Shown here one piece after another: positions 1 to 64,000 of a stretch of DNA of 64,000 bases (the first letter of the stretch is position 1; each line of letters begins with the position of its first letter). The notes under the pieces are model-generated. The model was not told the origin of the DNA. It was given only the letters and a program-made list of their open reading frames with translations, and ran no database searches. Origin of the DNA: Stentor roeselii (lineage: Eukaryota > Ciliophora > Heterotrichea > Heterotrichida > Stentoridae); assembly GCA_006503475.1 (NCBI GenBank), contig RSEH01000099.1:89742-153741 (forward strand), written 5' to 3'. Made by a program: the position numbers and the translations under genes.

Positions 1-366
1 TTTTTAATTGAGGTAAGATTCTAAATGGTTTTCAATATATAGTTGATGTAGAGCATTAATTATGTAAATTAGGTTGCTTGAAAAACGATTAAGCTAGATA
101 AAAACTAAGGACCTTTAAAATACTTCAGAAAATAATTAATCTAGAGGATCTTTAGTTTAAAATTTTACTAACAAAATAAATATTTTTATTGATATTTACC
201 ACATATTTCATATGCTGTAAATAAATTTATTGAAAAATACCTGAATAATAAAACAGGCCAACAGTTAATAAAAGAAAAATCTTGAAGAAATATATCAAAA
301 TTAATATTTTATACTTCTTGTTCTACTTCTAATCAATTAGACAGTACTTCTACTAATTATAATCAA
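1..366. other. AT-rich intergenic stretch
   Basis: No open frame or RNA gene is supported here. The sequence is very AT-rich and forms the 3' flank of the minus-strand channel gene. A short motif, AATCAATTAGA, occurs twice (around 331 and 362) close to that stop codon; no function is inferred. Confidence 0.6.
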
Positions 367-2370
367 TTAGAAAATTGTATACTCTGATGAAGTTAGTTTA
401 CTTAAAGACTTGGATAGAGTCTTAGCACTACTTAACAATTCTAGCATCTTTTTGTTAGCTTCTTGCATAAAGGTAGGCTTACTTAGTTCTATTCTGTTTA
501 CTATCAAATTTTTTAGTCTTTGTTGTTTAGATTTCAAAGAACCCTTGTTTTTTATGCGTTTTTTACCACAAAGTTGAGATAAATCAAGCTCTTTTCTGAT
601 ATCTGTCAACTCGATCACATCAATAATTTCTTGCAAGTTCTCACTATTTCTAAGGTTTTTGATTTTTGCAATTTTTTTCATTTCAGCTCCGGTATCTGGA
701 AATTTCATTAAAAGATAGTTCCAAAGTTCTTCACTCATTACTAATAAGCTGCATTCAGTATCAGAGCAAGCTGAAAATTTCACCAGACATTTTTCAATAA
801 CTTCAATTTCTCCAAAATAAGAACCTTGTATCATAGTTTTAAATGAAATCATATCATTATTATAAAGAAAGCTGACTCTTCCTTTAGCAATAAAATAAAT
901 TCCAGTAGGATGTTCTCCCTTTTTATAAACAAATTCATTAGTATTCGTAACTTTCAAGTTCAATCTAGGAACAATATCAATAATAAGACTAACAGACTGC
1001 TCCTGAAAAAAGAAGACTTTCTTAGGAAGTTCATTAAACATCGACATGACAATTTCATATCTTTTATCTTTCGGCATCTGTGAAATGATATCAAGTCTTT
1101 TTTTTTCTTCCATAATTTCATATTCCCCGTTCGACTTCGTGAATTTCTTCATTGCTCGAAAAACTGCTTCGGGGATAAAATTTTCTTTGCAGAATTTTTC
1201 AAGAAAGTCGAGTTTTGCTGATATTCGGATGGCTTTGGCATCAATTGATGAGATCAAAGAGCTTAAAGTTCCTACTAGAAAAGAGTAAAATGAAATGCCG
1301 AATAACATCAAAATCACACAAATTACCATTTCTGTTATTGTGTATGCGTAAATGTCACCGAAGCCTACTGTTGTTATCACGGTAAAGGTAAAGTAAAGAC
1401 CTCGCAGATAAAGCATTCCTGCTGACTCGTCAAGCCATCCATATCGGCTTACCCAGGTATCTGGCCCGAAATCATCAAGTTTTGCGAAGAAGTACCACAT
1501 GCAGGCGCTGATGTGCCCCATGATTAGGATCACGAAGACAGTTGCAATCAGCCTGCTAGTTCCCTGATAATTCATAATAAGATCCTGCCAATACTCAATA
1601 GTATCAGTATCCGAAAAGTGTTCAATAATCTTCAAAATCTTCGAAGCCCTAAAAATGCGAATGACCTTAGTAATCCTAATCATCCTCAAAAAGGCATTCG
1701 ACCTGGTCCCTCCCGAATTCGAATGATCAAGTAAGTAAAACGGCATAATCGAGAAAAAATCAAGAATAAACATTCCTTTAACATAACTTCTCGCAATAAC
1801 CCATCGATCAACAACAACTTTCTTCTCATCATTCACAAAGGCAGAGTTAAAAGTAATCAAAATATCTAAAAAGAACAAAAAGTCCATCGTCGCCTCGAAA
1901 ATAAAAATTCTTGTCCAAGGCTGTTCATTTTCAAAGGCAGTCACCCAAGGCATTCCGATGAGAACATAAAAAATCATCAAAAAAACTAAAAAATTCCAAT
2001 ATTTTTTAAAAGGAGTGTCTGGGTAGAATAGAAAACGATCACCTTGATGAGGAATGTGAGAAATCATTGTTGAATTGTGGAAATTCACTAAACTGTTCAG
2101 GTTTCGTGAGTTTAAACCGTATTCGTGAATGTCATCAAGGACTTTTTTCCATACTAGAATACCTCGGAGCTTTATTCGGGCCTTTTTAAAGAGCTCTTGA
2201 GCGCGAGTGCTTATCACTGGCTTGGATAGGATGTATTCTCTTCTTCTGAAGGTTAGGCTTAGGTTTCTGTAGAAGATTTGGTCACTTTCTTCTGATATTA
2301 CAGGCTCGCTTAATGGTACTGGGTCGTATTTTACTGGGATGGATTCGAGTAGGTTTTTACCTTTTTTCAT
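367..2370 (-). CDS. Voltage-gated K+ channel with C-terminal cyclic-nucleotide-binding domain (EAG/CNG/HCN class)
   Basis: A plasma- or ciliary-membrane potassium channel of 667 residues. Six membrane segments are visible: S1 about 124-144, S2 154-175, S3 200-214, an S4 with regularly spaced Arg/Lys at 229-248 (RMIRITKVIRIFRASKILK), S5 274-296 and S6 347-375. The pore loop carries TTVGFGD (residues 333-339), the GFG filter of EAG/HCN-type K+ channels. A C-linker leads to a cNMP-binding fold at about 465-560 (GIYFIAKGRVSFLY, then GSYFGEIEVIE). In the phosphate-binding cassette the usual Arg is Lys (VKFSA), so ligand binding may be weak or lost, as in EAG channels. Length and domain order are normal for the family and the single exon looks complete. 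The ATG at 2370 is the first Met. Ciliates carry large expansions of this family, so no one-to-one orthologue is claimed. Confidence 0.95.
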   Translation of the reverse strand: MKKGKNLLESIPVKYDPVPLSEPVISEESDQIFYRNLSLTFRRREYILSKPVISTRAQELFKKARIKLRGILVWKKVLDDIHEYGLNSRNLNSLVNFHNSTMISHIPHQGDRFLFYPDTPFKKYWNFLVFLMIFYVLIGMPWVTAFENEQPWTRIFIFEATMDFLFFLDILITFNSAFVNDEKKVVVDRWVIARSYVKGMFILDFFSIMPFYLLDHSNSGGTRSNAFLRMIRITKVIRIFRASKILKIIEHFSDTDTIEYWQDLIMNYQGTSRLIATVFVILIMGHISACMWYFFAKLDDFGPDTWVSRYGWLDESAGMLYLRGLYFTFTVITTVGFGDIYAYTITEMVICVILMLFGISFYSFLVGTLSSLISSIDAKAIRISAKLDFLEKFCKENFIPEAVFRAMKKFTKSNGEYEIMEEKKRLDIISQMPKDKRYEIVMSMFNELPKKVFFFQEQSVSLIIDIVPRLNLKVTNTNEFVYKKGEHPTGIYFIAKGRVSFLYNNDMISFKTMIQGSYFGEIEVIEKCLVKFSACSDTECSLLVMSEELWNYLLMKFPDTGAEMKKIAKIKNLRNSENLQEIIDVIELTDIRKELDLSQLCGKKRIKNKGSLKSKQQRLKNLIVNRIELSKPTFMQEANKKMLELLSSAKTLSKSLSKLTSSEYTIF

Positions 2371-2832
2371 TTATTTGTGTTTTTTTGAAAATTTTTTTTT
2401 AGTTTTCAAGGGTTTTTAGTTATTGTTAGAAAATAAGTTTAGGGAATTTTTTTTATGAGTTTTCTACGAGATTCAATATTTCAATGAGTTGTTTTGGAAG
2501 ATGTATTGTTACAATGAAAAATAATTTTAAGGAAATTTTTGTTTTTTTTTGTTAGTTTCTGAGAGGAAATTCAAGGTTTTAGTCTGAGCTGTTTTTGGAT
2601 TTTGATTAGGAGCTAGTCTTGGGTGTTTTTTTTTGCAATCATGAATATATTTATTATTTTTATGTTTAGTAGTTATTCTGGTGAAGTGGCTCATGTAACT
2701 TTGATTATATATTCAGTTAAATTTACTTTCTTGATTTATCATCAGAGATTTTTCTTAATATTTTAACAAAAACAGTAAAAAACGTTAGTGCATGATGATT
2801 TCTTAACAACCTATATTAAACAGAAATTTAAA
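2371..2832. other. Intergenic, 462 bp
   Basis: No gene seen. It holds the 5' flank of the channel gene (C-poor on the + strand, that is G-poor on the coding strand) and the 3' flank of the LRR gene. Confidence 0.6.
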
Positions 2833-4059
2833 TCATAAAATATCATCATAAAAAGCCATTTTTTTCCTTAACTTTGCATTTTCTTCTTTTAACTTTTCAC
2901 ATTCCTGAGAAATCCTATCCAAATAAACCGAGCTTGATCGTTTATCTTCATATTCATCATCACATTGTTTTTTCTTAACTAGTTTTTTAATAGCTCTGAT
3001 TTGTACGACTTCCGGGAGGTCTTCTTCATTGCAGATCCTTTCAAATATGTTTAAATATTTTTCGTATTCAGGAGAAGATTCTTTTAATAATTCAAAGTTT
3101 TTATCAACAACTTCTAAAACCTTGACATAACCTGAATCGAATTCTTTGTTTCCTCTCAGATCTAAAACAAGAAGTGCTTTGTTGATTTCTAAAGCAGCTA
3201 TCGTAGTTTTAACTGATTCTAAACTGATTAAGTTACTTTTGCAGTCCACAAGTCTCAGCCAATTATCAGATGCAATGAAAGTCATGAGTTTGCTCCAACC
3301 ATGATCAGCGATTGAGTTAAAAGCCAAGTAGATCTCATCAAGTCCAGCAGGAAAATCCGCCACTGACCCTCGAAGTCCTCCTTCCCATTTAAGTGTATCT
3401 CTTCTTTCACCTTGCTTACTAATAATCCTTCCCAAAGTATATCCATCCGAAATTTTATTATGAGATAAGTCCAAAACTTTCAGTCTTTTCATCAATCCCA
3501 GATTTTTGCAAATGACTTGCAAGTCCTTATCTGAGATCTCACAATAAGAAAGCACTAAAGTCTCTGTCATCATTGATGAAAAAGATGATGAAAGTCGTGA
3601 CCAAGTTTTTGAAGAGAGTCGTAAACCGAATAAACAGCAGGATTGGATGCTTGAGGTCTTTAGAGGGGTTGATAGGTTGTAGAATAAACGAGAAAGTAAA
3701 ACTGCTGAGTCTGAATTGAACTTCGCATCTTTACGGATTCGAGATCTGCGGATTCCGAGTCTTGTGTACTCGGTTTTTTCGAAGTGAATTGACCAGAGTT
3801 TGAAACTGATAAGGCTAACCTTAGCTAAAAGTTTTGGAAGAATTGAAATAGTCTCACTTGTAATTTCATCAATATTCAATTCAATTTGATTGAAGTTCAA
3901 GCTGATTAGAGAATACCCTTCAAGAATAGCAGGATAGGTTTGTATTTTCAACTTGTTACATAAAGATTTGTAGTATTCTCTTGAATTTGATGTTCCATGA
4001 GTCGCTGCTGACCTTGGCCTGATGATTTGAGCTGTTGAGCTGAGTTTGGAGGATTTCAT
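2833..4059 (-). CDS. Leucine-rich-repeat protein with C-terminal coiled coil
   Basis: A 408-residue soluble protein. The centre contains ribonuclease-inhibitor-like LRRs, for example LKVLDLSHNKISDGYTLGRI, LDEIYLAFNSIADHG and LLVLDLRGN; the last 40 residues are charged with a short coiled coil (ISQECEKLKEENAKLRKK). LRR plus coiled coil is common among ciliary and basal-body proteins (CEP78 and TCTE1/DRC5 are comparable in architecture), but no signature fixes the family here. A single exon with a clear ATG and TAA. It is one of five consecutive minus-strand genes. The LRR assignment is firm; cellular role is inference. Confidence 0.85.
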   Translation of the reverse strand: MKSSKLSSTAQIIRPRSAATHGTSNSREYYKSLCNKLKIQTYPAILEGYSLISLNFNQIELNIDEITSETISILPKLLAKVSLISFKLWSIHFEKTEYTRLGIRRSRIRKDAKFNSDSAVLLSRLFYNLSTPLKTSSIQSCCLFGLRLSSKTWSRLSSSFSSMMTETLVLSYCEISDKDLQVICKNLGLMKRLKVLDLSHNKISDGYTLGRIISKQGERRDTLKWEGGLRGSVADFPAGLDEIYLAFNSIADHGWSKLMTFIASDNWLRLVDCKSNLISLESVKTTIAALEINKALLVLDLRGNKEFDSGYVKVLEVVDKNFELLKESSPEYEKYLNIFERICNEEDLPEVVQIRAIKKLVKKKQCDDEYEDKRSSSVYLDRISQECEKLKEENAKLRKKMAFYDDIL

Positions 4060-4225
4060 CTTATTTAAATGATTGAAAGTCTACAGGATTTATTTAAATT
4101 AAGAAAAAATATTAACGATTTCTGGGTAATAAAGAGTCCAAGACTTCTTTTTCACTATTTTCTATTTTTTTCTTTATTATGAATTATTCAGATGATAGTA
4201 AATTAATTCTACCCAACATTTTCTT

Positions 4226-5509
4226 TTAACTTTTTTTAAAGGTTTTATTTTCGGCGTTGTTTTCCTCTCTTTTAAACTTTTCTATGTTATTTAGCAACAG
4301 TTTCATGGCTGTACTTATCGATTTTGTATTTCCTTTTAGAGAAACCATTCTACCTCTTTCGTTTTCGGCTGTATATAATTTCTTATCAGGCTCTAAGAAT
4401 GCGATAGAACAATCACTTCCATCCATCATATTTTTCACAGTAATTCCACCCTTTCCAATAAGTTTCGAAACTAGAACATCAGGTACAACAGCTCCAAGAG
4501 TATAAACTTCATCACAACCCATCATAGGAAATTGTCTTTCCTTTCTTATATTATTCAAAAGTTCAAACAAATTGATCACAGCTGCAAGTTTAGTTTCACT
4601 ATTCCCTTCAACAACAGCTTCTGAATTTTTCTGTTCCTTGGCCATGTTCTTATCAGCCAAAATGGTAATTTTAGCACCTCCAGAATTAGAAGAAATATCT
4701 CTGATAAGTTTTCCCTTAGGCCCAATTATTTTAACAATACTTGTAGAAGGAATTGTTAGAAATATTCGGTTGCTGTTTTCTGGGTCACTCAATGCAACAA
4801 GTACAACAAAATCATTAACAGCATCTTTACAATTAAGATGACTTCCTTCTAAAGTAACTTTCATTTGTTTAGAACATGATTTCCATTTGACCTGAACTCC
4901 AAATTTGTTTTCGAATTCAACAACAAAGTCTTCTGTAATAAGCTTTCTTTGAAGAGAAGTCTTTAAAATAAACTTTATCTTGCTGTTGAAATCTTCTGAT
5001 GTTTTAACAGGTGGTGTCGGAAAGTGCTTTGTCGCTAGAAGGATTTGTTTCACTGCTGTCTCAATGTCTAGAGTCCTGCCAGATATTTCTACCTTTCGGT
5101 ACATGATAAAATTCGACTTTTCCTGGATTTTTATCTCTGTAAAACTTTTTTCTTGGATTTTTTGAAGGTTTGACCCTCCCTTTCCGAGAATAACTGGAAT
5201 AGATGGTTCGGGAACTAGCATTGTGATGGTTAATACTTCTATTTGTTGATTTGGGTCTTGCTTGTTAAAGTCTTCTAAAACCTGTTTGAATATTACCAAA
5301 GTAAGTGCATGAAGTTTATTCGCAAGTTTCGGACTAGATATGGATAAAATGTAGAGTTTAGAAAACTCAACTGAGTCCAAAAAAGCTTCATCCTTCAATC
5401 GATTAATGACTATATTCGAGTCAAAATGATGAGCAAGTGTCTCAGGTATTAAAATTTTCAAAGGGTTAGGATAGTTACTCGGCGACCTTGACCGTGACCT
5501 TGCCTTCAT
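4226..5509 (-). CDS. Multi-KH-domain RNA-binding protein
   Basis: A 427-residue protein beginning with a short RS stretch (MKARSRSRSRSPS-like). Three KH modules carry a canonical GXXG loop: about 95-160 (VILGKGGSNLQKI), 247-320 (KIIGPKGKLIRDI) and 340-410 (KLIGKGGITVKNM). Two further segments, about 17-80 and 175-240, have KH-like spacing without the loop, so they may be degenerate KH domains. Such proteins bind single-stranded RNA in splicing, mRNA localisation or translation (vigilin and PCBP classes). No partner is identifiable. Single exon. The downstream coiled-coil gene ends only 11 bp before this start codon, so the two transcripts probably overlap. Confidence 0.9.
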   Translation of the reverse strand: MKARSRSRSPSNYPNPLKILIPETLAHHFDSNIVINRLKDEAFLDSVEFSKLYILSISSPKLANKLHALTLVIFKQVLEDFNKQDPNQQIEVLTITMLVPEPSIPVILGKGGSNLQKIQEKSFTEIKIQEKSNFIMYRKVEISGRTLDIETAVKQILLATKHFPTPPVKTSEDFNSKIKFILKTSLQRKLITEDFVVEFENKFGVQVKWKSCSKQMKVTLEGSHLNCKDAVNDFVVLVALSDPENSNRIFLTIPSTSIVKIIGPKGKLIRDISSNSGGAKITILADKNMAKEQKNSEAVVEGNSETKLAAVINLFELLNNIRKERQFPMMGCDEVYTLGAVVPDVLVSKLIGKGGITVKNMMDGSDCSIAFLEPDKKLYTAENERGRMVSLKGNTKSISTAMKLLLNNIEKFKREENNAENKTFKKS

Positions 5510-5520
5510 TATTATTTATA

Positions 5521-8500
5521 TTAACTATATCTATTATTTCTGCCCGTCAATTCTCTTTTAAGCTTCAAAATTTCTTCATCCTTTAACGTCAAAAGTTCCT
5601 GATATTCGTACTCGCGTCTAAATGAAAATTACACTTTCAGGTTTTTCTTATTTTCTTCGAATTCTTGTAAAACTCTTTCAATTAAGTTACATTTTTCTGT
5701 TAGTTCTTCTTCTAACTCTTCTCGAAGCTTCTTTTCCTCGTAAAGAGCTGAGACTAGACCTGAGTTTTCTTGAGTTGACATATCGTGAAGATGTTGGTCT
5801 AGAAGTTTTTCTCGGTGACGTAAAGACTCATAATCAGAAAGAACTCTATCCTGAACTTGAGACGACGAATGCAGATGATCCAAACATTCTAAAATAACCT
5901 GAGTATTCATAGAAATCGATTCATTTTCCGGGAATTTCCCAGTAACCGAATGATAAATTTCATTAAAACTTGACCTAATCATTTCTTTTTCCTTATCAGC
6001 CTTAATAAACTCTTGCTTATTTTCAATTTTTTCATTATTCAATTTAAGTACCTGTTCCTCAAGTTCAATAACTCGATGTTTCAAAAATTCAGTTTCCGAG
6101 TGTAAATATTCAACTTCATCATTTTTTCCAGTTTTCTGATAACTTTGAATCATTTTTTCAAGTTCAACAGTCATTTCAAGCAGCTGCTTTCTTAAACGAG
6201 TCACATCCCTTTCAGAGTCTTTCCATTTCTGTAAAGTCCATTCATTAACCCCAGGAATACTTTTAAGTTCCTGAAAAATATTTTCATCTTCAACAGCTTT
6301 CTGATGTTTTTCAATCATTTCTTGTTTCAACTCGATATTTTCAGAGATAAGTCTTAAAGTATGAGCTTTAAAAGTAGAATCTGGTTGATTTTCGATTTTT
6401 CCTAATAAATACTGAGTTTTTTCAATGATTTCTTTTGAAGTCTCGAAATCTGCAGGTCTTTTAGACTCATGAATCAAGTGATCGACGATAAAAACAGCTT
6501 CTTTTGCGATATCTGAGCAGTTAATTCTACCAGGGGTGATTTTTTTGCTATTGCACCAGTTTTTATAGCTTTTTCTAAGTGCAACAATCATTTCATCCTG
6601 AGCAGCTTCAAGACTTTCATACCGCATTTCAAGTTCCTGTACTTTTTCCTTGACAGCTTCGAATTCTGCAGGCATGTCTTTATGAACATTCTGAATTTTT
6701 GCCCTTAAAGAAGAGTTTTCAATTTCCAGAGCTTTTTTCGCTTTTCTATAAGAAGAAACTTCTTCAATCATTTGATTCATTTCTTTAGATAAAGTTTCTC
6801 TTTCACGTTGTAAAGACTCGTTTTGGATTTTTAACGTCGAGTGACTTTCCTGCAGTTGTTTTGCTGAAGTATTCGCGAAATTCTGACTTTTTGCTAACTC
6901 GCTTTGAATTTCAACGAGTTCTGTAGAAATATTTCGAAGTTCTACTTTTAACTGTTGAACAGTTCCTTGAGAATTTTTTAAATCTTCTCTTAAATTCGCA
7001 TTTTCCTCATTAAGATAACTTTTTTCCCTTCCAATCATTTCAACTGCCAAAAGCTGCTTCTGGAGCTCATTGATAGTTTTTTTCATATTCGCCATTTTTT
7101 CCACGTCCATTTCACAGCTTTTAAGTCTGACGTCAAGTTCAAAAATTTCATTTTTTAACTGAAAATTTTCTTTTTCAAGTCCTGAGATTTTTTCTTCACG
7201 ATTTTGAATTTCATTGAAAAGACTTTCACGATTTTCTTGAGTAAAGTAAAAATTTGACTTTGACTCGTAGTCAAGTTTTTGTTTTTCTTGTTCGAATTCT
7301 TGGATTTTTTTGTTGAGACGAGTGATTTCAGAGTAAAGTTTTGTTTTTTGGATCTCTAAGTCTTCCACTTGGCTTTTTAGGTTTTTTTCTTTTTCGATTA
7401 TTGAGATTTCGAGATCTGTGGTTTTTGACAGCGAGTGCTCTAATCGGAATATTTTTTTGTTGGAGTCTTCAAGAGCTGACTTGCTGTCTTGGTAACGCTT
7501 TTGGAGGTGGTCGTGGTCTTCTTTCAGCTTTTCTAGAGAATCTCGTGTTTTTTCACAGGATTCTTTTTCTTTTGTGAAGAGATCTGCTAGCTTTTTTTTG
7601 CCTTCATGTTCTTTTTTTAAAGCGATTGTTAACTCTTTTAACTCGGTTTGAAGCTTCTCGGTGATTTTTCCCAGTTTTTCATCTTTTGTGGGATTATTTC
7701 GGCTGAAGGAGAGAATTTGTTCTTTTAGGGATGTGAGTTGGCTTTCGTAGATTTTTTCGATTCTTTGAAGATGCTCTCGTCTGAACTTTTTCCAGTCATT
7801 TTTGTGATTTTTCGCAGCATTATCAGTTTTTTTCAATTCTTCATTAATTGCCTTAAGTCCATTAACCTGTATCTCCAAAGCCTTTTCCGATAATTTAACC
7901 TGTAAATTAAGCTGATTGGCGACCTGCAACGTTTCTTTCAAAGAGTCAACCAAGTTACTTTCCAGACTTTGCACTTCAAGTGCAAGTCTCCACTTGAAAG
8001 CCTCTTCAGCTCTAACCAAAAAAGTATTCTTATCAATTCCTTCAGCATCCAAATCCTTTAAGACCAAAAAGAAGTCCTTTGCAGAGTTGTTAATAACAGA
8101 AAGTTGCGAAACAAGAGCTTGATTCTGAGAAAGCATCTGAAGATAATTTTCGCGAATAATAATCAAGTCCTGTGAGTCTTCTTGCCGCAAGTCAGAAGTT
8201 TCATAAGCGTTTACAAGTTGACTTGTCTTTTCAGCGAGTTTTTCTCTTAAAGCGATGAGTTCATCTTCACGATTTTGCAAATTTCTTTCAAGTTCTTTGC
8301 AGGAACATTGAAGTTTTTCGTAGTCTCGCAGCAGGTCTTTTATGTCAGCTTCTCGCTCTTGAAGAGCTTCTTTTAAAGTGAAAGATTCTCCAGGTCCAAG
8401 TTCTGCGATTTTCATTTCTTTCGTTCCCAAGTTTAAATCACGAAAATCGACGATTTTTCTGAGAAGTTCAAAATTTTCTTTATCTGAAAGTCCTTCAATT

Positions 8501-9213
8501 CTAGAGTATTTTAGTTGTTTCCATTTCTCTCCACCTCTTTCCAGGTCGTTTTCGATGATTTTAAGAAGTTCACTGTTTTTTTTAGTGAAATTTGTTGAAT
8601 TTTCAAAGACTTGGAGCTTTTTACTGAGATTTTGACTTTCTTTGAGTGATTCATTGAGACTTTGCATGAGATTTTCACATTGTTCTTTAAGTTGCTGCTC
8701 TCTTTTAACTGATTCTGAAAGTGCTTGAGTCAATTGTGAGTTCATTCTGACCTTTTCCTTATTTTTTAATATTTCCTGCTGTAATTCTTCAACCCTCTCA
8801 TTTTGCACAATGCCAGCAGAGTTTTGGTTCATTTCAAGAGCTTTAACCCTAAAAGTCTCTAATTTTTCCATTAAAACTGGTATCTGGGTGTTAAGAAATT
8901 CATTTTCAGTCAAGAGTTTTTCACATTTCAAGTTCTAATAAGCGATTACCTCATCAATCAACTGACTTTTTAACTTATCGATTTTCTCTTGCAGCTCGAC
9001 ATGTAAAGGCACTTCAAGCATCTCTTGGACCTTGGCTGCCAAGATCTTAGAAAGCGAGATATAAGCACTTAAAGCGTCATTCATTGAACGAAACTCATGA
9101 ATCGGTGGACAGGGCATTGCAAGAGCTGAGTTGATTTCTTTGTAAGTCGTCAAAGCTGAAGACAGTTCATGTCCAGAGGCTTTTTGCCCGGGGACTGTTC
9201 TTTTAGTTGCCAT
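5521..9213 (-). CDS. Long coiled-coil protein, 1220 aa, three exons
   Basis: Three minus-strand frames join into one protein. Exon 1 (9213-8950) starts MATKRTVPGQKASG; exon 2 (8934-5633) is a nearly continuous heptad coiled coil rich in E, K, L, Q; exon 3 (5617-5521) adds a further coil ending GRNNRYS. The exons are separated by 15-nt introns at 8935-8949 and 5618-5632. Joining preserves the heptad character on both sides. CDS 3663 nt, 1220 residues. Short non-helical breaks occur near KKITPGRINCSDIAKEA and SIPGVNEWTLQKW. Length and composition suggest a cytoskeletal, centrosomal or basal-body scaffold (CEP/golgin-like), but I do not recognise the family. The start lies 15 bp after the stop codon of the upstream Josephin gene. 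Confidence 0.85.
5618..5632 (-). other. 15-nt intron (coiled-coil gene, intron 2)
   Basis: Coding-strand sequence GTAATTTTCATTTAG. Removal turns the apparent stop after ...KNLKV into continuous coding ...KVREYEYQELL... ending at 5521. Confidence 0.85.
8935..8949 (-). other. 15-nt intron (coiled-coil gene, intron 1)
   Basis: Coding-strand sequence GTAATCGCTTATTAG. Phase 0; its terminal TAG is the in-frame stop that ends the upstream frame. Removal reads ...QLIDE then NLKCEKLL.... Confidence 0.85.
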
Positions 9214-9228
9214 AACTTATTAATATAC

Positions 9229-10059
9229 TCACATTTCGTTCTTGCTCATTTCAATCACTAACTTCAGTTGTTCCTCTTCACTTAACTGGCAACTGAACAG
9301 CTCCTCATATCTGGAAGGCTTCGGATTTTCCCATGTTTCAGAAAAAGTTGAATGAGAGTTTCTATTTGAAGGACTTGAAAAGGAAGTTGTTTGTGAAAAA
9401 GACTTCTGGTTTGAAGAGTGGAGAGGAAAAGACTCGTTTGAGATTTGAATGTGGTCTTGCATGCTTCTTTTCAAGGCTTCTTGCAAATCGCTTTCTTCTG
9501 CTTTACGGACTCGGACTCGCTCTTCTTGCATTAATTTTACTTGCGGAATGGAAAAGACGTATTGGTTCTTTTCGAGAAGACCTGGCCTTTCCAGAGAAGG
9601 GAATGACCCTGATATGAAGAAGACGGTAAAACCTTGATCTTTCAATGAACCGATCATCGCTGAAAGGTTGAACTCGGTTATTATTCGAGGACCTGATGAG
9701 ATACTGTTCAAGTTGTACCAGGTTCCGCATTTCTTTCGTAAAGTGAACCAGTGAAGGTCATGGTTGAAGATAAAGGCTTGGAAGGAATTGTAATTTACGT
9801 CTGAACGGAGGTAGTCTAGCTCTAGAGAATGTCTTTGAAGAGCTCTTGCTATTGCCTGCACTGAAAAGAACCCATCTTCCCTAACATTCTGGCTTCGCAT
9901 ATTCCAACTTGTAGAAAGCCTTTTTTCTTCTAGATCTAATTCTGCTGCAACTTCAGCAAGACTAAAAGGATCCCAATACGGATACTGTATTAAAGTATTC
10001 AAAGCATGTACAGCGCACATGCTTCCATCTTGTTGCTCCCAGTAGACAAATTCCGACAT
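9229..10059 (-). CDS. ATXN3: Josephin-domain deubiquitinase, ataxin-3-like, with UIMs
   Basis: A cysteine protease that trims ubiquitin chains. The N-terminal Josephin domain (1-165) holds the catalytic set: Gln10 and Cys15 in EQQDGSMCAVHALN, His103 in HDLHWFTLR, and Asn118 in WYNLNS. The order and spacing match ataxin-3. Two ubiquitin-interacting motifs follow, EESDLQEALKRSMQDH (about 188-203) and SEEEQLKLVIEMSKNE at the C-terminus, the usual ataxin-3 tail. There is no polyglutamine tract. At 276 residues it is slightly shorter than animal ataxin-3. It is divergent from the NDR kinase gene, with 32 bp between start codons, so the two must share a very short promoter region. The 15 bp between its TGA and the next start are discussed as a finding. 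Confidence 0.95.
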   Translation of the reverse strand: MSEFVYWEQQDGSMCAVHALNTLIQYPYWDPFSLAEVAAELDLEEKRLSTSWNMRSQNVREDGFFSVQAIARALQRHSLELDYLRSDVNYNSFQAFIFNHDLHWFTLRKKCGTWYNLNSISSGPRIITEFNLSAMIGSLKDQGFTVFFISGSFPSLERPGLLEKNQYVFSIPQVKLMQEERVRVRKAEESDLQEALKRSMQDHIQISNESFPLHSSNQKSFSQTTSFSSPSNRNSHSTFSETWENPKPSRYEELFSCQLSEEEQLKLVIEMSKNEM

Positions 10060-10091
10060 CTTCGTTATTTCTGTAAGAATTTTTCAAATAA

Positions 10092-11462
10092 ATGGCCAGC
10101 CCGAGACTCAAGTTAAAAATAGCTGAAAAAATCAGCTCGACGACGATGGAAAAAGCGAATGCAGCGAAAAACTACATCGAAAAAAAGTATTCAAAAATGA
10201 AAGAAGACGAGGAAGAAAGAAAAATAGAATGGCAAGAACTTCATCAAAAAATGACTGATTTACAATTAACCGCCACTGAACAAAATCTAATAAAACACGA
10301 AATATTGCATAAAGAAGCTCAAAACATGAGAGAAAAAAGACACAAAGTTTCAATTTTTGATTTTGAATCGATTGCAATAATCGGAAAAGGCGCCTTTGGA
10401 GAAGTGAGAGTTGTCCGTCATAAGAAAACCAGAGAAATTCTCGCATTAAAGAAGATGAATAAGTCAGAAATGGTCTTCAAGAACCAAATGCAGCATATCA
10501 AGGCTGAGCGGGATATTTTGGCTTCAGCTTTAAATCCTTGGATTGTCTCTTTGAAGTACTCGTTTCAAGATGATAATTATTTGTACCTTGCTATGGAGTA
10601 TCTCCCTGGAGGGGATCTTATGAACCTGCTCATTAAAAAATCGATTTTGTCTGAAGAAGAAGCAAGGTTTTATACGGCTGAGATGATTGTGGCGGTTGAT
10701 GGAGTTCATAAGTTGAATTATATTCATCGTGATTTGAAACCAGACAACATCCTAATCGACCGAACAGGCCACATAAAATTATCCGATTTCGGTCTATCGA
10801 AAAACGCTGAAATTTACCCTCAAGACTACCAAAAAAACGTAGAAAGACGTGCAGAGCAGCGTAAAATCCGTAAACTAGCTTATTCAACAGTAGGTACTCC
10901 AGACTACATCGCTCCAGAGGTTTTCAGCAAGCAAGGTTACGACGAGTCAGTAGACTGGTGGTCAGTAGGAGTGATTTTATATGAAATGCTTGTCGGTTAC
11001 CCTCCATTTTACGCCGACAAGCCAGTCGAGACCTGTCACAAAGTGGTTGCCTGGCAAAGACACTTCTCAATCCCGAAAGAAGCCCGGCTTAGTCCTAACG
11101 CGCAGGACCTCATTCGACGTTTGATTGCCCCGGCGCCTGACAGGGCGAAAAGCATTACAGAACTTAAAGGACACCCTTTTTTCAGAGGAGTTGACTGGGA
11201 AAACCTTCGCACTACCCGGCCTCCTAATGTTCCTGTCATTAAAAGTGAAGTAGATGTCAGCAATTTTGATAAAATTGATGAAACTGAACCGTTTTACCCA
11301 CTTGAAAAAGTCAAGATTCCGAAGAAGAAAGATCAGAATTTTGTTGGGTTTACTTTTAAGAGGGAATTGGAAAGGAGTAAAAGTGGACTTACTACTGCTT
11401 TAGCGGAACTTGATAGTATTCGGAAGAATGTTTTGAAGAATTCGAATAGTAGGTACTTATAA
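10092..11462 (+). CDS. NDR/LATS-family AGC serine/threonine kinase
   Basis: A 456-residue NDR kinase. The basic helical N-terminus (about 1-90) is the MOB-binding region. The kinase domain has GKGAFGEV (98-105), Lys120, HRDLKPDN (212-219) and DFGLS (232-236). Between DFG and the APE motif lies the basic insert typical of NDR/LATS, ending [15 protein letters not shown], with Ser265 as the expected activation-loop site. The C-terminal hydrophobic motif FVGFTFKRE places Thr421 as the expected upstream-kinase site. All catalytic residues are intact. In eukaryotes NDR kinases act with MOB co-activators in morphogenesis and cell polarity; MOB1 matters for polarity and regeneration in Stentor, so the gene is of interest, though this exact function is inferred. 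Single exon, TAA stop. Confidence 0.96.
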
Positions 11463-11681
11463 GGAATGGAATTTTAAGGTTTTTTTAGAGGTTGATGGAA
11501 GAGAGGGTTGAAGGAGGAATTGTTTGGATTTTTTTGTTTAAATAATTTTTACAAATTTTCGAATGATCTATGAATGACTTTTATTTAAATCTGAAGATTT
11601 TTTAGGAAGTTTTCATGTAAAGGGAAATCGGTTTTATAAGTTTTGAAATATTTGAATTCATCGATCATACCTAGCTAAGGA

Positions 11682-11846
11682 TTATCTAAGTTTAGGTTCT
11701 TGAAATGTAGGGGCAGGGAATTTGCCTGGTTCAGGAGCGATAAACTTTTTGGATATGAAGTAGTGCTTTCGAGGAGTTTCGTCACTTGAGGTGCTGGAAT
11801 TTGACCAATACCCGCTACCTTTCTTTGGGCTGTCTTTCGGCATCAT
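11682..11846 (-). CDS. Small hypothetical protein, 54 aa
   Basis: An uninterrupted frame from ATG ATG at 11846 to TAA at 11682. The product starts MMPKDSPKKGSGYWSNSSTS and ends GKFPAPTFQEPKLR. It stands out because base composition and residue mix (G, P, S, T, W, E, K) are those of the neighbouring genes, whereas the flanks are AT-rich and stop-dense. It is proline/serine-rich with no membrane segment or known domain. Convergent with the NDR kinase gene. It could be a small cytoskeletal or signalling adaptor; I do not recognise it. Short length is the main uncertainty. Confidence 0.55.
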   Translation of the reverse strand: MMPKDSPKKGSGYWSNSSTSSDETPRKHYFISKKFIAPEPGKFPAPTFQEPKLR

Positions 11847-12144
11847 AGAGATGTAAGTTCCTTTTTAATAATTATAATCAAAGATGTTAGTAAAAAGATC
11901 TAATATGAAATCCCCTGACTTTACAAAAATCTCTAAATATTCCTTCTACAAGATCATTAAACACTACAATAATTCCGAACTTTTCCTCAAAGAAAATCTT
12001 GAAATTTTTTGCCTTCATAATTCTTTAAATTTTATATAAATCTTTATTCCCAGGCCAAAAAGTTTAATTTCCGAGCAATTTAAACAAAAGCTAAACAGTT
12101 AAAAATGTCAAGCTCCATACTTCTTTAATAATCGTTAAATTTCA
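11847..12144. other. Intergenic between divergent genes
   Basis: About 300 bp of AT-rich sequence between the divergent small gene and the MYB gene; no further feature seen. Confidence 0.5.
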
Positions 12145-12945
12145 ATGAACATGGAAGAAAACGTAGCTAAAAGTGCGGGCTGTGCTCACATTTCCTTACT
12201 TTCAAATCTCCCTCAGAAAAGAAATCAACAGGAGTCAAGTCCCTTATTTTTAAGCCCGCACAAATCAAAAAGTGGCGGCAAAATCCAAAGTGTGAAGTCA
12301 TCAGAAGCTCACCAATCAACCAAATCAAAAGCCTTAGACGGTGTAAAAGGTCCATGGACATCCGAAGAAGACGAAATCGTTCTTCAACTAGTCTCCTTAC
12401 ACGGGCCTCATCACTGGTCAATGATTGCAAGTCACTTGCCCGGGCGGATCGGAAAGCAATGCCGAGAAAGGTGGCACAATCATTTAAACCCTAACATTCG
12501 AAGAGACGACTGGACACCTGAAGAAGACATTCTCATCATCAACGCTCATCTTCAGCTAGGAAACAAATGGGCGGAAATCGCGAAAAGACTACCTGGAAGG
12601 ACTGACAATGCCATTAAAAACCACTGGAATAGCACCCTTAAAAGGAAAATTAAAATTGCACAAAAGGAACTTGAGGGAGAAATTCCGATGAAGAAGAATA
12701 AAATCGATGATGAAGTCACTGCGTATTTGAAGACTAATCTTCATAAGATTGTTAGTGAAAATGAAGGGGATGAAAATTTGACGGTGTGCTCGAAGAGTGA
12801 AGATGTACTTACTAGTTGCTCAACACCGGAAAAAAGTCAGCAGAAGTTATATTATGTCAAACCTGATTATCATTTGTTGGAAATTGATAGCAATATAACT
12901 GCTAGGAACATCATTAGGAGTATTCAAGAATTGGGTAATTTTTAA
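12145..12945 (+). CDS. R2R3-type MYB transcription factor
   Basis: A 266-residue DNA-binding protein. Two MYB repeats are present. R2 (about 68-117) reads [11 protein letters not shown]... and ends [13 protein letters not shown]3 (about 119-168) reads [10 protein letters not shown]... and ends [11 protein letters not shown]. The regularly spaced Trp residues and recognition helices match c-MYB/3R-MYB closely, so binding to the animal/plant MYB core (AACNG) is expected. R1 is absent. The N-terminus is Ser-rich and the C-terminus (about 170-266) has no known domain. Likely nuclear; in other eukaryotes such factors control cell-cycle or differentiation genes. A second Met two codons in (MEENV) is a possible alternative start. 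Single exon. Confidence 0.96.
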
Positions 12946-12990
12946 TTAAATAATTTGGTAGATGTTGTTTTAAGATTTGGAGAGTTTGGT

Positions 12991-13132
12991 ATGAAAATAT
13001 TAGATTTTTATAAATCTCTTAAAATTGGTATTGATCTGTTTAAACACTTGGAATTTTTGATATGAAAATATTAAATTTTTTTGAATCTCCTAAAATTAGT
13101 ATTGATCTAGCAATAAATACATTCTCTAATTT
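12991..13132. repeat. Tandem repeat A, 71-bp unit, about 1.7 copies
   Basis: ATGAAAATATTAGATTTTTA at 12991 recurs with few changes at 13062; homology runs on through TCTCNTAAAATTNGTATTGATCT and then fades. Confidence 0.85.
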
Positions 13133-13142
13133 TCAATACTAG

Positions 13143-13355
13143 CTTTCTCTTATCTAACAACAAATAAATCAATAAAATATAAAGAACCTTCTCTCTCAAT
13201 TTACACTAATCCACTTTCTCTTATCTAACAACAAATAAATCAATAAAAGATTAAAAAACTTCTCTTTCTATTTCCACAATTCCACTTTCTCTTATCTAAC
13301 AACAAATAAATCAATAAAATATAAAAAAAAAGCTTCTCTTTCTATTTCCACTAAT
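13143..13355. repeat. Tandem repeat B, 71-bp unit, three copies
   Basis: CTTTCTCTTATCTAACAACA begins at 13143, 13214 and 13285, exactly 71 bp apart, with the rest of the unit largely conserved. Confidence 0.9.
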
Positions 13356-13385
13356 CCAAATTCTACATAAATCCTTAAAAATCCA

Positions 13386-14489
13386 TTAAAACAAGAAACT
13401 TTTAGCAGCTCTATTCCTAACACTTCTAGAAGTATTTTTCCTCAAATTAGTGTTAATCCCAGCCAATCCATTACTTTCAACAACCACTTCATTTCTTTCC
13501 TTAGAAACACTAAGTCCCCTTTCATTTTTTTCCTTCTGAGTAATTTTCGGTAAGTTCTGATTTTTTTCCTCTGCAGCTTCTTTAAGTTTTTCATGAACCC
13601 TGACCCTCATCCTAGGATTTTGCAGAATAATTTTCGCATCTTTTATTTCATTTTGAAGTTTTAAAATAAACTCCTGCTGTCTTTTATCAAGTAACTTCCT
13701 TATTTCAATTTCCTGTGAAATTTTATTCTGAAAGCTTTCAAATTCTTCCTGTATCAAATTTCTTTCATTTAAAAGTTCTTCTTCCTGACTTCCAATAGCT
13801 TGTTTTAATAAATGAATACTTGTTTGATGAGCAGAGTTGATTTTTTGTATTTCATTATCAACTTCTTTAACTTTTATCATAGCGAGTTGGGCTTCTTTTG
13901 AGTACTCAGCAGTGATTTCTTTTGCAGCGTCAAGTTGAATTTTAAAGACACTGATCAATTCCTTGATTTTTGAAATTTCTTTATCAAGTTTGTTTTTTTT
14001 TACTTTTACGTATTCAGGGTTTTTCATTTGGTGATTTTGAATCATGTAGTGTTGGTCAATGCAATGTTGCCCATAAGCGTAGATTTCTCGGTTTTTATTT
14101 GAAATCTCTTCTTTCATCCTGTCATGGTCTCGTTTTATTGTGATCACTTCCATTTGGAATTGACTTTGAATCTCTAGAACTGCTGCTCGAAGTTCTTTTT
14201 TCGTCTGATTGCGAACTGTTATTTTTATGTTCTTTAGGTACTCCTGGTTAGCTTCTTTTATTCGTTGGATTGTGTCCTCGATTCGGGCTTTTTCCCAGGC
14301 TTCTTGCATTGTTTGGTTCAATAGAAGCTCTTCTTTTACCTCCTCTGATGGGATTATCGTTAGAATACGCTCGAATGAGTTTGGAATGTGAGCTTTTGAG
14401 TTTAAGACTTCGGATGATGGGTGGTCGAGCATTGGCATGTGCTCCAGTTCTGACCAGAAGTCTAGGTCGGATTCTTGAGTTTCTTCCAT
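13386..14489 (-). CDS. Coiled-coil protein, 367 aa, function unknown
   Basis: The N-terminus is acidic (MEETQESDLDFWSELEHMPM), followed by continuous alpha-helical coiled coil from about 60 to 290, for example KEISKIKELISVFKIQLDAA, and a basic, Ser/Arg-rich tail (RKNTSRSVRNRAAKSFLF). No catalytic or membrane segment is visible. The layout resembles axonemal or cortical cytoskeleton proteins, but I do not recognise a family. Complete single exon. The ATG at 14489 precedes a G/T-rich + strand flank typical of minus-strand 5' ends in this window. Confidence 0.85.
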   Translation of the reverse strand: MEETQESDLDFWSELEHMPMLDHPSSEVLNSKAHIPNSFERILTIIPSEEVKEELLLNQTMQEAWEKARIEDTIQRIKEANQEYLKNIKITVRNQTKKELRAAVLEIQSQFQMEVITIKRDHDRMKEEISNKNREIYAYGQHCIDQHYMIQNHQMKNPEYVKVKKNKLDKEISKIKELISVFKIQLDAAKEITAEYSKEAQLAMIKVKEVDNEIQKINSAHQTSIHLLKQAIGSQEEELLNERNLIQEEFESFQNKISQEIEIRKLLDKRQQEFILKLQNEIKDAKIILQNPRMRVRVHEKLKEAAEEKNQNLPKITQKEKNERGLSVSKERNEVVVESNGLAGINTNLRKNTSRSVRNRAAKSFLF

Positions 14490-15041
14490 GATAATTATGA
14501 TGAGTTGAGAATGGAAGATTTTCTGGGAAGGGTTTTTTTGGCGAGATATGGGGAGAAATGGCTTATTTGAATTATTGGTAGGTTTTTTTGTTGAGAGTAG
14601 ATTTTTAGATGTTATCTATTTCCTGAGCACGCACACTAATCTTAATAAGCAAACGTATGCCTGCAATATGTTAAGATTTCATATGTTGGAATATATATCA
14701 TGTGATAGGGTTAAATTTAACTACCTGTAAAAATCAGATGAGGCTTAATTACCTCTACTCTCAATTCAATCTATATTTTTCGAATTCTATAACTTATTCT
14801 AATTTCTTTCTTAAATTTTGGATGAGATATCACTGAGAATATCCAAAAAATGCTACTTTCAATTAATTTTAGAAAATTTCAGTTTATTTCGATATATCTG
14901 CGCAGATCAAAATCTAAATTAAACTTCTTCTTCATGTTTAGTTAAGTAATTAAGTATAGATTATTATAAGACTCATAATACCCTTGATTTTAAAAATAAA
15001 ACACACTAATTCTTTCTAAAATAATGATTATCCTTAATAAA
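14490..15041. other. Intergenic, 552 bp
   Basis: No supported gene. The part next to 14489 is C-poor on the + strand; the part next to 15042 is G-poor, as in other flanks here. Confidence 0.55.
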
Positions 15042-18002
15042 CTAAATAATTTTTTTTAACTGATCTAAGAAAATCCCTATATTTTGCTTAGTATCACATT
15101 CTTCTATTGAATAGTATAAAAACATTAAAATTTGTAATTCATTTTGTTCTTGGATATTATCACTTATATTTTGGGCTTTAGAATAAAAGTTTATCAGAAT
15201 CGCTCTAGCTTCATCATCAAGATACCGAATCCTAAAATTCAAATTTACAAATTTAACAAGGTATTTTGATAAATCCAAAGCTATCTCAGAGCTTTTGTCT
15301 ATCTCTAGTCCTTTGAGAATATTACTAACAACTAAGTGTAGTTGTTCCTCAATTTTAACTTTGCTTTGATTATATTTATTGTAGTAATTAAAAATAAATA
15401 TAGCTACTTTCGCATCTTTATATAGTAATTTAAGATCTTTTCTTTGAATGATGCACCTTGAAAGATTATCATGTAGAATAAATAACAATTTGTTCCAATA
15501 AGCTATCTTTAAAATATTGTTTTTGTAAACAAATAATAGATATTTTCCATGTTCTATAAAGAAAAAACCTATTGGCTTAGATGTTTCATAATTAAAACGG
15601 AAATCTTCTCTATGCTCTGAAATATTCCAAGCTGAAATACTTCCATCATCATGACATTTTATATTTAGAATTCCATATTTCGAAGGTTTTATGAATCTAG
15701 TAATAAAATCGTTATGAGATTTAAAGAATCCTCTCAAGTTTTCAACTTTATTATTAATGTTTCCTTCGGGATTATTATTTAAATTTAAATCTCCTCTCTG
15801 ATTTTCGATTTTCCAGATTTTAAACCTATTGTAATTTGATCCAGTAGCCAGATACTTTCCATTACGAGTGTAAGAACAGCAAATTATCGATTCTGAATTT
15901 AAATTAAGAGTGAACTCTTCCTTTTTTTCTTTTAAATTCCAGATTTTTATTTCACTTCTTTTAACATAGTTTTCTATTCCAGTAGCCAGATAATTTCCAT
16001 CAGGAGAGTAAGAACAGCAATTTACCCGATATGGATAATCACTCAAAGTTACTTTTTTTCTTTGCTTTTTAAGATTCCAGACAATAATTTCATATATTTG
16101 TATAGAGTCTTCTGCTCCAGTTGCTAGATAATTACCATCAGAAGAGTAAGAACAGCAAGTTACTATATTTGAATGTCCTTCCAGACTGAATTCTTTTTTT
16201 CGTTCTTTTAAATTCCAGATTTGAACCAATTTTTCTTCTGATCCAGTAGCCAGATAATTTCCATCAGGAGAGAAAATACAGAAATAAAGAAAATCTGAAT
16301 TTCCATGAAGATTTACTTCTTCTCTTCTTTCTTTTATATTCCAGATTATAATCTCCTTAAATGATACAGTTGCAAGATAATTTCCATCAGAAGAGTAAGA
16401 ACAGCAGGTTACCCTTGATGAATGTCCGTTAAGAGTAAACTCTTCTTTTTTCTCTTTTATATTCCAGAGTTTAATCTCACCTTCTCCTAAATTGAAACTT
16501 TCTGATCCAGTTGCCAGATAATTTCCATCAGGTGAGTAAGAAAAACAGTTTACCATCATATAATGTCCTTGTAGATAAATTTCTACATTTTGCTCTTTTA
16601 TATTCTTGATTATAATTTCACCTATACTATCAAAATCATTTACTCTAGTTGCCATATAATTTCCATCAGGAGAGTAAGAACAGCATGAATATCCATTGAG
16701 AGTGAAAACTTCTCTTTGTTTTTTTATATTCAAGATTTTAACAGTTTTAAATCCAGTTGCCATGTAATTTGGATTAGAAGAGTAAAAACAGTGACTTAAA
16801 GGATTTGAATATCTATTGAGAGTGAACTCTTCTTTTTGCTTTGATATATTCCAGATTTGTATTTTATTCATTTGAGAAAAACTTTCTGTACCATTTGCAA
16901 TATATTTTCCATCTGGTGAGTAAGCAAAACAACTTACCAAGAATGAATTTTCTAAATTTAGATCTTCTCTTTGTTCTCTTATATTCCATATTTTAACTGT
17001 TCTGTCTTTTGACCCTAAAGCAAGATAAGTTCCATTAGGACAGAAGGAATAGCACAAAATAGAAAATAATACTTTATCTAAAATAAATTCTTCTTTTCGT
17101 TCTTTAATATTCCATATTTTAACGGTATCTGTTGCAGTTACCAGATAATTTCCATCAGGAGAATAAGAACACCTATAAACACAACTTGAAAATTCATTCA
17201 GACTAAACTCTTCTTTTTGCTCTTTTATATTCCAGATTTTAACTTCCCATTTTTTATTAGAGTTTTCTGATGCAGTTGCCAGATAAATTCCATCAGGAGA
17301 GTAAGAAAAACACATTACTGGATTAGAATATCCTATGAGAGTCAATTCTTCTTTTTGCTCTTTTAAATTCCAAATTTTTAACCTTTTGTCTTTTGATCCA
17401 ACTGCCAGATAATTTCCATCAGGAGAGTAAGAACAACAAGTATATCCATTCAAAGAGAATTCTTCTTTTCTCTCTTTTAAATTCCAGATTTTAACAATTT
17501 TGTCAAGTGATTTTGTTGCCAAATATTTTCCATCAGGAGAGAAGCAACAGAAATTTAATCCACCTGATTTTTCATTCAGAGTAAACTCTTCTCTTTGCTC
17601 TTTTATATTCCAAATTTTAATTTCACCTATTTGATTTAAGTCTTTTGATACAGTAGCCAGATAATTTCCATCAGGAGAGTAAGAACAGCAGTTTACCTGG
17701 TTTGAATGTCCATTTAGAGTAAACTCTTCTCTTTGCTCTTGTATGTTCCATATTCTAACCGATTCTGACCCAGTTGCAAGATAATTTCCATCAGGAGAGA
17801 AAGAACAGCATAATACCCAATATGAATGTCTTCCTTCAAAAACTTTCATCGGCCATGAATAAACTTTTTCTTGATATTTTGAATACCTTGAGTAGTACTT
17901 ATAAATTTTATTTCTCACCTTGTCTGCTTCACTATCATCATTCTGTTCTGGATTATAGAATTTCTCTTCACTTGCTAGCATACATGAATCAGAATTTGCC
18001 AT
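15042..18002 (-). CDS. WD40-repeat array protein, 986 aa
   Basis: A soluble beta-propeller protein. Residues about 50-760 are a run of some 17 WD40-type blades with consensus CCSYSPDGNYLATGS, then a K-I-W-N-I-K core and EQKEEFTLNGHS. Blade length varies because of short inserts (for example SFNLGEGEIK). Enough blades are present for two to three propellers. The C-terminal 220 residues lack WD motifs, are aromatic- and Lys-rich and end QLKKII; no membrane segment or catalytic motif is visible. The blade consensus (NIKE-x-x-EEF) is the same as in the WD40-TRP channel gene at 52.6 kb, so the two arrays are paralogous. Compared with that gene, this one lacks the channel module. Function unknown; propellers usually serve as interaction platforms. 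Complete single exon. Confidence 0.93.
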   Translation of the reverse strand: MANSDSCMLASEEKFYNPEQNDDSEADKVRNKIYKYYSRYSKYQEKVYSWPMKVFEGRHSYWVLCCSFSPDGNYLATGSESVRIWNIQEQREEFTLNGHSNQVNCCSYSPDGNYLATVSKDLNQIGEIKIWNIKEQREEFTLNEKSGGLNFCCFSPDGKYLATKSLDKIVKIWNLKERKEEFSLNGYTCCSYSPDGNYLAVGSKDKRLKIWNLKEQKEELTLIGYSNPVMCFSYSPDGIYLATASENSNKKWEVKIWNIKEQKEEFSLNEFSSCVYRCSYSPDGNYLVTATDTVKIWNIKERKEEFILDKVLFSILCYSFCPNGTYLALGSKDRTVKIWNIREQREDLNLENSFLVSCFAYSPDGKYIANGTESFSQMNKIQIWNISKQKEEFTLNRYSNPLSHCFYSSNPNYMATGFKTVKILNIKKQREVFTLNGYSCCSYSPDGNYMATRVNDFDSIGEIIIKNIKEQNVEIYLQGHYMMVNCFSYSPDGNYLATGSESFNLGEGEIKLWNIKEKKEEFTLNGHSSRVTCCSYSSDGNYLATVSFKEIIIWNIKERREEVNLHGNSDFLYFCIFSPDGNYLATGSEEKLVQIWNLKERKKEFSLEGHSNIVTCCSYSSDGNYLATGAEDSIQIYEIIVWNLKKQRKKVTLSDYPYRVNCCSYSPDGNYLATGIENYVKRSEIKIWNLKEKKEEFTLNLNSESIICCSYTRNGKYLATGSNYNRFKIWKIENQRGDLNLNNNPEGNINNKVENLRGFFKSHNDFITRFIKPSKYGILNIKCHDDGSISAWNISEHREDFRFNYETSKPIGFFFIEHGKYLLFVYKNNILKIAYWNKLLFILHDNLSRCIIQRKDLKLLYKDAKVAIFIFNYYNKYNQSKVKIEEQLHLVVSNILKGLEIDKSSEIALDLSKYLVKFVNLNFRIRYLDDEARAILINFYSKAQNISDNIQEQNELQILMFLYYSIEECDTKQNIGIFLDQLKKII

Positions 18003-18806
18003 TTATAGAACTAGATTTTCAGAAAAAAGCACAAGTTCCATAATTTAAAAATTTTACAAAGATCTCTAATTATCTTTTAATCTTGGAATATTAGTTTGAA
18101 GTTTAACTTAAACAACAAAACCCTTTTAAATTGCTATAAGGAGTACCAAAATCTTAAAGTAATTTCCACAAATTATCTTCAAGCAAGTCCTTCATAAATT
18201 ACCTAAACACAAAAACATAGAATTTCAAACAAGTAGTTAAAGGATTGGCAAAGAAAACCAATTCTATTGCAAAGAGGTTGCGGATTTGATTAAGCCTTCT
18301 TTACAGTTTATTAATATGGTATTAGGTCTCATATAAATGAATTTAAAATTAAACTAAACTATTTCCTGTGTGGTTAGTATTTCATCAATCGGTTCATCAG
18401 ATGATTCGATCATGTCTTTCAAAATTAGTATAATTCCAGCATGGAGTCATTTAGGAGTACTAAGAGTGACCTAATCAAATTCTGAAAAAAATAATATATG
18501 ATTAAAAACTACAAAGAACCTAAAATCCCTTTTCAAGATCTAGATTTGAAAAGTCCTCGTCATGGCATATAAGTGGTTATGGAGGAACGAATCGTCCTAA
18601 TTTGAATACTAATACAATCTCATCGTTAGATCTAAAATATATTTTCTCGAGTAGTAGTGTAAAATTTAACTAGTTCACAGTTTAAACTGGATATATAATA
18701 TTAGAAATACCAAATGATCTAATTCTAAGCCATTAAGTACACATAAATAATCAATTAAAATCTTAATTAAGAATTAATAATTGTTGTTATTTCAATATAA
18801 ATGAAT
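18003..18806. other. Intergenic, about 800 bp
   Basis: No intact gene. A minus-strand stretch around 18360-18440 reads KDMIESSDEPIDEILTTQEI in one frame, but stops surround it; it may be a gene relic or chance. No tRNA-like fold was recognised. Confidence 0.5.
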
Positions 18807-21800
18807 TTATTGATTATGTTGATATGGGTGAATTGATTCTAAATTTTCATTTTGTAAACGAACAAGCTTAGTTTTATTGTATTCTCTAAAGATCAAAGCA
18901 TAGTTAATTTTAAATGTAAAAAAATCGCTTATAGTAAAAATTATCCAATTGTAAACCCAAAATGTGCTCCATACTTCGCAATAACTGACAGTCATAATAA
19001 AGATACCGATAATAGATGCAATAATAAAAAAACCGCATATAAATATTTCAATATTTTTGTACTTATCAATTTTTTTGTTATAGTATTGTATTCTTTGTGG
19101 CTGGTCATCACATTCAAAATCTTTTAAATTATTGTTAGAATAAATAAACTTACGTATCATCACATTATAAGTATTCAAAATAAAAATTGGCAAAGCTACA
19201 ACCTGGCTCAAAAAAAATCCAGCAAATCCAGCCTTAGTTTGACTAAAATTGAACTCATCTGAGCTTGTTTCATTTTTATCATCAGCACTATTAAAATACA
19301 ACTGAAAAGCACCAATAAGAGCAATTAAGACCATTTGATTAGTAACAATTTGAATTACAATTAAAGACTTATGCTCAATTCTTTTATCAAAATAAAGGGC
19401 TGTCACTGGATGAACATACCAAAAGATATCCTTATCCATAATTATATTATCGTTTTTGATATTGATTGTCAAGGTATAAAGAGAGAGAACTAAAAGCAGA
19501 ATCAAAACTCCCATTATTATCAGTGGTATGAAACCTTCTGAACAAATGTAAAGTGAGGTATACTCCTGGATTGAATATATTGAAAAGTGAGATACTAGCA
19601 AAGTGATTTGGGTTTCAGTCTGGTTGATGATCTTGCAGCCACTTTCTGTCCAAGAATTAGAAGAGTTAAGATATTTGCACTCGTATTTCTTTGATATGTC
19701 AAAAGTACCTTTCAAATTTATTTTGATACCTTCGGATGAATTAACAGAAACTTCTTGAGTTGTTGAAGAATCGAATAAGGAAAGGCCATTAGACAGATCT
19801 CCAACTTGTTTAATTGTAACATCAAATACAGGAAACTCTTTCTGATAAGAATGCATAATAAAATCATACACATAATTCTTCCTTTCAACATTTAAATCCC
19901 CAGGGAATATCACATCCATCCCGCCAGATTCCCATCTTTCACTAAACAAAGAATCCCTATCAACCCTAAACCTTGCAAATCCAGCCGAAAAATCAACAAC
20001 CTTATCATTAACCAAATTATTTTTCATAACAAAATCACTAAAAAACTTAAAACTCTGATCAATACTCTTCTCATCAAGATAATAAGAAAGAAACCCAAAA
20101 ACCTTTACAAATTTTTTAAAATTCTCAGAATTTAATTGTTTTTGATACCCTTTTAAAATCTTTTTCATAAATTCATTCACATTCTTACTAAGAGCAAGTT
20201 TAAATTCAGTCTTATTAAGCCTTCCTACAAAGACAGACTCTAAACAAGTAAAAAAACTATCAACTGTGAAGTCTTCTATTTGAACAGATAAAAAGTAAAT
20301 CTTAAGTTTTTCGAATAAAAAGTCAACATCTGTCGTATTTTTAATGAATTTTGAGAAAAAAACAACTGCAGCAGGTGTTTCGTCCACATCTTCAATGTCC
20401 TCTTCGAAGTCTTGAAGAGTGACTGACAAGAATCTTTCATTTTTTTGACTTTTAACGTATATTGATGTGAAAGTTTTACAGCCTTGATTACTGTCACAGA
20501 CTTTCATTGCTAATTGTTGAGCTTCTTCAGGGATTCTTAGATTTAAAGATGAATAAGGAACTTGCTTTGTTAACCAGACTTCTGAAGAGTTTTGAATGAA
20601 ACCGAATTGATAGAAAAGAAATGAGTCGCTGTCTTGGTCTTGGCAGTTTAAGCCTGAATAGTGAACTTTGCCTTTTGATGACTCGGTTGTTAAGAACTTT
20701 TGACATGTTGGAGGAGTGTTTATGTATATGCTTATTGAGGTGGAAACTGCACTTTCTTCAGGCGATGATGGAGATTTTAGTGAAAGACTGATGATATAGT
20801 TTTCACCAGGTTTTAAACTGCCTTTTGGGATTGATAAGTATTCTTTGTTGGTTTCTAGATTTTTTAGTGGTTTTGGATTTACCATCCAACTGATCTCTTT
20901 TTCACCATCCAAAAAAAGATAAGGTGTTAAAATCAACGATTCCTGGCCATTAACAACCTCAGGTACCTGAGCCATAACAATCTCCCCTCGAGCTCCTTCA
21001 CTAAAAAACACCATAACCTCATCCTTACTTTCTTTAAAAGGTTCATCTCTTCTAACTTCCACTCTAAAGCTACAAAAGCTATTATTTCTAATTCTTTTTT
21101 CCTCAACATGAATAAATTCCTTAAAATTATCCCTTATAAGAGGTTTAAAGTCACTTCCAAGACATTCTTTACCATCACGATCAAAACCTTTCCACAAAAA
21201 AGTAAAATTTTTGAACAAAGGCTCATCAGGGTCATTCACCTGAGCCTTTAAATCAAAAGGATGAAAAGTTGAAACATTTCCTGAAGCTCTGTTCAAGGTT
21301 AATTCAAGAGAAGCTGAAAAAACTTGAACTTGAATCTTTGCAGAGCCTTGAACGTTATTCGCTGAATTGATTTCTACTTGAAATAAATAAGAATTGTTGA
21401 TGTCCAAAGAGGTTTTGTTGAGAATTAACATGTTTGGATATTGAGATTTGAATTTTCCTGGTGGGGAGTAAAAGTCTTCATTTAAGGCGAGATTTTTCAT
21501 TGTCCATTTGTATTGAAAACCGATTTCTGAACATGAGTTTATTATTTGTGATTTTAAAATAAGGTTTTCAGAGGTTTTATAGATTATACTGTCGCCTTGA
21601 GGGAAGGATATTGTTAGGATTTTTTTTGGAAGGACGTCGATTGAGATTGATTTTGAGTGTGAGGTGTTAAATACTGTGTCTGTTACTGTCAATGTCAAAC
21701 TCGCAAGAGGCTGTGGCAGATCTTGAATCATCAAATCAATTTCTGCAGATGTCCAATTTTTTACTATCTCTTCCAACCCAAAATCACTAGATGACCATGA

Positions 21801-24800
21801 ATAAACAAACCTAGGATTGAACGGAAAAGATGCAACTTTAATCAAATCTAAGCCACAAACCTTCGAAACCTGTCCAGGGTAAACAATACTAAATTCCGGA
21901 AATGGTTTTCCACTCGCTCTTAACTCAACATTCAAATCCTTCACTTGTTCATCACACTCTCCAAAAGGCACCTTTTGAAAAAAACTCGGGTTTAAAATCA
22001 AACTTCCATTATTCCCATTAACAGGCTGTGAAAACTTGATTAAAAATTTTTTATTTGAAATCCATTCTGCCGATTTTACAAATTCAACTAAATTTCTAGG
22101 CAATTCAAAAACATCATTATTCTTTATCTTCTTTTTATCAATTTGACCCAGGCTGATATTAGCAGGACTAGCAAAGTCGATTTGAATACTTCTGAAGTCA
22201 GGAGAATATTCAGCACTTATTTCACTTGGATGGTAAAAATAACCACAAGTTAAACAAAAGTTCTGAACTGCTTTAAACCCTGGAAGACAAACACAAGTCT
22301 TTGAAAGAGGATCGAATTCGCTGTTTGAGGAACATTCACAGTTACCTTCTAAATCAGGTCTTGAATTCGATACACATTTATAACAGGTTGTTGGACTTAA
22401 CTGTAAAAAACACTCGTCATCTGATAACTCTCGGTCTTTTCTTATTTCAAAGGTAAAGGTTTTGGTCTTGTTCCAAGATTCAAAAAAGCAGGGAAAAAAA
22501 CCTGGAGAATTGAAAAAAAGGTAAAATTTTACTTGTCCTGTTGAAGTCCATATTGAATTGTTGAGAAGACCTGAGTTATCTGAGCATGAAAGATGTACAA
22601 GTGACTTTAAATGGAAGAGTTCTTCGTTGTAGCTGATTAGGTCAGCTGTTATTTCTATTAAAGTCAGCATTGGCCATGATAAAGAGGACTCGTTGATTGA
22701 AATGTATTTTAAAGATGATACAACTTTTATTAGTTTTGAGTAGTTGCATCTCAATTCAGGCCCAGTCAATATCGTTAAATTGTAAGTCCCTGGATTCTTA
22801 ATCATGAAAGTCTCGTTTAAGTGCCCTTGTAAAACTTTTGAAGGTAAACTGAATGCTTTATTTAAAGTATCTGAAAAAGTTAATAAATAAGACCCGAAAT
22901 AAGTTTCTTTGTGGTCTGGATCATCTCCATATACAAACCCTTCAACTACCAAAAGAGTTGAATCACTCACGACTTCCAAGTCATCAAAAGATGACCAGAC
23001 CTTCAAGAAATTACTAAAACATTTTATCTGAAATTGTTTTTTTTCAGAACTTTTATCTGAATTTAATTCCAGGTAATAATTTTTATTTGACCCTAGAGAT
23101 ATAAAGAACGACCCTGAAGGTGAATAAGAAAAAATCAAAGTATTTCCTCGAATTAATCCTGAAGTTCTTTCATAAATATTGATTTTCGCATCTAATAAAT
23201 AAGGTTGATCATCATCACCTGTTAATTTATAAAAAATTTCAAAAGGGTAGTTAACGAAAACATTTTCAGGAAACTCGATATCGATTTTTTTTATAAAATT
23301 TCGAAAGAAATGAGTCTCATACCTCACAGCAGGCTGGTCAGAATAAAAAAGACTAAAAATAAAGAACCCAGAACTCGATATCTTTATATCTTTTAATTGA
23401 AAACTTCCATCATTACCAGTAGTAAAAATCCCTGAAAGATCTTTATTGATTTTAAGTCCTGAAGCTCTAATGTTTTTACTCATATTTTCAGTAAAAGACA
23501 ATTTAAATGAAACATTTTTCAAACGTACCCCGAACTTCGACGAAAAAACAACAAGATCAAAATTTCTCTTACTGTCAACTTCTGAAAGATTTTGAAGATT
23601 ACTTGAAATTTCCAAATTAAACTGAATATTCGTAGTAGCTTCAAGTGAATAATTCAAGTTAAAGTCAAAAGTTTCTTCTCGGCCTGGCTGAAGAGCGACA
23701 CTAAAGATAGAAGCTTGATTGACTACCAAGTTATCAAATCTCAAAAAGCCATTAAAACATTCAACTTTTTTTTCTCCTTCATATGAAAAACTTTCACAGC
23801 TGGGAAATGAGTTGTTGTTGATGCAGTTCAACTTCAAAACGACGTGAAAGTTATTAGCTTGTGGAAGAGGAAAAATGTCCTGCAGGTCTTTCATTACTTG
23901 GAAGTCTAAACTGAATTTATTTTCAGAGAAAATTTTTAGATCTTTGAAATTTGGTTTTATGTAAGCTCGAGACACTTTCAAGGATATTTCTTGTGAACTG
24001 TAATCAACTGCTGGGTCTGCTACAAGGACGCCGATTGAAAAAGCTCCAGCATTTTGAGGAACGAGAGTCAAAATCAAGCGATTTTTTTCATTTTCTATGA
24101 AAAACACGTTTTTTACCCAAAAGTCAGAACTTGTTGTTTGGTTTATGTCAGACTTTATTAAATACTTTTCGTTGTCCTCTCCTAGAAGACTAACAGAAAT
24201 GTTGAAATCTTCGAAAACAGTTGAATTTATCTCTGATGGAAAAACCTCTGCACGAAGGACTTTATTTTTAATGAAAAATTTTTCAGTTGTAGTGAAAGAT
24301 GTCAGGTTTTCACTTGATGCTTCTAGTTTAAACCAACCTGATGAAAGAATTTTCAAGTTTTTAAAGAAAACTGGTCCTTTTGCTGTTTCTGAAAGATTTC
24401 CAGTTAAAATGGCTCCTGAGCAATTTTCAACTGGAATTAATTTTAAATTAACAGATAGAGGGTGGAAGTTGTTTTTTACATAAGAGTTGTTGAAAGGCTC
24501 TGCGATTACTGTGAAAGTTTCACTTGTTTTCGGAAGGGATAAGGGAAAATCAAGTTTTAATGAATTTTTTAATACTTTTAGGTGGATTGTTTTTTTATTG
24601 ACTTCGGAAATTATTTCAAGGGATGCGTCTCCGTGACCTAAAAACATCAAATCGTGAATTTGGAATTTACCTTCAAGACTTGAGGGTTTTAAAGTACCTA
24701 ATAGACCTAAAGTACTTTTTTCTATTATTTCAAGGCTACAGGGTAATAAGAATGGTTGCTGATCATCACCCAGGAATAAAATATTCATGGAAAACAGGAA

Positions 24801-26138
24801 GTAATTGAAAATTATTTCCTCGGTTATTGAGAGCTCGAAGGATTTTAGGTAGTTTTTAGATGTAATACTTGAAGATGTTTCATCTTTGAAGTCATCTCCG
24901 GTTTTTACTTTGAATTTAAAAACCCCTGAAGAAAGAATTAAAAAGTTTTCTAATCTGTAAGGGTTCATAGTTAAAGGAAACTCGAAAGAACCGTTTTTAT
25001 AATCAACTGAATTAACTTTTATTGTTTTTCCAGAAGTTTGATTTGCTTCGATTAATTGAATGAAAATCATCAATGGTTTCTTACTAGAATCGATCTTTAA
25101 AATTTCTGACATATTTTTCAACTGAATACTGAAATTTATAGGGACTTTGCTATCACTTTCCTATATAAACATTACGGAGTCAATAATTACTTCGATCTTT
25201 CCCGGTTTCACTGTAAAATCAAAATTTTGCTTAAAAGTTTTTTTATCATTTTTCATTTCAGTCGCTGTAAATTCAACAGAAAACTTTCCAAGATTTTCTG
25301 GATTTGTTTCTAAAACCAGTTCACCAATGACTATAATTTTTTCATCACTCAAGCCAAAGAGTTTTTGACTATCTTTCACTTCTAAGTAAAATTTTTCTAG
25401 ATATTTCATCTTATTTTTTCCAAATGCCTTCAAAATAACTTTTGTCTTTTCATTAATGACGAAAATATTTTCATTGATTTCTATGCTTTGAATTGAGCTG
25501 CTGATAAAAAGGGTCTCATTTTTATCTACTATTTCTGATGTTTGATTCGAATTATAACTGATCAAAACATTTATCACAAGAAAATAACTCCCTGATTGAT
25601 CCACCCTCAAATTAAAAAAAGAACAAGAATCATTATTCAACATTTCACTTTCTTTAGACCCAATCAAAAGACCATTTTTTTCTTTATTTATTTCCTGAGT
25701 CACGTCAAGAAAACAGGAAAATTTTAAGTCCTTTGGTCTTGAAATGTTGAACCTTATGTGAAAGTCAAAAAAATCGCCGATGTTTGATGGTTTTTCTTTT
25801 ATGAACTCTTTTGAATATGATAATCCTTTTATCAAAGCTAAAACATTAAATTCTTGGTTGTTGCATTTGATGATTATTGGAAATTCTCCTGCACTGGTGA
25901 AGTAAAACTCGAAGAGAATTGATTGATTCGCTTGGAGGCTGGTTGATTGAGTTGAGAAGTTTCTTACTGTGAAGTCATTTGGAAAGTCTTTTAGGATTAT
26001 TTCTGAGTTTTTTAAGGCGGTTAGTTGGAGTTGGAAGATCGAAAAGGTTGATGATGTTGGCTTAGATATCAAAGTGCAGAACTGACCATTGGCCAGATCG
26101 GAGAGGCAGAGAGATAAAATATTGAATAAACTTACCAT
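18807..26138 (-). CDS. Large surface protein with REJ-like region, GPS-like motif and C-terminal multi-pass membrane domain
   Basis: Two frames are joined by a 15-nt intron at 25161-25175 into one protein of 2438 residues. An N-terminal signal peptide (about 1-19, MVSLFNILSLCLSDLANG) precedes a long extracellular part. This contains repeated Ig-like modules, each with a SSG-[VWF]-F motif (for example ILSSGVFKF, ILSSGWFKL, SSSGFFIF), a Cys-rich segment at about 1230-1300 (CYKC...CECSS...CVCLPGF), and a REJ-like region at about 1400-1800. A GPS-like motif at about 2144-2186 has CKYLN, SWTESGC and then SHFS in place of HLT/S, but lacks the usual Cys-x-Cys. At least five membrane helices follow (from about 2198) and no PLAT or ion-channel domain. 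REJ/GPS proteins include polycystin-1 and sea-urchin REJ; ciliates have many. Role as a receptor or adhesion molecule is inference. Confidence 0.85.
25161..25175 (-). other. 15-nt intron (REJ/GPS gene)
   Basis: Coding-strand GTAATGTTTATATAG, phase 0; its terminal TAG produces the apparent stop. Splicing reads ...EVIIDS then ESDSKVPINFSIQL.... Confidence 0.85.
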
Positions 26139-27575
26139 TTATTTATAGATGATTCTACATTATTTTTAAATTTACATGGTTTTTTAGAGAACTCAACTGA
26201 GGAAAATTCTATATTTTCACTTTTGTTCTCATTTGAAGATTAGATAAACTCATCTGATGAAAAAAAATCAAAATTTCCAACTTCTAAAACTTTTAAAAAT
26301 TAAACTTATGCGGGGAATATGAGTCAAACATTAAAAGTAATCTTAAAGTCCAAAAAATCTTAAACTCACTGAAAAATCTGTTAAAATAGTCTTTATGGGT
26401 CCTAAGATAAATCTCAGAGTAATAATTAAAGTTCTTGATATTTCAATTTTCCAGACTTTTTAAAAAATTGATATTTCGAACAGCATCGGCATCAACATCA
26501 CCCAAGTTCCTGACTTAATAAACTAAAGTATCATTGAAAAATTAGTGCAGGCTTTATTATCTAAAATCTAAAATTTAAATACGGATAAGTTGAGAATTAT
26601 CGATCCATCATAAATTTTGAAAGCAGCTAAAAGAATTGAGATTTGAAATCATTGTGAGTTGTATTGGATTTATTTACCAAAATTTTGATTTTACATCATA
26701 GTTTAAATTATGAAAGTTTCGACTTCCCTTTAACTTCAGTAAATTAATCTGCTAATGATTAACTTTAGAGAAAAATCAATTGGAAACTTCGCCAAAATCA
26801 TTTCTGAACTCAATCGAAAGGTTTTGGAAACATTTTAAATGAATGGATACTCTCTTCAAAAAAATTTATAAGATTAACCCCGAATATTCACTTTCTGATA
26901 AAAAAAATGTGAAAGATCACTTAAATCAATAGGTTATTAGAAAGAAATAGAAATATTATATTTTAATGCTATTTCATTAACTTTTTGTACTTATTTCTAA
27001 GAAAAGTTCGACTATATTGATAGAATTATATAAGAATCAGTGCTTAAGTATTCTATGACAAGTTATAAATTAGAAGTTTTTAATAAAGCATAGATTACTT
27101 TCTTTCAAATGTTAAGCAGTAATTTAATAAATGAATTTTAGTTTTATTTGATTATCTTAAATAATAAGATTAAGAAAAGGGATGTGTTATAATAATGATG
27201 ATTCTCAACATATTACATATACAATTGAGAATTTTTCGAAGAAATTAGGAAAAAACATTAATAATAAAATCAACCGCTAATCATATACCTCTGATTATCT
27301 AATTTCTTTAACTGATATTATTCAAACAAAATATTTATTTATCTAAACCTTCAATATAAATAACTGAGAAATTCCTTCGATATGGCAATTTTCAAGCTGA
27401 ACATTAAACCCTCATCTCACTCTCTCCAAACAAAAAATAAAATTTCCTTACTTCTCTAAAAAAACCTTAAAAAAACCCTTAAAATCAAATCAAAAAGCAA
27501 CAAACCCCTCACACCACAACACCCAATCCAAAAACAATCCATTTCCAAAACTTCCAACTTAATTCCTCAATAAAT
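26139..27575. other. Gene-free stretch of 1.4 kb
   Basis: No frame longer than about 60 codons is supported. Parts of two overlapping + strand frames between 26340 and 26930 look protein-like but carry stops at the density expected for AT-rich DNA. The last 180 bp before the IQ-protein start contain a single G. Confidence 0.6.
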
Positions 27576-28622
27576 ATGAACTCCTCTCCAGAAAAAAAGC
27601 CAAAAACTTCGAAACATTTCCATCATTTCTCAATGCCAAGTTCTTCATCATCAATCCTATCATCATCAATCGACAACTCAATGCAGAAGTCACTTCTTGA
27701 AAAGCGTAAGCAAAAGCTTTACCTTGAATACCTGATGAAAGAGAAAAACCGAATAATCGGTCGTTCAGAAATAAGGAAAATGCATGAAATTCTAAAGCAA
27801 CCGAAAAAAGACGTGTCTATTAAAGCCGCGAAATTGAAAAAACGTGCAGATTCAGCAACGAAAATTCAAAAAGCAGTCAGAGGCTGGCTGGTACGGAAAC
27901 AATATGAAAGTGAATTTATCTCAATAAGCAAAAAAGTGGTTCATATGCATCTTCAAGAGATTTCTAATGACTTGCCCAGTCTTCTTCTCTTTGGGAGAAA
28001 TTGTCTTGAAGCAGCTCTTCGTATTCAAAAAGCTTTTCGTTACTTTAAACTTAAGGTTAAGATCACTTGGTTGAAACGTGCATATGAAATAATGATTCAG
28101 AATAATGTGAAGGCTCAGGCAAAAAGATTTTTAAGACGTTTTTTGAAGACTTGTATATACAAAGCTAGGGTTTTTTCGATTAGAGAAGAGCTTAGCAGGA
28201 AGAACTCATTATTCGCAATAAGAATGCGAATGGCATTACTATCAATAAAAAACTTCATGACCCGTAACAATCTATCACTCTCCGACATAACCTTAGCCTA
28301 CCGCGTGAGCCGTTGGGCAAAGATGGGTATAAACATATTAGACTCCAAAAACAATTCCCCTGAAACTGAAAAACGAAGAAACAAAAGACCAAAGGTCTAC
28401 TCTCGTGTTTACTTCCACTCATACAAGCCGGTCCTCAGCGAAAGAGCTTCAATCGACAAGTCAAACCTATACCGAGCGAATTCCCGACTTTTGGAGCCAA
28501 CCCAAGCGAGCAGCAGCAGAACTCGTATAAAATTTTACACAGGAAACGGTTTTCACAAGAGAAATCAAAGCGACTACTCGATTTACTCTAAACCCACTCG
28601 ACCCTGCACGCCTTTTCGATGA
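27576..28622 (+). CDS. IQ-motif (calmodulin-binding) protein
   Basis: A 348-residue basic protein. The N-terminus is Ser-rich; residues 40-70 form a charged helix. A canonical IQ motif lies at about 95-110 (TKIQKAVRGWLVRKQYE) and a second, weaker one at about 147-165 (LRIQKAFRYFKLKVKI), so it should bind calmodulin or an EF-hand relative. The C-terminal 100 residues are Arg/Ser/Tyr-rich without known domains. No kinase or myosin motor is present, so it is a stand-alone IQ protein of the kind found in cilia and cortical cytoskeleton. A possible partner class, a calmodulin-like gene, lies at 50.6 kb. The TGA stop is 20 bp from the convergent gene's stop. Confidence 0.88.
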   Translation: MNSSPEKKPKTSKHFHHFSMPSSSSSILSSSIDNSMQKSLLEKRKQKLYLEYLMKEKNRIIGRSEIRKMHEILKQPKKDVSIKAAKLKKRADSATKIQKAVRGWLVRKQYESEFISISKKVVHMHLQEISNDLPSLLLFGRNCLEAALRIQKAFRYFKLKVKITWLKRAYEIMIQNNVKAQAKRFLRRFLKTCIYKARVFSIREELSRKNSLFAIRMRMALLSIKNFMTRNNLSLSDITLAYRVSRWAKMGINILDSKNNSPETEKRRNKRPKVYSRVYFHSYKPVLSERASIDKSNLYRANSRLLEPTQASSSRTRIKFYTGNGFHKRNQSDYSIYSKPTRPCTPFR

Positions 28623-28642
28623 GTTAACTAATAAGAGATTAC

Positions 28643-29137
28643 TTAAAACTTAGCCTTGGTACTAGAAATAGACAAATCTGACAAGTGCATATCAAACTTC
28701 TGAAAATAACTACTGATTATAGGAGGAAAACGTACATTTTCACATTTTCTTCTTAGTTTTCCTTGCATTTTCGTTTTTCCTGAATCTTTTTGTCTGATGT
28801 TCTGGTCTTTTTCAGGCATTCTGCTGGTTTTAAAGTCGTTGTTTTTAGGAGATTCATGAAGAAACTGCATTTGTTTTTCAACACTCATGTCGAATTGACT
28901 ACCGCGGTATTTATCATAGATGTGCTTGATGACGCTTACTTGTTTACTTGCTCTTAAATAAGGTTGAAAATTCGTTTGCATGAGATGAGTCCTCGGAACA
29001 CTTTTCACTTTCGCGTCAAGACTCAAGCTTGGGTAATTCACTCTTTTCGGAGGTAAGACCATGATCGGCTCATAAGTGACTAGTCGAGTTGAAAGACTTG
29101 TTGGCAAAAAGTCCATTAAAAGATGTTCGCCTTCCAT
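28643..29137 (-). CDS. Hypothetical basic protein, 164 aa
   Basis: No recognised domain. The sequence is basic and proline/serine-containing (MEGEHLLMDFLPTSLSTRLV..., later YLRASKQVSVIKHIYDKYRG) with little predicted helix except around residues 65-100. It begins 27 bp after the stop codon of the PP2A scaffold gene and converges on the IQ gene with 20 bp between stops. Codon use and composition match its neighbours, supporting a real gene. Such short basic proteins are common among axonemal inner-junction or microtubule-lumen proteins, but that is only a possibility. Confidence 0.75.
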   Translation of the reverse strand: MEGEHLLMDFLPTSLSTRLVTYEPIMVLPPKRVNYPSLSLDAKVKSVPRTHLMQTNFQPYLRASKQVSVIKHIYDKYRGSQFDMSVEKQMQFLHESPKNNDFKTSRMPEKDQNIRQKDSGKTKMQGKLRRKCENVRFPPIISSYFQKFDMHLSDLSISSTKAKF

Positions 29138-29164
29138 TCAAAATAATCTAAACTTAATAACTAC

Positions 29165-30895
29165 TCATCTAAGGGCTGCCAATGCGAAATACCTCACGTC
29201 CTTGTCGGAGTCTTTGCAAAGCTCTTGAAGGACACTAAATAATTATTACTTCTTGAGACCTGATATGTCGGCTCTTGCACTTATCTCTTTCATTACCTTG
29301 CAAAGGACTAGACGAACGTTTGGAACGTTGTCTTTTGCTGCGAAGTAAACTACTGTTGATAACTGGTCTACTGATAGGTTTAGCTTTGATAATGCGTGAA
29401 GGACTGTTATTCGGGTTAGAGAGTTTCTTTGATGGTAGATGTCTTGAAGCTTTGGGTAGAGCTCGGTACTTACCCAGTCATCTCCCAGGCAGGTTACAAG
29501 ATCTGCTAGCTTGTTTGTTCCTGAAACCCTAACTTCACTAATAGGATCCGTCAAGAAATTAAAGTAAATATCCTGCAAAGACCTAGTAAAAATCTCATCT
29601 CCAAGATGTTTGGTAATATCAACACAAGCCGCATTAACCGCTTCTCTCAACCTCCACTGAGGTGCATTTTTCGAAGTATTATTCAACAAGGTGCACAAGG
29701 AAGGTGAGATGATTTCCGCTCCAATGACTTCCGCAAGTTTATGCAGTCCTTTAACCATGGTAAGTTTGACTTCAACATTTTCCTCATTCAACAAGCTAGT
29801 AACAAGTGGTGCAAGTTTAGAACTTGAGAAGTCCCTTCCAAGATAACTGGCGATATCAGTGACAGCATCAGCAGCATTTCTTTTAACCTTCGGTGGCAGA
29901 GAAGTATCCTCTACAATAGTCTGTATTGTAGGAAAAATAAGATTTTGCACCCTATCTCTTGTGATAGTTCCATAAGTGCTCTTAATCGAAGTCAATGCAA
30001 CACTTTTCACATCAGCTTCAGGGTCTTTCAACAGCTGAGCAATGGTCTGAACAAGTGAATTTTCATTGATTTCTCTTCCAAGAGCATCAGCAAGTGCAGG
30101 GTACTTAACAGCGAAGTGATATCTAACCTTCCACGATTTATCATCTCCTAACAAAAGAACAATAGGAAGAATATGAAGCTTATTTTCTTCTTTTGTAAGT
30201 AATTTAGTGACATCTATCAAACTGTCCAAACACAAAATTCTGACCTGTTCCTGCTCGTCCACTGCCAGTTTTTTGAAGTCAGGAATCACATCGCTTAACA
30301 CGTAGTTCTTTTCAATCACTTTCGCAAATTTTCCCACCTCGACCACCGCCGCTCTTCTGACCATCGGGGTGTCTTCGTAACTCAATTCAAAAAATTTACT
30401 TCGAAGCTTTTCTTTTGAGGCTCCTGCTCGTGGATAGGCTGAAGTGACTAAAGAACAGGCAGAGACTCGTGATGAGAAGTTCTCAGCTGCTGCCAGTTTC
30501 ATCACTATTGGAACGAATAGGTTCGAAATGTCACTGTCTGATAGCTTTGATGCGATTTCGTTCATTGTTCGAGTTGCCTGGTCACGGACTACTGTTTCGT
30601 CTAAACCCGCTAGGTTCTCCAAGATGGCTAAAAGACTGGCTGGGTTGTTTGAGAAGAAGGGGAATAATGAACTTAAGGACTCTGCTAATGCGAATAGGAC
30701 TTCTTCTTCGTGTGAAAGAAGACCTGAGTTGAAATTACTTGATAGGTATGGCAATAGATGTGTACGAACTCCATCCGCTCCCATCACTGTTGCCACAATC
30801 GGAAGACGATGCACACTGTTAACCTTGATAAATGTCTCGTCTGAAGACATCTCTTCTTTAAATAACTCGAATGCCTCTAATTATGAGTTACCCAT
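29165..30895 (-). CDS. PPP2R1: Protein phosphatase 2A scaffold subunit A (PR65), three exons
   Basis: A 566-residue all-HEAT-repeat scaffold that joins PP2A catalytic and B-type subunits. The main exon covers nearly all 15 HEAT repeats, with family hallmarks such as LLPYLSS...EEVLFALAESL, DETVVRDQA, DDKSWKVRYHFAVKYPALA and QWRLREAVNAA. Two 15-nt introns restore the termini. Intron 1 (30877-30891) lies one base after the start codon, giving MEAFELFKEEMSSDETF, the expected first HEAT helix. Intron 2 (29235-29249) restores a C-terminus NVLQELCKDSDKDVRYFALAAL, matching the conserved PR65 ending (DVDVKYFAQEAL). Without them both ends would be missing. PP2A dephosphorylates many Ser/Thr substrates in cytoplasm, nucleus and cilia. 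Confidence 0.95.
29235..29249 (-). other. 15-nt intron (PP2A-A, intron 2)
   Basis: Coding-strand GTAATAATTATTTAG, phase 2 (interrupts an AAT codon). Splicing replaces the apparent end ...SGLKK with ...SGLKNVLQELCKDSDKD. Confidence 0.9.
30877..30891 (-). other. 15-nt intron (PP2A-A, intron 1)
   Basis: Coding-strand GTAACTCATAATTAG. It follows ATGG directly, so the first coding exon is only four nucleotides long. Splicing gives MEAFELFKEEM. Confidence 0.85.
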
Positions 30896-31225
30896 TGAAT
30901 TTTTACAGAGAAATGGCTATTCGATATGGTGGATGATCACATAAGTGATCTACTCACTGCTTTAAGAGACAAAATTTCTCAGTTAGCTGTTCGAAGTTGA
31001 CCACAGGACTAAAATCATTGAGAATGGAAGGGATTTGATCAAGTTTAAGTGGATTTTTATTAGTTTAAAGTGAGTGAATCAAATTTAAGCACTTTTAAGA
31101 GTATTGTAATGATTCAGACTGCTTGCAGTAAAGATCCAGATGAAAGTGAATTTAAATTATCATGAATTACTAATTGAAGTTAAGTTGACCGAAGATTTGA
31201 GTTATATTTAAACTATCTAAGTTCA
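30896..31225. other. Intergenic, 330 bp
   Basis: 5' flank of the PP2A-A gene and 3' flank of a small membrane-protein gene. A 24-codon + strand frame from about 30926 (MVDDHISDLLTALRDK...) reads coding-like but is too short to call. Confidence 0.5.
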
Positions 31226-31408
31226 TTAATAGTTAATCCTAGTCTTTGCTTCAGACTGACTCAGCACTTCATGTAAAGCTTTTGAATCAGATTCTAGTTT
31301 CAAATTCAACTTGCTCTTGACCCCATCAACCATATAAGCATAAGAACCGATTCCAAATCCAGATGTAAACAAAAGTACCTTTAGACCAAATGAACTAAAA
31401 AAAGACAT
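31226..31408 (-). CDS. Small single-pass membrane protein, 60 aa
   Basis: Begins MSFFSSFGLKVLLFTSGFGI and has one hydrophobic helix at about 5-27, followed by a charged, soluble tail (DGVKSKLNLKLESDSKALHEVLSQSEAKTRINY). An upstream in-frame ATG at 31423 adds five residues (MIKII). The signal-anchor plus helical tail resembles small mitochondrial inner-membrane or ER proteins; no family is recognised. It lies 9-24 bp after the stop of the next upstream gene. Confidence rests on composition and the clean membrane segment. Confidence 0.6.
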   Translation of the reverse strand: MSFFSSFGLKVLLFTSGFGIGSYAYMVDGVKSKLNLKLESDSKALHEVLSQSEAKTRINY

Positions 31409-31432
31409 AATAATTTTAATCACAAATATTAA

Positions 31433-32116
31433 TCATTTTTTACCTTTTTCATCATTTTCAGTCAATTTCTTCAAGTTTTCAAGACGGAAGTTGAACAAGT
31501 TTCCATCAATTTTACTAAAAATCGTTTTTTCATGAACCTGGCCTGTTAGTTCATTTTCCAATTTGACTTTAACCCGTCCTTCTTTTCTGTAGACACTTTT
31601 ATCAGTCTCGTTCATCAGCCACTCATATTTATCGATGATTTCTTTAGACTGAACGTCAACTTTTATAATTGTTTCACCGACTTTGACCTCTAAAAAGCTA
31701 TCAGAACCTGAAAAGTGATACCGATATTCATTCGATATTTTACCATTTTGTTTGCAAAGACTTAAAAGAAGATTTCTACTGTAAATTTCAGCATCTGTTA
31801 AGGAAGGGAAGTCAGAAATCAGCACTTTTTGGGTTTTTTTGTTGATTTTTAGAATAATCTTATTTTTATCTATTTTTAGACTGCCCTGAGGTTTACCGCC
31901 GATCCATTCCCCGGCCTGATCAATATTTTCTTGGCCTTTTTCAGTATTGTTAGACTGAGACATTGCCCTACCTGACAAACTATTGCTAATGCTGTACATA
32001 TTCACTTGAAATATTTGAAGTTGCAGTCCTGCACAAGCCTTTATGATGTTCATGAAAGGATTGAACATTGAACTTTTATTATTAAAATCTATGGAGATGC
32101 TAACATGAAAATCCAT
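31433..32116 (-). CDS. Hypothetical protein with HNH/AP2-like C-terminal motif
   Basis: The longest frame gives 227 residues; the internal ATG at 31963 (MSQSNNTEKG) is the more natural start, because the first 51 residues look like translated flank, leaving 176 residues. The C-terminus, FSKIDGNLFNFRLENLKKL, resembles the last strand-helix of HNH and AP2-associated endonuclease modules (pattern DGN-x-x-x-N-x-x-x-NL). The preceding YEWLMNETDKSVYRKEGRVKVKL also fits an AP2-like strand pattern. The expected catalytic His before DGN is absent (Lys-Ile), so an active nuclease is unlikely. It could be a domesticated DNA-binding protein. Family assignment is tentative. Confidence 0.7.
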   Translation of the reverse strand: MDFHVSISIDFNNKSSMFNPFMNIIKACAGLQLQIFQVNMYSISNSLSGRAMSQSNNTEKGQENIDQAGEWIGGKPQGSLKIDKNKIILKINKKTQKVLISDFPSLTDAEIYSRNLLLSLCKQNGKISNEYRYHFSGSDSFLEVKVGETIIKVDVQSKEIIDKYEWLMNETDKSVYRKEGRVKVKLENELTGQVHEKTIFSKIDGNLFNFRLENLKKLTENDEKGKK

Positions 32117-32431
32117 TCAAAATTACCCAGATATGGAAAGTCTTAATAATCAGGTTACCTGAAATTCTTGAAGGATTTAAAAAAGTAGTTTAGATAAATC
32201 TTATTAAAAGAAGCATAATTTTAGAGTTTTAAGGAGATTCAAAGAAACTGTAAGTAAACTAATTTATATCCAGGAAATAAACACAAACGCAGGTAATTTC
32301 AAATAATTATTACTCATTTGTTGAATTCATAAATTTAAATGATATTGACCAGTACTAAACTCCAATTACTCATCCCCTCTAATTACTTAACTATATGCCC
32401 AATAACCTTCAAGTTCCAGCCAGGTATAAAT

Positions 32432-33121
32432 ATGGACAGGTACTACTTGACCACTGAGCTTCTGGGTTTATGGGACGAGAAAACGACAATTCCTATCTTC
32501 CGAGGTCCTCGATACAGACGCTACCAATCAATAGACAAAATCCTCGACCTAACCGAGATCGCATCAAAAAGCGCTCCACCTTTCCCACTACACGTTCTGA
32601 ACCTGAACCCGTTCGACGATGAATGGGACGACCAGATGACTTACATAAAAGTGAACTACAATTGGCTTTTTCACCACACTTTAAGTTTCATAAGCCTTCC
32701 TCTGATGATGTATGTTTATAACCACAACTTTATTCACTACAACTTCATGTACCGAGGATTCAAGTGGTTCTTACCGCTCGTCGTCATCATGCAGTTCGAA
32801 TCGGGGTACAAGTACTACAGGACTCAAGTCACTAAAGCTTTATTGTTTGATGAGTATGTCCAGGCAAGGGCTGATGAGCTGGTTGCTCAGAAAGAACATC
32901 TGCTGAAAAGTGAAGGAGTCAAAAAATTTATTAGATGGTCTATTGACTATAAGGAAACTTTGAAAGAAGTTAAACGTGAAGCTTGCAATAATGCTGATAC
33001 TGACTTCAAACAGGCCGAAATTGCACTTCAGAGCTTTATTAACAGGTGGGTTGATCCCTCTGTTGGAATTAAGGCTCCATTTGCAGGGCCTAATTATCCT
33101 AGTATCAATCAGAGAGAGTAG
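32432..33121 (+). CDS. Hypothetical protein with one or two membrane helices, possibly mitochondrial
   Basis: From the ATG at 32432 the product has 229 residues (MDRYYLTTELLGLWDEKT); an upstream in-frame ATG at 32339 would add 31 residues of poorer quality. The middle has hydrophobic/aromatic segments around 80-100 (LFHHTLSFISLPLMMYVY) and 113-130 (FKWFLPLVVIMQFESGY), followed by a Lys/Glu-rich helix and a proline-rich end (KAPFAGPNYPS). Such Trp/Tyr-rich proteins with a single hydrophobic hairpin occur among ciliate-specific subunits of mitochondrial respiratory complexes, but this is a guess from style only. TAG stop, 20 bp from a convergent gene. Confidence 0.8.
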   Translation: MDRYYLTTELLGLWDEKTTIPIFRGPRYRRYQSIDKILDLTEIASKSAPPFPLHVLNLNPFDDEWDDQMTYIKVNYNWLFHHTLSFISLPLMMYVYNHNFIHYNFMYRGFKWFLPLVVIMQFESGYKYYRTQVTKALLFDEYVQARADELVAQKEHLLKSEGVKKFIRWSIDYKETLKEVKREACNNADTDFKQAEIALQSFINRWVDPSVGIKAPFAGPNYPSINQRE

Positions 33122-33141
33122 TTAGAATAAGTAAGACTAGA

Positions 33142-34416
33142 TTATACAGCTTTTTGCAGCTTGGTTAGCAATGCTGCAGTGTTGTCATTCGACAAAGTTT
33201 TCGACATCAGCTGGAACTCAATTTCACTTAAATCATTTTTCGTGATAACCCATCCCAAGTCAACCATTTGTTTCCAAAAGTCCAAAACTTCGATTTCCCC
33301 AAGTGAAGGTTTATATCTTTTAATCCTAAAAGTTTCAATAATATTCATATAAGCCACTCCTTGTTTTTTTGACTGAATCTGCCTAGACCTTCTACTAGAT
33401 TCAACAGATTGTCTAAAGTTTTCAAACTTCTTCAAAGAATGCATACGATTACGAAATTTTTCATGATCATTTTGAATAAGTGCAACTTTTTGCTTGAGGA
33501 TCAAAGGACGTTCCAGGTCAATTTTAGAAAGAATGTCCATCAACTTCTGGTTTTCCTTCAAACGTGCCTGGTTAAAACCTTGCACCGAGTCAGTGAATAT
33601 CGGCTGGGTCTTGCTTAAAGCTTGTCTCGAGTACCTAGCAGGACTTCTCACTGTTTTCCCCGGAGAAGACTGAATAAACACTGAAGATCTCTTCGAATTC
33701 TTCAAAGAACTCGTTTTTAAATCAAAAGTCTGAGCAGGAGTCCTTAAAACACTAGCTCTTTTATTCCTATCCTCCAAGTTTTTAATCAAATTCGAAGCTT
33801 TCACATCAAAATCTTCTTTAAACTTCGAGATCTTCGCACTGGCCTTGTCAAGTCTAACTAAAATCTCATCATTGTACTTCATTTTCATGTAATTCGAGCC
33901 CTTATTCTCTAAATACTCCTGAAACTGCGGCAGTTTTGTTGAACTTTCAATACGGCCAGTGCGAAAAGACACAAAAGGTAAAACTGTAGGTCGAGGGGTG
34001 CCTCCTCTAGAACTTAAAGTCTTGTCGAAAGAGTTGCTGAAAGACGAGTTCTCTTCTTTTAACACCTGACCGATTACTCGCTTTCCTGCTCGGCTTAGAC
34101 GGACCTGGTAGTTGAAATTTTTGATGGAAAAGTTTAGGTTTTTTTTTAGATCTGCTGTCTTTACTTGCGGAGCTGAAGTCGCTTTTGTTGTTTGAGCTGG
34201 CTTTGAAGTCTCTTTTTGCTCGATCTTGACTGGATTTCGAAGACGATTACGGGATAGGTTGGAAATGTACTGGATTTCCTTGTATACGGCGTTGACTAGG
34301 TTTTTACCTTCTGTGTGGGCCTTTTTTGGGTTTATCATTGTGTTCACTTTTTCGATTCCTAATGCGATTTCGAGGGTTCCGTTTAGTGAAGACTTGATAT
34401 CGTCGAAAATATGCAT
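33142..34416 (-). CDS. Hypothetical basic protein, 424 aa
   Basis: No known domain recognised. The N-terminus is helical (MHIFDDIKSSLNGTLEIALG). Residues 70-300 are low-complexity, rich in Ser, Lys, Arg and Pro with several short SP/TP sites, typical of a disordered, phosphorylated region. The C-terminal 80 residues are more ordered (GEIEVLDFWKQMVDLGWVIT) and may be an interaction module. It could be a cytoskeleton-associated protein. Start codon is 82 bp from the divergent VPS33 start; both are preceded by compact promoters. Confidence 0.8.
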   Translation of the reverse strand: MHIFDDIKSSLNGTLEIALGIEKVNTMINPKKAHTEGKNLVNAVYKEIQYISNLSRNRLRNPVKIEQKETSKPAQTTKATSAPQVKTADLKKNLNFSIKNFNYQVRLSRAGKRVIGQVLKEENSSFSNSFDKTLSSRGGTPRPTVLPFVSFRTGRIESSTKLPQFQEYLENKGSNYMKMKYNDEILVRLDKASAKISKFKEDFDVKASNLIKNLEDRNKRASVLRTPAQTFDLKTSSLKNSKRSSVFIQSSPGKTVRSPARYSRQALSKTQPIFTDSVQGFNQARLKENQKLMDILSKIDLERPLILKQKVALIQNDHEKFRNRMHSLKKFENFRQSVESSRRSRQIQSKKQGVAYMNIIETFRIKRYKPSLGEIEVLDFWKQMVDLGWVITKNDLSEIEFQLMSKTLSNDNTAALLTKLQKAV

Positions 34417-34498
34417 TATTGAATATCGTTGCTTGGAATTTACATGGGATGGGATTTCAAATTATTCACCTTTTGAAGTTATATTTAATAAACTCAAC

Positions 34499-36262
34499 AT
34501 GGAAGCCGAGACCAACGCCAGGTTCCAATCATTACGCGAGGTGGCCCGTCAGCGTATCCTAGAGATCCTCGACATGATCCAAGGTCAAAAATTCTTAGCA
34601 ATAGACCCTTCTCTAGTAGGCCCTCTGAGCCTAATAATCGAGATGTCAGTGTTGAAAGAGCACGGGGTGTCGAAAGTATCCCATATCGTTGAAAAAGACA
34701 TTGAAAGTGACAGTCGAGACGTCATTTACATCTGCCGTCCGACTATTCAGATGATGCAACTGATCAGTGCACATGTTAAAAAAGGACATGATTCACGTTA
34801 TGAACAGCATCGATACCATCTCTATATGTGTCCGAGAGCTACGACTGTCTGTGAGAAAATTCTCATTAGTAATAATGTGATGATTGACTTTGATACTATT
34901 GATCAGATCAATTTGTTCTTGATTCCTCTTGAAAATGACTTGTTGTCCATGCAAATGGACAGAGCATTTCGAGAAATCGTTCTAGACAAAGACTTCTCAG
35001 TCTACCACTACATCGCTCGAGCAATTCTCCAACTAGAGCATAACTACGGTCCAATCCAACTAAAAGAAGGAAAAGGTACCGCATCGAGTCAAGTTCTAAG
35101 AATTCTCAAAATGCTAGAAGACGATGACCTTGAATACATAAACGAAGTCCCAATCAGTGTTTTTTCAAGTGCAGTGCTGATCGACCGAGAAGTCGACATG
35201 ATAACTCCTCTCTGCACGCCACTGACTTACGAGGCGTTAATCGACGAAGTATTCGGCATTTCCAACAACATCATCCGAGTGAACCCTCGAGTTCTAGAAA
35301 ATGATTCAGACCGTCAAATCCAAATTTCTTTAACCTCCGCCGACAATGTTTTTGGAGAAATTCGCGATTTGAACTTCTGTGTCCTGAAACCACTTCTAGT
35401 AGAAAAACTAGAAAACATCGACAACACCTACAAAGAAAAAGACCAGCAGAAATCCGTGGAAGAACTAAGCAAATACATGAAAAAGTTTAAACAAGCTCAT
35501 AAAGAAGCGAGTTTTGTTCAGAATCATCTTCACCTGGCGATTCACATCACGAATGAAACAGTGAAAAACCCTTTTTTTAACCAAAACCTTGACATTGAGC
35601 ATTCGATTATCATGGGCGATTCAGACACCCAGATATTGGAAAATATTGAACGACAGATCGGCATGGGCGAGGACTTGACAACTGTTCTAAGACTTTTATG
35701 TTTGTTGTCAGTGGCTCAGAACGGGTTAAAAAGCAAGTTTTTTGACTTTTTCCGCAGAGAGATCCTTCAAACTTACGGCTTCGAACACATCCTCACCTTG
35801 TCCAACTTGGAAAAGGCAGGTCTGCTCAAGAAGCAAGAAGGAAAAAACACCTGGGCTGGACTTATCAAGTCCTTCAAGCTGATAAAAGAAGATGTGAATC
35901 AAAGAGTTCCAGATGATATCGCATATGCTTATGCTGGATACGCTCCTCTTTCTTTAAGACTCGTCGAAGCACTTTACTCTTCTGGCTGGAATACGGAAAG
36001 TGTTCGAAATCTTCCTGGGGATTATTCTTGTATTAAACTTGCAACTGAGGATAAAAAACCGATGGACAAACCACTTGTACTCCTTTTCTTTGTTGGAGGA
36101 GTCACATTCGCAGAAGTCGCTGCTGTGAGATATCTAAACAAGCTGCCTGAGGCAAGAAGAGAATTTGTAATCGCGACTACTCACATCATCAACACGAAGA
36201 GCTTCATTGATGCGGTGAGTGAAAAGATCCAGAATGAAATAGAGAGAAGTAGCATCGACTAA
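34499..36262 (+). CDS. VPS33: VPS33-like Sec1/Munc18 (SM) protein
   Basis: A 587-residue SM-family protein that, in HOPS/CORVET complexes, templates SNARE assembly for vacuole and endosome fusion. The N-terminal domain matches VPS33 (LREVARQRILEILDMIQGQK, then GPLSLIIEMSVLKEHGVSKV and IIY/ICRP-type strand DVIYICRP). Further family signatures are SVFSSAVLIDREVDMITPLCTPLTYEALIDE (the SM core) and the C-terminal KPLVLLFFVGGVTFAEVAAVR. The frame is open upstream of 34499, but the ATG there aligns best with the VPS33 N-terminus (MEAETNARFQSL). Complete; TAA at 36260-36262 directly abuts the stop codon of a convergent gene. Confidence 0.94.
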   Translation: MEAETNARFQSLREVARQRILEILDMIQGQKFLAIDPSLVGPLSLIIEMSVLKEHGVSKVSHIVEKDIESDSRDVIYICRPTIQMMQLISAHVKKGHDSRYEQHRYHLYMCPRATTVCEKILISNNVMIDFDTIDQINLFLIPLENDLLSMQMDRAFREIVLDKDFSVYHYIARAILQLEHNYGPIQLKEGKGTASSQVLRILKMLEDDDLEYINEVPISVFSSAVLIDREVDMITPLCTPLTYEALIDEVFGISNNIIRVNPRVLENDSDRQIQISLTSADNVFGEIRDLNFCVLKPLLVEKLENIDNTYKEKDQQKSVEELSKYMKKFKQAHKEASFVQNHLHLAIHITNETVKNPFFNQNLDIEHSIIMGDSDTQILENIERQIGMGEDLTTVLRLLCLLSVAQNGLKSKFFDFFRREILQTYGFEHILTLSNLEKAGLLKKQEGKNTWAGLIKSFKLIKEDVNQRVPDDIAYAYAGYAPLSLRLVEALYSSGWNTESVRNLPGDYSCIKLATEDKKPMDKPLVLLFFVGGVTFAEVAAVRYLNKLPEARREFVIATTHIINTKSFIDAVSEKIQNEIERSSID

Positions 36263-36619
36263 TTAATTTAGGATACGCTTTTGGAATAAAATCACTCGAT
36301 CTTTAGGCGGGACTTGCTTGGTTGATGAGCTTATCAGGATTAATTCTAGCTTTTCTAAGTAGTCCTCGCTCAGTCTCAGCTCTTTTTCGAGACTTTCTAA
36401 CTCGAGATGAAGTCGCTGGTCTGAACGAAAGATGCTGGAGCGGATAAAGGAAAAGTAACTTTTTTTACTTTCTAGTGTTGAAAGATGGCTTTTTAAACAA
36501 GCTTCAGAGAGAGTTAAACGATCTTCTTGGAATCTCAGTTCAGAAAGTAACTCGTTTATCAGAGAATCGGTGACTGACTTTAGGTCTTGAAGTTCACTTG
36601 AGAGTATCGCGGTTTCCAT
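36263..36619 (-). CDS. Small coiled-coil protein, 118 aa
   Basis: Almost entirely alpha-helical with heptads from residue 5 to 100 (for example ELQDLKSVTDSLINELLSEL and HLELESLEKELRLSEDYLEK). No other motif. Length and all-helical nature are consistent with a small subunit of a tethering, kinetochore or cytoskeletal complex; identity unknown. Its start is 94 bp from the divergent kelch gene and its stop codon touches the VPS33 stop codon. Confidence 0.78.
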   Translation of the reverse strand: METAILSSELQDLKSVTDSLINELLSELRFQEDRLTLSEACLKSHLSTLESKKSYFSFIRSSIFRSDQRLHLELESLEKELRLSEDYLEKLELILISSSTKQVPPKDRVILFQKRILN

Positions 36620-36713
36620 GATTTTTAATGAAAATATCTGAAATCTTTAACAGTCATAATGGTTTTAAACCATTAACACCCAGTTCAAACGCTTCTTTCA
36701 AATAATAATAAAA

Positions 36714-39061
36714 ATGTCGAGACCTGATCTGGGAGTCTCTAATTTGATATCAAGCTTAAGTTCATCAGAACGTTTAAAAGTAAATCTTACTCAGCTTCTT
36801 GAACTATGCCAAGAATGGGACTCATCGAAACTAGAACTGAAAGAAGCACTTGAGTCTTTATCACAAGGAGAAACTCGAAAAGTCAGCATTGATTGTGAGA
36901 CGGAAAATGATTATTGGGATAGCAAATGGACCATCACGAATTCTGTCGGTAAAAATAAATAGTCTCTGGAAGACAACTTACTCGATGGGGAGTGGCTGCT
37001 GCTTCTATCGATGAAAAACTTTATCTGTTTGGTGGACGTGGAGGAGATTCTAGACCTCGTAATTCTTTTCATATTCTTGACCTGAATACAGGACATTTTA
37101 CCTTATTTCGCACAACTAATACCCCTAAAGGCCGGGAGGGTCATTCTATGAGTGCCTATAAGAATTTGTTGATTATATATGGAGGTTGCGAGTCAGGAGG
37201 CAATGAAAACGACCCCTTTGAAGACATCTGGGTGGTAGATATCGAAACACGTACTTGGAGCAAGCCGAACACAACCGGTCGTCGTCCAGAAGCTCGAGAA
37301 GGTCACGCTGCAGGTGTAATAAGAAACTTCATGTTAATCTACGGAGGTTCAGGTACCAAGTCCCTTCTAGCGAACATGTTCTCCTTCAATTTAACTACAT
37401 TCGAATGGAAAGAACTAGAACAGCAAGGCCACTCAATGGGTCCTCGAGAAAGCATGGGCGCCACCGTAGTCGGCGACAACATGTTCCTATTCGGAGGCAA
37501 CGTGAACGACAAGCAAGACGAGTCCGACGAGTACACCGACGACCTATTCATGATTTCCCTGAAAAACAACACAGCCCACGTGAAAAAGTTAATCCCTGCA
37601 AGTCCTATACCTCCCAAAAGACTCTCCCATTCCCTCAGCAACCTGAACAACAAGTACCTCATCCTCTTCGGAGGTGAAAGCTTCGGCCAGGCCCTTAACG
37701 ACATCTGGGTCTTCGACATCGACAAAAACATCTGGCATGAAATAAAACCTCAAAATAGCATCTCTGCAAGAATGGCTCATGTTTGCTATTGTTACAAAGA
37801 CTCCGTCTTTGTTTTTGGAGGAATGGCGCAGGACCAGGTAGTCAAAAGCGACCTTGCAATATTAAAATTCGGGAAATGTGAAATCAATGTCAACAATGGA
37901 AGCGGAGTTAATCCCAAGAGGAAGTTTACAAAGTTAATCAATGTCACTGCTCGCACTGTTCCTACCGTCGCTGGGGGGTTTAAAGAGTCGCTCAGTAGTT
38001 TTTGTGAAAAATGTGGACATGCTTCTGGAGTTTGCAAGTTCTGTGAAAGGTTTAATGATATGGCCTTTCCACTTTTTAGCTTTTTTCCTAGGATTCAACT
38101 TGCGACTTCAGCGGTTGAAGCTCTTGCTTCGCAGTTTCAGGATCCTTTTGCTGCGGTTTTAAGAATCGCTGAAGTGCTTCAGACAAGTTGTGTTGCTTTC
38201 TCGATTGCAGGGTCTGTGAATATGAAAGGAAATAATATCACTAAAAATATGCAGAATGATAACCAGAGGGAATTCACAGGAAAAGGTGAAAATGAAAATG
38301 ATCAAAAAAATCACAAATCAATTCAACAAGTTCCCATCCTAGAAATATCATCTAAAATTGAGTTATCTCCTGAAAAACTAGCGAATCTTTGCACAGGAGT
38401 GTCGAATCAGAGCCTTATCCCTTCATTTTTCTGTCTTTCAGAAACGTCGGTGATAATCTCAAGAACTTCAGAACATTTGACAGTTGCACTTTTACATAAG
38501 CAAGATTTTAGAATTTCTTTATATTTGGCGGTCTTTGATAACAACCAAGAGGCGCTTTACCCTTCGAAGGACTTGGTAGGTCCGACTATGGTGAATGTGT
38601 ATTCGAGAAGTCATTTGCAGTCAATTGATGTCCTTCGGCACCCGAAAGGCACGAGTGTCTTTTTGTATCCGAAGGAAATTGATAGTGCTCTTGGGGATCT
38701 CTTGTTTCAAGGGAATAGTTTCAGTGCTTTGGTTAGCATGATGAAAGGTGTTCATTATATTGTTGGTGGAAGTTTAGTCAAAAAGGAAAAAATGGAAAAA
38801 GAAAATATTTCGGGAAAATTTAAAGTTTTTAAATACTCTGGAGGACCTTTTGCTTTGCTGGTTTATGTTAAGAAAAAACTTGCTTATTGGGAATTTAGGA
38901 AAAATGATAAAAGTAAGAGGAATAGGGATGATTGTCTTATTATTAAACTTGATCAAGTGGAGTTGCTCTCGAATGTCACTGGACTGTTGAAACTTAGTTC
39001 TCAGACTATGGAAATTTTTGCTGAGGTTTTTGGAAGTTCGAAGAAGAGATGTTTGGAGTGA
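36714..39061 (+). CDS. Kelch-repeat protein, 777 aa, two exons
   Basis: Exon 1 (36714-36948) encodes an N-terminal helical region; exon 2 (36963-39061) starts inside the first kelch strand. A 14-nt intron at 36949-36962 (GTAAAAATAAATAG) joins them in frame, giving ...NSVVSGRQLTRWGVAAASIDEKLYLF, where GR-x-L-T-R-W-G-V is the expected lead into a kelch blade. Six blades follow at about 80-375, with double-Gly and Trp signatures (LYLFGGRGGD, LLIIYGGCES, FMLIYGGSG, NMFLFGGNV, YLILFGGES, SVFVFGGMA). Next comes a possible zinc knuckle (CEKCGHASGVCKFCERF) and a C-terminal region of unknown fold. Kelch propellers bind proteins such as actin or ligase partners. Role unknown. Confidence 0.88.
36949..36962 (+). 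other. Candidate 14-nt intron (kelch gene)
   Basis: GTAAAAATAAATAG, with GT...AG ends like the 15-nt introns but one base shorter. It is the only GT-AG choice here that restores the kelch frame. Confidence 0.6.
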
Positions 39062-39110
39062 GTCATAATTAAAGAAAAGAAATTTAAGTTCTAATCAATT
39101 TTCATCTAGC

Positions 39111-40028
39111 TTAGTTAAGGACACAACTCTCATAAGTGGGAATCATGTACTTGATGTTGATAAAAGCATCTTCACCTCCAGTTGTTTCTAGAAGTTCCAA
39201 AGTTTCTTGAATGAGTTCTCCAATATTATGTCTTTTTCTCTGTGAATAGTCAATCTTGTCTCCATAGTTTACGTTTTTCTGTTTGAATATGTTAAAAACC
39301 GGCAAAATCTGTCGATAGTAAGGGACTAAAGCCTCGCCGATCATATCAGCACAAGTGACAAGTTTTTGAAGAATCTTTAGAATCACACAGATTATGTCCG
39401 GGTCTCTAGTATTCAAAGCAGTCTTAATAGGAATAATCAACTGAGGAATAACCGGCAGTACTTTATTCCCGCCATGTTCAAGCATATCAAACACTCCCTG
39501 AATAGCTAAAAACCGATACGGGTCACATTTTTCCCTCAACCCATCAAAGAAAATCGGTAAATAATGATGATAATCAAGCTGATCAACAGGCACCTTCCAA
39601 ACAATCTTATTAGTCCCTCCATGACTGACAGCAATAGGCATGTCTCCTCGATCATAAAACCTTCTAAATTCACTAGAAGGAATATTTCGCCTTTCAAAAG
39701 CCCCTGCTCTAGGAGGGTTACTAGCAGGCAAGATGAATCCCTGCGAAAGCGACGAAGTCTTCCCCCCCGACCCGGCGCCTTTCTTCGTGTACTGGTTCGG
39801 GGCACTTGCCGCGTATGAAGCCTCATGAGCCGTGTTCAGTTTAAACTCAGTTGAAATCTTCTTCGTCGGTATTACGAAGTCCTTGTTCGGAAAGTCTCCG
39901 AATGGCGAGTGATTGTTTCGAGGTAAGAACTTTGAGTCGGTTCCTGTCGCTGGGCCACCTGTCTTGGATAACATCTTGCGCAGATGGTCTTCGGTTGCCA
40001 GATATTGGGCTGGTGAGGTCGATACCAT
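39111..40028 (-). CDS. PACRG: Parkin co-regulated gene protein (PACRG)
   Basis: A 305-residue axonemal inner-junction protein that links the A- and B-tubules of ciliary doublets. The conserved core begins near residue 128 and contains [77 protein letters not shown], and the end sequence [20 protein letters not shown], which match PACRG along their full length. The N-terminal 120 residues are disordered and Ser/Gly/Lys-rich, variable in the family. Divergent from coronin with 233 bp between starts; the flank is G/T-rich on the + strand. Complete single exon. Strong evidence that the organism builds motile cilia. Confidence 0.97.
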
Positions 40029-40261
40029 TTTTATATGGCAGTTATGAAGGTTTGACTTTAGAATTGTTCTATTTTGGTTTGAGGGTTGGAGAGAGTTTAG
40101 GAGAAACGGGGTTTAAAAGGGAGGTTTTATCGGATTTGTTGGGGAAATTTAGTTTGGGCTCGCAAATGCTCGCTTTAGGAGAGAGGATTTTAGGAATTTT
40201 AGTTTAGAGGTTTGGAGAAGTTAAGAGGGTTGCATAGCTTGGGGAATAAAATTCCTAATAA

Positions 40262-41563
40262 ATGGTGTCCGTTGTTAGGAATAGTAAATATCGACACGTG
40301 TTTGGAGAAGAGCTCAAGGTCAAGTTTGAAGAAGTTCGATCCACTGCTCTAGCATCCGAAGGCACCTTGGTAGTATCCAATGGTAAGTACGCAGCTTTTT
40401 GCTGGGAAACAAGTGGTCCAGGTATTTTAGCAGTCCTAAATCTCAAAGAGGAAACCGGCAGGATTCCAGCAAGTCACCCTTGGATAAGAGGACACACAGC
40501 GAATATCACTGATTTCGAGTTTAACCCTTTCAACGAAAATGAAATCGCGACAGGCTGTGACGACGCTCATATCCGCTTATGGCGTCTTAATCAAGAAAGA
40601 ATCACAGAAGACCTGATCTCTCCTTTAACAACTCTTTCAGGCCATTCAAAAAAGGTGAGTCTTCTGAACTTCCACCCTTCAGCAGCTTACATCTTGGCAA
40701 GTGCCTCACACGACAAGACAGTAAAAGTCTGGAACGTGGAAAGATCTGAAGTTGCTCTGTCCTACGACGGGCTTTCTGACAATGCGACGTCTCTTCAATG
40801 GTCTCCTCATGGAAGACAAATCGGAGTGACGACGAGAGATAAGCTTGTGAGAGGAGTCGACCCTCGACATAAGTCTCATCATTTCGAGTTCAGGGCACAT
40901 GAAGGTGCAAAGCCGAGTAAGTTGACCTGGATTGACGAGCATACTTTGATTACCTGTGGCTTTTCAGCTACCGCTGACAGGCAAATCGCGGTTTGGGACC
41001 TGAAAAATCACAGCCAGCCCATCAAATTAATTAACTTGGACCAAGGGTCCGGAGTGCTTTACCCGTTTTACGACGCTGATACGACCTGCTTGTTTGTTGG
41101 AGGAAAGGGTGACGGGACTATCCGGTTTTATGAAGTGACTCGAGAAAATGAATACATGTACTTCTTGGGAACCTTTCAGAGTAATGTTCCTTGCAGAGGT
41201 GTTAGTTTTATACCGAAACATGCTGTTGATACCAATGTTTGTGAAATCATGAGAGCTGTTAAGTTAACTAACAATACTGTTGATCAGATCAGCTTCAGGG
41301 TTCCAAGGAAAAGTGAAGCCTTTCAAGATGATATCTACCCTGACTGTCTTGCTAACTCTCCTGCTATGACTGCTGAACAGTGGCTTGAAGGACATAATAA
41401 GGACCCTGTCAGGGTTCCTATTAGAAATGTCGGGACTTCTGTTGTCAATGTTCAGATCAAAGCTGCCAAAACACCTGCTGAATATGAACATGAACTCAAG
41501 GAAGCTCATGAAGAAATTGAAAGACTCAGAAGGAGAATTAGGGAATTGGAAGCGAGAGGTTAA
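40262..41563 (+). CDS. Coronin
   Basis: An actin-regulating WD40 protein of 433 residues. It begins with the coronin signature (RNSKYRHVFGEELKVKFEEV), contains the seven-bladed propeller (for example GHTANITDFEFNPFNENEIATGCDD, given here only by its key residues GH...ITDFEFNP, and HDKTVKVWNVER), and the C-terminal extension that packs on the propeller. It ends in a short coiled coil (ELKEAHEEIERLRRRIRELE) for trimerisation. Canonical short coronin length. Coronins bind F-actin and Arp2/3 at the cell cortex and in phagocytosis. Single exon, TAA stop. Confidence 0.96.
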   Translation: MVSVVRNSKYRHVFGEELKVKFEEVRSTALASEGTLVVSNGKYAAFCWETSGPGILAVLNLKEETGRIPASHPWIRGHTANITDFEFNPFNENEIATGCDDAHIRLWRLNQERITEDLISPLTTLSGHSKKVSLLNFHPSAAYILASASHDKTVKVWNVERSEVALSYDGLSDNATSLQWSPHGRQIGVTTRDKLVRGVDPRHKSHHFEFRAHEGAKPSKLTWIDEHTLITCGFSATADRQIAVWDLKNHSQPIKLINLDQGSGVLYPFYDADTTCLFVGGKGDGTIRFYEVTRENEYMYFLGTFQSNVPCRGVSFIPKHAVDTNVCEIMRAVKLTNNTVDQISFRVPRKSEAFQDDIYPDCLANSPAMTAEQWLEGHNKDPVRVPIRNVGTSVVNVQIKAAKTPAEYEHELKEAHEEIERLRRRIRELEARG

Positions 41564-41625
41564 TTAGATAAGGCTTTAAGAAGATGATAATTTTAGATGT
41601 TGGGGTTTCATTATTTTCATTATAA

Positions 41626-41931
41626 ATGGGCTGTGTTGAGACAAAAGAACTGGAGGAGACTATCAGTAAAATTTATTTGAATACAAAATTTAAGTTCTTT
41701 TCGAGGAGGAGTGGACAACAGGATAAAGAAATTAGATTGATACTTGATTTAAAAAAAGCTTGTAGTTGCACTTTGTTTACTAAGACTAACGATCTTAAAC
41801 CTTTTGGCAAAAATCTTAGGGCTAATCAGTCGAAGTCTTATTTGAAAGTCGATAAAAGCTTTTTGGTTGTTGAAGACTCTTGGATTTCCTCTATGTGTAA
41901 AAATTCGTTTAGTGAGAAAGTGTCTTCTTAG
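41626..41931 (+). CDS. Small protein with N-terminal myristoylation/palmitoylation motif
   Basis: A 101-residue protein starting MGCVETKELEE: Gly2 for N-myristoylation and Cys3 for palmitoylation, the same dual-lipid pattern as Src-family and small membrane-anchored proteins. The rest is basic (KFKFFSRRSGQQDKEIRL) with no known domain. It probably sits on the inner face of the plasma, ciliary or alveolar membrane. Starts 62 bp after the coronin stop. The lipid motif and composition favour a real gene; function unknown. Confidence 0.7.
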   Translation: MGCVETKELEETISKIYLNTKFKFFSRRSGQQDKEIRLILDLKKACSCTLFTKTNDLKPFGKNLRANQSKSYLKVDKSFLVVEDSWISSMCKNSFSEKVSS

Positions 41932-42547
41932 GACATTTGGGAAAGAGGAATTATGAAGGGCTTCTTTAAATTTTAATTCATTAGGGTGAGATTTTTGGTT
42001 TAAGTGGAAGTTTGAATGGATTTTGATAGTTTATTATACTAATCGAAGGAGAAAATTTTCTAGAAGATTTAGTTTAGTTATAACCAAAATTTTTCCTATC
42101 CTGCTCCTTAATTATCTATTTTTATTCTTTAAGAATTTTAGGCCATAATATAGGCTTGCATTTAAACCGAATTATAAAATCCTTCAATAAATTCAAAATT
42201 GATTTTTCACTTCTCTTCCCTTAAACATTATCCCTAAGTCCCACTATCAAATCTCAATCCCGCGGTATCAACCGAAAATTATAAAATTCTCCTCCAAACC
42301 AACCTCTTCCATCCTACAATTCAATTCCTAACCCTTCCACTTAACCTAAAACCTCCAATCTCAATTTCCAAATTATCACCCTCAAACTTCATTCAAATCT
42401 CTCTAATATTCACTATTCACCAAAAACTAATCCTCTCACAATTCCTCCTCTAAAACCACCAAAACCCAAAAAACCTTCATCTAAACCAATCATCAAATCA
42501 TTCACCACAAACAAAATTAAACTATTATTTTCCTCAATTCAATAAAA
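41932..42547. other. Intergenic, 616 bp, with skew switch
   Basis: No gene seen. 41932 to about 42090 is G/T-rich (3' flank of the upstream gene); from about 42090 it turns C/A-rich. From 42275 to 42549 there is no G at all on the + strand, running up to the next start codon. Confidence 0.85.
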
Positions 42548-43270
42548 ATGAACAAAAGACCAGCTCCAGGAAAAGAAATATCAAGAGCTCCAGCAAAGCG
42601 CCTATCACAAAAAGTTCTCCGTCAACCGGACAAAGACATCGCAGTTCGAGGAGGTCGAGGTATGCGTAGTTCTAACTCCTCATCAACTCGTAAAACATCA
42701 GTTCCCCAAAAGCATTCAAATTCATGCAAATCGCAAGAAGGCTCAGACAGTTCTTTAGACTCAGTCGATTTTTCGCGTCTTACTCAAGAAATGAAGGGAA
42801 AAGTGTTAGATTCAATGAAAACCTTTAAAGAAGCCTCCGCAGAGCTTTGCTCTGCGAGTTCTCAGTTCACTGAAGAGTTTAAAAGGTTTCACCATGATTT
42901 CGTCTTCATGAAAAAAGAAATTCAAAACGTACTTGACGAGTCAGATCGTTCACAATTCGAACTTTCCAAGTTAAAATCACGACAAACGGAAAGTCCTTTC
43001 CGAAATCTCAACATTTCCACGAAAAACTCTCCAGGTAATGTTTCTGATGTTTTTAAAGACGACCCTCAAGAAAGGATCTTGAGTTTGAGAAGAGAACTGG
43101 AAGACTTAAGGGGCGATTTAAGCAAAAATGAAGAAGAGGTAAAAGTTAACCAAAGTCAAAATGAAGAACTTCGAGCTGCTGTGTTTAAAATGCAAGATAC
43201 CTTTGAAGACCAGAGCGATAATGAAGAAAACACGAAAATCGCTTCTTGTCGGTCTTGTGTCATGATATAA
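42548..43270 (+). CDS. Coiled-coil protein with C-terminal CaaX box
   Basis: A 240-residue protein. The N-terminus is basic and Ser-rich; residues about 70-225 are helical, with coiled coil near PQERILSLRRELEDLRGDLS and NEEEVKVNQSQNEELRAAVF. It ends SCRSCVMI, so the last four residues CVMI form a CaaX motif, and the preceding Cys could also be palmitoylated. Prenylation would place it on a membrane. The downstream frame is in the same phase, but no GT-AG removal of the TAA gives a readable fusion, so two genes are called. No homologue recognised. Confidence 0.8.
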   Translation: MNKRPAPGKEISRAPAKRLSQKVLRQPDKDIAVRGGRGMRSSNSSSTRKTSVPQKHSNSCKSQEGSDSSLDSVDFSRLTQEMKGKVLDSMKTFKEASAELCSASSQFTEEFKRFHHDFVFMKKEIQNVLDESDRSQFELSKLKSRQTESPFRNLNISTKNSPGNVSDVFKDDPQERILSLRRELEDLRGDLSKNEEEVKVNQSQNEELRAAVFKMQDTFEDQSDNEENTKIASCRSCVMI

Positions 43271-43315
43271 GAGTTGAAATTTAGAGGGTTAATAGCATGG
43301 AAGTTATTCATAATA

Positions 43316-44665
43316 ATGAAAAAAAGCTCGCAAAGTCCTTACTCAAGAAACGCCTGGACTGCTATTTTAGAAAGTTCTAAAGGCAGGGCAGGAGAAATCG
43401 TGTTTGAAAAAATTCGACAACAAAAACGAATCAGCTCAATTTTAAGAAGTTCTTATCATGCCAATGAAAGCACCTTTCGACTTGAAAAAGAAGATGTCTC
43501 GCCTCAGTTAAGCCTCTTGAAAACTTCTCTTGATGTGCATCGGTCGCGTTTTGCTAATTCAGAAAATAAAATTTTCAATTTGAAGTTAGAAAATTCTCGA
43601 GTTGAAGAACTTTTCTTAGAAGCGAAGGAAAAAATTCAAGTTTTAAATGAAAAATCAGCTGATATCGAGAATTCAATTGAAAAAGTGAAGGAAAAGCAAG
43701 AAAATGAATCAGATACAAGAAAAAGTTTATTTCATATCTTTGACCGAATGAGAACGACCCTCGTTTTTTTAAAGGAAAAAAAACGTTGTTACTGGGAAAG
43801 TCTCCATTTTCAAGACTTTTCTCTAGACACAAACAAGAAAAAGTCCACAAAAATCAAAGACTCTCTGATAATCACCCATCAAGCCTTCGAAGTCTTTCAA
43901 AGTTCCGTGTACATCGACTTATCACAGAAAGAAAACGATTTGAAAGACCTGAAGTCAAATGTGGAAACAATGCAAAAAGTGGCTCAAGAAAGAGAAAATC
44001 ACACAAAAGAAGAAAAAATGATGTCGGAGCAGATCTTTTTGAATGACCAGGGCGCAGCCCTGGACCATCTAAGAAGACAGTTTTTTTCTCATTTCATTTG
44101 GAACATGTTGTCCTCTCAGCACTTTGAAAGGGAAAAGGTGAAGTACAAGGTGTATGAAGAAGCCTATGCCAAGATAAAAATCGCCACTGGCATCAGTGAT
44201 GTTCCTCATTTCGTTGACAAGTTTTTAACCCAGGAGCAAAGATACAACGATTTCTTACTCGCTGTCAAAACGAAAGAAGAAAAAGTACTGCAAATCAAGG
44301 AAAATATACAAAATATGCAGAATCTTATCAATAATGTTACTTCTTCTAATCAACTCTCAGAAACTTCTGATAGAAGAGGGACGAACACCTTTAGACTTAC
44401 TCAAAAACAACTTGTTGAAAGCCTTTTCAAGCAAAAAAGACTCAAAATGACTATAAAAAAAATTTCTGACTGGATTCGAAGACTGATCTTTAAAATTGAA
44501 GGTTTTTCCCAAGGCGATTCAGAAAACCTTTTACTTCTGATGACTTCTCTGAAAAACCAGGTACTTTCCAAGCTAAAATCATCAAAACCAACCCTTCAAT
44601 CCACGATTTTAAAGCTAAAACATCAAAAAAACTCAGAAATCATAGAAAATTTGATGAAACCCTGA
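43316..44665 (+). CDS. Coiled-coil protein resembling outer dynein arm docking subunits (CCDC63/CCDC114 type)
   Basis: A 449-residue coiled-coil protein (from the ATG at 43316, MKKSSQSPYSRN; the frame is open a little upstream). Coils run from about 70 to 330. The segment YEEAYAKIKIATGISDVPHF, followed by VDKFLTQEQRYNDFLLAVKT, matches the most conserved block of ODA docking-complex subunits (ODAD1/CCDC114, CCDC63, Chlamydomonas DC2: EAF-x-KI-x-x-ATG-[IV]-SD, then a FL-x-Q-x-x segment). Those proteins fix outer dynein arms to doublet microtubules every 24 nm. The assignment rests on this block and overall architecture. Converges on the next gene with 12 bp between stops (TGA). Confidence 0.7.
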   Translation: MKKSSQSPYSRNAWTAILESSKGRAGEIVFEKIRQQKRISSILRSSYHANESTFRLEKEDVSPQLSLLKTSLDVHRSRFANSENKIFNLKLENSRVEELFLEAKEKIQVLNEKSADIENSIEKVKEKQENESDTRKSLFHIFDRMRTTLVFLKEKKRCYWESLHFQDFSLDTNKKKSTKIKDSLIITHQAFEVFQSSVYIDLSQKENDLKDLKSNVETMQKVAQERENHTKEEKMMSEQIFLNDQGAALDHLRRQFFSHFIWNMLSSQHFEREKVKYKVYEEAYAKIKIATGISDVPHFVDKFLTQEQRYNDFLLAVKTKEEKVLQIKENIQNMQNLINNVTSSNQLSETSDRRGTNTFRLTQKQLVESLFKQKRLKMTIKKISDWIRRLIFKIEGFSQGDSENLLLLMTSLKNQVLSKLKSSKPTLQSTILKLKHQKNSEIIENLMKP

Positions 44666-44677
44666 AACCCTTAAATT

Positions 44678-45136
44678 TCATAATTTTTTCTTAATTTTAA
44701 CAACTCTTCTATGAAATTCTTTCAAAGACTTCTTGTTTTGAATGAAACTCGGCCGTTTATAAAACTTTCTGAAATTTTCAGGTCCTTTAGAAGCAGCGTA
44801 TTTGAATTGTTTGTTTTGTTGTTGAAGGGTGTTAATTGATGTCATCAGTTTTTCGTACTTTTCTTTATGAGGGATTGAAGGTGATGATTGAAGGGAAGGG
44901 GAAGAGCTTCGAATTGCACGAGAAGGGGATGAATACTTTTTTTGGCTTCGCTCACGTGAGTTTCTTGCTATGTAAGGTCCTCGTGAAGATATTGGACTTA
45001 GGTTAATGTTTCTTTGGGAACGACGGATGAATGATAGGGCGTTGAATATTGATGGGATTGATACTGGGGACCGGGAATTTTGTGGCTTGAGAAAATCTGA
45101 AGAGGTTTTTTGGAACGGCCTTGGTATGGACTGCAT
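44678..45136 (-). CDS. Hypothetical basic Ser/Pro-rich protein, 152 aa
   Basis: Strongly basic and rich in Ser, Pro, Arg and Lys (for example SPSRAIRSSSPSLQSSPSIP), with a short helical segment at about 92-115 (KYEKLMTSINTLQQQNKQF) and a Lys-rich end (VVKIKKKL). Probably intrinsically disordered with several SP phosphorylation sites; such proteins often bind microtubules or nucleic acid. No family recognised. Confidence 0.7.
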   Translation of the reverse strand: MQSIPRPFQKTSSDFLKPQNSRSPVSIPSIFNALSFIRRSQRNINLSPISSRGPYIARNSRERSQKKYSSPSRAIRSSSPSLQSSPSIPHKEKYEKLMTSINTLQQQNKQFKYAASKGPENFRKFYKRPSFIQNKKSLKEFHRRVVKIKKKL

Positions 45137-45274
45137 TTTATTGAAGATCTTAAAGTTATACTGGGTTAGGATCGTTGGAAATGTTTATGCATGATTAGAA
45201 AATTCAAGTGATTGGCACTATTTCCACCCAAATCTCAAAAACTCTAAATCCAAATCCCTTAAATACACCATTAA

Positions 45275-46201
45275 TTAAAACCTGAGTCTAAAAGGATCAA
45301 CAGTAAAATACAGTATCTTCGGTTCATTGTTAGCAACAAGAATTCCATCTTTAAAAACATCCAAAGAGCTAAAAGGTCTGCTTTCAACATGTTCAAAAAT
45401 TTCTTCAACCTTCTGCTGTTCATACCTGACGATTCTTCCATCTTTTCCACAACTAACAACAGAGTCCTTGAAAAACTTGACGACTTCAACAGGCATATCA
45501 TGAGCCCTGACTGAAGAAACGACTTGCATTTTGCGAAAGTCCCACCATTTAACATCGCATCCATTTCCACTAAACCCTCGATGCCCGCTGATCAGGTCGT
45601 TTCCGAGTACATCGAGAGTTGTTGCAAAATTATCACCGACGCTCATTGAGTTACTCTCGGACAACCCTTTTGTTCTTATGTCCCAAAGACGAATTCGAAG
45701 ATCTTCACTTGCTTGGACTATTAGTTTTTCGTCTGCCCATTTCAGACTTGTGACGACGTTCCAGTTTATTAGGGATTTTGATATCTCTGAACATTTTTCT
45801 GTGTCCCAGAGACGAACGGTCCAGTCTCCACCGCCTGAGACAAGACTTGTAGATGATATGTCGAAGGAGTTTATAGGTCGTTCATGTCCTACCATCAATC
45901 CAAGTTGTTTCCCCGAAAAGTCGAAAATTTCCAAGTTTTTTCCAGCAGTCCAAACCTTCTCCTGAAAAATCCTAACAGTCCTAACCCTTTCAGCAGTATT
46001 CCAAAAGCAAAAAGAAGAAAATCCCTTAAAAAGCGAAATCATATTTTCCTGAGAAACAGCCCAATAATCCTCAAAAGCACTAACACCAGAAATAAACTCT
46101 TCACTATTAAGCTGAATATTTTCTAATTTCTGCGGCGGTGTTTCTAAATTTTCCTGATACTTATTCCGATTGATTTTAAAGAAAGGAAAACAATTCCCCA
46201 T
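45275..46201 (-). CDS. WD40-repeat protein with N-terminal acylation motif
   Basis: A 308-residue protein. It starts MGNCFPFFKINRNK, a good N-myristoylation (Gly2) plus palmitoylation (Cys4) signal. Residues about 35-300 form six or seven WD40 blades (HERPINSFDISSTSLVSGGG, DWTVRLWDTEK, EDLRIRLWDIRTK, VKWWDFRKMQV, DSVVSCGKDGRIVRY), compatible with a single propeller. Likely a membrane-attached scaffold. Its blades do not resemble the NIKEKKEEF arrays elsewhere in this window. The start codon is 12 bp from that of the divergent + strand gene, and overlapping 5' ends are unavoidable. Confidence 0.88.
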   Translation of the reverse strand: MGNCFPFFKINRNKYQENLETPPQKLENIQLNSEEFISGVSAFEDYWAVSQENMISLFKGFSSFCFWNTAERVRTVRIFQEKVWTAGKNLEIFDFSGKQLGLMVGHERPINSFDISSTSLVSGGGDWTVRLWDTEKCSEISKSLINWNVVTSLKWADEKLIVQASEDLRIRLWDIRTKGLSESNSMSVGDNFATTLDVLGNDLISGHRGFSGNGCDVKWWDFRKMQVVSSVRAHDMPVEVVKFFKDSVVSCGKDGRIVRYEQQKVEEIFEHVESRPFSSLDVFKDGILVANNEPKILYFTVDPFRLRF

Positions 46202-46213
46202 TATTTAATTCAA

Positions 46214-47620
46214 ATGTCAGTCTGCTCTTTTCTATCAGATGAAGAAGTAGGTTTTCACGACCCTTCAAGTTTTCTAGAGTTCTCTCTTGACACTTCAAAC
46301 ATTACAAAGACCCCAATCGCTTGCAAGTCTTTTAATTTAAAAAAGCTTCAAGCGCTTCTGTTCCAAACAAACTTTTACCTCCAAAAATTAGAAGAAAGGA
46401 TGAATGAAACTCAAAGAAAACTTGAAGTCGAAGTGTGCATCAGACAGCTTCGATCACATCAAACAGTCCTTGGACTGAAAATCAATGCAGAAGTTATTGA
46501 CGACTCCTTTATGGCCTTTGTTATGGAAAAACAACAGAAAATTTTAGAAGAGGTTAAAAAGGTCTTGGATTTCAAAAATGAACTTTTAAGCTGTTCTGAT
46601 TTGAACTTTAATGCTGATACTACTGGAATGTCTTCACCGCAGACCACTCCCGCCTTTTCTGCTCAGAAGGTCTTCACGTTTAAGGACTTTGATGCTGTTG
46701 ATGGAGAAGTTTCTGCGAAGTTAAATCAGGTCTTTTTTCACTTTTTTTCATCGGTTCAGGAATTCGAAGCTATTGACTGCATTTTTCAGGGCTTCGAGAA
46801 AAAATACCCGAAAACTGCGGAAAGTTTGCAAAAAGCTGTTAAAAGTATCGGAATGTATAAAAATTTAACTAGAAGAGAAAATTTGAGTAGTTCTGAAAGT
46901 CGAACTAGGGAAATTTTTAAGGAAATCACGGGGCAGGCTGAAGAAATGACGGAAAAAGCGATACTGTTGCAGAGACTTCACTTGAATTTGAATGGAGGTA
47001 GAGGGGAACAAGTGGAGATGAAGACTGTCTTTGTTCAGACTGAAAATGAAGAATATAGATTCAAGGTGCAGGTTTTAGAAGAACAACTTCAAGATCTTCA
47101 TTTCAAGTTTCAAGAAATTTCTACGGAAAATGAAAAAATCAAGAAATATCAAAACGAACTGGTTAATCAGGTTAAGAAGAATAAAGGGGAAAATAAGGAG
47201 AACTGTGATTTTTTCAAAGAAAGATACGAAAATTCTAACAGGATTCTTTTAAACCTACAAGAAAATCAAAAAAAGATAACAAAAGAAAATGAATTCTTGA
47301 AAAAAGACTTAAAGAAAAAAGTTGAATGTAAGAAATAATCAGATAGTTTGTTAGTCACCACAAAACTTAATTCAACTCGTTATGACCTGTCAGTTGTGAT
47401 TAAAGAACTTGAAAAAGCTCAAAAAAAACTCTCTTCTGAACTAGTCGACTCTGCACTTACCTCTTTACATCAAATCAGCTTGAAACTAATCCAAAAGGAA
47501 CCTGTTGAAGTCTTTCCTGCATGTCCCAAACCTGCAAAGCCCAAGTTGCAAATTCGATCGAAGAGTAGTTTAAAGACGGCGAGCGAGCAGCTAGATTTAT
47601 ATATTTTAAATAATTGCTGA
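46214..47620 (+). CDS. Coiled-coil protein, 463 aa, two exons
   Basis: Exons 46214-47327 and 47343-47620 are joined by a 15-nt intron (GTAAGAAATAATCAG). The product is mostly helical: coils at about 45-120, 255-375 and, after the junction, a helix continuing KVEYSLLVTTKLNSTRYDL. The C-terminus has a Lys/Pro segment (ACPKPAKPKLQIRSK). The short region DADTTGMSSPQTTPAF is probably a disordered linker. No family recognised; general style is that of basal-body or axonemal proteins. Divergent from the lipid-anchored WD40 gene. Confidence 0.82.
47328..47342 (+). other. 15-nt intron (coiled-coil gene at 46.2 kb)
   Basis: GTAAGAAATAATCAG, phase 1; contains an in-frame TAA and splits a TAT codon. A is at position 10. 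Confidence 0.85.
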
Positions 47621-48032
47621 ATTTATTTAGTCTTTTATAGAAAACTCGAGTTTTCAAGTTTGGAATCCATTTTATTGGTCTTCATATTTAATTGTTAGAA
47701 TTTTTTAAATAACTCACAAGCTGGATGATCTTCAGACACTCGGTTTTGATATGATCTTTGAAGATTGGAGCTTATTTGAAGAAGGTGTTATGAAACTGCT
47801 TCAATATGGAAATGGATATTGAGGAATAGTCCATTTTAAAATGCTCCCGACGAGAAATTTTATTATTTTTTTTTGGTTTTTAATGCAGGTGTGTTTGGAT
47901 TGAACCTGGAAATAAACTTTTCATATTTCAATGTGTAAAAAAAAATCAGTTTTGATTTCCTCATTCATTCCCAACAAACAAGTACATTCTTTCCATTCTC
48001 AGCATTAAACCGCATTATATTCTTTTTTAAAT
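47621..48032. other. Intergenic, 412 bp
   Basis: No gene supported. The last 70 bp before the next start are C/T/A-rich with few G. Confidence 0.55.
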
Positions 48033-48464
48033 ATGTCTAAAGTTTCTCCGGTGTCTCATCAGACAAGATACTCAGACGTTCGGTCCATAGCTTCAAATCC
48101 TTCTTCAGGAGGTTCAAAACTGAAGTTAAAAAATCTGATCATTGAAAAAATTTTCAAGCTGTCTTTAAAAAAGGCTAAAAACTGCCTAAAGCCAGCGAAA
48201 GACCCGAGCGACGAGTTGCTTGAAAATCTTGTGTGCGTCGAGCGAGAGTACGTAAAAAGTATGATCAGTTCAAGAATATGCCGAAGTCGAGGTGGTTCCG
48301 GGGAATTCCAAAAGACCCCAGAAAGGAAACCATGCAAGAAGTTCAGAAGAAAAAAGCTTTCAGCAGAACGTCCGAAACATGTGAAAAGAGCAAGTTCGAC
48401 TAGAAAATATGACTCGACTTGCAGTTCGCCTTTGTCGGACAAGTTGAGTAGGATCTTGTTTTAA
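48033..48464 (+). CDS. Hypothetical strongly basic protein, 143 aa
   Basis: Very Lys/Arg/Ser-rich (KIFKLSLKKAKNCLKPAKD, RKPCKKFRRKKLSAERPKHV), no hydrophobic helix and no known domain. The charge suggests binding to nucleic acid or microtubules. An overlapping opposite-strand frame is a shadow. The start follows a G-poor leader and the 3' flank is C-poor, as for well-supported genes here. Confidence 0.65.
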   Translation: MSKVSPVSHQTRYSDVRSIASNPSSGGSKLKLKNLIIEKIFKLSLKKAKNCLKPAKDPSDELLENLVCVEREYVKSMISSRICRSRGGSGEFQKTPERKPCKKFRRKKLSAERPKHVKRASSTRKYDSTCSSPLSDKLSRILF

Positions 48465-48819
48465 TCGTGTAAATAAATCTATGTTTGTAAGAAGGAGTTG
48501 GAGATTGATTGAGTTGTTAGGGAGAAGAATTGCTCGTGGAGGGTAGGAAAGGGGTAAAAGAGTCAGTATTGAGGAGAAGAAGTAGCTTTGTCTTTAGTCT
48601 TGTTATCTTGATATAGATACTTTTATTATAAATATGAGAAAATGATTTTTGTTTTTTCTGGATTTTTCATAGATCAGATTTAGGTTTAGCTGGATTTTTG
48701 GAAAATTAGGTGTTTTTCTTGTGTTTTAAGTGAAAACATTTACCTATTTCTAACAAATTCCTTAGAAACTCTAGTTTTCCTTAAAAAAGGTCTTCGAAAA
48801 ACCCGCAAATCATTCTAAA
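48465..48819. other. Convergent intergenic, 355 bp, with skew switch
   Basis: G/T-rich on the + strand to about 48735, then C/A-rich up to the stop of the minus-strand kinase gene. No gene seen. Confidence 0.6.
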
Positions 48820-50553
48820 CTACTGCTCAATTTTTTTTAATTTATTTAAAATTTCATGAAAAGACAATCTTTCCAGTGGATCATCTTCCCAGCATCCCAG
48901 TATCAAGTCAGCAACATTTTGATTAAGTTCAAAAGGAATCTCAAGAAAACTTCTACATCCAAGTACTTCTTCCTTGACTTCCTTAAGGTCAAGTGCTTGA
49001 TAAGGTTGAGTTTCAGTGAAGATTTCCCATACAATGACTCCAAAAGAGTAGACATCATCAGAGAACTCCGTTTTAACAGCAGTGAGTCTTCGATCAGCTA
49101 AGACCTGTGGCGAGCTCCAGGCGCTTTTATTTGAATAGCCACAAACGATTCCAGCATATTTTTTAATTTTCGCCATGCCGAAGTCAGTGACAAAGACTCG
49201 ATCACTGTGACTGACAACAATATTGTGACTAGTAAGATGGCCATGGACCTTTCCTAAAGAATGCATATGACAGAAGCCACTCGCAATCTGCATCAAATAA
49301 CTCAACTTAACATTAAACCCCATCGTCTTCTTCTCAATATGCATCAACTTAAACAACGACCCCGGCTCCACAAGAGGGGAAATCGTGTAAATCACTGGAA
49401 GTTCTAAAGAAACTCCTAAAATCGGAAGAATGTTCGGATGCACTGCGTTGCATGCGTCAAGCTCTTGAGAAAAGTCTTCGAGGACGTAGGTGCTAAGACG
49501 GGAAAATACGATTTTTCTTACAAATACATCTCGACCTTCGAAGGTTGCTTTGTAGACTTTGCCTAGACCTGAAATGCTTGAAGGGATTTGGGAAAGAATG
49601 CAAACGTCTTTCATGTTTACTCGGATTTGAAGACTTCTGTCGAGGACTGAACTGTAACTTTCATGGCTTGTTTGTCTTAAAGAGATTTTTTTCTTTGATT
49701 CGTTTTCTTCTTCGGTAAATACGAAAATTCCCATAAATGCGTAGTCGAGAACCATCAAAACGCATACTATTTCACTGATTATTAGAATTGTGAATAAACA
49801 TGCTGCTTGTGCATTGCCTAAACTGCTGCTTTCGCTTTTTGACATTTGGTGTGATAGAGAGGTATCTTTGTATTGGTCGAGGATGTCAAGGATTCCTTGT
49901 AATACACGGGCGAAGGTCCAAAATATCGTCACGATACTGATTCGGTTTAGTTTTGTTCTCCAGGTTTCATTCCTCAAAGGAACTCCAGAGAACCTAAGTT
50001 GCAAAGTAACCATTCCAATAACCGTACTTCCAGCAAGGCTAAAGTTACAAATTCCCACTTCTCTCGAAATATTTTTAAAATGAATAATTTTGTTTCCCAC
50101 CAAAATATAAAGACAAGTCTGAGTCCCAATCCACACCGTCAAAGCAAAAGTAATATAAGAGCTCAACTTGTCATATCGATTCGCTTTAAAGAACTTCAAA
50201 AATACCGCAATACTAGTTCTAGTATTAGTATGAGCCGATGAGAAGGCAAGCAAGACTTGCCATAAAAGCAGCATATAAGAAACAACAAACATGCTATCCG
50301 GTATCGAAAGAAGCAGAAAAACAAGAGTCGGGCTCAACGTCGACTCGCTCAAAACCAACAACAAAAGAAAACACGACGATCGAAAGGTACATTGAACCAG
50401 CATCGAGATATAAAAACCTTTCGACGGTTTCCAATCCGGTGAAAACTTGTGTAAACGCGCTGTACGAACCAGGCAAAAAAGAGTCGTGATTCCATAAAGC
50501 ACGAAAAGAAGAGTCGATCCAAGAATTGCGATATTATTTTGAGAGTCTCCCAT
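48820..50553 (-). CDS. Seven-TM protein fused to a TKL-type (pseudo)kinase
   Basis: A 577-residue membrane protein. Seven hydrophobic helices span about 8-29, 47-68, 77-104, 126-152, 168-188, 205-225 and 250-274. Their pattern (RSSCFLLLL, then IPDSMFVVSYMLLLWQVLL) recalls the plant THH1/TOM1/TOM3 membrane domain. A kinase fold of the TKL class follows at about 320-577. It keeps a Gly-rich loop (GLGKVYKA), Lys347, a likely alpha-C Glu364 and DFG at 457-459. The HRD motif, however, is HGH (437-439) and the HRDLKxxN Lys is Thr, so the catalytic Asp is missing. It is therefore probably an inactive, ligand-modulated pseudokinase, though plant TKL proteins with HGN motifs can retain some activity. 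A 7TM-kinase single chain suggests a one-piece receptor. Confidence 0.9.
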   Translation of the reverse strand: MGDSQNNIAILGSTLLFVLYGITTLFCLVRTARLHKFSPDWKPSKGFYISMLVQCTFRSSCFLLLLVLSESTLSPTLVFLLLSIPDSMFVVSYMLLLWQVLLAFSSAHTNTRTSIAVFLKFFKANRYDKLSSYITFALTVWIGTQTCLYILVGNKIIHFKNISREVGICNFSLAGSTVIGMVTLQLRFSGVPLRNETWRTKLNRISIVTIFWTFARVLQGILDILDQYKDTSLSHQMSKSESSSLGNAQAACLFTILIISEIVCVLMVLDYAFMGIFVFTEEENESKKKISLRQTSHESYSSVLDRSLQIRVNMKDVCILSQIPSSISGLGKVYKATFEGRDVFVRKIVFSRLSTYVLEDFSQELDACNAVHPNILPILGVSLELPVIYTISPLVEPGSLFKLMHIEKKTMGFNVKLSYLMQIASGFCHMHSLGKVHGHLTSHNIVVSHSDRVFVTDFGMAKIKKYAGIVCGYSNKSAWSSPQVLADRRLTAVKTEFSDDVYSFGVIVWEIFTETQPYQALDLKEVKEEVLGCRSFLEIPFELNQNVADLILGCWEDDPLERLSFHEILNKLKKIEQ

Positions 50554-50578
50554 TTATGCAGGTAAGCGATGGAAGTAG

Positions 50579-51022
50579 TTAGTGCTTAAAAATACTCTTC
50601 ACGAACTTCTGGTAGTCGATTAAACCATCTTCTTGCTGCGCAAGTTTAATTAAATCGTCTGCCTCGTCTTCATCTATCGGGTCTCCTAGTTTCATCATGA
50701 TGCTCTTCAGCTCGGATGTGCGAATCACGCCTGAAGAGTCTCGGTCGAAGACTTTAAAAGCTTCGATTGTTTTTTCTTCGATTTCTACGTCGGTTATCGT
50801 TTTAAGCATCATGTTGACGAACTCTTGGAAGTTTATTGCACCGTCTTTGTCGTTGTCTACTTCTTCGATCATCTCTTGAAGCTCGATTTGTGTCGGGTTG
50901 TGGCCCATTGCTCGCATTGCTACTCCCAGTTCGTGAGATGTGATCACACCGTCCATGTCTTTGTCGAAGATTTGAAATGAGTTTCGGAATTCTTCGAGTT
51001 GTTTTTCACTTAAATTTTCCAT
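50579..51022 (-). CDS. Calmodulin-like EF-hand protein
   Basis: A 147-residue four-EF-hand protein, the length of calmodulin. Loops 1-3 are canonical Ca2+ sites: DKDMDGVITSHE, DNDKDGAINFQE and DRDSSGVIRTSE. Loop 4 (AQQEDGLIDYQK) has lost the first Asp and the liganding position pattern, so it probably does not bind Ca2+. The N-terminus (MENLSEKQLEEFRNSFQIFD) is calmodulin/centrin-like. It starts after a 203-bp flank with no C on the + strand. The 25 bp between its stop and the 7TM-kinase start leave almost no room for separate regulatory DNA. Confidence 0.94.
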   Translation of the reverse strand: MENLSEKQLEEFRNSFQIFDKDMDGVITSHELGVAMRAMGHNPTQIELQEMIEEVDNDKDGAINFQEFVNMMLKTITDVEIEEKTIEAFKVFDRDSSGVIRTSELKSIMMKLGDPIDEDEADDLIKLAQQEDGLIDYQKFVKSIFKH

Positions 51023-52552
51023 TTATGGAGGAGTGTGAAAGGATGGAGAATGGGATGGAGTTAGGTTTTAGGATTAGGGAGGAGATAAGTTGTGAAGGTT
51101 TTAGTGGATTAAGTGTTGAGGGTGAATTTATGATTTTGGATTTTTTTTGGATGGGGTTGTGGAATTGGGAGGTTATATTTTGGTGGGATATAAATGGATT
51201 GTTTTAGTGGGGAGTCTTTGATGTTTGTCGGATGAATCTGCTGAGATAAGTTAGTTTGGTTAGTTAATTTATAGTTTTTTTTAGTTCGGCTTGATTTGAT
51301 TCATTGGTTGATTTTTTTGTGATTTAAAATTAGATTTATGATATGTTTATAAGGTTATGAATGAAGGTTAATTTTAATATTATTTATTGAAGGAATATCC
51401 CAGATGCTGAAAATTTTAATATTATTATTAAAGAAGCACTTATAAATTATTTTGCTTACTAGATAAACCAAATCGTAAATCTTATCTTTTTGTTTACCTA
51501 TGAAATTTATGTTGATTATGCATTATATTAAAGTTAATTAACTAAAATGCACAGTACAGGTAAGGCTCAGTGAGATGTCTCATTTGTTGTTTTAATCTAA
51601 GATGAGTTTTTCTTATTTTTCCTCATAAAAAATTTAAATCTGAAAAGCATTAAGTCTATTGTTTTGTTTGTATAAATATCTGACAAAGAGTTGTTTAAAG
51701 ATCTTTATAGAAATTTCAAATGAATTTAAGTTATCTTAAAGTGTTTTTTATGATGTGATTGCTGATTCTGACTCAACTTTCTCAATATTATAGAGACTTT
51801 AAAGGCATATAAACTTCAATACTTACGTTTCTAGTAAGAATTCTAATTATTTCATAAAAAATGCTAATAAAATGACTAGTAGGATCAGGATATCAATTTC
51901 AGAATCCAAACTAATCTTCTTCTGGAGATTAAATCTCCTTGTAGGAGCATACCACCTTCAGATTGACTCTTTGAGAGAGTATTACTCAACTGATAAAGAT
52001 AATCAGAATGCTAAAGTTTCATTTGTTTTAATAATTTTTCCAAGCTGATGGAAAAGTTATTATAGATTGTTTGATTGCTTCAACATGATCACCTAAACAA
52101 TCTTTAGTCCTTAAATAGAGTCATGTTTCACTGCAATTAATTTCAGTTAGATACAAATTTTATTTTTACATCAATCAATCTAATTTGATTGATAATTTAC
52201 TTGGATAAACAATTAGATATGAATTAAGGTATTAAGCATTCACTTGATTATTATCATATAATCCTCGACTCCTTAGCCCTGAATTTTTTTCGAGGTAATT
52301 TAAGAGTCTCTTAAGTTTATCAGTAACTGCCAGAGAATTTAATTGATTTTTAGAACCCAAGGTTTAAACTAGTTTCAATTTGATTAAAATTTATAATATC
52401 AAGTCCTGATCATTTAAAAATTCAATTGAAGACTGAGATTAAAGAAGAGGGTTAAAATTTGAAAAATTTAAGAAGTTTCATATTTTTAGGTTTGTGCCTG
52501 CTGACTATAAAATTCAGCATATTTTAGATTAGGGTTTAGATAGTTCTTTATA
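51023..52552. other. Gene-free stretch of 1.5 kb
   Basis: The part up to 51225 is C-free on the + strand (leader of the calmodulin-like gene). The rest is AT-rich. A perfect palindrome, GGAGATTAAATCTCC, lies near 51923. A 58-codon + strand frame at 51872-52048 is not longer than expected by chance. No RNA gene recognised. Confidence 0.6.
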
Positions 52553-55500
52553 ATGGGAAATTCGGGTCCACAAAATGGAGCGATAGTACAAAGAAGGGTA
52601 GTTCCCGATAAAGGTGCAATAGTAGAAGATCTTTCACAGAAATCTCAGCAGGCAACTCTTGTTAATATTGATGACTACTTGCTCTATAGTATACAAAGGA
52701 AATTACTTGAAATCAGAACTTCACCTTGTCAAACTTTCATGCATTCAGGAAATGTCAATTCTTTCAAATTTTCTAAATGCGGCAGATTTCTTGCAACTGG
52801 ATCAAGTGATAATGTAATAAAAGTATGGAATCTTAATGAAAATAAACTAGAATTCAGTGAAAGTCATTCCGGAGCAGTTACATCTGTATGTTTTTCATCC
52901 AATGGAAACTTCTTAGCTTCAGGATCTGGTGACAAGACAGTGAAGATATGGAACATAAAAGAAAAAAGAGAAGAATTTACAGGAGATCATTTAAGTGATG
53001 TAAACTCTCTAAGCTTTTCAGTTAATGGAAACTTAGTAGCTTCCGGATCCAACGACCAAACCGTGAAAGTTTGGAATATAAAAGAAAAAAAATTAGAATT
53101 TTGTGGGAATCACTCAAACTTTGTTAATTCTGTATGTTTTTCTGAAGATGGAAACTTCTTAGCTTCCGGATCTAAAGATCATACAGTAAAGGTCTGGCAT
53201 CTAAAAGAAAAAAAAGAGGAATTTACAGGTAATCATTCTGAAAGTGTCAATTCTGTTAGTTTTTCTCCTGATGGAACATTCATAGCTTCAGGGTCCAACG
53301 ACTATACAGTAAAAGTATGGAATATCAGAGAAAAAAAAGAAGAACTAACAGGAAATCATTCAGGAAATGTTAGTTGTTTATGTTTTTCATCTAATGGATA
53401 CTTAATAGCTTCAGGATCTTGGGATAATTCAGTGAAGGTCTGGAATATTAAAACAAAAAGAGAAGAATTAACTATAAAACATTCAAACATTATAAGTTCA
53501 GTTTATTTTTCTGTTAATGGAAACTTCTTACTTTCAGGATCCTATGACGGTACAGTGAAGGTCTGGAATATCCAAGAAAAAAAAGAACATTTCTCTGGCT
53601 CTAATTCAATATCTGGAAATTTTGCTTGTTTTTCTGAAGATGGAAATTTCGTAGCTTCATCATCCACAGACCATGCAGTAAAAGTATGGAATATAAAAGA
53701 AAAAAAAGAAGAATTTATTGGGAATCATTTAAGTGAAGTGAACTCTGTATGTTTTTCTGTTAATGGAAAATTTGTAGCTTCAGGATCAAATGATTATACA
53801 GTGAAAATTTGGAATATCAAAGAAAAAAAAGATGAATTTTCAGGAAATCATTCTGGAAATGTTTCTTCTGTAAGTTTTTCTTTTGATGGAAATTTTGTGG
53901 CTTCTGGATCTGAAGATAAGACAGTGAAAATTTGGAATATTAAAGAAAAAAAAGAAGAATTTACTGGAAAACATGATGGGTGTGTTAGTTGTGTTTCTTT
54001 TTCAAGTGATGGGAACTTTGTTGTTTCTGCATCTGCAGATAAAACAGTGAAGGTTTGGAATGTTAAAGAAAAAAAAGAGGAATTTTGTGGGAATCATTTA
54101 TGGAGTGTGAACTCTGCTTGCTTTTCGGTTGATGGGAACTATATAGCTTCAGTATCGAATGATGAGACAGTGAAGGTGTGGAATATTAAAGAAAAAAGAC
54201 AAGAATTCAGTGGTTCTCATTCAAGCTACGTAAATTCTGTATGCTTTTCAGTTGATGGAGCTTTAGTCGCTTCAGGATCATGTGATAATACATTGAAAGT
54301 GTGGAATATAAAAGAAAAAAACGAGCTATTCACTGGAAATCATCTTAAAAGTGTTAATTCTGTTTGTTTTTCTATTGATGGGAACTTCGTAGCTTCAGGA
54401 TCTGAAGACCATACAGTGAAGGTCTGGAATATCAAAGAAAAAAAAGAACAATTTTCTGGAAATCATTCAAATATTGTTTATTCTGTGAGTTTTTCATTTG
54501 ATGGTAACTTCGTCGCTTCGGGATCCTACGACAACACAGTAAAGGTCTGGAATATTCAAGAAAAAAGAGAAGAATTTTGTGGATCTCACTCAAACTTTGT
54601 AAATTCTGTATGTTTTTCTTTTTATGGAAACTATTTAGCTTCAGGATCCAATGACAAGACAGTGAAGATTTGGGCTATTAAACAAAAAAGTGAAGATTTT
54701 ACGGTTATTCATTCTGGAATAGTTACTTCTATTTGTTTTTCAAATGATGGAAACCTTTTAGCTTCAGGATCCTACGACACTTCCGTAAAACTATGGAATA
54801 TAAAAGAAAAAATTGAAGAATTTTCTTATAATCATTGCGCAGGTGTTACTTCTCTCTGTTTTTCATATGATGGAAACTTCATAGCTTCAGGATCCTATGA
54901 CTATACAGTGAAGGTCTGGAATATCAAATCAAAAAGAGAACATTTCACTGCAGATCATTCTGAAATAGTAAACTCTGTTAGTTTTTCATTTGATGGTAAC
55001 TTCGTCGCTTCAGGTTCCTACGACAATACAGTAAAGGTCTGGAATATTCAAGAAAAAAAAGAAGAATTTTGTGGAAATCATTTATCTGATGTAAACTCTG
55101 TTTCTTTTTCAAATGATGGAAACTTCGTAGCTTCAGGATCCTATGACAGAAGGGTGAAGGTCTGGAATATTAAAGAAAAAAGAGAAGAGTTTATCGGAAG
55201 TCATACTGCAAAAGTTAAATCGGTTTTTTTTTCAGTTGATGGAAACTTCGTAACTTCAGGATCCTGTGATAATACAGTGAAAGTTTGGAATGTTAGAGAA
55301 AAAAAAGAAGAATTTTGTGGAAATCATTCAGCTGATGTGAATTGTGTTTGTTTTTCAATTGATGGGAAATTTGTTGCTTCAGGATCTAGTGATAAGACGG
55401 TGAAGGTTTGGAATATTAAGGAAAAAAGAGAGGAATTTTGTGGGAATCATTTTGGAATTGTGAATTTTGTTTGTTTTTCTATTGATGGGAAATTTGTGGC

Positions 55501-58500
55501 TTCTGGATCTGAAGATAAGACAGTGAAAGTTTGGAATATTAAGGAAAAAAGAGAAGAATTTTGTGGATATCATTCTGATTATATTAGATGTGTTTGTTTT
55601 TCGTTTGATGGGAATTTTGTAGCTTCGGGATCTGAAGATAACACAGTTAAAGTATGGAATATTAAAGAAAAAACAGAACTATACTCTAGAAGCCATTCAA
55701 GCGATATGAATTCTCATTATTTTTCAGTTGATGAAAACCTTATAGATTCAGACTCTTCACAACATGTTGAAAATTATCAAGCGATCAAGGAAAATAACTT
55801 AGATTTTATATGCCAATCTCCAGACTTAAATTTTTCTGCATCAGGAAATTCATCCAGTAATATCATCATCATTATGGATCATAGAATACAACAATTATAT
55901 GAAATTAATGCCTACCCTAAATCTGCATCTTTTTCATTCGACGGAAAAAAAATTGCTTTTGGGCTTCCCAATCAAAACATAAAGTTGTTGAGTATTGACG
56001 ATAGGCAAGAATATTGTATTTTTAATCACCAAAAACAAGTAACCTCTACTTGTTTTAGCCATAATAGTGAATATTTAGCATCAGCCTCTGAAGATTTGAT
56101 TATAACGATATGGAAAGTTGAAGAAAAAATGGAAGATTTTGTTCTAAAGAATACAAATACTACTGTGTCCTCTATTTGTTTCTCTTTTGATGATAGATAT
56201 TTAGCTTCAGGTTCAATTGATGGAATAATAAATGTTTGGAGTATTGAAGAAAAAAGAAAATCTTTCACTCTTTCTGGTCACTTGAACAGTGTAAATTCAT
56301 TATGCTTTTCAGTTGATAGAAATTTAATTTTTTCTGGTTCATCTGACAGAACAGTTAAAATCTGGAGTTTTGATGCCCAAGCTCTAACAGTTAATTTACA
56401 AAATCATACTGATGAAGTTATTTCAGTCTGTGTTTCTCAAAATGGAGAACTTCTTGTTTCTGGATCTATTGACAAAACATTCAAAGTTTGGAGTATCTTG
56501 AAAAAAGTACTTTTGTTTAGTCAAGATTGTTCCAGTTCAGTAATATCTGTTAATTTTTCTAGAATTGATCAATCATTAGCAGTTGGATTAATTGAAGGGA
56601 AAATTATTTTATGGAAGTTTTCTGAGAAAACTAAAAGCGAAGAGTTCAATGCTATTGATGGAGTATCAAAGCTAGAAATCGCTACTGGTGATATTTCGGG
56701 AACAGTATCAGATAATGAAAGTCTAAAGTATTTGATCACTAAAGATCGTTGTTTGCTTCTTCATGTACAAAACTATCAACCAAAAAACTTAAAATATATA
56801 ACAGACCAAAACACAGGTATGAGAGCTAGAGATAATAGAAGTTCAAAGAGAAATAGTGAGTTTAGCATATCACAAAATAGTATAGGTTTCGAAATATTGA
56901 ACAGTAAAAATCAACTTATTCAAAATTTTAAGATAATAGAGCATACAAATCTAGAACTTATAGTTGAAATCAATTCAAAACGTATCGCTTTACAATTAGA
57001 AAAACCAATTAATAAAAACAAACTCTATCAAAACCTTTTAGATTATCAAAAAATGACAAATAGCATAGTTGAAATTGATACTGATATAATTCCATTAAAA
57101 GAATTAATACTTCGACCATCATCTATTCGTGATTCATTTCATTGTTATGGATCAATTCACTATCAATTAATAGAAGCTATTCGAAGTAATGATATTTCAA
57201 AAATTGGTCCAAAACATTGTGAAGGTTTAATTTCTGAAAACAAATATACAATCTTGCATATCCTTTCTGTTCTAGGAAAATCAGAACAGTTAACTCAAAT
57301 ATTAAACAACAGTAATGAAAGTATTTTGATAATGGCAGATCAATTCGGAAAATCTCCATTATTTTATTCTAAGTTAAGAAAAGAAATGGACTGTTTTGAT
57401 ATACTATTGGAATATTTGATCAACTTTGATGAAACTGATAAAAATAAACTAGTTAAAAGTTTATATTCAACCAGAAATGATTTCATGTTAATCATTGAAA
57501 CTTCATCAGCAAACCTCACTACATTTTTATCAAAAATAGTAATAACATCAGAGAGTAAACTACCAATACCTATATCATTTAAATTACCAAATATTTTAAG
57601 ATCTTCAACAATGATGCCTAGTTTTAAAATAGATTTTTTCAACACCATATCCTCTGATGAAAATACAAGACTAACCAATAGTCAATTAAAATATATTGCA
57701 ATATCTCTACCAATTCAACCATATTCAACAAAAAACATATCAGCTCTTCAAGTACTGAGTAACTGCTCAGATAAAAAAATTTATGATGATATCGTGATTC
57801 AATTTTTCATTAATTATAATTGGAATCAAGTCTTTCGATGGGCTGTTTGTTATTCTGTGTTAATTTGGATTCATCTTATTTTTTATGGGATTACTCTTAT
57901 CGATACCAGTGATATTTATTTAATGATACCCTTTTGGATTACTTATTGTTTGATTTTCATTTGGGAAATATTACAGATGAGGGTAAATTTCAGAGAATAT
58001 AGGTCAAATGCTTGGAATTTCATAGATATTTTACTTATTCTTTCCACACCTGTTTGGAGTATCCTTAGGATTTTAAATGTAGATTCACTTTATATAGACT
58101 TGGCACTCGCTTTACTCCTAATGATCAGAGGAATTCCTTCATTTAAAATCTTCGATGGAACCAGGCACTACATTCGTTTAATCCTGCAATCTCTAAATAA
58201 TATCAAATACTTTTTAATTATTTTTATTTACTCAACTCTTTTCTTCTCCCTGCTCTTATTCATAGTTCTTTCAAACGATGAAGAAGATAAATCTAATTAT
58301 TTTGAAGTACTTAAAAAGTCTTGGGCTTTGAGTGTTGGTGGAGATATGGGAATAGAAAGTCAATATAACATTATTTTCTTAGTTATTTTTATTTCTACGA
58401 TTTTAAATTTGATTCTTATGCTCAACATGCTCATTTCGATTCTTGGAGACAGTTATGATCAGTTTACAATTGATAAAAATATGATTGACTATAGAGAAAG

Positions 58501-58852
58501 GATCTCATTAACTCTTGAAGTACAAACCGCATTGTTTTGGAAAAATCAGGTGAATCAATCTTTTTTTGTTCATTTTCTGGAAAGTCAGTTTCAGAATCGG
58601 ATGCAAGAAAATGATGATTGGCAAGGAAGAATAATGTATGCGGAACAAAGACAAGAGATGAGAATTGATGAGTTGGCTAAGAAGGTCGATGGAGTTCAAA
58701 TAAAGATTGATGGAGTTCAATCAAAGATTGATAGGAAGATTGATGGAGTTAAGTCTGAGATTAATAAGAAGATTGATGGAGTAGAAATGAAAATTACTGA
58801 AATGAGTTCCCAGCTTGTGCAGCTAATTGAAAGTCTTAAGTCTAATAGATAA
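52553..58852 (+). CDS. WD40-ankyrin-TRP-like channel fusion, 2099 aa
   Basis: A single 6.3-kb exon. It starts MGNSGPQNG (possible N-myristoylation). Residues about 60-1055 form 24 WD40 blades of 41 residues (core VKVWNIKEKKEEF, then GNHS); a degenerate stretch is followed by about 8 more divergent blades to about 1370, some 32 in all, or four to five propellers. Residues about 1540-1650 contain ankyrin-like units (YTILHILSVLGK, DQFGKSPLFYSK). A six-helix ion-channel module spans about 1756-1966, with pore-loop SWALSVGGDMG (near 1928) and an S6 ending NMLISILGDSYDQF, as in TRPV/polycystin-type channels. The C-terminus is a coiled coil of repeated KIDGV units. The channel call is well supported; the stimulus and ion are unknown. 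Confidence 0.93.
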   Translation: MGNSGPQNGAIVQRRVVPDKGAIVEDLSQKSQQATLVNIDDYLLYSIQRKLLEIRTSPCQTFMHSGNVNSFKFSKCGRFLATGSSDNVIKVWNLNENKLEFSESHSGAVTSVCFSSNGNFLASGSGDKTVKIWNIKEKREEFTGDHLSDVNSLSFSVNGNLVASGSNDQTVKVWNIKEKKLEFCGNHSNFVNSVCFSEDGNFLASGSKDHTVKVWHLKEKKEEFTGNHSESVNSVSFSPDGTFIASGSNDYTVKVWNIREKKEELTGNHSGNVSCLCFSSNGYLIASGSWDNSVKVWNIKTKREELTIKHSNIISSVYFSVNGNFLLSGSYDGTVKVWNIQEKKEHFSGSNSISGNFACFSEDGNFVASSSTDHAVKVWNIKEKKEEFIGNHLSEVNSVCFSVNGKFVASGSNDYTVKIWNIKEKKDEFSGNHSGNVSSVSFSFDGNFVASGSEDKTVKIWNIKEKKEEFTGKHDGCVSCVSFSSDGNFVVSASADKTVKVWNVKEKKEEFCGNHLWSVNSACFSVDGNYIASVSNDETVKVWNIKEKRQEFSGSHSSYVNSVCFSVDGALVASGSCDNTLKVWNIKEKNELFTGNHLKSVNSVCFSIDGNFVASGSEDHTVKVWNIKEKKEQFSGNHSNIVYSVSFSFDGNFVASGSYDNTVKVWNIQEKREEFCGSHSNFVNSVCFSFYGNYLASGSNDKTVKIWAIKQKSEDFTVIHSGIVTSICFSNDGNLLASGSYDTSVKLWNIKEKIEEFSYNHCAGVTSLCFSYDGNFIASGSYDYTVKVWNIKSKREHFTADHSEIVNSVSFSFDGNFVASGSYDNTVKVWNIQEKKEEFCGNHLSDVNSVSFSNDGNFVASGSYDRRVKVWNIKEKREEFIGSHTAKVKSVFFSVDGNFVTSGSCDNTVKVWNVREKKEEFCGNHSADVNCVCFSIDGKFVASGSSDKTVKVWNIKEKREEFCGNHFGIVNFVCFSIDGKFVASGSEDKTVKVWNIKEKREEFCGYHSDYIRCVCFSFDGNFVASGSEDNTVKVWNIKEKTELYSRSHSSDMNSHYFSVDENLIDSDSSQHVENYQAIKENNLDFICQSPDLNFSASGNSSSNIIIIMDHRIQQLYEINAYPKSASFSFDGKKIAFGLPNQNIKLLSIDDRQEYCIFNHQKQVTSTCFSHNSEYLASASEDLIITIWKVEEKMEDFVLKNTNTTVSSICFSFDDRYLASGSIDGIINVWSIEEKRKSFTLSGHLNSVNSLCFSVDRNLIFSGSSDRTVKIWSFDAQALTVNLQNHTDEVISVCVSQNGELLVSGSIDKTFKVWSILKKVLLFSQDCSSSVISVNFSRIDQSLAVGLIEGKIILWKFSEKTKSEEFNAIDGVSKLEIATGDISGTVSDNESLKYLITKDRCLLLHVQNYQPKNLKYITDQNTGMRARDNRSSKRNSEFSISQNSIGFEILNSKNQLIQNFKIIEHTNLELIVEINSKRIALQLEKPINKNKLYQNLLDYQKMTNSIVEIDTDIIPLKELILRPSSIRDSFHCYGSIHYQLIEAIRSNDISKIGPKHCEGLISENKYTILHILSVLGKSEQLTQILNNSNESILIMADQFGKSPLFYSKLRKEMDCFDILLEYLINFDETDKNKLVKSLYSTRNDFMLIIETSSANLTTFLSKIVITSESKLPIPISFKLPNILRSSTMMPSFKIDFFNTISSDENTRLTNSQLKYIAISLPIQPYSTKNISALQVLSNCSDKKIYDDIVIQFFINYNWNQVFRWAVCYSVLIWIHLIFYGITLIDTSDIYLMIPFWITYCLIFIWEILQMRVNFREYRSNAWNFIDILLILSTPVWSILRILNVDSLYIDLALALLLMIRGIPSFKIFDGTRHYIRLILQSLNNIKYFLIIFIYSTLFFSLLLFIVLSNDEEDKSNYFEVLKKSWALSVGGDMGIESQYNIIFLVIFISTILNLILMLNMLISILGDSYDQFTIDKNMIDYRERISLTLEVQTALFWKNQVNQSFFVHFLESQFQNRMQENDDWQGRIMYAEQRQEMRIDELAKKVDGVQIKIDGVQSKIDRKIDGVKSEINKKIDGVEMKITEMSSQLVQLIESLKSNR
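52740..55700 (+). repeat. 123-bp coding tandem array (24 WD40 blades)
   Basis: The 41-codon blade repeats with exact 123-bp period (for example TCT-TGT/AGC starts at 52883 and 53006). Some copies are almost identical at nucleotide level. Confidence 0.92.
58684..58795 (+). repeat. Coding minisatellite in the coiled-coil tail
   Basis: AAGATTGATGGAGTT recurs with small changes (58703, 58736, 58769), encoding K-I-D-G-V units of the tail helix. Confidence 0.75.
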
Positions 58853-59004
58853 TTTAAGATTTAGGTGGTTAAATATACTAGCTAATAACACATGCTATTA
58901 ATTTCACAAGTTAGAAATAATATCATGCTGATTAATATCTTAAAGCAATTACTAAGATATTTACAAAACCTTTCCTCTAAAAAAACTATTCAATAATAAA
59001 TAAC

Positions 59005-59235
59005 ATGGAAGGAAGAAAGCTCGTCACAATCTTTGCTGAAATGTCTTGTGAAGGCTGCTCAGGTGCAATAACCAGAATATTATCAAAAATTCCAGGACTA
59101 TCAGACATAACCTGTTCAATCCAAGATCAAAGAGTAACTTTCAGTGCCGATCCTTCATTCAATTCTGAAATCGCAATATCAAAACTTCAAGTCTGGGCGG
59201 AAGCATCAGGAAAGCAAGTAAGTTTAATTAGTTAA
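59005..59235 (+). CDS. ATX1: ATX1/ATOX1-type copper chaperone (HMA domain)
   Basis: A 76-residue single HMA domain. The metal site MSCEGC (13-18) is the MxCxxC copper motif, followed by the family pattern GAITRILSKIPGLSDITCS and a final strand GKQVSLIS. It should carry Cu(I) from uptake to P-type ATPases in the secretory pathway. The frame ends TAA; a GTAAG...TAG string overlaps the last codons (59219-59232) but splicing it would destroy the last strand, so it is not used. Complete gene. Confidence 0.95.
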   Translation: MEGRKLVTIFAEMSCEGCSGAITRILSKIPGLSDITCSIQDQRVTFSADPSFNSEIAISKLQVWAEASGKQVSLIS

Positions 59236-59281
59236 AAATTCTAAAAATCTAAAATCTTAAAAATCCAAACCATACCAAAAA

Positions 59282-61678
59282 TTAATACTCTTTAATTTTC
59301 GTGCAAATTTCTCTATAAATCTTTTCCGCCTTCTGAGCACTTGCAAAGGCTTTGGCCCTGTCCTTCTCAAACTTAAGCAATTCAATAAAATCCTTAATAG
59401 CACAAACGCCATCATGCAACATAACATTATGCTTAACAGCGATTTTTCCAATTTTATACAAAAACAACGGATCACTACAAACTGACAAAAAATTTATTTC
59501 TTTTCCTGAAGAAATCGCAGAATATTCTTTTCTATCTTCATTTTCAATGACTTTCTCATCTTGTGTCTTTTTTTTGCAATAAACTTTTGTATCTGAGACC
59601 CTTTCTGTGACTATTCTTTGAGATCTTCGTGATGCGAACTTAAGACTCATCCCTGGGAAGGCCGCTGCTTCTTCAGCGATTAATTTATAAGAAAGGTCTC
59701 TTACCTCAAAGGTCGAGTCGATGAAAGAGTTTTTGTAAGAACTGAAGTTGTAGGTGTTAAGAGACTCTCCACAGTTAATGTGAGCGTTGGCAAGTTCTTG
59801 AAGGTCTTTCGCACGTTGAAGGAATTTCGTGTATTGAATTGAAGCGAAGGGTATCGGGGGAAGGACTTTCGCGATTAGCTTTAAGATGAGGATCGCTTTT
59901 CCAGGTTTGTTGTTTTTTACCATTATTTTAGCGTATAAGTGATTTACCCTTACCCAGACATGGGCTGGGACTTGATAGTTTTTACACTTTGCGACCATTT
60001 CACAGGCCACTGTCTTCATGCATCTTAGGTTGTTTTGCATGCCGAGGTACTCTAAGAGCAAAAAATGAGCATTCATTTTCACTGTGGATATACCTGATAC
60101 TGCGTATAGCTTTTTAAGCGCTTCGTCGTGTCTTCCGGTTTTCCAGAGCATCTTGGCCAGAAGGACGTCGACTGTTATTTTGTGAAGGTCTTTTACTTGG
60201 GAGCAGAGACTTTTGCAGAGTTTATATCCTTCAGCGTTGAGGTTCCCCGCCAGTATTTTTTCAACTTTTTCTACTTTTTCAATGCTTGGCTGTATATCGA
60301 GAATCCAGGAACGAAGTTCGTTCATCTTGCGAGTATAGCTCGGACTAAGACAAGCCAACGCTTGTTTTACTGTCTCGTATGCCTCGATGTGCTGCCTTCC
60401 TTGCATGTACCCTTTTGACAGCCAGTAGTAGATTAGACCTAAACGTGATGGGTCGCAGAGACGGGTGCATTCTTGAAGTGCGCCGATTGCTGTGCCGTTG
60501 AAGTTGTAGTCGTCTGATTTTACACAATACTTTCCATACAAAAAAAGAAAAACCGGGTAAGTCGGGTTTTCAATAAATTTTTTCTGCAGACACGAAAGAC
60601 ACTCAGAAGTTCTTTTCAACTTAAAAAGAGTCTTCGCCAAAAAGCAATTGAAAAGAATATAATACTCATGATAATCACTACTGTTAATCAAAAGAAAAGC
60701 CTCAGAAATAATGCACTCAGCCTGATCAAAATCTTTAACATTATAAAAGTAATGATACCAAAGTCTAATATACCCTTCAGGACGTTTACTATGACTTAAA
60801 ACCAATTGTTTCAAGATATCAAGTCCTTTCTGCCAATCATTCCTAAAGAAAAAAACCTCACTCCAAGCAAGATACCCATAAAACTTATCAATTTCAATAA
60901 TCTTCGTCGCATAAAATTCCGGAACTTCCAAAAAATCAACTTTAAAACTCAATTCCATAATCGCCCAAAAGTTTTCAACAGTTTTCAAATTCAAATCGAC
61001 TTCCACCGTTCTATTCCTAATAATTCCCATACACAAAATCCTAGAAAAGAAGCTTTTAGTCCCAACAGTTTCATTTTCAGTACATCTTGAAACTTTAACA
61101 TTAAGTGAATTAAGCCACTGCTTGTAAAGTGGGTCAGGGCAATTATCAAATGCAAGTTTTAAGTACTCGACAGCCGCTTCGAACTGGGCTTGATACGCGA
61201 GGAGCCTGGCAAGTCCGAAGTAAGACTCATGACATGCGGAATTGACAAAAATTTCTTTACAAGCGAAAATTTCATGATCGGGAATCATGGAATGAAGATG
61301 GCTTGCCTTGACAATAAAAAAGACCAGAGACGAGCCGAGGTCGAACTTTCCTGAAGGCTGTTCGGGCAAGTTTTCAGTCATTTCTTGAACCTCTCTTGCC
61401 ATTGACCGTTCTTTTATCTGTTGTTGAGCTCTTTCTTCAATCTCTTCTGCATTTGTGAAGGAGAACTTGTTTAAGTACTGCGCGCCTCTGAATAGGAATT
61501 ACTTGAATTTCTGCCAAAGAACTTGATTTTTTGGACTTATCTTCAAGTTGCCCTTGCAGATCTCGTAAAAACGATCGGCTTCGATTTCAGTTTGGGAACT
61601 GTCGTTGCTTAGGAAACTTGGATGAGTTGATGAACGCACGTGAACTACTTCGAATGGAAGGTTTTGGTCGGATTCCAT
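59282..61678 (-). CDS. TPR-repeat protein, 793 aa, two exons
   Basis: Two frames join across a 15-nt intron (61488-61502, GTAATTCCTATTCAG); the joined product starts MESDQNLPFEVVHV and reads ...WQKFKGAQYLNKFSFTNAEE through the junction. About ten to twelve helix-pair repeats of TPR style follow (for example YFGLARLLAYQAQFEAAVEYLKLAFDNCP, key residues YFGLA...FEAAVEYL, and HDEALKKLYAVSG), covering most of 120-600. The C-terminal 150 residues are basic and less ordered. The size and irregular repeats recall BBS, IFT or CDC27-type scaffolds, but I cannot name it. The start is 11 bp from the divergent + strand start. An in-frame Met at 61732 is possible but would overlap that gene. Confidence 0.85.
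61488..61502 (-). other. 15-nt intron (TPR gene)
   Basis: Coding-strand GTAATTCCTATTCAG, phase 2, creating an immediate TAA if retained. A at position 10. Confidence 0.88.
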
Positions 61679-61689
61679 TAATATTAAAT

Positions 61690-62673
61690 ATGAATCTGGA
61701 TGGATTTGGAAGGTTTGGATCTCTCTTTTCACAGACGATTGATGAGGAATTTGAGAGGATTAATGATGATGCTTTTAAAATCACTCCTGGATTTTTTAAT
61801 GGAAGTAACGGAATTGGATTGTTTTCTAAGCAGGATGGGATTGGGACTGCCCAAGATACTGGTAAGATTTTTGACCCGCTTAAACAAAAAAATGAAAATG
61901 GAAAGAAATCTTATCAATATCACCCAAGACTTTCACTAGATTCTAAAATTTCTGACGATTTAAGAATTTCTCTTCCTGAGAGATTTCATTTAAACTTATG
62001 TTCAGGGGAAAGAAGATCGAACTCGATAAAAAATTTTTCTGAAAATAAAAAAAGTCAAAATTTTACGGAAGAAAAACAAGCATTGAAAGATGATTTTCAG
62101 GTTGAACAGAACCAGATCAAGCCAGAATCACAAAAACTTCAACTGTCAACTCCAAGCCATTCTTTCAACAGAAACACGAAAAAAGTTCAAACTTTTCAAC
62201 CTTCTTATAGTAAGTTAGAAGGTCTAGCTACTGCAAATGAAAATTTTAAAGGATTTGAAGCGGAACCAATGAAAAATAGGGAATTTTCATTGATAAAATC
62301 TAATACGAACTTTTCACCTGTTGGGAAAAAGGATTTTTTATTGCATAGTAAAAGAAAGCAAGTGAAAAAAAAGAGCTATGTTGAAAATTTTTGTGATTTT
62401 GAAGGGTTGAATCATGATGATTGTTTAAATAAACTTGCTGAATTGAAGAATAGTATTGAAAACCAGGAATTTTGTGACTTTCGTCTTGCTGTTTTAAGTG
62501 AGAACAAAAAAAGACAATTAGAAATCGAACTTCCCGATAAAGTTTTATCATTAATGAGCAAATATTATACTTCGCTGAAAATAATTGAGGACATTCTATC
62601 ATCATCAATTCCCGAAATGCAAGAAATTGCTGATTGTTTTATAACTGACCTGCAAGATCTGAATAAAGAATAG
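61690..62673 (+). CDS. Hypothetical protein, 327 aa
   Basis: From the ATG at 61690 (MNLDGFGRFGSLFSQTIDEE); the frame is open further upstream but that part overlaps the divergent TPR gene in another frame. Most of the protein is Ser/Asn/Lys/Gln-rich and probably disordered (RRSNSIKNFSENKKSQ), with a helical C-terminal 90 residues (LNHDDCLNKLAELKNSIENQ, LPDKVLSLMSKYYTSLKIIE). No catalytic or membrane motif. The ordered tail may be an interaction domain. TAG stop. Confidence 0.75.
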   Translation: MNLDGFGRFGSLFSQTIDEEFERINDDAFKITPGFFNGSNGIGLFSKQDGIGTAQDTGKIFDPLKQKNENGKKSYQYHPRLSLDSKISDDLRISLPERFHLNLCSGERRSNSIKNFSENKKSQNFTEEKQALKDDFQVEQNQIKPESQKLQLSTPSHSFNRNTKKVQTFQPSYSKLEGLATANENFKGFEAEPMKNREFSLIKSNTNFSPVGKKDFLLHSKRKQVKKKSYVENFCDFEGLNHDDCLNKLAELKNSIENQEFCDFRLAVLSENKKRQLEIELPDKVLSLMSKYYTSLKIIEDILSSSIPEMQEIADCFITDLQDLNKE

Positions 62674-62756
62674 TCTGTATCTTTAAATAAATATCTATTT
62701 TCACAAAAATCTTAACAAAATCAATAAACTAGTCCATATTAAACTCAAATTAATTT

Positions 62757-63734
62757 CTAATTAAAACATTTTGATAACCATCTATGCTTAAAAGCATAAT
62801 CAACACTAATCCTGTCATTTGAATCAAATTTTAAACAGTCTTCAATGAATTCAAACAACCCACTGCCTTCAAACTTGATCCAGTTCTTTTTAAACATTGG
62901 AAGAACTGACCCGATCTTCCATCCGACACTCTTTGGACTGTACCCAACTGCGCAAACATATAAGATTATCCCTAGGCTCCAAATATCAGCGGCTCCAGTC
63001 ACAGAGTTTCTGAATTTCACTTCAGGAGCATCATATAAATCAGGAGTTACTTCGAAGTCAACTAAAGCTTTGCCATTTGCATTCATTTTCAAACATCTTC
63101 CAAAGTCTACAAGTTTAACCACAGGAAAATCATAATTTTCCACTGTATCAATCCACAAGTTTTCCAATTTCAAATTCAAATAAACGATTCCTTCCTGATT
63201 CAAGTACTTAAGAGCCTTCAAAACATCAAAAGTAAAAGACCTAAGTTTATCAATGCCTCGAGTAGACCTGCACATAAAAGCCTTTCTATGTTCTTCAGAA
63301 ATTTCTACAAAATATGAAGGGTTGAAGGTCCTTCCATACAAAAAAAACATTGAATCTTGCGACTCATCAGTAGCGACCAATTCTTCAATATTTGGATGAT
63401 TGAGAGACTTACTGAGGATAAGCTCATCAAAATGACAGAGATTTCGAGCCTTCATGATTTTTTCATTCTTTTTCACAGTTTTTAAGAGAAACTGTCGGCG
63501 GGATGGACGATGGAAGTATGAAGAAAGAGTGATTTCTGAAGACTTGAAGAGATTCGGATGAATCAGCTCAAGGTCTTCATGGATTGACTGAGAAGAGGTT
63601 AAGATATTTATTTGTCTGGAACTTTCTGTATCAGACTTTAAAGAATCTAGGCTTATTATAGAGATCTGTCTTTTTTTCTGCCCAATTTCTTGAGATGGGC
63701 TAAGACATCCGTCAGAAAAATCATAATAAATCAT
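62757..63734 (-). CDS. Protein-kinase-fold protein, probable pseudokinase
   Basis: A 325-residue protein. Residues 1-70 are Ser-rich. A kinase fold spans about 75-325: beta-3 Lys in FLLKTVKK, alpha-C region, then YLNLKLEN (185-192) where active kinases have HRDLKxEN, so the catalytic Asp is Asn187; DFG (210-212) and a DAPE motif are kept, as are the DIWSLGIILY helix and the C-lobe Arg (NDRISVDYAFKHRWL). The overall pattern is CAMK/SNF1-like. Loss of the HRD Asp predicts little or no phosphotransfer. The absent P-loop (no GxGxxG is visible) agrees. Likely an allosteric scaffold. Complete single exon. Confidence 0.9.
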   Translation of the reverse strand: MIYYDFSDGCLSPSQEIGQKKRQISIISLDSLKSDTESSRQINILTSSQSIHEDLELIHPNLFKSSEITLSSYFHRPSRRQFLLKTVKKNEKIMKARNLCHFDELILSKSLNHPNIEELVATDESQDSMFFLYGRTFNPSYFVEISEEHRKAFMCRSTRGIDKLRSFTFDVLKALKYLNQEGIVYLNLKLENLWIDTVENYDFPVVKLVDFGRCLKMNANGKALVDFEVTPDLYDAPEVKFRNSVTGAADIWSLGIILYVCAVGYSPKSVGWKIGSVLPMFKKNWIKFEGSGLFEFIEDCLKFDSNDRISVDYAFKHRWLSKCFN

Positions 63735-63936
63735 TTATAAGAGAAAATGTCGAATTTAGATCGATTTTTCATTAGGGGTAAATTAAGAGTGTTTGTAAAG
63801 TAGTGAAAATGATCATTTCAATATCCTTCTACCAAATCTTCTACATTAATTAATCATATTATTAATTTTTATATATAATTTCTTCTATTTTATTCACTAT
63901 TTTTAAGTTAAACTAAAGATAATCATAATGACCTAA
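63735..63936. other. Short intergenic
   Basis: About 200 bp of AT-rich sequence between two minus-strand genes; no feature seen. Confidence 0.5.
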
Positions 63937-64000
63937 CTACTTATATCCCCAAGAATGAGGAATAAAGAAAGCTTTCCATCCATACTTCTCCGAGAGGTCC
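63937..64000 (-). CDS. 3' end of a gene running off the window
   Basis: On the minus strand the last bases read DLSEKYGWKAFFIPHSWGYK and then TAG. The Trp/aromatic-rich sequence and higher GC than the flank point to a real coding end, but only about 20 residues are available, so no function can be given. The remainder lies beyond position 64000. Confidence 0.5.
   Translation of the reverse strand, partial: DLSEKYGWKAFFIPHSWGYK

Follow-up and report, generated by a model that had tools for sequence, protein, structure and literature searches.

A single open frame in the 64,000-nucleotide stretch of Stentor roeselii DNA that we analysed (the window) encodes a long array of WD40 blades, a short ankyrin-like stretch and a TRP-like six-helix channel in one chain. 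The gene belongs to a large family in the same genome, and its closest members combine a conserved channel with blades that turn over. The most variable blade positions include those that vary in the fungal HET proteins. We tentatively read the protein, at a little under even probability, as a cation channel of TRP type that partners gate or tune by binding to its propellers, with the paralogues forming a sensor repertoire.

Architecture of the encoded protein

The gene lies at 52553-58852 on the forward strand, as do all features below, and runs for 2099 residues from an ATG to a TAA stop with neither an internal stop nor an N, confirming the uninterrupted single reading unit of the preliminary description. 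TGA terminates five of the 27 frames of at least 250 codons in the window and is absent in frame from the WD40-channel gene, which encodes 41 tryptophans. Therefore, the standard code was applied, and a reassigned code was ruled out by the use of TGA as a stop.

Twenty-four blade-ending tryptophans, from residue 92 to 1035, are spaced by 23 exact 41-residue steps. Together with Pfam and a local HMM trained on 23 of the protein's own blades, they delimit 24 WD40 blades of near-constant period (residues 62-1035, 52736-55657). Eight additional units, several of them degenerate and counted partly by eye, follow at residues 1036-1354 (55658-56614). The total of 32 by eye, the 29 blades called by the local HMM and a Pfam WD40 match at E 2.5e-270 agree with the approximately 32 tandem blades reported before. 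The blades probably form four to five propellers. Pfam gave no match at E 0.1 for the N-terminal 60 residues (52732 being their last base, 52553 their first; 61 residues were scanned) or for the linker past the last clear blade (residues 1355-1558, 56615-57226), and NACHT was not among the 25 listed of the 46 Pfam families matched by the whole protein. By eye, the linker may contain one last degenerate blade.

The linker leads into an ankyrin-like stretch of about two repeats (residues 1559-1629, 57227-57439). In this protein alone Ank_2 reaches E 0.05, which falls short of Pfam's cut-off; 19 of 21 family members match it with E no higher than 1 (2.2e-8 in the best case). Against PDB chains, the 21-member profile scored best with a designed ankyrin (3.6e-22) and also found NOMPC (1.5e-19); these whole-sequence scores are sums over multiple copies, and the two alignments inspected have top single stretches of only 0.05 and 0.012. 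In TRPA1, one stretch spans the ankyrin part through S6 (profile 76-475, 1.8e-13). The ankyrin-like units described earlier thus hold for the profile and most members, but in this protein they are weak and come to only about two repeats.

A six-helix channel had also been proposed, and at the level of sequence it is supported by hydropathy and profile searches over residues 1745-2001 (57785-58555). Hydropathy segments fall at about 1759-1786, 1785-1809, 1820-1844, 1837-1868, 1883-1909 and 1932-1968, and a seventh peak overlaps the fifth segment. Alignments to TRPV3 and 6pw4, with hydropathy, place S5, the pore loop and S6 at residues 1883-1968 (58199-58456). A loop bearing G-G-D (residues 1926-1934, 58328-58354) would fall on the TRPV3 filter in the alignment and is a putative selectivity filter. 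The C-terminal KIDGV tail (residues 2026-2095, 58628-58837) has coiled-coil periodicity, with 3.67 the strongest of nine periods tried and p 0.014 for 3.5, the only period tested by shuffling. Its suggested role in channel assembly is hinted at by this periodicity and by a TRPM_tetra match in two of 21 members.

Kinship of the channel half with TRP channels

With a profile of the transmembrane region only (21 members), the leading chains were 6pw4, labelled 'TRP-like ion channel' (1.3e-8), a TRPM2-like chain (6co7, 2.1e-7) and TRPV3 (3.7e-7). We take 6pw4 to be Chlamydomonas TRP1. The first Kv channel followed at 2.3e-5, ahead of TRPM8 (3.5e-5) and TRPV1 (9.4e-5). With three TRP chains in the lead, the channel half appears to be nearer to TRP channels than to six-helix channels of other kinds. 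By eye, no classical TRP box was seen after S6. Pfam Ion_trans did not match this protein's channel half at E 1; ten of 21 members do match, at best 1e-12. Ion_trans has 162 matches in the genome, with four-domain and cyclic-nucleotide-gated channels among them, which have the six-helix fold in common with the family. Among the matches listed, which do not extend to the last of the 162, and with positions compared by eye, none coincides with a WD40-channel locus, because the family is too divergent to appear in this ranking.

The TRP channels recovered (6pw4, 6co7, TRPV3, TRPA1 and NOMPC) share with the ciliate protein the six-helix region and S5-S6, and TRP channels also share its coiled-coil tail; the ankyrin stretch ahead of the TRPA1 channel is collinear with that of the ciliate protein. 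They differ in what stands in front, as the ciliate protein has about two supported ankyrin repeats preceded by some 32 WD40 blades. No PDB chain named as a WD40-TRP fusion was found among all 42 matches of one search or the best 60 of 509 and 60 of 196 of two others. Titles and abstract openings in the literature searched named none either, and the Stentor genome paper may describe the family.

A WD40-channel family in one genome

Searched against its own genome, the channel half gave 72 scored matches. At 56 of these loci WD40 blades lie in the same open frame, down to 24% channel identity; nine loci were outside this test. The one-chain arrangement of WD40, ankyrin-like and TRP-like parts therefore stands for this gene and its relatives. 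Further queries brought the family to about 105 loci by hand tally, counted as assembled and possibly including assembly duplicates, and dozens of such genes are present in the one genome. The preliminary description called the protein unusual. As one of about 105 it is not unique here, but the word is apt insofar as the searches above named no such fusion.

Blade turnover and variable positions

Set A1 comprised 16 genes. From 11 of them we used the 315 blades whose HMM match fits 41 residues gaplessly, including 27 of the 29 of this gene. L017, L026 and L029-L031 are within set A1 and outside the codon set; the broken or interrupted L015, L016 and L022 are outside both set A1 and the codon work. 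Pair tests covered 11 of 21 possible pairs among the seven closest (young) genes, namely the ten among L010-L014 and this gene with L009, and three of six pairs among four old genes.

For 17 of the 27 blades of this gene, the nearest DNA neighbour is another blade of the same gene, as it is for 21 of 26 in L013 and 20 of 25 in L014. In L018 and L019, whose channels are equally similar (86%), the counts are 0 of 34 and 0 of 33. Mean DNA identity among 23 blades of this gene is 0.72. High repeat identity with turnover between repeats is thus found in the ciliate array, and in the seven young genes this turnover goes together with a conserved channel.

Codons 7, 9, 25 and 27 of the HET-D and HET-E repeats of Podospora are under positive selection, in pairs around conserved codons 8 and 26, according to PMC1805685. 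By spacing they map to blade positions 16, 18, 34 and 36, around V17 and D35. This set supersedes our first one (15, 16, 24, 34 and 36), which was derived from the data. Of 101270 four-position sets, only 34 reach the variability of this one in the present gene, and 6-97 do across the seven young genes; an excess is seen in the four old genes too (251-2101). Among the 188 blades of the young genes there are 159 distinct quartets, a number that one of 2000 random four-position sets attains. Positions 15 and 24, outside the HET set, are equally variable in this gene. Top-face residues vary among WD40 proteins generally. The contact sites of Gbeta seem to match the variable positions, and we did not use them as evidence.

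In the 11 young pairs, pN at the four positions relative to blade pS is 1.02-1.36, against 0.25-0.37 for the framework, and the bootstrap interval lies wholly above 1 in four pairs. The three old pairs give 0.30-0.40 and 0.29-0.41. Pooled maximum likelihood did not reach an omega above 1 in the young genes (0.63 at the four positions, 0.295 elsewhere), and gave 0.084 and 0.215 in the old. Estimates made gene by gene in the young set range between 0.30 and the bound of 50, and a linked-partition codon run on the young set yielded relative rates of 2.49 and 0.84 and no omegas. For collinear reciprocal-best blades, nine young pairs with 4-10 blades each give ratios of 0.45-1.04, one of them with no excess over the framework. 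The HET positions are therefore among the most variable in young genes, while pooled omega stays below 1.

The maximum-likelihood omega below 1 and the ratios of the collinear blades would fit neutral repeat turnover, with gene conversion homogenising the framework and the four positions varying through loose constraint. We regard this purely evolutionary account as possible though somewhat unlikely. It is at odds with the old, non-homogenised genes, where omega at these positions is 0.084 and constraint is not loose, so that it differs between subfamilies. Such an account is compatible with a role of the propellers as tether or as scaffold.

The likeness to HET-D and HET-E, both NWD proteins, extends to long arrays of similar repeats, repeat turnover and high variability at the same four positions (PMC1805685). 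Repeats there reach 100% identity, whereas none of the 315 ciliate blades are identical, so the ciliate array is the milder case. The ciliate array is also N-terminal, its output is a channel, and it did not yield the omega above 1.

Proposed working and alternatives

In the reading we favour, the channel is probably a tetramer held by the C-terminal coiled coil. Its N-terminus would be a cytoplasmic stack of four to five propellers, linked to the gate through the short ankyrin-like stretch. Partners or ligands may bind the propeller top faces, and the resulting load or rearrangement could be relayed by the ankyrin stretch to the pore, which would open or be tuned and admit cations, most likely Ca2+. 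The paralogues would have a common pore and differing top-face residues, renewed by duplication and exchange of blades, and the family would therefore act as a repertoire of sensor channels with differing specificities. The preliminary description suggested a large cytoplasmic platform or spring suited to a mechanosensitive cell. Blade turnover and variable top faces among the young genes agree better with diversified binding than with a uniform spring, and so speak for many channels gated by recognition, a repertoire, more than for a single spring. If our reading is right, TRP-type channels have expanded in this ciliate with propellers replacing long ankyrin chains, and variable WD40-repeat recognition, known from fungal self/non-self genes, is coupled to ion flow in a single chain. 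That would provide a molecular receptor family for single-cell behaviour amenable to knockdown and patch clamp.

A bolder version is doubtful: that a single-celled organism has a repertoire of some hundred recognition channels, each joining a diversified, HET-like WD40 surface directly to an ion channel. If true, one protein would turn the recognition of self, a partner, prey, a symbiont or a pathogen into an electrical or Ca2+ signal.

In NOMPC, an ankyrin chain pulls the gate. The propellers could likewise grip the cortical cytoskeleton and pull the gate on stretch or contraction, and the NOMPC match of the ankyrin stretch (the 1.5e-19 of the whole-sequence score) points that way. Several protists use TRP channels in mechanosensing (PMC7935092), and EML-type propellers bind microtubules (PMC5068960). 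Models of EML type are among the Pfam matches of our protein, though cross-matches between propellers carry little information. We consider a tethered mechanosensor unlikely, since a shared cytoskeletal anchor would not require the top faces to be the most variable part in young genes, and blade number ranges from 16 to 36 by local HMM in 15 uninterrupted relatives.

WD40 propellers are general interaction platforms, and those found here may simply collect kinases, calmodulin or G-protein parts around an ordinary Ca2+ channel that is merely tuned or localised. About 1.5 kb from this gene, the opposite strand carries a calmodulin-like gene, a proximity that may be chance. The deflagellation response of Chlamydomonas, a Ca2+ response, requires two separate proteins, the TRP channel ADF1/TRP15 and the EML-like, many-bladed WD40 protein ADF3/FAP16 (PMC5068960), so the two parts can cooperate unfused; the analogy is a functional one. 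Scaffolding leaves the fast blade turnover and the fit to the HET positions unexplained, and we hold it to be quite unlikely.

That two genes, or a broken gene, were misread as one is very improbable: seven of the 72 loci are broken or interrupted by hand tally, and C80 and C151, within the 56, also show stops in their channel-half match, but the frame here is intact and the join is kept at those 56 loci, by which two joined genes were ruled out.

For nearness of family loci to contig ends, a Kolmogorov test gave p 0.06 with 23 loci and 0.03 with the 17 that sit on contigs above 40 kb, a result confounded by assembly breaks at repeats and not counted as evidence. Telomere units were missing at 11 of 12 contig ends inspected together, where C116 and C19 start, and at the end of the window, which is the end of C4. 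The unit TGTTAGGG is present at four contig ends (C146, C427, C403 and C438). It is a permutation of the Blepharisma telomere unit (PMC9942806), from which genus this genome differs in its use of TGA as a stop, and it is consistent with a heterotrich origin.

An open frame joining WD40 blades to a channel

The gene at 52553-58852 (+) encodes 2099 aa with zero internal stops, and the blades, ankyrin-like units, six-helix part and tail that the preliminary description placed in one frame are all found there. Its tandem WD40 array comprises 24 regular blades, whose terminal tryptophans are exactly 41 aa apart in all 23 steps; roughly eight more units, part of them degenerate, extend it to residue 1354. 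A local HMM finds 29 blades. Because Pfam WD40 alone reaches E = 2.5e-270, chance is excluded for the repeats. A linker without a Pfam match leads to the ankyrin-like stretch, followed by six hydrophobic segments and the coiled-coil tail.

A search of the 44.4-Mb S. roeselii genome with the channel half gave 72 scored matches. WD40 matches lie in the same open frame as the channel in 56 of the 72 loci, by a hand tally in which WD40 presence was assessed in 63, and this bears out the proposed single-chain fusion. In 12 of the 56, one match spans both parts (contig C80 among them, with a TAG inside the channel); in 9 the arrangement was established from fetched sequence, in 7 it was shown by a second query, and in 28 the channel match has WD40 matches next to it on its own contig and strand, within an equally long open frame. 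Seven of the 72 are broken, interrupted or fragmentary (C31, C403, C19, C288, C374, C239 and C220). Extra queries added 5 loci (one, on C116, matched only to the start of the membrane part), then 28, with the WD40 part also matched in frame in 13, and then 0, giving a family of at least about 105 loci; because the search scores only the best candidates, every family count is a minimum, unless some loci are assembly duplicates.

The channel resembles TRP channels

Alone, the final 714 residues matched TRPV3 across S5-S6 (best chain E 2.3e-4) and had no match to Pfam Ion_trans. A 21-member profile of the channel half with its ankyrin stretch matched ankyrin proteins and NOMPC via that stretch, and TRPA1 in an unbroken run reaching from the ankyrin part to S6 (E 1.8e-13 for the whole sequence). 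The top match of a transmembrane-only profile was 6pw4 (1.3e-8), deposited as a TRP-like ion channel, which we take to be Chlamydomonas TRP1. A TRPM2-like channel and TRPV3 ranked next, and Kv channels (2.3e-5) came below TRPV3 but outranked TRPM8 and TRPV1. With Pfam at E up to 1, the 21 members yielded Ank_2 (19), Ion_trans (10), PKD_channel (4) and TRPM_tetra (2). By these matches the channel is classed as TRP-like, its subfamily not being clear.

Blade turnover and variable positions

Mean identity among 23 blades of the window gene is 72% in DNA and 63% in protein. A blade's closest blade lies in its own gene for 17/27 blades of the window gene and, in the related loci forming the young set with it, for 14/24 (L009), 11/29 (L010), 17/29 (L011), 12/28 (L012), 21/26 (L013) and 20/25 (L014). 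The corresponding counts in the old set are 0/34 (L018), 0/33 (L019), 1/30 (L020) and 5/30 (L021). Channels of L018 and L019 (86% identity) and of L010-L013 (82-87%) are equally alike. Reciprocal-best blades are collinear for 30/34 in L018/L019 and for 7-10 of 28-29 in pairs among L010-L013. Since L018/L019 blades are collinear, those of L010-L013 mostly not, and own-gene neighbours mark mainly the young genes, arrays turn over in one branch and are static in the other.

Four codons of the HET-D/HET-E repeats are reported to be under positive selection: 7 and 9, flanking conserved 8, and 25 and 27, flanking conserved 26, on the propeller top face (Paoletti and others 2007, PMC1805685). By our own mapping, based on spacing, they correspond to highly variable positions of the 41-aa blade, 16 and 18 (flanking V17) and 34 and 36 (flanking D35). 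Of 101270 four-position sets, 34 are as variable in the window gene, 6-97 per young gene (n=7) and 251-2101 per old gene (n=4). The four positions form 159 distinct quartets in 188 young blades, reached by 1/2000 random sets, and 111 in 127 old blades, reached by 130/2000. Pairwise pN at these positions over blade pS is 1.02-1.36 across 11 young pairs, with a bootstrap interval wholly above 1 in 4; in 3 old pairs the ratio is down at framework level.

Pooled maximum-likelihood omega at the four positions is 0.63 in young genes vs 0.295 elsewhere, and 0.084 vs 0.215 in old genes; neither pooled set exceeds 1 there. Gene-by-gene estimates, from four codons, scatter widely. Over collinear reciprocal-best blades the ratio is 0.45-1.04 in nine young pairs; one of these, L010/L011, shows no difference between the four positions and the framework. 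Change at these positions in the young genes is therefore relaxed or favoured when compared with the framework and with the old genes, and positive selection is not demonstrated.

A possible recognition repertoire

The best-supported reading is a TRP-type cation channel that would carry a multi-propeller cytoplasmic recognition platform, coupled to it by the short ankyrin-like stretch, with paralogues bearing different surfaces. It is the sequence variation that suggests a repertoire. Two unfused Chlamydomonas proteins, one a TRP channel and the other an EML-like WD40 protein, are described as sharing one response (PMC5068960). Alternatively, the propellers could possibly act as a cytoskeletal tether or a scaffold.

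Telomeres, genetic code and neighbouring genes

Among the contigs read, four end in telomere units of TGTTAGGG (C146, C427, C403 and C438), and relatives of the window gene sit on them; the window gene itself is on C4, at a distance of 5.15 kb from a contig end without such units. TGTTAGGG is a permutation of the unit described for Blepharisma (PMC9942806). UGA is reported there as tryptophan in Blepharisma stoltei, whereas TGA terminates 5/27 long frames in the window. The telomere unit and TGA as stop thus fit a heterotrich using the standard code.

A calmodulin-like EF-hand gene (50579-51022, (-)) neighbours the channel gene. At 48820-50553 (-) a protein kinase (PK_Tyr_Ser-Thr 5.5e-36, residues 331-572) has, by eye, many hydrophobic stretches in its N-terminal half before the kinase domain and looks like a membrane receptor-kinase fusion. 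A 2117-aa frame at 18810-25160 (-) contains a REJ domain (4.6e-7), which occurs in polycystin-1-like proteins. A cyclic-nucleotide-gated type channel (Ion_trans plus cNMP_binding) lies at 370-2370 (-). Elsewhere in the genome, several frames of about 1400-1860 aa (for example on C296, C55, C97, C131 and C502) have up to four Ion_trans each among the matches listed and resemble four-domain Cav/Nav channels; many single Ion_trans matches, also among those listed, lie in frames of 550-800 aa.
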